Part shown: positions 1-32,843 of the stretch, one piece after another
How positions within the stretch are numbered: the first letter of the stretch is position 1
Layout of the letters: each line of letters begins with the position of its first letter
Source: Sulfurimonas sp.
Lineage (GTDB): Bacteria; Campylobacterota; Campylobacteria; Campylobacterales; Sulfurimonadaceae
Length of the DNA: 32,843 bases
Reading direction: 5' to 3'
Assembly (NCBI GenBank): GCA_027063745.1
Contig: JAMORG010000061.1
Location: 1-32,843 of the forward strand
Position numbers and translations under genes: made by a program
Notes under the pieces: generated by a model
What the model saw: only the letters and a program-made list of their open reading frames with translations
The model's database searches: none
What the model was told of the DNA's origin: nothing

Positions 1-1546
1 CCTCTCTCTCAAACTGAAAACGTTCATCTGGTGCATCGCTGATTACCGCTGGTTCTATGAGTGCGTTTTTGATGATCTTTAAAGAGTCCGGGTTTAGGTC
101 TTCTATGCCCTCTGGAAACTCTGCTTTGAAGAGTCTGTCATAGAGTCTTACCTCTACCTTTTTGGCATCTGCAGCACTTACCCATTGAATGGCACTTTTT
201 ACTTTGATGCCACTTGTATCGTTTCCACTTTTAGAGTCTGGATAGTACTGGGCTTTTATCTCTGTAATGTTTCCGTTTTCATCTTTGATGATCTCTTTAC
301 AAGAGATAATGTAGCCGTGTCTTAATCGTACCGGTTGTTCCGGTGTGAGGCGGTAGTAACCTTTTGGAGGGTTCTCTTCGAAGTCTTCACGGTTTATATA
401 TATCTCACGTGAGAATGGAAGTCTTCTGCTGCCCTCTTTTGGCACATCATGCGGATAGTAGGGAGCATCTATCTCTTCACGCCCTTCATAGTTCTCAATA
501 GTTACCTTTAAAGGATCAAGTACACACAGGACCCGAGGTACTTTTGTATTTAGATCATCTCGTATGCAGAACTCAAGCTGAGAGACATCGACTACTGAGT
601 TTGCCTTGGCAACACCAACCTGATCACAAAATGTTCTGATAGCTTCTGGAGTGTAGCCTTTTCTGCGGTAACCTGCAATGGTAGGAAGACGCGGATCATC
701 CCATCCGTTGACATAACCACCCTCTACAAGTTCTAAGAGTTTTCTTTTACTCATAACCGTGTAGCTGATGTTAAGACGTGCAAACTCATGCTGGTATGGA
801 CGAGGAGGCTCTACAAGCGTGTCAAGAACCCAGTCGTAGATATCACGGTTGTTCTCAAACTCAAGGGTACATATAGAGTGTGTTACTCCCTCAAGATAGT
901 CTGATAGACAGTGAGCAAAGTCATACATAGGGTAGATCTTCCACTCATCGCCTGTGCGAAAGTGATGTGCATGACGTATGCGGTACAAAAGAGGGTCACG
1001 AAGCTTCATATTTGGAGCAGCCATGTCGATCTTGGCACGAAGGACATGCTCTCCCTCTGCGAACTCTCCGTTTTTCATGCGCTCAAAAAGATCCAGGTTC
1101 TCTTCTACAGAACGTTGTGCATATTTGCTGCGTTTACCTGGTTGCGTTACCGTTCCACGGTACTGACGTATCTCCTCTTCGCTAAGAGAGTCAACATAGG
1201 CTTTGCCCATTTTGATGAGAGTTTTTGCATATTCATAGAGTGCAGGAAAATAGTCAGAGGTAAAGCGAATATCTCCATGCCATGTGTACCCTAACCACTT
1301 TACTGCATCTTTGAGTGCTTCAACATACTTTGTGTCTTCTGTTGTCGGATTTGTATCATCCATGCGTAAGTTACAGTAACCATTATAGTCCTTGGCAATG
1401 CCAAAGTTTATAAAGATAGACTTTGCATGTCCGATGTGGGGAAAACCATTTGGTTCAGGAGGAAATCTGGTAACGACTTTGTCATATTTACCGGATTTTA
1501 AATCTTCTTCTACTATTGTACGTAAAAAATTTTTACTCTCATTCAT
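1..1546 (-). CDS. glnS: Glutaminyl-tRNA synthetase, 3' end cut by window edge
   Basis: Charges tRNA-Gln with glutamine in the cytoplasm. The reading frame is open from an ATG at 1546 to the left edge, giving about 515 residues of a protein usually near 550, so only the C-terminal end is missing. The class I signature PPEPNGFPHIGH lies at residues 29-40, and a KMSKS-like VMSKRKLL follows in a stretch typical of GlnRS (VNGWDDPRLPTIAGYRRKG). This separates it from the non-discriminating GluRS paralogues common in this phylum. An AAAGG ribosome binding site stands 9 bases before the ATG. H. pylori and C. jejuni lack GlnRS and make Gln-tRNA by transamidation, so the gene may have been acquired; that part is inference. 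Confidence 0.95.
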   Translation of the reverse strand, partial: MNESKNFLRTIVEEDLKSGKYDKVVTRFPPEPNGFPHIGHAKSIFINFGIAKDYNGYCNLRMDDTNPTTEDTKYVEALKDAVKWLGYTWHGDIRFTSDYFPALYEYAKTLIKMGKAYVDSLSEEEIRQYRGTVTQPGKRSKYAQRSVEENLDLFERMKNGEFAEGEHVLRAKIDMAAPNMKLRDPLLYRIRHAHHFRTGDEWKIYPMYDFAHCLSDYLEGVTHSICTLEFENNRDIYDWVLDTLVEPPRPYQHEFARLNISYTVMSKRKLLELVEGGYVNGWDDPRLPTIAGYRRKGYTPEAIRTFCDQVGVAKANSVVDVSQLEFCIRDDLNTKVPRVLCVLDPLKVTIENYEGREEIDAPYYPHDVPKEGSRRLPFSREIYINREDFEENPPKGYYRLTPEQPVRLRHGYIISCKEIIKDENGNITEIKAQYYPDSKSGNDTSGIKVKSAIQWVSAADAKKVEVRLYDRLFKAEFPEGIEDLNPDSLKIIKNALIEPAVISDAPDERFQFERE

Positions 1547-1693
1547 TATTTTTAAACCTTTTGCTCTTGAACTGTGTATGAAATATGTATTTTATCGAAT
1601 TCGAACTTATACAAGCTTTCTATGAACCTTAATAGCACTTTAAGTAAAAGTTGGCTAAACTTCCGCACTTAAATCAGATAAGGATATGTCACT
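1547..1693. promoter_or_regulatory. Divergent intergenic region between glnS and rpmH
   Basis: This 147-base region carries the control signals of both neighbours. A TAAAAT -10-like box for glnS reads on the minus strand at 1594-1589. A perfect 10-bp palindrome, TCGAATTCGA, sits at 1595-1604 beside it. On the plus strand, TAAGGA at 1679-1684 is a good ribosome binding site for rpmH, 9 bases before its ATG. The rpmH -10 box is unclear; TTATAC near 1607-1612 is a weak candidate. The promoter calls are pattern based only. Confidence 0.4.
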
Positions 1694-1828
1694 ATGAAAA
1701 GAACATACCAACCACATAATACACCTAGAAAAAGAACACACGGTTTCAGAGCTAGAATGGCTACTGCAAATGGTCGTAAAGTTTTAAACCGTCGTCGTGC
1801 TAAAGGTCGTAAAAAATTGTCAGTATAG
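1694..1828 (+). CDS. rpmH: 50S ribosomal protein L34
   Basis: A 44-residue, very basic structural protein of the large ribosomal subunit. It starts [19 protein letters not shown] and ends [12 protein letters not shown], the standard L34 pattern at full length. The ATG follows a TAAGGA ribosome binding site. It heads the classical rpmH-rnpA-yidD-yidC-jag-mnmE cluster found near the replication origin in many bacteria. Its last codons overlap the probable start of rnpA in another frame, so translation of the two is probably coupled. The AAAAAA run at 1811-1816 lies within the overlap. Confidence 0.97.
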
Positions 1829-2157
1829 GCGGATTTGACGTAGTAAAGACTCATAAAGAGTTCAGCTATGTCTACAAAAAAGGGAAAAACCAACACTCCA
1901 GCAGTGTGGTTCTTTTTTTTATTCCTCAAGATGGAATTCGTAAAGTAGGTTTTACAGCGACTAAAAAAGTCGGTAATGCTGTAAAGCGTAATCGAGCAAA
2001 GCGAAGAATGCGCGCGATGTTTTACGAGTTCTCAAACTCTCTCAAAGATGGTACTTATATTTTTGTTGCAAAAGTAGGACTGTTTGAGACCTCTCATGAA
2101 AAACTTCACAATGATTTTAAAAAAATTCTCTCACGCACTAAAGCAATTACTGCTTAA
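1816..2157 (+). CDS. rnpA: Ribonuclease P protein component, non-standard start codon
   Basis: Protein subunit of RNase P, which binds the catalytic RNA and helps cleave the 5' leader of precursor tRNAs. The RNR signature appears as [13 protein letters not shown], and the upstream [13 protein letters not shown] is also typical. The conserved N-terminal helix ([14 protein letters not shown]) is encoded from about 1846. In this frame there is no ATG, GTG or TTG between the stop at 1810-1812 and GTG 1906, which would delete that helix. I placed the start at ATT 1816, which has AAAGG 9 bases upstream and gives 113 residues, the usual family length. ATA at 1825, a -1 frameshift from rpmH, or a sequencing error are alternatives. 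The 3' end overlaps yidD. Confidence 0.85.
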
Positions 2158-2461
2158 ACTGCTCTGGCTCTACCAGAAATTTTTCACACTTATTGGCTTT
2201 GGGTCGTGTCGATATTACCCATCTTGTAGTGAATATGCCCGATTAAATTTCGAAAACAATTCAATTTCAAGTGCTTTTTACCACTCTTTTACTAGAATAC
2301 TACGTTGCAATCAACTTTTTGAAGGCGGTATTGATTATCCAGAGCTGGAGAAACTATGCCACAGACCTGCAAAACTTGATGTTGATTCTATAAAATATTG
2401 GTTGGTTCCAAGTAAAAAAAACCGCTATTACATCATAAAAAATTTTTCATATAAAGGGTAA
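2084..2461 (+). CDS. yidD: Membrane protein insertion efficiency factor YidD
   Basis: A small protein with an amphipathic N-terminal helix that assists YidC in inserting inner-membrane proteins. The three-cysteine motif is clear: GSCRYYPSCSEYA, then a later conserved cysteine in ILRCNQ. The C-terminal tail after residue 90 is longer than in E. coli YidD. The start is uncertain. TTG 2084 has AGGA four bases upstream. ATG 2096 and ATG 2111 are alternatives, the latter giving a tidier N-terminus ([12 protein letters not shown]). Any of them overlaps the end of rnpA, by 74, 62 or 47 bases. Confidence 0.88.
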   Translation: MRPLMKNFTMILKKFSHALKQLLLKLLWLYQKFFTLIGFGSCRYYPSCSEYARLNFENNSISSAFYHSFTRILRCNQLFEGGIDYPELEKLCHRPAKLDVDSIKYWLVPSKKNRYYIIKNFSYKG

Positions 2462-2464
2462 TTT

Positions 2465-4075
2465 GTGTTAGACAAAATGTCACCAAATCAAAGATTGCTA
2501 GTCGCAGTACTGCTTTCTATCATATTTTTCGTAGGGTATACAGCAATATTTCCACCGGCTGAACCAGAAGTTGCACAAGATGCTAAAACAGAGATGAACA
2601 AAGATGTGCAAACAGCACAAAAAAATGTAAACATTGAGAAAAAAGTTGAAGAGGTTGCCGGGCATATTATTGCACAGAGTGAGAAGATATCTTCAGATTT
2701 GACAAATATTGTTACTATTAAAAATGACAAATTTATTTTAAAAATAGATACACTTGGTCGTATCGCTTCAAAAGAGCTTTTGGAAGAGAAGTTTAGAAAT
2801 GATGATGACCTTCATGCTCAGGTTATTCCTCAAGATGGAACAAAACCGCTCTTCATCCGTTTTGCTGATGATGCTTTAAACAAAGCAGCGATCTCTACTC
2901 CTTATACAGCATCACTGAATGAGGCAACGCTAGAAGAGGGGAAACCAGTTACAGTTACACTCACGCAAAAGCTTCCATCACTTACAGTTACAAAAGTACT
3001 GACATTTTATGCCGATGGACACTATGATGCAAAAATCAGCACATCGCAAGATGTAAGACACTTCGTTTACCTTGGTGATCGTCCACATGTCTCTAAAAAG
3101 CTTATGGCCGTTGCCGGTGCGCTTATCTATACAGGTGATGATGTTATGCATATTATCGAAGATGGTGATGCAGAGGGACGTCAGGTATTTTCTGATGTAA
3201 AACTTGCTTCTACTTTTGATCAGTACACGGCTATTATTCTTTATGGTTTCAAAAAAGAGGCAAATGTTATTGTAGAGCGTGGTCGTGATGACAACCCTGT
3301 AGTATATTTCGATGCTATGAAAGATGAGAACATTCATGGATATATAGGACCAAAAGAGTATAAAACACTTAAGTCAATTGATCCGGTACTTACAAATGCC
3401 ATTGAGTATGGTTGGTTCACATTCGCTGCAAAACCACTCTTTGCACTTCTTTCATGGTTACATGATATCTTTGGAAACTGGGGTTGGGCTATCATTGCAC
3501 TGACTGCAATTATCCGTATCGTACTCTACCCGTTAACATATAAGGGTATGGTATCTATGCAGAAGATGAAAGAGCTTGCGCCTAAGTTAAAAGAGCTTAA
3601 AGAGAAGTATGGAAAAGATCCACAAAAACTCAATGCAATGACGATGGAAATGTATAAAAAACATGGTGCCAATCCACTTGGTGGTTGTCTGCCGATGTTA
3701 CTGCAGATTCCTATCTTCTTTGCACTCTATCGTACACTTTTAAATGCGGTTGAACTTCAGGGTGCTCCGTGGATCTTATGGATTGATGACCTTTCACGTA
3801 TGGATCCGTACTATGTACTACCGATTTTAATGGGTGCTTCTATGTTCTTACAACAACGTATGACACCAAATAACTTTACAGATCCGATGCAAGAGAAAGT
3901 ATTTAAGTACTTACCGATTATCTTTACTTTCTTCTTCGTGACGTTCCCGTCAGGACTTGTGTTATACTGGTTTGTAAATAACCTTTTCTCTATTGCACAG
4001 CAGTTTATTGTAAACCAGCAGTTTAAAAATGCAAAAGAAGCAAAAGCGGCGTTAGAGAAAAAAAGCGAGAAGTAA
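2465..4075 (+). CDS. yidC: Membrane protein insertase YidC
   Basis: Inner-membrane insertase that works with SecYEG or alone to insert and fold membrane proteins. The 536-residue protein has an N-terminal membrane anchor (about residues 11-30), a large periplasmic domain (to about 320) and the conserved C-terminal core (from about 340) with segments such as NWGWAIIALTAIIRIVLYPL and GCLPMLLQIPIFFALYRTL. This is the Gram-negative YidC architecture and length. GTG at 2465 has AAGGG six bases upstream; ATG at 2477 is an alternative. It follows yidD by three bases, and jag follows it by two, so the group is one operon. Confidence 0.96.
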   Translation: MLDKMSPNQRLLVAVLLSIIFFVGYTAIFPPAEPEVAQDAKTEMNKDVQTAQKNVNIEKKVEEVAGHIIAQSEKISSDLTNIVTIKNDKFILKIDTLGRIASKELLEEKFRNDDDLHAQVIPQDGTKPLFIRFADDALNKAAISTPYTASLNEATLEEGKPVTVTLTQKLPSLTVTKVLTFYADGHYDAKISTSQDVRHFVYLGDRPHVSKKLMAVAGALIYTGDDVMHIIEDGDAEGRQVFSDVKLASTFDQYTAIILYGFKKEANVIVERGRDDNPVVYFDAMKDENIHGYIGPKEYKTLKSIDPVLTNAIEYGWFTFAAKPLFALLSWLHDIFGNWGWAIIALTAIIRIVLYPLTYKGMVSMQKMKELAPKLKELKEKYGKDPQKLNAMTMEMYKKHGANPLGGCLPMLLQIPIFFALYRTLLNAVELQGAPWILWIDDLSRMDPYYVLPILMGASMFLQQRMTPNNFTDPMQEKVFKYLPIIFTFFFVTFPSGLVLYWFVNNLFSIAQQFIVNQQFKNAKEAKAALEKKSEK

Positions 4076-4077
4076 TT

Positions 4078-4965
4078 ATGATTAAGATAGAAGCTTTAAC
4101 GCTTGAACAAGCTTATCAAGATGCTGCAGAGCGTCTTGATTGTTCTGTTACAGAGCTCATAGTAGAGGTTGTTCAGGCTCCAAGTAGTGGTTTTTTAGGG
4201 CTTTTTCGTAAAAAGGCCATTATTGTTGCTACGCTGAAAAAAAGTGTAGCCCAAGAAGAAGTAAGTAAAAAACCAAAACCAGAGAAAAAAACAAAAACTA
4301 TAACGCCTTCTGTCAAAGAAGCAGAGCCAGAACAAGAAGAGCATACGCATCAGTTTTTAAATGATACGATGATGCCTGCATCTTTTGTAAGTGACCAGGA
4401 TGAAGAGCTGCAAGAGGACCTCTCAAGTGGCTTGGACTATACAGCTGATTATGATGATGCTTTTGATGAAAATATCGATGAGGCAGAAGAGGAGCTCTCA
4501 ATTGCTATCGATGAGGTTGCAAAAGAGGTAAAAAAAGAGATCAACCGTCTTTTTGCTCTGACATGCTTTGATATAGATGAGATAGATGTCTCAGCATATG
4601 CTCCAGATACACTTCTTGTAGAGTTTAGTGGAGAAGATGCAGCACTACTCATCGGAAAAGAGGGTTACAGATACAAAGCACTCTCATATATGATCTTTAA
4701 CTGGATCAATGTAAAGTACAATGTACAGCTTCGTTTAGAGATTGCAGAGTTTTTAAAGAACCAAGAAGAGTCAGTAAATCGTTACTTGCAGGGTGTCTTT
4801 GAAAGTATAGACAGAGATGGTCGTGCACAGACAAAGATACTCGATGGTGTTTTGGTTCAGATCGCTCTGCGTGAGCTGCGTGAGCGTTATCCAGACAAAT
4901 ATGTAGCCATTCGAACAACTCGTGATGGTCTGAAATATGTTATTGTAAACGATTATAACTACTAA
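4078..4965 (+). CDS. jag: Jag/SpoIIIJ-associated RNA-binding protein (KhpB-like) with degenerate R3H
   Basis: Cytoplasmic RNA-binding protein normally encoded just after yidC. The Jag_N domain covers about residues 1-52, ending in the SSGFLGLFRKKA pattern. A low-complexity acidic linker follows (about 55-150). A KH domain has its GxxG loop as GKEG at 193-196. The C-terminal part sits where R3H belongs, but the usual ERRIxH-type signature is absent: the region reads ALRELRERYPDKYVAIRT, with no histidine. The RNA-binding KH face therefore looks intact while the R3H part looks altered. Translation starts at an ATG two bases after yidC, and mnmE follows one base after the stop. Confidence 0.9.
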   Translation: MIKIEALTLEQAYQDAAERLDCSVTELIVEVVQAPSSGFLGLFRKKAIIVATLKKSVAQEEVSKKPKPEKKTKTITPSVKEAEPEQEEHTHQFLNDTMMPASFVSDQDEELQEDLSSGLDYTADYDDAFDENIDEAEEELSIAIDEVAKEVKKEINRLFALTCFDIDEIDVSAYAPDTLLVEFSGEDAALLIGKEGYRYKALSYMIFNWINVKYNVQLRLEIAEFLKNQEESVNRYLQGVFESIDRDGRAQTKILDGVLVQIALRELRERYPDKYVAIRTTRDGLKYVIVNDYNY

Positions 4966-4966
4966 A

Positions 4967-6310
4967 ATGATAGACAATGACACAATAGCCGCCATTGCAA
5001 CCGCCAATGGTGTCGGCTCCATCGCCATCATTCGCCTCAGTGGTGATGATGCACTCTCCATAGTAAAAAAACTCACACACAAATCCTCTTTTACCAACCG
5101 TTATGCAACACTCTGTAATGTCTATAATGAAGCAGATGAGCTCATCGATGAGTCTATTGTTATCTACTTTAAAGGGCCGCACTCTTTTACGGCTGAAGAT
5201 GTTGTTGAGATTCAGTGTCATGGCGGCTATATTGTTGCGCAGTCTATCTTAAAGGCGTCGCTTGCAGCAGGTGCAAGGCTGGCCGAACCGGGAGAGTTCT
5301 CTAAGCGAGCATTTTTTAACGGGCGTATAGACTTGAGCGAAGCAGAGGCAATTGCACAGCTTATTGAGGCAAAAAGTGAAGATGCTGCAAAAATTTTAGC
5401 TGCACAGATGAAAGGCTCACTCAAAGAGTTTATTGAAAAAGTAAGAGATGATATTATTCATATCTTGGCTTATTCGGAAGTGACTATTGATTATGCCGAG
5501 GAAGATCTGCCCCAAGATCTCGTAGCTCAGATAGAAGCCAAGCTGCGTGAGCTATACAAGCTTTTGCAAAAGACACTGCAGGCTTCAAAATCGCGTGAGG
5601 GCTTAATGCAGGGCTTTCGTGTAGCCATTGTCGGAAAGCCAAATGTAGGTAAAAGCTCACTTTTAAATGCACTGCTGAATTACAACAGAGCAATAGTGAG
5701 CGATATTGCAGGTACAACGCGTGATACCATTGAAGAGCAGGTCAAAATCGGTTCGCATCTTATTCGTATAGTAGATACGGCAGGTATTCGTGAGGCTGAT
5801 GATGAGATAGAGCGCATAGGAATAGAGCGAAGCTTGGAGGCAATAGAGCAAAGCGACATAGTCGTAGCACTGTTTGATGCCTCACGTGAGGCTGATGAAG
5901 AGGACAAAGAGATAGTAAAGCTCTTAGAGTCTCACGCAGCCGATAAAGAAAAAATTATTATAAAAAACAAGATAGACCTTGAGTCAAGGTTTCATCTTGA
6001 TGGTTTGGAGTTTGATCTGGAGCTCAACTCAAAAGATGATGTTTCAGCACTTATTGAGAAGCTAAAAGCAATCATGGATGCAAAAAATCTCAGTGATGAG
6101 ATTATGCTCATTTCACAGCGTCAGATTCAGGCAGTAGAAGAGACGATGAAGAACATCAAAGAGGCATTTGACCCACTTGAGTCACAAGAGCTGGAAATTT
6201 TTTCTTTTCATCTCAATGAAGCAGTAAAATCCATGGCAAGCATTACACGGCCGTTTGAAAATGACGAGATGCTAGATAAGATGTTTGGTTCTTTTTGTCT
6301 GGGTAAATAG
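4967..6310 (+). CDS. mnmE: tRNA modification GTPase MnmE
   Basis: With MnmG it installs the 5-carboxymethylaminomethyl group on the wobble uridine of certain tRNAs. The 447-residue protein has the N-terminal tetrahydrofolate-binding domain (1-118), a helical domain, and an inserted G domain: P-loop GKPNVGKSS at 223-231, GTTRDT at 249-254, DTAG at 270-273 and NKID. It ends CLGK, a variant of the usual CIGK box that carries the catalytic cysteine. Length is normal for the family. The ATG lies one base after the jag stop and ruvX starts directly after its own stop. Confidence 0.97.
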   Translation: MIDNDTIAAIATANGVGSIAIIRLSGDDALSIVKKLTHKSSFTNRYATLCNVYNEADELIDESIVIYFKGPHSFTAEDVVEIQCHGGYIVAQSILKASLAAGARLAEPGEFSKRAFFNGRIDLSEAEAIAQLIEAKSEDAAKILAAQMKGSLKEFIEKVRDDIIHILAYSEVTIDYAEEDLPQDLVAQIEAKLRELYKLLQKTLQASKSREGLMQGFRVAIVGKPNVGKSSLLNALLNYNRAIVSDIAGTTRDTIEEQVKIGSHLIRIVDTAGIREADDEIERIGIERSLEAIEQSDIVVALFDASREADEEDKEIVKLLESHAADKEKIIIKNKIDLESRFHLDGLEFDLELNSKDDVSALIEKLKAIMDAKNLSDEIMLISQRQIQAVEETMKNIKEAFDPLESQELEIFSFHLNEAVKSMASITRPFENDEMLDKMFGSFCLGK

Positions 6311-6703
6311 ATGAAGATAGTAGCGATTGATCTGGGTTTAAAGCGTATAGGTCTTGCTTACAGTGTCCATAAGGATATCGTAACACCACTGCCGGCTGTC
6401 ATTCGCAAAAACAGAAACCAGGCAGCAAGCGAGGTTAAAAATGTACTGCGTGAGTGGGAAGCTGAAGCTGTTGTTGTGGGTATTCCTCTAGGTGGGAGTT
6501 CTGAAGATGAGATGCGACGAAGAATAGAGCACTTTATGAATCTTGTTGCCTTTGAGGGTGAGGTCTTTTACCAAGATGAAGCGGGAAGTTCAAAAGAGGC
6601 AGAAGAGCTTATGAAAGGTAAGATGAGACAGATTCGCGATGGTCGTGTTGACTCTTTGGCAGCTATGATAATTTTGCAAAGATATTTGACAAAAAAACAG
6701 TAA
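6311..6703 (+). CDS. ruvX: YqgF/RuvX family putative pre-16S rRNA nuclease
   Basis: A 130-residue RNase H-fold protein of the YqgF family, described as a Holliday junction resolvase-like protein and later implicated in maturing the 5' end of 16S rRNA. The N-terminus KIVAIDLGLKRIGLAYS carries the catalytic-type aspartate, VVVGIPLG is the family's second strand motif, and the C-terminal RVDSLAAMIILQRYL has the last conserved acidic residue. It starts immediately after the mnmE stop and is the last gene of this operon. A 112-base gap follows. Confidence 0.92.
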   Translation: MKIVAIDLGLKRIGLAYSVHKDIVTPLPAVIRKNRNQAASEVKNVLREWEAEAVVVGIPLGGSSEDEMRRRIEHFMNLVAFEGEVFYQDEAGSSKEAEELMKGKMRQIRDGRVDSLAAMIILQRYLTKKQ

Positions 6704-6764
6704 AAAAAACAGCAAAAAATAGCTTTATCCTAAGATTTTCTTTTTAGTATAAAAAATTAAAAAT

Positions 6765-6786
6765 ATTCTCACTTTCTAAAGAGAAT
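6765..6786. promoter_or_regulatory. Inverted repeat upstream of the FIST-GGDEF-EAL gene
   Basis: ATTCTC at 6765-6770 and GAGAAT at 6781-6786 are perfect 6-bp inverted half-sites separated by 10 bases. They lie about 30-50 bases before the predicted transcription start, a position where a regulator could act. The same sequence could form a weak hairpin in a read-through transcript from ruvX. A chance match is possible in DNA this AT-rich. Confidence 0.25.
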
Positions 6787-6802
6787 CAAAGTTTTTCTGC
6801 AT

Positions 6803-6808
6803 TACAAT
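6803..6808 (+). promoter_or_regulatory. -10 box for a leaderless FIST-GGDEF-EAL transcript
   Basis: TACAAT ends 7 bases before the ATG at 6816. A start site 6-8 bases downstream of the box would fall at or next to the ATG. The bases between (CTTTCCT) contain no ribosome binding site. The upstream DNA is T- and A-rich, with no clear -35 box, as is common in Campylobacterota. Confidence 0.5.
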
Positions 6809-6815
6809 CTTTCCT

Positions 6816-9329
6816 ATGAAGAATACAATTATAAGTTTTACAAATGTCACTGAATTGTCTTTAGAACTTTCAAAACATCAGATATCTGACTCAGAACAAA
6901 ATCTTTTACAGGTTTTTATGGCTGATGTAGATAAAAACTCTATTATCTCTTTACAAAAATTTTTACAAGAAAACTATCCAAAAAGTATTGTTATCGGTAC
7001 AACTACCGATGGTATTATAGAAAAAGGTGAAATTCTTTTTGGTAATGGTAAACATGTTATTACCTTTAGCAGTTTTGAAAAAACGGAGCTAAAGAGTAGT
7101 TTTACTTTTATGGAAGATGATTTTAACGGGAGTTATAAACTTGGTGTAAAACTTGTAAGTGGACTTACAACCTCTAAGACAAAACTTCTTTTATCTTTTG
7201 CAAATGGTTTATATATTAACGGAGAAGAGTTTGTAAACGGTGTCGCGAGTGTTGCTGGGGATATAATGCTTGCTGGTGGAATGGCAGGAGACAATGGGGC
7301 ATTACAAAAAACATATGTTTTTGATAAATCAAGCATCACTGATAAGGGTGCAGTTTGTGTTGCTTTAGATTCTGACTCTTTGAATGTGGCAAGCAACTAT
7401 ACATTTGACTGGCAGCCAATAGGTAAAAAGCTCTTAGTGACAAAAGCAGTAAAAAATAGAATCTATGAGATAGAAGATTTAAGTGCTGTAGAGATATATG
7501 CTAAATATTTGGGAGAGGATGTTGCTGATAATCTTCCTCAGATAGGAATAGAGTTTCCTTTAATAGTAGAGCGCGATGGAGTAACAACGGGTCGCGCTGT
7601 TGTTGCAAAGTATGATGATGGATCTTTGGGCTTTGCGGGCAATATTATTGAAGGAGAATATGTCCGTTTTGGTATTGGAGCTATTGATGAGATCTTAAGT
7701 AACAGTAACTATCAACTTCAAAAACTTCTCAATAAAACAAAATACAAGCCAGAAGCTGTTTTCGTTTACTCCTGTATGGCTAGACGGCGTTTTTTGCAAG
7801 AACATGCAGAAGATGAACTGAAAGCTTTGAATCATCTTGGTTCCATTAGTGGGTTTTTTACCTATGGTGAATTTTTTCATTTTAACAGCAATAATCAGCT
7901 ACTTAATGAAACAATGACAGTGCTGCTCTTGAGTGAAAATGAAGAACCATTAGACTTCTCTTTTGAAAATATTGACTTGGATTCTTTAGAGCATAAAGTG
8001 CATGCAAATCATATAATTGCTCGACTCGCAAATACAGTTTCAAAAGAGTTGGAAGAACTTAATGAGAATCTTGAGCAAAGAATACAAGAGAATGCAGCAT
8101 TGATTTTAAAACAGGCCTATTTTGACAAGCTTACAGGCCTTCCCAACAGACTGAGTCTGATAAAGCGACTTGAAGAATCTCTTGGTGAGACAATCTTTTT
8201 GATAAATATAGATGACTTTACAACCATAAATGATTTTTACGGGCATGAAGTAGGGGACAGAGTTTTACAAAAACTTGCAAAAATACTGACACATCTGGCA
8301 TCTTCATTGGGTGGAGAAGTCTATAAACTTCCATCAGATGAGTTTGCACTTATTCTCAATATTGCGCAAAATCGCAATAAGATTGAAAATGTTATGAAGC
8401 TTATGATTGCTTATATATCAAAAGAAGAGTTTGATATTGATGGCAATCTTGCGCATGTGAGTGTCACTATGTCAGCAGCATACATCAACAAGCAGCGTAC
8501 AGGTTTAGCAAATGCGGATATGACACTAAAGATGGCAAAAAAATCTGCTAAGCAATATATGATATTTGATGAAGATCTGCAACTTACAAAGCAGTATGAA
8601 CAAAATATTCAAACAGCAAACTGCATTAAGTCAGCTATTAAAAATGACAGAATTGTTCCATATTTTCAACCAATTTTTTCACTAGAGAGTGGTAAAATAG
8701 AAAAGTATGAAGCTCTTGTGCGTCTTGTTAAAGAAGATGGAACAATACTCTCTCCTTACGCTTTTTTGGGTGTGAGTGAAAAAATTAAACTCTATCCTAA
8801 AATTACAGAGATAATGATAGAGAAGACTTTTGATTTTTTTGAAAAGAACGGTTTGTCTTTTAGTATTAACCTTGCTTTTTCAGATATGCTCAATGAGCGT
8901 ACTCGTAACTTTTTATTTAACAAAATAGTTGAGTATGATATAGCTTCACAGCTGACAATTGAGATTCTTGAGACACAGGAGTTTGAAAACAATGAAGCGA
9001 TTTCTCAGTTTATCTTAGATGTTTATTCTTATGGTGCAAAAATCGCCATTGATGACTTTGGAAGCGGCTTTGCAAACTTTAAACATATGACGACCATTCA
9101 ATCAGACTATATGAAGATAGATGGTTCTTTGATTCGTGATATTGTAGAAGATGAGAATGACCGTTTGGTTGTTGAGACCATTGTCTCTTTTGCCAAAAAA
9201 CTCGGTAAAAAGACAATTGCAGAGTTTGTTCATTCAAAAGAGGTTTACGATATGGTAAAAGCCATGGGAATTGACTATGCGCAAGGCTTTTATCTGGCAG
9301 AACCAGGCCCTACTGTCTACCAAGAATAA
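6816..9329 (+). CDS. FIST-domain sensor with degenerate GGDEF and intact EAL (c-di-GMP phosphodiesterase)
   Basis: An 837-residue cytoplasmic signalling protein with no membrane segment. FIST_N (about 25-220) and FIST_C (about 225-372) form a predicted small-ligand sensing module. A short coiled coil (about 405-430) leads to a GGDEF-like domain (436-590) whose active-site signature is LPSDEF at 505-510, so cyclase activity is unlikely. The EAL domain (about 606-830) keeps EALVR at 632-636, an N at 685, E716, DDFGSG at 746-751, K767, E803 and QGF at 823-825. It is therefore probably a c-di-GMP phosphodiesterase controlled by the FIST part. The gene stands alone behind its own promoter and overlaps the convergent neighbour by 20 bases. 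Confidence 0.92.
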   Translation: MKNTIISFTNVTELSLELSKHQISDSEQNLLQVFMADVDKNSIISLQKFLQENYPKSIVIGTTTDGIIEKGEILFGNGKHVITFSSFEKTELKSSFTFMEDDFNGSYKLGVKLVSGLTTSKTKLLLSFANGLYINGEEFVNGVASVAGDIMLAGGMAGDNGALQKTYVFDKSSITDKGAVCVALDSDSLNVASNYTFDWQPIGKKLLVTKAVKNRIYEIEDLSAVEIYAKYLGEDVADNLPQIGIEFPLIVERDGVTTGRAVVAKYDDGSLGFAGNIIEGEYVRFGIGAIDEILSNSNYQLQKLLNKTKYKPEAVFVYSCMARRRFLQEHAEDELKALNHLGSISGFFTYGEFFHFNSNNQLLNETMTVLLLSENEEPLDFSFENIDLDSLEHKVHANHIIARLANTVSKELEELNENLEQRIQENAALILKQAYFDKLTGLPNRLSLIKRLEESLGETIFLINIDDFTTINDFYGHEVGDRVLQKLAKILTHLASSLGGEVYKLPSDEFALILNIAQNRNKIENVMKLMIAYISKEEFDIDGNLAHVSVTMSAAYINKQRTGLANADMTLKMAKKSAKQYMIFDEDLQLTKQYEQNIQTANCIKSAIKNDRIVPYFQPIFSLESGKIEKYEALVRLVKEDGTILSPYAFLGVSEKIKLYPKITEIMIEKTFDFFEKNGLSFSINLAFSDMLNERTRNFLFNKIVEYDIASQLTIEILETQEFENNEAISQFILDVYSYGAKIAIDDFGSGFANFKHMTTIQSDYMKIDGSLIRDIVEDENDRLVVETIVSFAKKLGKKTIAEFVHSKEVYDMVKAMGIDYAQGFYLAEPGPTVYQE

Positions 9330-10050
9330 AGAGGTTGTTACTTGGGTGCGTCTCTTTAATGAAACGCTCTTTGAGCTCTCTATCGAAAGTGAGTATAAAG
9401 ATATTTGCCTTTTGAAGTTTTTGTCTTTTCATCTCTTGGAGTAAAATATCATCTGCTACATCTTTTCCATGGCCACATTTTATAAAGTTAAATGAGTTGA
9501 GTGTCTTTTGATAGTCATAAAGATTCGCTTCCCACTCTGCACGCTTGAGGTAGAGAGAGTCAGGGTTGGCAGCAAGCGTAATGTTCTCATCGGATATAGT
9601 GTAAGGCTCGATGACATCATGGAAGATGGAAGCAACAGATGAGAAGTTTTCAATATCCCAAAAAAGATAGCTCTGCTTCGCTTCTGAGGGCTTTTTCTTG
9701 TTTATCAGTTGCAGTCGTTTTGTGATATTAAAGCCTGCGTGAGCAGTGTCATTGATAAGTTCTATCTTTGTTTTTAGTTTTTGAGCATCAACAGTAGAAA
9801 AATCAAGCAGTTTCCCAAGTGCTATATAGAGATTTATATTTGCAAGCTCTTCTTGGGCAGAGCCTTTTTGATACTTTTGCAGGCGTGCTAGTTTACTTTT
9901 TGAGAAGATGAGATGAATGCCCATCTTCTTATGATTGGCATAGGCCTGTTTTGTACGAAAGAAGATATCTTTGGCATCTTTTGTATCAGGAAGCAAGATA
10001 CTTCCTCGATATTTGTACTCTATAGTGACCTTTTGTTTGTTTAGAGACAT
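9310..10050 (-). CDS. Putative NYN/PIN-like nuclease
   Basis: A 246-residue soluble protein that I do not recognise as a named family member. The C-terminal half resembles the NYN branch of PIN-like ribonucleases: YLFWDIENF at about 128-136 matches the acidic first motif (D-x-E-N), GKDVADDIL at 195-203 matches the K-x-V-D-x-x-L/D motif, and FILTFDRELKERF at about 218-230 sits where S/T-x-D usually lies. The N-terminal half (1-120) is basic and mostly helical, possibly for nucleic-acid binding. The ATG overlaps the end of the upstream gene by 10 bases, so the two are probably co-translated. Nuclease activity is inferred from motif spacing only. Its 3' end overlaps the convergent FIST-GGDEF-EAL gene by 20 bases. 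Confidence 0.75.
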   Translation of the reverse strand: MSLNKQKVTIEYKYRGSILLPDTKDAKDIFFRTKQAYANHKKMGIHLIFSKSKLARLQKYQKGSAQEELANINLYIALGKLLDFSTVDAQKLKTKIELINDTAHAGFNITKRLQLINKKKPSEAKQSYLFWDIENFSSVASIFHDVIEPYTISDENITLAANPDSLYLKRAEWEANLYDYQKTLNSFNFIKCGHGKDVADDILLQEMKRQKLQKANIFILTFDRELKERFIKETHPSNNLFILGRQ

Positions 10051-10694
10051 TTGAAAAACTCTGCAGCCTCTTGTTCATCATCACTGAGTTTCTCTTTGGC
10101 ATAGAGAGGGTCTTCTTGCATCATTTTTTTGATTCTTTCTTGACAATATTTAAAAGCGACTTCTGCCGCTTGGTCGTCATTTGTAATAAAACCTAGACCA
10201 CTAAACTGGTACGATGGCTCTTCTTGCTCGATACATAGCAGTGTACCATCACATTTTGCCTCTATCTCTTCGACAAGATCACGGTAAGTGATATTAAACT
10301 CTGTAGCATTCCAACCAATATCTTCAAGTTTATCACTTGAAAATTCGCTGACACCATCGCCTGTAGTATCATCATAAGAGGCACGTGGTGTGTTTACTTT
10401 GATGAGCTCTTGCCAGTTGCCAAAAGCTTTGATAAGTACTCTGTCGTCATCTTCAACGAGCTGATACTTGTCTCCAAGAATCTCTCCAAGTCTCTGTGGT
10501 TTTGCAGGCATAAGTGCATTGTGTGCTTTTGGAATGTGTCTGCCTTGATAGATAAGGATGGCATCTTTATCAAACGGTGCATAGATAACATCACCGCTTA
10601 TAGTGATACCAAACTCTTTTTGAGAGTTGATGGCATTGAGCAGTTTTTGTCTGTCTGCTACGATAATCTCTTTAAAAAGGTTAAATTTTTTCAT
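10041..10694 (-). CDS. Conserved-looking hypothetical protein, partner of the NYN-like gene
   Basis: A 217-residue acidic soluble protein without signal peptide, membrane segment or recognised domain. The N-terminus is basic (MKKFNLFKEIIVADRQK). The middle is rich in aspartate and glutamate, and the C-terminus (about 185-217) is a charged helix. It starts at an ATG with GGGGA about six bases upstream, behind a good sigma70-type promoter, and its end overlaps the start of the NYN-like gene by 10 bases. The pair therefore looks like a two-gene operon, and this protein may regulate or assist the putative nuclease; that is inference from context. The coding call rests on frame, ribosome binding site, promoter and overlap. 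Confidence 0.8.
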   Translation of the reverse strand: MKKFNLFKEIIVADRQKLLNAINSQKEFGITISGDVIYAPFDKDAILIYQGRHIPKAHNALMPAKPQRLGEILGDKYQLVEDDDRVLIKAFGNWQELIKVNTPRASYDDTTGDGVSEFSSDKLEDIGWNATEFNITYRDLVEEIEAKCDGTLLCIEQEEPSYQFSGLGFITNDDQAAEVAFKYCQERIKKMMQEDPLYAKEKLSDDEQEAAEFFKCL

Positions 10695-10719
10695 CTATAT
10701 TCCCCAATATTTTTTTCAT

Positions 10720-10746
10720 ATTATACAGCGAGAGAGATTAAGTCAA
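10720..10746 (-). promoter_or_regulatory. Promoter of the hypothetical/NYN-like pair
   Basis: On the minus strand, TTGACT (10746-10741) and TATAAT (10725-10720) are separated by 15 bases. The -10 is perfect, the -35 is near consensus and the spacer is short. This is the only promoter in the window with a recognisable -35 box. The ATG lies about 25 bases downstream of the -10 box, with GGGGA between. Confidence 0.6.
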
Positions 10747-10779
10747 GGAGTTTTCTTTTTGGTATAAGTTTACTCTAAT

Positions 10780-10807
10780 AAAAGTTTTACAAAAGTTTTA
10801 GTATAAT
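10780..10807 (+). promoter_or_regulatory. ilvC promoter with tandem AAAAGTTTTA repeat
   Basis: TATAAT at 10802-10807 is a perfect -10 box. Directly upstream lie two exact copies of AAAAGTTTTA (10780-10789 and 10791-10800), 11 bases apart, which is one turn of DNA. They occupy the place of a -35 box. They may be a phased A/T-rich promoter element of the Campylobacterota type or a regulator site. The untranslated leader would be about 42 bases, with AAGGA at 10844-10848. Confidence 0.6.
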
Positions 10808-10853
10808 GCGACAAATTTTTTAGAGTTTGTATCTCTAAAGCCCAAGGAAATAG

Positions 10854-11879
<1,026 letters not shown>

Positions 11880-11903
11880 AAAACTAATATCTTTTTAATT
11901 TCT

Positions 11904-11928
11904 AGCACTCATCTTCGGATGATGTGCT
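11904..11928 (+). terminator. UUCG-capped hairpin after ilvC, without a clean U-tract
   Basis: AGCAC-TCATC (11904-11913) pairs with GATGA-T-GTGCT (11918-11928) around a TTCG loop, a 10-bp stem with one bulged T. It begins 24 bases after the ilvC stop. No T-run follows, so it is not a textbook intrinsic terminator. It may instead stabilise the 3' end of the ilvC mRNA or mark a processed end. A second small hairpin (CTTAC at 11935-11939 with GTAAG at 11945-11949) follows. Confidence 0.45.
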
Positions 11929-12033
11929 CAGTCACTTACTTAATGTAAGCTCCTTCACACAAACATCCAAATCTAAGCACTATAAATTAAAAATCTAAAT
12001 AGTTTTAGACTCTATTTTTAATTTATTTTCCGT

Positions 12034-12039
12034 TATAAT
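12034..12039 (+). promoter_or_regulatory. -10 box for a leaderless bioD transcript
   Basis: A perfect TATAAT ends six bases before the bioD ATG at 12046. A start site 6-8 bases downstream falls on or beside the A of the ATG. The intervening CCTCTT contains no ribosome binding site. A T-rich stretch precedes the box in place of a -35. Confidence 0.6.
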
Positions 12040-12045
12040 CCTCTT

Positions 12046-12693
12046 ATGAAAAAGCGAATCTTTATTACTGCTACAAATACAGATATTGGTAAGACCTACA
12101 CAACAAAACTACTTTTGCGTGAGTATGCCTTACGTGGACTGAAAGTGGGTGTCATTAAACCTGTTGAGACTGGTGTTGTTAATGGTGTCTATCCTGATGG
12201 AGATGCTCTTTTAGCACTTGTTAAAGAGTTAAATCCTTTGATGCAAGATGTATCAGTGAGAGATATTGTTCCCATCTCTTACGAGCTTCCTGCTGCACCT
12301 TTTATTGCTTCTGGCGGAGAAAAATTTGATAGTGAAAAAATTTTAAAAGCTATAGAGAAGCTAGAAGATTATTGTGATGTTTTATTGATTGAGGGAGCGG
12401 GAGGCGTTTATGTTCCACTTGATATAGAGTTGATGATTGTAGATCTTATCAAGCTCACGCAAGCTGTAGCGCTGCTTGTTACGCACTGTTCATTGGGATG
12501 TATCAATGATACACTGCTCTCAAAAAAAGCGTTGCAAGATGCCAATATTGCTCACGCAGTTGTTTTTAACCCAAAAGCAGAAGATGAGAGCTTTGAAGTG
12601 GTGAGCAGACCCTACTTTGATGCAAAAAGATGGGATGTTTTAAAAACCGACAGAGATATTGACACACTTTGTGATGTCTTGTATAATTTGTAA
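12046..12693 (+). CDS. bioD: ATP-dependent dethiobiotin synthetase
   Basis: Penultimate step of biotin synthesis: closes the ureido ring of dethiobiotin from diaminopelargonic acid, CO2 and ATP. The 215-residue protein begins directly with the family's first strand and P-loop (MKKRIFITATNTDIGKT, P-loop at 12-17), so ATG 12046 must be the start. KPVETG at 38-43 and EGAGGVYVPL are the other family motifs. No other biotin gene is in the window. It heads a group with pyrB (20 bases on), pabB and a histidine kinase. The transcript is predicted to be leaderless. Confidence 0.95.
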   Translation: MKKRIFITATNTDIGKTYTTKLLLREYALRGLKVGVIKPVETGVVNGVYPDGDALLALVKELNPLMQDVSVRDIVPISYELPAAPFIASGGEKFDSEKILKAIEKLEDYCDVLLIEGAGGVYVPLDIELMIVDLIKLTQAVALLVTHCSLGCINDTLLSKKALQDANIAHAVVFNPKAEDESFEVVSRPYFDAKRWDVLKTDRDIDTLCDVLYNL

Positions 12694-12713
12694 ATTAAAA
12701 AAAGAGAGACTCG

Positions 12714-13586
12714 ATGCAACATTTAATACGAACAGATGATTTTACAAAAGGCGAGATTGAAGCACTTTTGGCAGATGCCAAACGTTTTAGCGATGGTCGT
12801 TTTGAGCGAATACTGCAAGACAAGATTATTATCACTCTCTTTTTTGAAAACTCTACACGGACAAAGAGCTCTTTTGAGATAGCAGCAAAGCGACTGGGTG
12901 CTGAGATAGTACACCTTGATGTTGCAAAGAGCTCTACAAAAAAGGGTGAGACACTGGTTGATACTGCAATGAACCTTGATGCAATGGGGCCGCATGCCAT
13001 TATCGTGCGTCACCAAAATGCCGGAGTTCCAAAAATCCTCTCAAATCATACAAAAGCAGCTATTTTAAATGCAGGAGACGGTGCTCACGCACACCCATCA
13101 CAAGCTCTTCTTGATCTCTACACACTCAAAGAGCATTTTGGTGATGTAGCGGGCAAAAAGATCGCTATTGTCGGTGATATTAAAAACTCCCGTGTGGCAA
13201 ACTCAAACATCGAACTGCTCACGCGCTTTGGTATGGAGGTGATTTTAGTAGCCCCTCCTCACTTCTTACCAAAAACAGAACTTCGAACAACACATTACCT
13301 CAGTGAGATTATTGATGAGGTAGATGCCATTATGAGTCTGCGTACACAGACCGAGCGTCACTCATCACAGAGCTATGCAAGTCTCAAAGATTATGCAAGT
13401 GACTTTTGTATCACAGAAGAGCTGGTAGGGGAGCGAGATATTATTTTACTGCATCCCGGACCGGTTCACAGAAACATAGATATAACCGATGCTATGCTTG
13501 AAGATCCTCGCTGTAAAGTTTTAGAGCAGGTAAGTAACGGGGTAAATATCCGCATGGCAATCCTTAAGAAGTTGATCGCGTCGTAG
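12714..13586 (+). CDS. pyrB: Aspartate carbamoyltransferase catalytic subunit
   Basis: First committed step of pyrimidine synthesis: carbamoyl phosphate plus aspartate to N-carbamoylaspartate. In 290 residues it carries the carbamoyl phosphate site STRTK at 47-51, KKGET at 76-80, and HAHPSQ at 125-130. The C-terminal aspartate loop region LHPGPVHRN is present too. It is slightly shorter than E. coli PyrB (about 310). No pyrI regulatory subunit is beside it. A GAGAG ribosome binding site precedes the ATG, and pabB follows after three bases. Confidence 0.97.
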
Positions 13587-13589
13587 GGT

Positions 13590-14528
13590 ATGGGATTTGA
13601 TCGTATCAATGCCCTTGCCGCTGAGGGAATTCCATTTCTGACTATATGTGATTTTTTAGCCAAAAGAGTTGAGGTCTATACTCTTGATGAACTACAAAAT
13701 GCTGATATTGAGTTTTGTATTGATGAAGCCTATTTTTATAAAAAACATCCGCACTCCTTGCAAAAAACACCACTCCTCTTTGATAGATACAAACAAAAAT
13801 TTGATGCAGTGATAGAAAAGATAAAAGCAGGAGAAACCTATTTACTTAATCTCACGCAGCCGACAGCCATTGAAACATCACTCTCATTGCGTGAGATATA
13901 TAAACTGGCAAATGCCCACTATAAACTTCGTTATAAAGATGAATTTGTCTGCTTTTCTCCAGAAAAGTTTATACAGATAAAAGATAATACTATTCATACT
14001 TTTCCTATGAAAGGGACTATTGATGCTTCTATAGAACATGCAAAAGAGACTATTCTCGCTAATGAAAAAGAGATGGCAGAGCATGTTATGATCGTAGATC
14101 TTTTACGTAATGACCTAGCAATGGTTGCAGATGGTGTAAGCGTTGAAGAGTTTCGTTATGTGCAAAAAATAGATGCTGGAGAGAAGGAGCTTTTGCAGGT
14201 AAGCTCACACATTTATGGCACATTAGAGAAAAACTGGCAAAAAAATCTAGGCACAATCTTAAAAAAACTTTTACCGGCTGGTAGTATCAGCGGTACACCT
14301 AAAAAGTCAACACTTGAAATAATTCAAGATATTGAGGGTTATGAAAGAGGCTTTTTTAGTGGTGTTTTTGGTTTTTTTGATGGAAAGAGTTTTGACAGCG
14401 GGGTGATGATACGTTTTATAGAAAAGAGGAGTAATACTTTGTTTTATAAGAGTGGAGGAGGAATTACTCTTGATAGTAATGCTGATGCAGAGTATAATGA
14501 GATGTTAGAAAAAATTTATTTACCATAA
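13590..14528 (+). CDS. pabB: Aminodeoxychorismate synthase component I, short form
   Basis: Converts chorismate and ammonia to 4-amino-4-deoxychorismate for folate synthesis. The 312-residue protein contains the chorismate-binding fold with PMKGTID, DLLRNDLA, LPAGSISGTPKKST and the C-terminal SGGGI(T)xDS motif. It is much shorter than E. coli PabB (about 450), with a reduced N-terminal half. The lysine of PMKGT argues for PabB over anthranilate synthase, which normally has alanine there. No pabA or pabC lies next to it. It starts at an ATG three bases after the pyrB stop. Confidence 0.9.
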   Translation: MGFDRINALAAEGIPFLTICDFLAKRVEVYTLDELQNADIEFCIDEAYFYKKHPHSLQKTPLLFDRYKQKFDAVIEKIKAGETYLLNLTQPTAIETSLSLREIYKLANAHYKLRYKDEFVCFSPEKFIQIKDNTIHTFPMKGTIDASIEHAKETILANEKEMAEHVMIVDLLRNDLAMVADGVSVEEFRYVQKIDAGEKELLQVSSHIYGTLEKNWQKNLGTILKKLLPAGSISGTPKKSTLEIIQDIEGYERGFFSGVFGFFDGKSFDSGVMIRFIEKRSNTLFYKSGGGITLDSNADAEYNEMLEKIYLP

Positions 14529-14546
14529 AAAGCGTTGGAGTGTTCA

Positions 14547-15809
14547 ATGATAAAAAACTTTTTTACGAGCAACTGGGAGTTCAGTGAAGCAGAGCGGGAA
14601 CTTCGCAGTAAGTTTCAGATGATGAACATCGGAATTGTTCTCTCATCCATAGCTGTTTTGTATGGTACTGTACTCAATATTATAAAAGAGCATTACTACT
14701 TGTCAGCATTTGAGTTCAGTCTCTTTTTAAGTAATATAGTTTTATGGTATCTCCTTCGAAAAAATAAAAGTTTTTATGATATTGTCTCTATTGTTGTAAC
14801 TTCACAGTTTACTTTTTTGCTTATTGTACTGATCTATGTAAGTAAGCCAGAAGATATGAAAACCACTTGGTTTTTTACCTATCCTATTATTATTCTCTAC
14901 TTTAAAAATGAAAGAAATGCAGTTCCTTGGTTTCTCTTTTTAATAATGATGATTTTAATCGCTCCACTGCAGCCTTTCTTTCATACTGACTTTACTTTTT
15001 TTCAGCTCTTTTACCTCGCATTTGTTTTAAGTATTGTAAGTATTATTGTCTATTTTTATAAAATAAAAATGGATGAGGCAGCACAGTTGATACATCAACA
15101 GGAGAAGATGATAGCACTACAGTCCCGCCAGGCAGTTATGGGAGAGATGATAAGTATGATAGCCCATCAGTGGCGACAGCCTCTCTCTACGGTTACACTG
15201 CAGATATCCAATCTTGAAGTAAAAAAACTCCTTGGTGAGAGTCCACAGCCAAAAGAGTATGATGCAGCACTCCAAAAGATCAGTGATACAGTCGTATATC
15301 TCTCAGAAACCATAGATGATTTTCAGACCTATTTTCGACCAAATAAAGAAGTGACTACTATCGCTGCAGATGAGTTACTGCAAAGAGTTATTGGTTTTGT
15401 AGAGCCACGACTGCATAAGTATGCCATATCTCTTGAGTTTAAAAAATCTGAACCTGTAGTACTTGCAACATACGCAAATGAAATTGTGCAGGTTCTTTTA
15501 AATATTATGAACAATGCAATTGATGAACTTATAGCGCGAAAAGTGAAAAAGCCAAAGATAACTTTGGAGATAATTCAAAAAATTCAAAGCGTGTTTATTA
15601 GGATCAGCGACAATGCAGGAGGGATTTCGACTGAGAATATAGCAGCAATATTCGAACCCTATTTTAGTACAAAAGGGAAAAACGGAACAGGGCTAGGGCT
15701 CTATATGTCTCAGATGATCATGCAAAAGCAGTTTCATACAAAGATAGAGGTTTCTTCTTCTAAAGAAGGGGCGACATTTAGTGTTGAAGTTCCTCTAAGA
15801 CTAGCTTAG
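14547..15809 (+). CDS. Membrane sensor histidine kinase, orphan
   Basis: A 420-residue inner-membrane kinase. About six membrane helices fill residues 26-172 with little periplasmic sequence, so it probably senses within the membrane or from the cytoplasm. A short linker leads to the phosphorylation helix MISMIAHQWRQPLSTV with H207, a form typical of Campylobacterota kinases. The ATPase domain has the N box NIMNNAIDEL, the G1 box SDNAGGIS and the G2 box KGKNGTGLGLYMS. ATG 14547 is chosen over the upstream in-frame TTG 14535 because GGAG at 14537-14540 is six bases before it. No response regulator is adjacent. It lies 18 bases after pabB and may share that transcript. Confidence 0.92.
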   Translation: MIKNFFTSNWEFSEAERELRSKFQMMNIGIVLSSIAVLYGTVLNIIKEHYYLSAFEFSLFLSNIVLWYLLRKNKSFYDIVSIVVTSQFTFLLIVLIYVSKPEDMKTTWFFTYPIIILYFKNERNAVPWFLFLIMMILIAPLQPFFHTDFTFFQLFYLAFVLSIVSIIVYFYKIKMDEAAQLIHQQEKMIALQSRQAVMGEMISMIAHQWRQPLSTVTLQISNLEVKKLLGESPQPKEYDAALQKISDTVVYLSETIDDFQTYFRPNKEVTTIAADELLQRVIGFVEPRLHKYAISLEFKKSEPVVLATYANEIVQVLLNIMNNAIDELIARKVKKPKITLEIIQKIQSVFIRISDNAGGISTENIAAIFEPYFSTKGKNGTGLGLYMSQMIMQKQFHTKIEVSSSKEGATFSVEVPLRLA

Positions 15810-15826
15810 TTTTAGATTTCTTGGGT

Positions 15827-15832
15827 TATAAT
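15827..15832 (+). promoter_or_regulatory. -10 box for transaldolase
   Basis: A perfect TATAAT preceded by TTGGGT, in the 53-base gap after the histidine kinase. The leader would be about 24 bases, with AAAGGCAGG as ribosome binding site before the ATG at 15863. There is no good -35. Confidence 0.6.
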
Positions 15833-15862
15833 AGTTTTAAATTATTTAAAGGCAGGCAATCT

Positions 15863-16846
15863 ATGTATATAGAAGATTTGAAGTTTTCACTCTGGGCAGA
15901 TTTTATTGAGCGTGAGTATCTTGACAATGAGTTTAAAGATTTAATAGAGAAAAAAATCATTAATGGTGCGACTTCAAATCCTGCAATATTTAAAAATGCA
16001 ATTTTAAGCTCGGATGCATATATTTCGCAATTGGAATCACTGAGTGCTTCTTTGTCTTCAAAACAGAAATATGAAGCAGTTGCTATTTATGACATTCAAA
16101 AAGCGGCAGATATTTTAAAACCTCTCTATGATAAAGGTGATGATGGTTATGTAAGCATAGAAGTCGATCCTTTCCTTTGTGATGATGCCGAGGCAACAAT
16201 TGAAGAGGGCAAGCGACTCTATAAGGCGATAGGCAGAGAGAATGTAATGATAAAAGTACCGGCAACCGATGCCGGTTATATTGCGATGGAGGCTCTTGTC
16301 GCTGAAGATATAGCTGTTAATGCTACGCTTATTTTCAAAAAAGAGCAGGCACTTTTTTGTTTGGATGCCTTTGACAAAGGAATGCAAAAAGCAGGAAGAG
16401 CGGTAGATACTGTTATTAGTATTTTTGTCTCACGCGTCGATAGAGCACTAGATAAACTTCTTGCTGAGCACAATGTACAGACGGCACTTACAGGTATCTA
16501 TAACTCGGCTATGATCTATGATGCCATTATGGAGGCAAATCTGCCTTCATGCCGTGCACTTTTTGCAAGTACAGGTGTTAAAGACGACTCACTGCCACCA
16601 TACTACTACGTTGAAAAACTTCTTGCATACAACAGTGTAAATACTGCACCGATTGAGACTATCTTGGCATTTGATGCAGATGGTAAAAAAGAAAGGGCAC
16701 TGCCAATTGACAAAGAGATTATTATAGAGCATTTTGCAAAATTACAAGATATTGGCATTGATTTAAACAGTGTGCTTGATAAACTGATAGATGACGGACT
16801 AGAGGCCTTTAAAGAGGCTTTTGACGAGATACTGGAGGCACTGTAA
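15863..16846 (+). CDS. tal: Transaldolase
   Basis: Transfers a dihydroxyacetone unit between sugar phosphates in the non-oxidative pentose phosphate pathway. The 327-residue protein has GATSNPAIF at 35-43 and the Schiff-base lysine in MIKVPATDAG (K131). The sequence resembles the long Campylobacter/actinobacterial type more than the short TalC type. I start at ATG 15863: an upstream in-frame TTG at 15821 would lie over the -10 box and so outside the transcript. It sits four bases before the pilus ATPase gene, an unusual metabolic and motility pairing. Confidence 0.93.
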   Translation: MYIEDLKFSLWADFIEREYLDNEFKDLIEKKIINGATSNPAIFKNAILSSDAYISQLESLSASLSSKQKYEAVAIYDIQKAADILKPLYDKGDDGYVSIEVDPFLCDDAEATIEEGKRLYKAIGRENVMIKVPATDAGYIAMEALVAEDIAVNATLIFKKEQALFCLDAFDKGMQKAGRAVDTVISIFVSRVDRALDKLLAEHNVQTALTGIYNSAMIYDAIMEANLPSCRALFASTGVKDDSLPPYYYVEKLLAYNSVNTAPIETILAFDADGKKERALPIDKEIIIEHFAKLQDIGIDLNSVLDKLIDDGLEAFKEAFDEILEAL

Positions 16847-16850
16847 AATT

Positions 16851-18044
16851 ATGATGGATAAGTATGTTGATGTAAGCAAGCTTACTTTTGAGCAGCTTAA
16901 AAAGATACGTGTGTATCTTAAAAAGATGATAGAAGTTGGAGGAAGTGACCTCCATGTAAAGGCCAACTCTGTAATTCGTGCGCGTATCAATGGTGAGATG
17001 AAACAGTTTTCCGGTTCTATTTTGACAAAAGAGGATGCACTGACCTTTGCAAAAGAGCTTTTAAAAGGACGTTTTGGAGAGTTTGTTGAGAAAAAAGAGC
17101 TTGATTTGGTTTATCCTTTTGATGAGAACAACCGTTTTCGTGTCAATATCTTTTTTCAAATGGATGGAGTCTCTGCTGTATTTCGTGTCATTCCTGTAAA
17201 GATTCCAACTTTTGAAGAGCTGCACCTACCTGATATTGTCAAAACTTTTGCTTATAAAGAACGTGGTCTTGTGCTTGTTACTGGGGTAACAGGAAGTGGT
17301 AAATCAACAACACTTGCAGCAATTATCGATGAGATAAATCGTAATAAACGAAAGCATATCATTACAATCGAAGATCCGATTGAGTTTGTGCATAAAGACA
17401 GGGGATGTATCGTCAATCAGCGCTCAGTAGGGCAAGATACACTCTCTTTTGGTGGAGCACTGCGTGCTGCATTGCGTGAGGATCCAGATATCATCCTCGT
17501 TGGGGAGATGCGTGATAGAGAGACAATCAATCTAGCCCTGCATGCCGCTGATACTGGGCATCTGGTCTTCTCAACTCTTCATACTATAGATGCCAAAGAG
17601 ACCATTAACCGTATTATCGCGCAGTTTCCGACAGAAGAGCAAAATCGTGTACGTCTCTCAGTTGCCGGGGTACTTCAAGGTGTAATCTCACAGCGTCTTA
17701 TTCCTGCAAAAGATGGTGGACGTCGTGCTGCTTTGGAGATCTTGGTGCGTACTCCATTGATCGAAACACTGATTATGGAAAACAGAGACTTTGAGATTCG
17801 TGATGCTATTGAAGCCGGAAAGGATCACTACAAATCACAAAGTTTTGATCAGGCTATCCTAGATCTTTACAATGAAGGTGTCATTACAAAAGAAGAAGCA
17901 CTTGAGAATGCTACAAGTGCCTCTGATCTTGAACTAAAAATCTCAGGACTTACAACAGGTAAAATCACATCTAATCCAAACATAGACACTGCAGCATCTG
18001 CAGCGGAAATTATGGACGAAAATGACTTTTTTGATTTAAAGTAA
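16851..18044 (+). CDS. PilT/PilU family type IV pilus ATPase
   Basis: A cytoplasmic hexameric ATPase that powers pilus retraction in characterised members. The 397-residue protein has an N-terminal PAS-like domain (to about 115), Walker A GVTGSGKSTT at 145-154, the Asp box IEDPIEFV, the Walker B region DPDIILVGEMRD at 211-222 and the His box STLHTIDA. The C-terminus FDQAILDLYNEGVITKEEAL is closer in pattern to PilU than to PilT; the exact paralogue is uncertain. A tail of about 30 residues after the core is low complexity. ATG 16851 is four bases after tal, and a GGAGG lies inside the end of tal. No other pilus gene is in view. Confidence 0.9.
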   Translation: MMDKYVDVSKLTFEQLKKIRVYLKKMIEVGGSDLHVKANSVIRARINGEMKQFSGSILTKEDALTFAKELLKGRFGEFVEKKELDLVYPFDENNRFRVNIFFQMDGVSAVFRVIPVKIPTFEELHLPDIVKTFAYKERGLVLVTGVTGSGKSTTLAAIIDEINRNKRKHIITIEDPIEFVHKDRGCIVNQRSVGQDTLSFGGALRAALREDPDIILVGEMRDRETINLALHAADTGHLVFSTLHTIDAKETINRIIAQFPTEEQNRVRLSVAGVLQGVISQRLIPAKDGGRRAALEILVRTPLIETLIMENRDFEIRDAIEAGKDHYKSQSFDQAILDLYNEGVITKEEALENATSASDLELKISGLTTGKITSNPNIDTAASAAEIMDENDFFDLK

Positions 18045-18063
18045 ATTTTAATTAAGAAAAGGG

Positions 18064-18069
18064 TATAAT
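18064..18069 (+). promoter_or_regulatory. -10 box for rplY
   Basis: A perfect TATAAT in the 55-base gap before rplY. The predicted leader is about 24 bases and contains AAGGA near 18089, a good ribosome binding site. No -35 is evident. Confidence 0.6.
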
Positions 18070-18099
18070 TGCGTCCATTTTTAAAAACAAGGACTTCAT

Positions 18100-18636
18100 A
18101 TGTTAGAAGGTATAGTTAGAGAGAGTACTGGCAAAAAGAGCACTAAAGCTTTACGCCGTGATGGTTATCTAATCGCAAATATTTACGGAAAAGGTCTTGA
18201 AAACATCAATGCTGCATTCAAAGAGAATGAGTATATCCGTACTGTTCGTAATAAAGATACATTAGCATTCCCAGTAAAAGTTGGGGATAAAGAGATGGAA
18301 GTAGTAGTACAAGAGTACGAATCACATCCAGTAACTGGGAAACTTTTACATGTTGATCTTATGGTTGCACAACCAGGTGTTGTAACACACTATATGGTTC
18401 CAGTTCAAGCAGTTGGTGAAGCTAAAGGTCTTAAAAACAAAGGTCTTGTAAATATTAGTAAAAGACGTCTTCGTGTGAAAGCTAAAATCGAAGATTTACC
18501 AAAAGCAATCGTTGTTGATGTAACTGATTTAGATGTTGGTGATGCAGTTCTTATCCGTGACCTTGCAGAGACTGCAAACGTTCAGTTCACTGATGCTGAC
18601 CGTGTTGCTGTTCTTAGTGTTATCAAAGCTAAGTAA
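18100..18636 (+). CDS. rplY: 50S ribosomal protein L25 (Ctc form)
   Basis: Binds 5S rRNA in the large ribosomal subunit. The 178 residues are the long Ctc/TL5 form, with an N-terminal L25 domain (about 1-90, containing YGKG and HVDLM) and a beta-rich C-terminal domain. E. coli L25 has only the first domain (94 residues). It leads a short operon with pth 12 bases downstream, the same order as in Campylobacter jejuni as I recall it. Confidence 0.95.
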
Positions 18637-18648
18637 GTAGGTCCTCCT

Positions 18649-19209
18649 ATGCTTATAGTCGGTCTAGGAAACCCTGGCCCGAGCTATGAGAAAACTCGCC
18701 ATAACATTGGTTTTATGGTGATTGATGAGCTTATTGCTCGTCATAATGCTACAAAATTATCCTCTTCATCTTTTGAAGGTGAACTCTACAAATTTAAAAA
18801 TCATTTTTTATTAAAACCAAACACATTTATGAATCTCTCTGGAAATTCTGTTGTAAAGGTCAAAAACTTTTACAAGATCGAGAGTGATGAAGTTGTTGTA
18901 ATACATGATGATTTAGACCTTCCTTTTGGAGCACTTCGCTTTAAAGAGGGAGGTGGACACGGTGGGCATAATGGTCTTAAATCCATTGATGCCAATATTA
19001 CCCGTGAGTATATCCGTGTACGAATTGGTATAGGCAAGCCACAGAACAAAGGTGAAGTTGCTTCGTATGTACTGAGTAATTTTGCACAAGATGAACAGAA
19101 GTGTTTGCAAGTACTTGTGCAAAAGGCAGCAGATGCTCTAGAATATCTGCTTGAGCACTCTTTGGAAGAGACTCGCTGTAAGTTTTCACAAAAGGCTATG
19201 GAGTGTTAG
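18649..19209 (+). CDS. pth: Peptidyl-tRNA hydrolase
   Basis: Releases tRNA from prematurely dropped peptidyl-tRNA. The 186-residue protein begins MLIVGLGNPGPSYEKTRHN, carrying the conserved asparagine (N8) and the catalytic histidine H18. NTFMNLSG and the HDDLDLPFG segment complete the active site, and GGHGGHNGLKS is the tRNA-binding stretch. Length is normal. The stop overlaps the GTG start of the next gene by seven bases, indicating coupled translation. Confidence 0.97.
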   Translation: MLIVGLGNPGPSYEKTRHNIGFMVIDELIARHNATKLSSSSFEGELYKFKNHFLLKPNTFMNLSGNSVVKVKNFYKIESDEVVVIHDDLDLPFGALRFKEGGGHGGHNGLKSIDANITREYIRVRIGIGKPQNKGEVASYVLSNFAQDEQKCLQVLVQKAADALEYLLEHSLEETRCKFSQKAMEC

Positions 19210-20276
19210 CATTTAAGTATGTTGCAAAACACTATCTGCGTTACTTTTTTGTTATTATGGGAGCTTTGATCTTTTTTGTTCTTGGCTTTGACTACATAGA
19301 TAATGCCGACAAGTTCTCTCAGTCTGCAAACTTGATGCTTATCTACTTTGTTTATAAAAGTTTTTATGCCATAGATCTGCTTTTACCGCTTTCACTTATA
19401 TTTGCAATGATAGCAACAAAGATATATCTTATTCGTTCCAATGCTTTGGTCTCATTTTTCTCATTGGGATACTCACGTGTAGAAATCCTCAAACCTTTTG
19501 TATATATCTCTACTGCTATTATTTTACTCTTTATAGCCTTGCACTCATGGTCTAGCTTTTCCCGTGCGCAGGAGTTTTCACGCAATATTTTAAAGCACTC
19601 TCAGTATCTTAATCCTACACGGGATCTCTTTTTTGCCTATAAAGGAAAATATGTTTACTTCTCAAAACTCTTACCTCTGCAGGAGAGAGCCGAGGGTGTG
19701 CGTGTCTTTAGCATAAAAAACGGTTCGCTCAAAGAGGTCGTGACTGCAAAATCAGCAGAGTATAGAAATGGATTTTGGCATATAAAATCAGGTGACTTGA
19801 TTATAAAACCTGATGATCTGTCACTCAAATCACCGGGAATAGAGGTGCGTGAGGCAAAAGATTTAGATATATTGGAGGGATTCCGTCCTAAAATCTTAGA
19901 CCAGGTATATGAAGGTAAAGTGAACTTTACTATCGGCGATGCTGTTGATGCTTTGATGCTGTTGCAGAGTCAAAATATTGATGTGAGCAATATCAGAGGT
20001 GCTTTGTATAAAATTTTTATATATCCGCTCTTTGTTCCGTTTCTCATCGTTATTATCTACTTTTTTGTCCCTATCAGTGTGCGTTTTTTAAATGTATCTC
20101 TTTTTAGTTTTATGGCTATTTTGACTACTTTGCTTGTGTGGGGAATAATTCTAATGTTGATCGAACTCTCAAATAATAAAACCATTCCAAGTGAAATAGG
20201 TATTATCGGGCCTGTTGTTATTTTGGCACTTATCGCTCTAAGACAGTGGCGAAAATACCGTTTGGCAACGGAGTAA
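19203..20276 (+). CDS. LptF/LptG family lipopolysaccharide export permease
   Basis: Membrane part of the LptB2FG transporter that extracts lipopolysaccharide from the inner membrane and passes it to the periplasmic bridge. The 357 residues show three N-terminal membrane segments (about 13-30, 53-75, 98-116), a periplasmic beta-rich domain (about 120-265) and three C-terminal segments (about 272-350), the standard plan and length. Whether it is F or G cannot be decided here. The GTG start lies inside the end of pth, with AAAGG about seven bases upstream. It ends the rplY-pth group. Confidence 0.88.
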   Translation: MLAFKYVAKHYLRYFFVIMGALIFFVLGFDYIDNADKFSQSANLMLIYFVYKSFYAIDLLLPLSLIFAMIATKIYLIRSNALVSFFSLGYSRVEILKPFVYISTAIILLFIALHSWSSFSRAQEFSRNILKHSQYLNPTRDLFFAYKGKYVYFSKLLPLQERAEGVRVFSIKNGSLKEVVTAKSAEYRNGFWHIKSGDLIIKPDDLSLKSPGIEVREAKDLDILEGFRPKILDQVYEGKVNFTIGDAVDALMLLQSQNIDVSNIRGALYKIFIYPLFVPFLIVIIYFFVPISVRFLNVSLFSFMAILTTLLVWGIILMLIELSNNKTIPSEIGIIGPVVILALIALRQWRKYRLATE

Positions 20277-20323
20277 TAAACGCTACTTTTCTTTCTCTTA
20301 GATGGCTATAAGCACATTTTAGA

Positions 20324-20329
20324 TAAAAT
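20324..20329 (+). promoter_or_regulatory. -10-like box for lysA
   Basis: TAAAAT in the 79-base gap before lysA, preceded by TTTTAGA. The leader would be about 20 bases, with GGAA near 20347 as ribosome binding site. The box is weaker than others in the window. It could start the long lysA-to-dxs transcript. Confidence 0.35.
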
Positions 20330-20355
20330 CACTTAAAAAAGAATTTGGAATTTTT

Positions 20356-21567
20356 ATGATTGATTTTAAAGCACTTGCACAAAAATACGGTACTCCCCTT
20401 TACGTTTATGACTTTGACTATATGACTGCTCAGTATGAAGAGCTAAAGTCTGCTTTTCGTGGTAGAAAGTCTATTATTGCCTATGCGGTAAAAGCAAACT
20501 CAAACCTCAGTGTTGTCAAACACTTTGCAAAGATGGGCAGTGGCGCAGACTGCGTGAGCATCGGTGAAGTTCGTCGTGCTTTTTTGGCAGGTATTCCTGC
20601 ATACAAAATCATCTTTAGCGGTGTTGGAAAGAGCGATGATGAGATTCGTGAAGCGATTGAGAGAGATATTTTATACATCAATGTTGAGAGCGAAGCGGAG
20701 CTTGGTCGCGTTGAGCTTATCGCTAAAGAGTTAGGTAAAGCAGCACGCATCAGCATCAGAGTTAATCCTAACATTGACCCAAAAACACATCCATACATCT
20801 CAACAGGTCTGCATGACAACAAGTTTGGTGTAGATCTTGGCACTGCAAAGAGAATGTACATTAAAGCCAATAACTCTGAAAATCTTGACCCTGTTGGTAT
20901 TCATTTTCACATCGGCTCACAACTGACAGAGCTTGAGCCTATCCGTGAAGCAGCAGTAATTGTAGCAGACTTGGTTCGCTCACTTGAAGCGCTTGACATT
21001 GAGCTGAAGTTCTTTGATGTTGGTGGCGGACTGGGCATCAAGTACAAAGATGAAGAGACGATCAAGCCGTACGACTATGCACAGGCGATTCTCTCGACAC
21101 TCACAGGTCTTGATATGACGATACTTTGTGAACCGGGACGCTTTTTAACTGCAAATGCAGGTTATTTTGTAACAAAAGTACTTTATGAGAAGCAAAATGG
21201 AGAGAAAAGATTTGTTGTTGTAGATGGTGCGATGAATGATCTTCTTCGCCCATCGCTCTATAACGCATACCATGAGATAGAAGCACTGACACAAACTCAA
21301 GAAGAGACGCGTCCTGTGGATATTGTCGGCCCTGTATGTGAGAGCGGTGACTTCTTTGCAAAAGATTATCCACTGCCACCACTAAATCATAATGACCTGC
21401 TTGTTATTAAGAGTGCCGGAGCTTATGGTTTTGGTATGGGAAGTAACTACAACACACGTGGCCGCGCTGCAGAAGTGGCAATTGAAAACGGTAAGGATAG
21501 ACTTATCCGTAAGCGTGAGAGCTTTGATGATCTTATTGCGCTTGAGCAAGAGTTTTTAGAGGATTAG
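20356..21567 (+). CDS. lysA: Diaminopimelate decarboxylase
   Basis: Last step of lysine synthesis: PLP-dependent decarboxylation of meso-diaminopimelate. In 403 residues the PLP lysine is K46 in YAVKANSN. HIGSQ, GGGLGIKY, CEPGR and the active-site cysteine segment GPVCESGDF follow in the family order. Length is typical. It begins a tight run in which the next gene starts one base after its stop. Confidence 0.97.
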   Translation: MIDFKALAQKYGTPLYVYDFDYMTAQYEELKSAFRGRKSIIAYAVKANSNLSVVKHFAKMGSGADCVSIGEVRRAFLAGIPAYKIIFSGVGKSDDEIREAIERDILYINVESEAELGRVELIAKELGKAARISIRVNPNIDPKTHPYISTGLHDNKFGVDLGTAKRMYIKANNSENLDPVGIHFHIGSQLTELEPIREAAVIVADLVRSLEALDIELKFFDVGGGLGIKYKDEETIKPYDYAQAILSTLTGLDMTILCEPGRFLTANAGYFVTKVLYEKQNGEKRFVVVDGAMNDLLRPSLYNAYHEIEALTQTQEETRPVDIVGPVCESGDFFAKDYPLPPLNHNDLLVIKSAGAYGFGMGSNYNTRGRAAEVAIENGKDRLIRKRESFDDLIALEQEFLED

Positions 21568-21568
21568 T

Positions 21569-22348
21569 ATGTATTTTATAGATGTGCAGGGAACGCTTAT
21601 CAGTGATGAAGACAAATCTCCGATTCGTGGCTCACGCGAATTTTTAGCACATCTCAATGCAAAAAAAATCCCCTATATGGTTGTGACAAACAACACAAAA
21701 AAGCCCTCAGATGAGTTTTATAATTACCTGCAAAGCATTGGTTTGAAGTTTGAATTTTCACACTATCTTGACCCGTTGATGCTCTTAGAGTCTCGCGTGA
21801 GCAAAGAGGGGGTTGCAGCATATGGTGCAGAAGCTTTTTTAGAGACTTTGCAAAATATGGGCTACAAACTTGACTATAAGAAGCCAAAAACAGTACTTAT
21901 CGCCATAAAAGAGGATTTTAGTGCTGATGAGTATGCACAGATGATAGAGTTTTTGCTCGCCGGTGCAAAGCTTGTCGGTATGCATGAAACATCCATCTAT
22001 GCCAAAAATGGCAAGCGTTACCCGGGTGTTGGAGCGATTTTAAAGATGCTCTCTTTTGCTACAAGTGTCTCATATGAGGTGGTCGGAAAGCCAAGTGATG
22101 CATTCTATAAAGAAGCACTCATGCGAATAAAGCAGCAAGAGAGCAGTGCATCATTTGATAAGATCACAATGATAAGTGATGATGTCAAAGGGGATCTTGG
22201 CGGTGCAAAAGAGCTTGGTATGAAGACTATCTTTGTAACAAGTGGGAAGTACCGTAGTGCGGATGAGATCATTCCATCGATAGAAGAAGCACTGCGACCG
22301 GATGCGATAAAAGAAGATATGCAGGCTATTTTAGAAGAGTTAGCCTAA
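21569..22348 (+). CDS. HAD-superfamily (IIA-like) protein with altered motif I
   Basis: A 259-residue cytoplasmic HAD-fold protein resembling the NagD/IIA group. Motif I reads YFIDVQGTLIS: nucleophile position D5 is present, but the second aspartate of DxD is Q7. Motif II is VVTNNT, motif III is the lysine of VGKPSDAF and motif IV is ISDDVKGDLGGAK. The second aspartate normally acts as general acid/base in HAD phosphatases, so phosphatase activity may be weak, altered or lost. The same gene position between lysA and pheA is kept in Campylobacter as I recall it. The substrate is unknown. Confidence 0.88.
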   Translation: MYFIDVQGTLISDEDKSPIRGSREFLAHLNAKKIPYMVVTNNTKKPSDEFYNYLQSIGLKFEFSHYLDPLMLLESRVSKEGVAAYGAEAFLETLQNMGYKLDYKKPKTVLIAIKEDFSADEYAQMIEFLLAGAKLVGMHETSIYAKNGKRYPGVGAILKMLSFATSVSYEVVGKPSDAFYKEALMRIKQQESSASFDKITMISDDVKGDLGGAKELGMKTIFVTSGKYRSADEIIPSIEEALRPDAIKEDMQAILEELA

Positions 22349-22361
22349 GTTGGAGAGAGAT

Positions 22362-23453
22362 ATGCAAAAACTAGAAACCTTGGATGATTGTCGAGAAGCG
22401 ATAGATGCTATAGATACAGAGCTTTTAAAACTGCTAAATAAGCGTATGGAAGTAGTACATCGCGTCGGAGAGATAAAAAAAGAGAGTGGTGGGGCAATCT
22501 ATCGTCCTGAGCGTGAAAAAGCGATTATTGAGCGTCTTGAGAAGCTCTCTAAAGAGCAGGGTGGACTGCTGAATAAGAGTGCAATTGAGGCGATTTTCTT
22601 AGAGATATTTGCAGTTGCACGAAACCTGGAACTTCCAGAAAAGATAGCATATCTTGGACCTGAAGGTACATTTACTCATCAAGCTGCAGAGAGCCGTTTT
22701 GGTGCGATGAGCGAGTATCTCTCGCTTAACTCCATTGAAGCGGTATTTAAAGAGCTTGAAGCCAAGCGTGCGAAGTTTGGAGTAGTACCAATCGAGAACT
22801 CGCGAGACGGTGTTGTGGGTGAGACGCTTGATCTGCTTGCAAAGAGTTCCGTCAAGATAGTAGCAGAGCTCTATATGCCGATACATATCTCTTTTGCAAC
22901 AAAGGCAAAATCACTTAAACAGATTAAACGCATCTACTCAAAAGATAAAGGTTTTGGTGAGTGTAGAGAGTTCTTGACTGAGTATGGACTGATGAATGTT
23001 GAACAGATTCCGGTTGAATCAACAGCAAAAGCTGCCATCTTGGCAAGTGAAGATGAAGAATCAGCGGCTATCTGTTCACACATTGCAGCAAAACTTTACG
23101 GTGTGCCTGTCATGTTTGAAAACATTGAAGATACACATGACAATACAACGCGTTTTGTAATTTTGAGTGACTTTAAAAATGCCATCAGTGGTGAAGATAA
23201 AACAAGTATCTTGGCAAAACTCAAAGATGCACATGAGGCAGGTTCACTGGTTCACTTCTTGCAGGATTTTGATGAGCAAAAGATTAACCTTTCAAAAATA
23301 GAGTCGCGTCCATCAAAAGAAAAGAGTGGTTTTGGATACTGGTTCTATATCGATTTTTACGGACATATCGATGAAGATCGAGTCCAAAAAGTAGTACAAA
23401 AACATAAAAATGAAGTAACATGGCTTGGAAGTTATGTAAAGGGTGAAAATTGA
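22362..23453 (+). CDS. pheA: Bifunctional chorismate mutase/prephenate dehydratase (P-protein)
   Basis: Converts chorismate to prephenate and then to phenylpyruvate for phenylalanine synthesis. The 363-residue protein has an AroQ-type chorismate mutase (about 1-90, with [12 protein letters not shown]), a prephenate dehydratase (about 95-270, beginning [14 protein letters not shown], with the catalytic TRF in DNTTRFVIL) and an ACT regulatory domain (from about 280, ESRPSK then WFYIDFYGH), so phenylalanine feedback is expected. ATG 22362 has GGAG six bases upstream, which decides against the in-frame TTG at 22350. Its stop overlaps the hisC start by four bases. Confidence 0.96.
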
Positions 23454-24541
23454 AATTTAATGAAAAACTGAAAAATATTGCAACATATGAGGCTGGAAAG
23501 CCTATTGAGTTAGTTGTTCGTGAGTTTGGCATAGAGCCAAAAGATATTGTAAAACTTGCATCAAATGAAAACCCTTATGGATGTTCTATCAAGGTGCAAC
23601 ACGCTGTAGATGAGATACTCTCACATATGGCAATCTACCCGGATGACTCTATGACAAAGCTAAAAGAGGGTCTCTCACGCAGATTTGACGTAGCAGAAGA
23701 TGAGCTGATCATCGGAAGTGGAAGTGATCAGGTGATAGAGTTTGTGATGCATGCAAAGGCTGAGGGTGGAAAAATATTGACAAACTCAGTGACATTTGCA
23801 ATGTATGAGATCTATGCAAAACATGTAGGTGCCCAAGTGATTAAAACAAAGTCACTTAAGCATGACCTAGATGAGTTTTATGAGCTTTACAAGAGTGAAA
23901 ATCCTGATGTTATCTTTTTGTGTACCCCAAACAATCCAACAGGTGATGCCATTGATGCTGCTGTTATGATGGAGTTTATTGCAAAGATTGATTCTGATAC
24001 TTTGGTGGTAGTTGACGGTGCCTATATGGAGTATGCAGCTTTTAAAAACGAGGCTAAAAAAGTAACACCAAAAGAGCTCATTAAGAAGTTTGGGAATGTT
24101 ATCTATCTAGGTACATTTTCCAAAGCATACGGGCTTGGAGGAATGCGTGTCGGATATGGTATTTCACGTGCTGCAATCATTAAAGAACTTTATAAGTTAA
24201 GACCTCCGTTTAACATCACTACTCTCTCACTCGAAGCGGCTTCTGTGGCACTTGAAGATGAGGCTTTTGTGCAAGAAAGTATCGCTTTGAATTTTGAAGA
24301 GATGAAACGCTACGAAGAGTTTGCAAAAGAGCAAAAAATAGATATAATAGAGAGTTACACAAACTTTGTTACTTTATGCTTTGATGAAACAAGGGATTCT
24401 ACTGAAATTTCAGACAAACTTTTGCGTCGCGGAATGATTGTAAGAAACTTGAGAGGCTATGGAATGAACGCTATTCGTGTAACTGTTGGAACGAAAGATC
24501 AGAACTCTCGTTTCTTTGAACTTATCTCAGAACTACTATAA
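23450..24541 (+). CDS. hisC: Histidinol-phosphate aminotransferase
   Basis: PLP-dependent fold-type I transaminase of histidine synthesis. Placed directly after pheA, it may also transaminate phenylpyruvate, a known side activity of HisC-like enzymes; that is inference from context. The 363 residues include [26 protein letters not shown] and the Schiff-base lysine in [16 protein letters not shown] (K225). The start is TTG at 23450, whose last bases form the pheA stop (TTGA). AAAGGG lies upstream. Confidence 0.95.
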
Positions 24542-24558
24542 AATATTAAGAGAGATTG

Positions 24559-26271
24559 ATGGACTTTAAGGCACTCTTTTCACAACTTGCTGTTCTTTAT
24601 GCAAAATTGACAAAACAACAAAAGATGATTATTGCAGCTGCAGTAATCGGCATAGTCGCTTTTATTATCTTTTTGGTTGTTTATACGGCAAAAAGAAGTG
24701 AATCAAACAACTACAAAGTCCTTTTTGATGCACTCAGTGATGCAGATGCTGCCAAAGTTATCGCACAGCTTGAAAAAGATAACATCCCTTATAAAATCGA
24801 AGAGAACAATGTTATCAAAGTACCACGTGATGTTGTCTATAAAGAGCGTATAGCAATTGCGGCACAGGGGATTCCTAAAGATAGTAACGGAGTGGGTTTT
24901 GAGCTTTTTGACAAGCAGGAGTTTGGAGCAACCAGTTTTGATCAGCGAATAAAACATCTAAGAGCATTAGAGGGTGAGCTGGCTCGTACAATAACAGCGC
25001 TCTCTCCTGTTGCAAAAGCAACTGTGAGTCTTGCTCTGCCAAAAGAGACGCTCTTTGTCTCAAAACAGGCAGATCCTACTGCCTCGGTTATGATAGAACT
25101 TGTTGAGGGTAGAACACTCTCATCTAAGCAGATTCGAGGGATTAAAAATCTTGTCGCAGCGGCAGTACCACGTCTCAAACCTGAAAATGTTATGCTTGTC
25201 AGCAGTGATGGTGTAACACTGGGTGACAATGATGAGATGACACAAATGAGCGAACTCTCAGTTGTGCAACAGCGTTTCAAACTCAAGGAAGAAAAAAAGC
25301 TGCAAAAGAAGATAGTTGATGTTATCGCTCCTTTTGTTGGTGGACGTGATAAGGTTGTAGCACAGGTTACAGTTGATTATGACTTTTCACAAAAAAGCTC
25401 TACATCAGAGAGTTATGACCCAGAAAATGTTGTACGAAGCGAGCAGGTAAGTGAAGAAAAACGAGAAGGTCTGCAGCCTGAACAAGTAGGCGGTGTACCA
25501 GGGACAGTAAGTAATATTGGTCCGGTAGAAGGACTCAAGTCTCAAAAAACAGTTGAGAAGTACACAAAAAGCACCGGGACCACCAACTATGAAGTTGGAA
25601 AGACAGTAAGCACGACAAAGAGCCAGTTTGCACGTATTGAGCGTATTACAGCAGCAGTTGTAGTAGATGGGAAATATAAGCATAAAACCGATGCAGATGG
25701 AAATCCGACTGATGAGATGGAGTATATTCCCCTTGATGAGGCAGATATTAATGCTTTAACATCGTTGGCCAGCCGTTCTATAGGTTTGGATACTAAGCGT
25801 GGTGATCAGATAAGTGTGCAAAACCTGCAGTTTGAGCGTACAGGAGTACAGGAAGCTGATGGTGTCAGTAAAGCACTTTCTTTTACAGAAACCTATATTA
25901 TGCCATTCTCTGGTTTATTTAAGTATCTTTTTGTTCTGATTTTACTATTGGTTCTATACAAAAAAGTTATTGCACCGTTTGCAGAAAAAATGCTTGAAGT
26001 CTCTAAAGAAGATGAAGAACTGGAAGCTCCTTCAATTGATTTTGAAGACGATGAGGGTGAAGATCTTGTAGAAAAAGTACAACAGATGCGTAAAAAAGTC
26101 GAAGAACAACTTGGCATGACTGGAACTCTTGATGAAGATGAGCTCAAGCATGAAGTTATTTTAGAAAAAGTCAAAACTATGGCAGAAGATACTCCTGAAG
26201 AAGTAGCTGCTCTGCTTCAAGCACTACTGACAGAAGAGGCTGAAATTCCTAATACAAAAGAGAAGGGATAA
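24559..26271 (+). CDS. fliF: Flagellar MS-ring protein FliF
   Basis: Forms the MS ring in the inner membrane on which the flagellar motor and export gate are built. The 570-residue protein has one N-terminal membrane helix (about 23-43), two periplasmic ring-building motifs (about 50-230), a variable periplasmic region, a second membrane helix (about 450-470) and an acidic cytoplasmic tail for FliG binding (SIDFEDDEGEDLVEKVQQMR and on). ATG 24559, rather than TTG 24556, is placed properly behind AAGAGAG. It is 17 bases after hisC and three before fliG. Confidence 0.96.
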   Translation: MDFKALFSQLAVLYAKLTKQQKMIIAAAVIGIVAFIIFLVVYTAKRSESNNYKVLFDALSDADAAKVIAQLEKDNIPYKIEENNVIKVPRDVVYKERIAIAAQGIPKDSNGVGFELFDKQEFGATSFDQRIKHLRALEGELARTITALSPVAKATVSLALPKETLFVSKQADPTASVMIELVEGRTLSSKQIRGIKNLVAAAVPRLKPENVMLVSSDGVTLGDNDEMTQMSELSVVQQRFKLKEEKKLQKKIVDVIAPFVGGRDKVVAQVTVDYDFSQKSSTSESYDPENVVRSEQVSEEKREGLQPEQVGGVPGTVSNIGPVEGLKSQKTVEKYTKSTGTTNYEVGKTVSTTKSQFARIERITAAVVVDGKYKHKTDADGNPTDEMEYIPLDEADINALTSLASRSIGLDTKRGDQISVQNLQFERTGVQEADGVSKALSFTETYIMPFSGLFKYLFVLILLLVLYKKVIAPFAEKMLEVSKEDEELEAPSIDFEDDEGEDLVEKVQQMRKKVEEQLGMTGTLDEDELKHEVILEKVKTMAEDTPEEVAALLQALLTEEAEIPNTKEKG

Positions 26272-26274
26272 AAA

Positions 26275-27303
26275 ATGGCAAATCTAACACAACAGCAACA
26301 AGCAGCTTTTGATGAGATGAGTATGGCTGAAAAGATTGCTATACTTCTATTGCAGCTCGGTGAAGATGCAACAGCTGAGATCTTTTCTCATATGGATGTT
26401 GAAGCCATTACTGAGATATCTAAATATATTGCAAGTAACAGAACAATAGACAAAGTAATAGCTACTGCAGTTTTAGAAGAATTTCATGCCATTTTTCAAT
26501 CAGGACAGTATCTCACATCTGGCGGTATGGAGTATGCGCGTGAGCTGCTTTATCGGACACTTGGGCCAGAAGAGGCGAAAAAAGTGCTTGACAAGCTTTC
26601 AAAATCTATGCAAAATACACAAAACTTTGCATATCTTTCAAAAATCAAGCCACAGCAGCTCTCGGACTTTATTGTTAATGAACATCCGCAGACAATTGCG
26701 CTTATTTTGGCACATATGGACCCAACAGAAGCAGCAGATACACTGCAGTATTTTCCAGATGATCTCAGAAGTGAAGTAGCGATGCGTATGGCAAAACTAG
26801 GAGATATTTCTCCTTCTGTTATCAAGCGTGTATCTGCTGTGCTGGAATCTAAACTTGAATCACTCGCAACGTACAAAGTTGAAGTGGGTGGTGCACGTGC
26901 AGTTGCAGATATCTTTAACCGTCTTGGTGTGAAAAATGCAAAAGAGACACTTGCTACCATTGAACAGATGGATGAAGAACTCGCTGCTCAGATTAAAGAG
27001 ATGATGTTTACATTTGAAGATATTGTCACACTTGATAAAGCAGCAATAGCTGAGATACTCAAAGCTGTTGATAAAGGCGACTTGATGCTTGCCCTCAAAT
27101 CCGCTCCAGAAGAGCTTAAAGAGAAGTTCTTCTCTGCTATGAGTGAAAGAGCACGTGAAGCATTTGAAGAAGAGATGCAGTTCCTTGGTGCTGTGAAAAT
27201 GAAAGATGTTGAAGCAGCGCAAAGAAAAATTGTTGAAGTGGTTAACCAACTGGCTGAGGCTGGAACTATCCAGTTGGGTTCAACTGATGAGATGATAGAG
27301 TAG
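26275..27303 (+). CDS. fliG: Flagellar motor switch protein FliG
   Basis: Rotor protein between the MS ring (FliF) and FliM/FliN; its C-terminal domain meets the stator to give torque. The 342-residue protein shows the N-terminal FliF-binding domain (to about 115), the middle armadillo-like domain with the EHPQTIALIL motif, and the C-terminal domain with the charged torque helix (SAMSERAREAFEEEMQFLG). The tail beyond the usual end is about 10 residues. It lies between fliF and fliH with three- and five-base gaps. Confidence 0.97.
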   Translation: MANLTQQQQAAFDEMSMAEKIAILLLQLGEDATAEIFSHMDVEAITEISKYIASNRTIDKVIATAVLEEFHAIFQSGQYLTSGGMEYARELLYRTLGPEEAKKVLDKLSKSMQNTQNFAYLSKIKPQQLSDFIVNEHPQTIALILAHMDPTEAADTLQYFPDDLRSEVAMRMAKLGDISPSVIKRVSAVLESKLESLATYKVEVGGARAVADIFNRLGVKNAKETLATIEQMDEELAAQIKEMMFTFEDIVTLDKAAIAEILKAVDKGDLMLALKSAPEELKEKFFSAMSERAREAFEEEMQFLGAVKMKDVEAAQRKIVEVVNQLAEAGTIQLGSTDEMIE

Positions 27304-27308
27304 ATAGC

Positions 27309-28094
27309 ATGGCAACAGTTATTACCAATGAATATTTAGAAAAACATCATGTAGATAAATACAACTTTAAAGTACTCTCTGTTAAAAATAAAGAGAGTAG
27401 TTCATCAGAGCATCAGAGTACATCTTTTACGCAGGAAAATAATCCGCAAAGACGTAAAAGTGATGTGGATGCCAGTGCACTGAGCACTTCTTCAAAAGAT
27501 GCACTCATCGAGTCTTTAATGAAAAAAACAGATGAGATGAGTTCAAATTTTATCAAACTTCAAATGAAGCTCGAACAAAAAGAAGAAGAGTTTGAACAAG
27601 AACTTAAAAAAGCCAAAGAAGAGGCTTTTGCCGAAGGATTAAAAGCCGGCCATGCACAGGCTATGGAAGAGATAGATAAAAATCTCAATCAAAAGCTTGA
27701 GTTGTGTGTCAGTTCGATAGAGAAACTCCAAGAGAGTGCTGCAGAATTTGAAAAAGGGCTGGAAGATGTGAAGGGTGAGCTGGTTTCAGCGGCACTTGAT
27801 GTTGCCCAAGAAGTTATCAAAGTAGAAGTGAGCGAGCGTTCTGCCGAGATAGCAAAAGTGCTTTCTGAGGAGCTTATAAAAGATTTACAGGGAGCTTCTA
27901 AAGTGACTATAAAAGTCAATCCTAAGGACCATACTTATATAAATGAGCATTTAGGACAACTAAATAATGTAACGGTCTTAGCAGACAGAGCTGTAAGTGA
28001 AGGTGGCGTCATTGTTATGAGTGATGTCGGAAACATTGATGCTGAAATACAAAAACGATTTGAAAGTGTAAAGAAAGTAGCTTTAAGTGAATAA
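27309..28094 (+). CDS. fliH: Flagellar export ATPase regulator FliH
   Basis: Peripheral stalk-like protein that binds the export ATPase FliI. The 261 residues comprise a variable N-terminus with a Ser/Thr-rich part (about 30-65), a long coiled coil (about 80-150, with FAEGLKAGHAQAMEE) and a C-terminal FliI-binding domain (from about 165) where VKVNPKDHTYI-like sequence is typical. fliI is not in this window. Its last eight bases overlap the GTG start of dxs. Confidence 0.9.
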   Translation: MATVITNEYLEKHHVDKYNFKVLSVKNKESSSSEHQSTSFTQENNPQRRKSDVDASALSTSSKDALIESLMKKTDEMSSNFIKLQMKLEQKEEEFEQELKKAKEEAFAEGLKAGHAQAMEEIDKNLNQKLELCVSSIEKLQESAAEFEKGLEDVKGELVSAALDVAQEVIKVEVSERSAEIAKVLSEELIKDLQGASKVTIKVNPKDHTYINEHLGQLNNVTVLADRAVSEGGVIVMSDVGNIDAEIQKRFESVKKVALSE

Positions 28095-29919
28095 AATTGA
28101 TGTTAAAAATATGAGCATCTCAGAGTTAGAAGCTCTGTGTGCTGATATACGAGAGAGAATTTTAAGTGTTGTTAGTAAAAATGGTGGGCATTTAAGCTCT
28201 ACACTGGGTGCAACAGAGTTGATCGTTGCGATGCATAAGGTATTTGACTCTAAAAAAGATCCTTTTATTTTCGATGTGAGTCATCAAGCCTATGCACATA
28301 AGCTTTTAACCGGGCGTTGGGATGAGTTTGACACATTACGACAGTTTGGTGGAATATGTGGCTATACAAAACCAAGTGAAAGTGAAGATGACTATTTTGT
28401 AGCAGGGCACAGTTCTACTTCTATCTCTTTGGGTGTTGGTGCTGCTAAAGCAATAGCGCTCAAAGGTGAGCAAGATGAGCGCATACCGGTTGTGATGATT
28501 GGTGATGGTTCAATGACGGCTGGAATGGTCTATGAAGCGCTTAATGAGCTAGGAGATAGAAAGTACCCTATGGTTATTATCTTAAATGATAATGAGATGA
28601 GTATTGCAAAACCTATCGGGGCTGTTAGTCGTATGCTCTCATCTGCTATGGCTTCACCATTTTATCAACGTTTTAAAAAGACAACTGAGAATTTTGTAGA
28701 TAATTTTGGTGAGAGTGCCCGTTATATTGCCAAAAGAATGGAAGAGTCTCTTAAACTTGTTACTCCTGGAATTTTGTTTGAAGAGATGGGAATAGACTAT
28801 ATAGGTCCTGTCGATGGACATAATCTAGAGCAACTCATAGATATCTTTGAGACAGCAAAAAAGCTGCAAAAACCAGTTATCATCCATACACAGACCATTA
28901 AAGGTAAAGGTTATGAGATAGCTGAGGGTAAAGAGGAAAAGTGGCACGGTGTTGGACCATTTGATCTTAGTAGTGGAAGTGCTGCGAAAAAAAGCTCAGC
29001 TAAGAGTGCTACACAGATTTACTCTGAGATTCTTTTGGAATTAGCTAAGAAAGATGAAAAAGTTGTTGGCGCAACAGCTGCAATGCCTAGTGGAACAGGA
29101 CTTAGCCCCCTTTTAGAGAAGTATCCAGATCGTTTTTGGGATGTAGCAATTGCCGAGCAGCATGCAGTAACTTCCATGGCAGCATTGGCACGTGAGGGAT
29201 TTAAACCTTTTTGTACGATCTACTCGACATTTATGCAACGTGCCTATGATCAGGTGATTCATGACACTTGTCTGATGGACCTTCCTGTCGTTTTTGCACT
29301 TGATCGTGCGGGTATTGTCGGTGAAGACGGAGAGACACATCAGGGTGTCTTTGATGTCTCATATCTGCGTGCGATTCCAAATATGACACTCTTTGCACCT
29401 CGTGATGAGAAGAGTTTTCATCAGGCAATGGGTTTTGCTCATACATATGAGCATCCATGTTCATTACGCTATCCAAGGGGTGCTTTTATTGATACTTCTG
29501 ATTTGCCAGAGTCACAAGCGTTTGAACTTGGAAAATCTCAGCTTTTAGAGAGTTGTGATGGAGAGATTTTGCTTATTGGTTATGGTAATGGAGTAGGGCG
29601 CGCGGCTCAAACGGCAAAACTCTTAGATGAAAAAGTATCGCTTTTGGATCTGCGTTTTGTAAAACCACTTGATGGTGATATGCTTCGTCGTATGGCAAAA
29701 GAGCATAAAAAATGGTTCGTTTTTTCTGATACTTCTAAAATGGGTGGTGTGGCTTCTGCTATCTTGGAGTTTTTATCAGAGGAAAATATCAAGGATGTAG
29801 AAGTAGTTAGTTTTGAATATGATGACTACTTCATTACTCATGGCAATACAAAACTCGTAGAAGAGTCACTGGGACTGCTTCCAGAGCAACTTGCACAAAA
29901 GATAAAGGGGCTATTTTAG
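28087..29919 (+). CDS. dxs: 1-deoxy-D-xylulose-5-phosphate synthase
   Basis: First step of the MEP isoprenoid pathway: thiamine-diphosphate-dependent condensation of pyruvate and glyceraldehyde 3-phosphate. The 610-residue protein has GHSSTSISLG, the ThDP/Mg motif GDGSMTAGM starting at 139, NDNEMSIA, and the transketolase-like half with AEQHAVT and DRAGIVGEDGETHQG. GTG 28087 starts inside the end of fliH, so an isoprenoid gene is translationally coupled to flagellar genes; this linkage also occurs in Campylobacter as I recall it. Its stop TAG shares bases with the stop of the convergent pgeF. Confidence 0.97.
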   Translation: MNKIDVKNMSISELEALCADIRERILSVVSKNGGHLSSTLGATELIVAMHKVFDSKKDPFIFDVSHQAYAHKLLTGRWDEFDTLRQFGGICGYTKPSESEDDYFVAGHSSTSISLGVGAAKAIALKGEQDERIPVVMIGDGSMTAGMVYEALNELGDRKYPMVIILNDNEMSIAKPIGAVSRMLSSAMASPFYQRFKKTTENFVDNFGESARYIAKRMEESLKLVTPGILFEEMGIDYIGPVDGHNLEQLIDIFETAKKLQKPVIIHTQTIKGKGYEIAEGKEEKWHGVGPFDLSSGSAAKKSSAKSATQIYSEILLELAKKDEKVVGATAAMPSGTGLSPLLEKYPDRFWDVAIAEQHAVTSMAALAREGFKPFCTIYSTFMQRAYDQVIHDTCLMDLPVVFALDRAGIVGEDGETHQGVFDVSYLRAIPNMTLFAPRDEKSFHQAMGFAHTYEHPCSLRYPRGAFIDTSDLPESQAFELGKSQLLESCDGEILLIGYGNGVGRAAQTAKLLDEKVSLLDLRFVKPLDGDMLRRMAKEHKKWFVFSDTSKMGGVASAILEFLSEENIKDVEVVSFEYDDYFITHGNTKLVEESLGLLPEQLAQKIKGLF

Positions 29920-30638
29920 CGTAGCATTAGCACTCCTGCAAATCTACCGCACTTTTTATCTTCGCGGTAGGAAAAGAAGTCACTGTGACATTTAGTGCAG
30001 TGAGCAGATATCTCAAAGTTTCTCTCTTTTACTCCAGCCTCACGCAGCTGTTTTTGAAGAATGGCTCTAATATTGAGATGATATTTTTCTTCTGTTTGAG
30101 TAAGAGCATACTCCATTTTACGTTTTTTTGCCTCTTGGTAGATCTCTTCTCCTACCTCATAGCACTCTGCACAGATTGCAGGACCAACACTAACAACAAT
30201 ATCGTGCACCTCTGAATGGAACTCTTGTGTAAATGTATCGATAACATTTTGAATGATATGTGCAAATGCTCCAGCACGTCCTGCATGAGCCACAGCGATG
30301 ACCTCTTTTTTTGGGTCATAAAAGAGAATCGGTGAGCAGTCAGCGACCATCACCATAAGGGGTATATTTTTTTTATCTGTAATGATGGCATCGCAGGTGG
30401 GTAGGTTTTTGAAGTTGTCTTCATCACTCACTACTTTGACGATATCTGAGTGAATCTGTTTCATATGAACGAGTGTTTCTATGTTATAGCCCAGTTTTTG
30501 TGCGAGTTTTTTGTGGTTTTTAATGACATTTGTTTCATCATCATCGACATGGAAAGCGAGGTTACCGTCGTTTATAGTTGTAAAGGTGTGTGTGAGTTTT
30601 GAAAATTTATTTAATAATTGACTATGAAAAGTTTGCAT
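29916..30638 (-). CDS. pgeF: Purine nucleoside phosphorylase YfiH/PgeF (laccase-domain family)
   Basis: Family members were once called polyphenol oxidases. Later work gave them purine nucleoside phosphorylase/adenosine deaminase activity and, in E. coli, a role in correcting peptidoglycan composition. The 240 residues keep the zinc/active-site triad: H63 in MKQIHS, C101 in VADCSPI and H118 in VAHAGRAG. The C-terminal CTKCHSDFFSYR is typical. ATG 30638 is the only start codon before the conserved core. The -10 box ends six bases upstream, so the mRNA may be leaderless. Its stop overlaps the dxs stop (shared TTAG). Confidence 0.92.
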   Translation of the reverse strand: MQTFHSQLLNKFSKLTHTFTTINDGNLAFHVDDDETNVIKNHKKLAQKLGYNIETLVHMKQIHSDIVKVVSDEDNFKNLPTCDAIITDKKNIPLMVMVADCSPILFYDPKKEVIAVAHAGRAGAFAHIIQNVIDTFTQEFHSEVHDIVVSVGPAICAECYEVGEEIYQEAKKRKMEYALTQTEEKYHLNIRAILQKQLREAGVKERNFEISAHCTKCHSDFFSYREDKKCGRFAGVLMLR

Positions 30639-30650
30639 ATAATGATTATA
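30638..30650. promoter_or_regulatory. Symmetric bidirectional promoter: two facing -10 boxes
   Basis: The 13-bp sequence TATAATGATTATA is a perfect palindrome about its central G. Read on the plus strand, TATAAT (30638-30643) serves the SET-domain gene, with a leader near 20 bases and AGAGAGG at 30658-30664. Read on the minus strand, TATAAT (30650-30645) serves pgeF, whose ATG is only six bases further. Both genes are fully placed around it in a 31-base gap. Confidence 0.6.
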
Positions 30651-30669
30651 GCAAAAGAGAGAGGTATGT

Positions 30670-31140
30670 ATGAAAGATATTACGAGAGATTTATATTTTG
30701 TAAGAGAATATACACTCGATACAATTCAAAATACAGAGATTAAAAAGAGTACAATAGATGGTTTTGGTTTATTCGCGACTCAAATAATTCAAACAAATAC
30801 TATACTGTGTATTTTAGATGGACAAGTGATGAGTGCTAAAACATATGAAAATTTAGTTGAAAAACTTTCCAATAAAGTTGGTGCTTTTAAAAACTATTTC
30901 TTTATGGAGTGTAATAAATTAAATATTGATACGTACCTTGTGCGTCCCTACCGTACAAAATATAGTTATATCAATCACTCTTTCACTCCAAATACCGTCA
31001 TTAGGGAGTTTCCTTTACGGCTGGTTTCATTGAAAAATATAAAAAAAGGTGAAGAACTTACTTTGGATTATACACAAGAGGAATTAAGTAATGAGTATCT
31101 CTCTTTGAAAAGTAAAGGTTTTTTAAAACGAAATGATTGA
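30670..31140 (+). CDS. SET-domain protein, putative lysine methyltransferase
   Basis: A 156-residue protein that is almost only a SET domain, the fold of AdoMet-dependent protein lysine methyltransferases. The motifs are GFGLFA at 31-36, INHSFTPNT at 101-109 (the NHSCxPN box with F for C) and IKKGEELTLDY at 124-134. No post-SET cysteine cluster is present; the protein ends 22 residues after the DY. The substrate is unknown. It shares an 8-base overlap with the next gene, which suggests that this membrane protein or something near it is linked to its function (inference). This pair looks more AT-rich than the neighbouring housekeeping genes, a possible sign of transfer. Confidence 0.88.
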   Translation: MKDITRDLYFVREYTLDTIQNTEIKKSTIDGFGLFATQIIQTNTILCILDGQVMSAKTYENLVEKLSNKVGAFKNYFFMECNKLNIDTYLVRPYRTKYSYINHSFTPNTVIREFPLRLVSLKNIKKGEELTLDYTQEELSNEYLSLKSKGFLKRND

Positions 31141-32464
31141 TATCACTTTTTATTGTATACAGCCTATAGAAATAGATGAACATATCTATCAAGAGTTGCT
31201 GATTACAGATTATAATCTGGAAAAAATAAAAGAGTACACTCACACTGATTTTAACTCTTTATGGTTGCAGGAATTTAGTTCAAAAAACAGAGTATATGCA
31301 AACTTTTTTTCTTTAAAAGAGAAAGAAAAGCTATCGAGTGAACTCTTGAGAAAAGATTTGCATCCTTTTGGCGGCAACATACAGATAGAACTTTCAAAGT
31401 TTTTTATAGCTCAAGAAAGTAGGTATGAGTTGTTATTTGACTTGAAAATGCTTTTTTTCTTTCTCTCCTTTGAGATACACTTTAAGATACCAAAAGAAAA
31501 AGTAGACTTGATATTGAAATGTCAAGAAGAAAACTTATATACATATATTAGAAGCTTATTGGTTAAAGAGAATGATGAAGACAAGTTGGCAGTATGGGTA
31601 GATAATGTTCGAAGAAAATCTACAGAGTTAATAGTTGCATTTTCTAATAATGTATTAAACTATAAACTTGAGAATAACTATATAAGGATTAAAAACAACA
31701 CTGGTAATATTACAGCTATTATTTATGATAAAGAGTTTGAGAGTCGTAAAGAACAATGGAAATGCTGTAATGAAAGCGCAGAACGCTTAGAGGTTCACAG
31801 TGAACCTGTTTATGAAAATGAATATGTAAGCTATATGTTTTATGGACGTTTTCATACTATACTGCTAGCAAGAGAGAAAGAGAAGCAGCGATATGTTCCA
31901 GTACAGTTTCATATGCAGTATATGTGGTTTATTATAGACTTTTTCAACGCAATGCTTGATAGTTTAAATATTCAAGTGATAGAGAGAAAAAATAAAAAAC
32001 TAGAAAAGGTATCAGATATTATATATGAAGTCATTAATAAAGTACAGTTGCTAAATATACATAATGAAAGATTTTCAAGTGCTATTGAAATTGATAATAC
32101 TCTTATTTACAAAAAGATAGAATCTAAGTGGAATATTTTAATAAACCTCCAGACATTAAAAGACTATATTCTTATTTTTAAAGATTATTTAGAACGTCTT
32201 TTTTCAAATAAAATGGCAATCGTTCAACGAAAACAAAATAAAATTTTATTTGCTATCTCTTTTTTACAGATAGCTGCTTTGATTAGTGTTTGGAATGACT
32301 ATCTTTCATTGCTTGATGAAAGCTCTATAAAAAATGTGGATGAAATTTTGTTCTTATTTTTTGGTGAGCAGGAAAATCTTGTAAAGTTTAATGAATTCAT
32401 TCCTTTGGTACTGCTTCTATTTACGATAGTCGCTTTAATATATTTGGTAATAAAGAAAAAGTAA
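31133..32464 (+). CDS. Unrecognised protein with two C-terminal membrane segments
   Basis: A 443-residue protein that I cannot assign to a named family. Residues 1-365 are soluble-looking and probably cytoplasmic, with a lysine/glutamate-rich helix around 284-305 and a long helix at about 330-370. Two hydrophobic segments follow, at 371-388 and 422-440, and the chain ends in a basic tail (IKKK). A large N-terminal domain, helical hairpin and C-terminal membrane pair recall DUF155/RMD1-type or CorA-like architectures, but I see no diagnostic motif such as GMN. The ATG overlaps the end of the SET gene by eight bases, with only a distant AAAGG, so translation is likely coupled. Base composition is AT-rich. 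Confidence 0.78.
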   Translation: MIDITFYCIQPIEIDEHIYQELLITDYNLEKIKEYTHTDFNSLWLQEFSSKNRVYANFFSLKEKEKLSSELLRKDLHPFGGNIQIELSKFFIAQESRYELLFDLKMLFFFLSFEIHFKIPKEKVDLILKCQEENLYTYIRSLLVKENDEDKLAVWVDNVRRKSTELIVAFSNNVLNYKLENNYIRIKNNTGNITAIIYDKEFESRKEQWKCCNESAERLEVHSEPVYENEYVSYMFYGRFHTILLAREKEKQRYVPVQFHMQYMWFIIDFFNAMLDSLNIQVIERKNKKLEKVSDIIYEVINKVQLLNIHNERFSSAIEIDNTLIYKKIESKWNILINLQTLKDYILIFKDYLERLFSNKMAIVQRKQNKILFAISFLQIAALISVWNDYLSLLDESSIKNVDEILFLFFGEQENLVKFNEFIPLVLLLFTIVALIYLVIKKK

Positions 32465-32468
32465 CCGT

Positions 32469-32843
32469 ATGTACACTTTTAATAAAGCTGCCTCGCGTGA
32501 GCAGACAAACGCAGAAAAATATACTTTAAGAAAAGAGCTCTTTGGTACGGAAGATCTGCTACCTGCGTGGGTTGCCGACATGGACATAGAGACACCTTCC
32601 TTTGTACTTGAAGCTGTAAGAAAACGCTTAGAGCATCCCATTATAGGTTATGAGGAGGTGTCTGCATCTGCATTTGAAGCGCAAATTGCGTGGATGCAGA
32701 GGCAGCATGGAGTAGCGTTTGCACTTGATGATATCTTCTATTCACACTCTGTAGTTGCCTCAATGGCTGTGGCTATTGAAGCCTTTACTCAAGAGGGTGA
32801 GGGGGTGATAGTGCAAACTCCGGTATATTCACCTTTTTTTTAT
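32469..32843 (+). CDS. PatB/MalY-type aminotransferase (putative cystathionine beta-lyase), 3' end cut
   Basis: The first 125 residues of a fold-type I PLP enzyme. LLPAWVADMDIETPSFVLEAV at about 30-50 is the PatB/MalY signature, followed by the GYE loop and SHSVVASMAVAIEAFTQEG, the start of the cofactor domain. Characterised relatives cleave cystathionine or related C-S bonds; the exact substrate is open. The PLP lysine lies beyond the window. ATG 32469 is four bases after the preceding stop, without a clear ribosome binding site, so it may be read from the SET-operon transcript. Confidence 0.9.
   Translation, partial: MYTFNKAASREQTNAEKYTLRKELFGTEDLLPAWVADMDIETPSFVLEAVRKRLEHPIIGYEEVSASAFEAQIAWMQRQHGVAFALDDIFYSHSVVASMAVAIEAFTQEGEGVIVQTPVYSPFFY

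Follow-up and report, generated by a model that had tools for sequence, protein, structure and literature searches.

A bacterial SET methyltransferase gene paired with the gene of a predicted CorA-fold membrane protein

To our knowledge, little is known about what SET methyltransferases modify in bacteria. Bacterial enzymes of this kind have so far been discussed mostly as modifiers of eukaryotic chromatin (PMC3980110). A Sulfurimonas contig of 32,843 nucleotides, analysed over its entire length and referred to here as the window, carries a SET gene that overlaps a gene for a membrane protein, and raises the question of whether the two form a functional unit and, if so, what the enzyme does to its neighbor. 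Judged by its gene content and its relatives, the host is a member of the Campylobacterota. A first-pass annotation had proposed an undescribed two-gene system at this site. The parts of the locus that concern the enzyme and the junction are as follows.

30670..31140, + strand: SET-domain protein lysine methyltransferase, 156 aa (Pfam SET, motifs and PDB profile matches)
30760-30768, + strand: GFG motif of the SET protein, codons 31-33, conserved in six orthologues
30973-30978, + strand: Asn-His of the SET protein, codons 102-103, conserved in six orthologues
31066-31071, + strand: catalytic-type Asp-Tyr of the SET protein, codons 133-134, conserved in six orthologues
31133..31140, + strand: two-gene overlap, 8 nt, from ORF coordinates (4 to 20 nt in orthologous pairs)

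Both open reading frames (30670-31140 and 31133-32464) are intact and lie, overlapping, where the first-pass annotation had placed them. The Pfam SET profile (PF00856) matches the 156-aa protein with an E-value of 1.8e-14 and 54.5 bits (cut-off 22.4) along profile positions 1-104 of 105. The motifs GFG, YINHSxxPN and ELTLDY are present in the alignment of all six orthologues, and the general cofactor and catalytic motifs of SET enzymes (GxG, NHxxxPN and ExxxDY) are intact in each of them. A profile search of the PDB with the family returned SET proteins, mostly histone lysine methyltransferases. Judging from these sequence features the enzyme is expected to be active, and it forms a separate SET subfamily recognisable by the signatures LDGQxM and RTKYxxINHS. 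Assignment to the Legionella AnkI/LegAS4 family (NF043024) was rejected, as the match reached 31.3 bits against a cut-off of 550 and the common SET core alone aligns.

The pair stands out from its surroundings by composition, with a G+C content of 0.284 against 0.389 for the rest of the window and one in 621 sliding windows of the same size as low, which bears out the AT-richness remarked on earlier. Its position between housekeeping genes was also correctly described. On the opposite strand, upstream of the pair, pgeF comes first, followed by dxs and by genes of the flagellum; on the 3' side, 4 nt after the membrane-protein stop, begins a gene for a PatB-type C-S lyase (window 32462-32843), which is truncated where the contig ends. 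Given this 4-nt gap, the lyase gene may be co-transcribed with the pair. Promoter and terminator scans performed no better than on shuffled sequence and therefore no transcription unit is claimed.

Whether the two genes belong together can be judged from other genomes. The membrane protein was found in 2 of 397 genomes of the phylum, the Sulfurimonas genome itself counted, the other being that of Campylobacter concisus (34% identical), in which its gene lies directly 3' of a SET gene. Neither SET nor membrane-protein relatives were detected in 59 other near genomes, including 36 of the same genus (0/36), and among 247 genomes of the class to which an Izimaplasma genome belongs the membrane protein occurs in one, the Izimaplasma genome itself. 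A scan of 84,980 species genomes with two short peptide patterns recovered six other membrane-protein loci, five of them distinct; because of this reliance on two patterns, more members of the pair surely exist. The loci found are listed below.

L005, Epsilonproteobacteria MAG: SET immediately upstream, 20-nt overlap
L006, Arcobacter MAG: SET immediately upstream, 20-nt overlap
L007 and L008, two near-identical Mollicutes MAGs: SET immediately upstream, overlap of 20 nt in L007
L009, Campylobacter concisus, identical to the phylum-survey genome (G083): SET immediately upstream, 4-nt overlap
L010, Izimaplasma MAG: SET immediately upstream, 20-nt overlap

The SET gene is thus immediately 5' of, and overlaps, the membrane-protein gene at each of the six other loci (five distinct). 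Since the same gene order and overlap recur in other lineages, the pair is not a chance arrangement, and on this point the proposal of a two-gene system is upheld. The pairwise identities of the SET and membrane proteins correlate with r 0.98 (15 comparisons among six pairs), a value raised by the close L005-L006 pair. The pair was found in two phyla and, with the exception of two Arcobacter-like genomes that have a common site, its surroundings differ from lineage to lineage. The constant upstream position of SET in these differing surroundings makes a co-inherited, horizontally moved module well supported as far as the pairing is concerned. With toxin-antitoxin systems the pair has in common that its two genes are neighbors, are inherited together and have spread horizontally in a patchy manner.

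The surveyed pairs sit among ordinary or housekeeping genes and not in defence islands, and no transposase or integrase was noticed adjoining them. The first-pass annotation had asked whether the two families co-occur in other genomes and in defence or mobile islands; they do co-occur, and a link to such islands is borne out only in part, mobile DNA being represented by the solitary SET genes on plasmids described below. In four of the six pairs the G+C content is well under that of the neighboring DNA, and in the Mollicutes (L007) and Izimaplasma (L010) cases it roughly equals it. The C. concisus pair lies in an amino-acid transporter operon, where it starts 3 nt past the homology on the permease side. 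Both flanks of this site are preserved in three related strains, and partly in a fourth, but what lies there in those strains is another stretch, which resembles a tandem binding-protein gene. This operon site (L004:7482-11586, L115-L118) is strain-variable.

The second gene encodes a protein whose main features are given here.

31133..32464, + strand: 443-aa membrane protein, predicted CorA-like fold (AlphaFold2, Foldseek and an orthologue model)
32039..32041, + strand: Lys303 codon, candidate methylation site, invariant in all six distinct orthologues
32180..32182, + strand: Lys350 codon (stalk-helix motif FKDYL), candidate methylation site, invariant in all six distinct orthologues
32237..32299, + strand: TM1, about residues 369-389 (hydropathy, alignment and comparison with the CorA proteins of relatives)
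32375..32461, + strand: TM2, about residues 415-443 (hydropathy; helix 413-442 in the model)

The C-terminal two-helix membrane part that had been read from the sequence is confirmed by hydropathy, which gives two segments in all six distinct members. The predicted order of elements is an N-terminal alpha/beta domain, a long stalk helix that continues into TM1, a loop and a C-terminal TM2. Lys303 and Lys350 are the sole invariant lysines among the six distinct orthologues and both lie on predicted cytoplasmic helices. The end of TM1 carries a conserved SVWNDYL, GVWSSYL or similar sequence at the position of the CorA GMN, and the GxN signature is absent.

At the level of sequence the label "unrecognised" still applies to this protein: it stays below every Pfam and NCBIfam threshold, PADLOC offers no good match for it, and its profile gave nothing convincing when used to search PDB sequences. 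Pfam CorA (PF01544) does not match the window protein, and the best of the six members scores 12.2 bits against a cut-off of 27; the sole PADLOC match, CorA-like, is weak and confined to one of the six members (12.5 bits, E 0.029). Sub-cut-off matches to the Pfam families AXE1, DASH_Duo1 and KorB, each in a single member and none common to the group, were discarded. The label no longer fits the predicted fold, which is CorA-like.

The structure prediction comprised two AlphaFold models, of monomers and built from the same six sequences. In the AlphaFold2 model of the window protein (pLDDT 78.4, pTM 0.74) stalk and TM1 form one continuous helix of 59 residues (335-393), followed by the loop and TM2. 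In a Foldseek comparison with the PDB, CorA proteins fill the first 11 rows (best E 9e-4, probability 0.99), and in VIA-align every one of the first 13 matches is to CorA or MRS2 (Z up to 7.0, rmsd 13 A), that to Thermotoga maritima CorA being whole-length. With the Mollicutes orthologue model Foldseek places CorA, CmaX or ZntB in each of its first 25 rows (best E 3e-4), and VIA-align reaches Z 12.0 with Campylobacter jejuni CorA (112 residues, rmsd 2.3), in a list in which an unrelated designed helical protein reaches Z 10.8. As TM-scores are low (0.2-0.3), the CorA match is one of arrangement. A structure search of BFVD gave no match under E 0.1. When the membrane-protein profile was compared with 28 CorA proteins of relatives, picked for carrying GxN, the stalk-to-TM1 region aligned in register (P 0.0018; 0.24-0.63 for seven controls).

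The absence of GMN, the presence of a separate canonical GMN-type CorA elsewhere in the genome of the window and the CorA-like models lead us to call the protein, on the strength of these models, CorA-fold and not a CorA transporter. A match to a well-characterised transporter, which would have spoken against a new system, was not obtained: no curated family threshold is reached and, the CorA-like fold being without the GxN signature, the identification with a well-known transporter was rejected.

The reading that we prefer, with a probability of about 0.4, is that the membrane protein is a CorA-fold effector which the SET partner would hold in check through lysine methylation. It draws support from the strict pairing, the conserved overlap, the correlated identities (r 0.98) and the patchy spread over two phyla; from the CorA-like fold in two models, the stalk-TM1 profile match and the separate canonical CorA in the genome; and from the solitary plasmid SETs and the precedent of the CRISPR CorA effector (PMC10600005). 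Against it count the housekeeping surroundings, the low TM-scores, the small number of solitary SETs and the failure of the searches of phages, viral contigs and plasmids to turn up a relative of the membrane protein. A phage or viral origin was set aside, no such relative having been found in IMG/VR (three queries) or in phage records (window protein as query). A gene overlap and a patchy distribution are compatible with a metabolic or stress module as well.

The first alternative, which we consider rather unlikely, is a regulated ion transporter, in which the CorA-like protein would move a cation and the SET enzyme tune it by methylation, with neither toxicity nor a role in defence. The predicted fold and the location of the pair amid ordinary genes agree with this, and strict pairing suits any couple of substrate and modifier. 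Nevertheless, the GxN selectivity motif is absent, a canonical CorA is already present in the same genome, and a very patchy spread accompanied by solitary plasmid SETs would be unusual for a housekeeping transporter.

The solitary SET genes bear on a further alternative. Three have been found on plasmids, of which one is broken and one is about 32% identical. One (L034:6105-6557) is on the 119,793-bp plasmid pICON of C. concisus and shares 76% identity with the paired SET found on the chromosome of a second strain of this species; neither the plasmid stretch nor the rest of that plasmid-bearing genome has a membrane partner, and an integrase-like gene follows directly on the other strand. The SET gene of the C. 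jejuni SCJK2 plasmid (L041:5968-6363; 48% identical) has a frame change near the C-terminus before the last motif and for this reason counts as a relic only. This plasmid also carries conjugation genes and, downstream of SET, a long series of genes for leucine-rich repeat proteins of the BspA type. The third (L042:5959-6420; 32% identical) is on an Azonexus hydrophilus plasmid, with an IS200/IS605 transposase on one side and a DNA-ligase-like ORF on the other. SET genes are also present on viral contigs of IMG/VR (L015-L033), as distant relatives with identities of about 30-38% in most cases. SET thus occurs without the membrane protein and the converse was never seen among the loci found, an asymmetry that, small as the numbers are, one would expect if SET were the protective half.

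The same genes can be taken to mean that SETs of this branch, being able to stand alone on plasmids, need not depend on the membrane protein. The enzyme would then target another cell component or the protein of an invader, and the membrane protein would serve as its anchor, sensor or export partner. We regard this as unlikely, as the membrane protein was never without SET in the loci found and has two invariant lysines, as expected of a substrate, though of structure too.

Very improbable, finally, is a second-messenger-gated effector akin to CRISPR CorA, with the SET fold repurposed for a SAM-derived signal: there is a CRISPR CorA effector that has SAM-AMP as its ligand and depends on a partner enzyme (PMC10600005), and CorA-like is the sole PADLOC match, but that match is weak, cas10 or a cyclase was not noticed beside the pairs in ORFs read by eye, and the SET active-site motifs are intact.

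For the methylation-silenced effector a sequence of events can be proposed. The membrane protein would assemble as a CorA-like oligomeric channel or membrane-permeabilising effector, and the SET enzyme would be made first and in step with it through translational coupling. The enzyme would methylate the membrane protein and thereby keep it safe, the most likely sites being Lys303, Lys350 or both, on the cytoplasmic helices. Should the methylase be lost or blocked, or a signal bind the conserved cytoplasmic part, the channel would open and the cell would be harmed or halted. The pair would in this way act as a toxin-antitoxin-like or abortive-defence unit, and the solitary plasmid SETs may serve to keep a resident pair silent or to give protection when it is lost. 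Methylation of the membrane protein by SET, toxicity and the defence role are what we infer from the arrangement. The more specific version, in which SET methylation silences a CorA-fold toxin as part of a post-translational toxin-antitoxin or abortive-defence system and plasmid SETs provide anti-addiction or counter-defence, is to be held as doubtful.

The pair points to a likely partner, and to two candidate lysines in it, for a bacterial SET methyltransferase. If the proposal is true, protein lysine methylation joins the bacterial means of controlling membrane toxins and CorA-fold effectors extend beyond CRISPR. In the open-licence papers searched, neither a SET methyltransferase antitoxin nor a description of a pair of this kind was found; the component folds are known, and their SET plus CorA-like combination appears undescribed there.

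Several known systems invite comparison. With the CorA, ZntB and MRS2 (2-TM-GxN) channels the membrane protein has in common the order of elements, the best fold matches and a weak in-register similarity from stalk to TM1, whereas it is without GxN, falls under the Pfam CorA cut-off, has a longer stretch between TM1 and TM2 and has a SET neighbor at every locus. The enzyme resembles the minimal SET methyltransferases (viral vSET and bacterial SETs; PMC3980110) in its full SET domain and intact cofactor and catalytic motifs, and differs from them in its own LDGQxM / RTKYxxINHS subfamily. The CRISPR CorA that works with NrN or a SAM-AMP lyase is alike in its large cytoplasmic domain, its CorA-like C-terminal two-helix part and its enzyme partner; the type III-B effector of Bacteroides fragilis is toxic alone and less so with NrN, its partner enzyme lessening the toxicity (PMC10600005). 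The pair differs from it in having a SET methyltransferase as partner, and sequence similarity is at noise level; the ORFs around the pairs, read by eye, are ordinary genes and SET, with no cas genes noticed. Type VII toxin-antitoxin systems silence the toxin by enzymatic modification. The pair is like them in its two overlapping genes, one for an enzyme and one for a putative membrane toxin, in its patchy spread and in the solitary plasmid copies of the would-be antitoxin.
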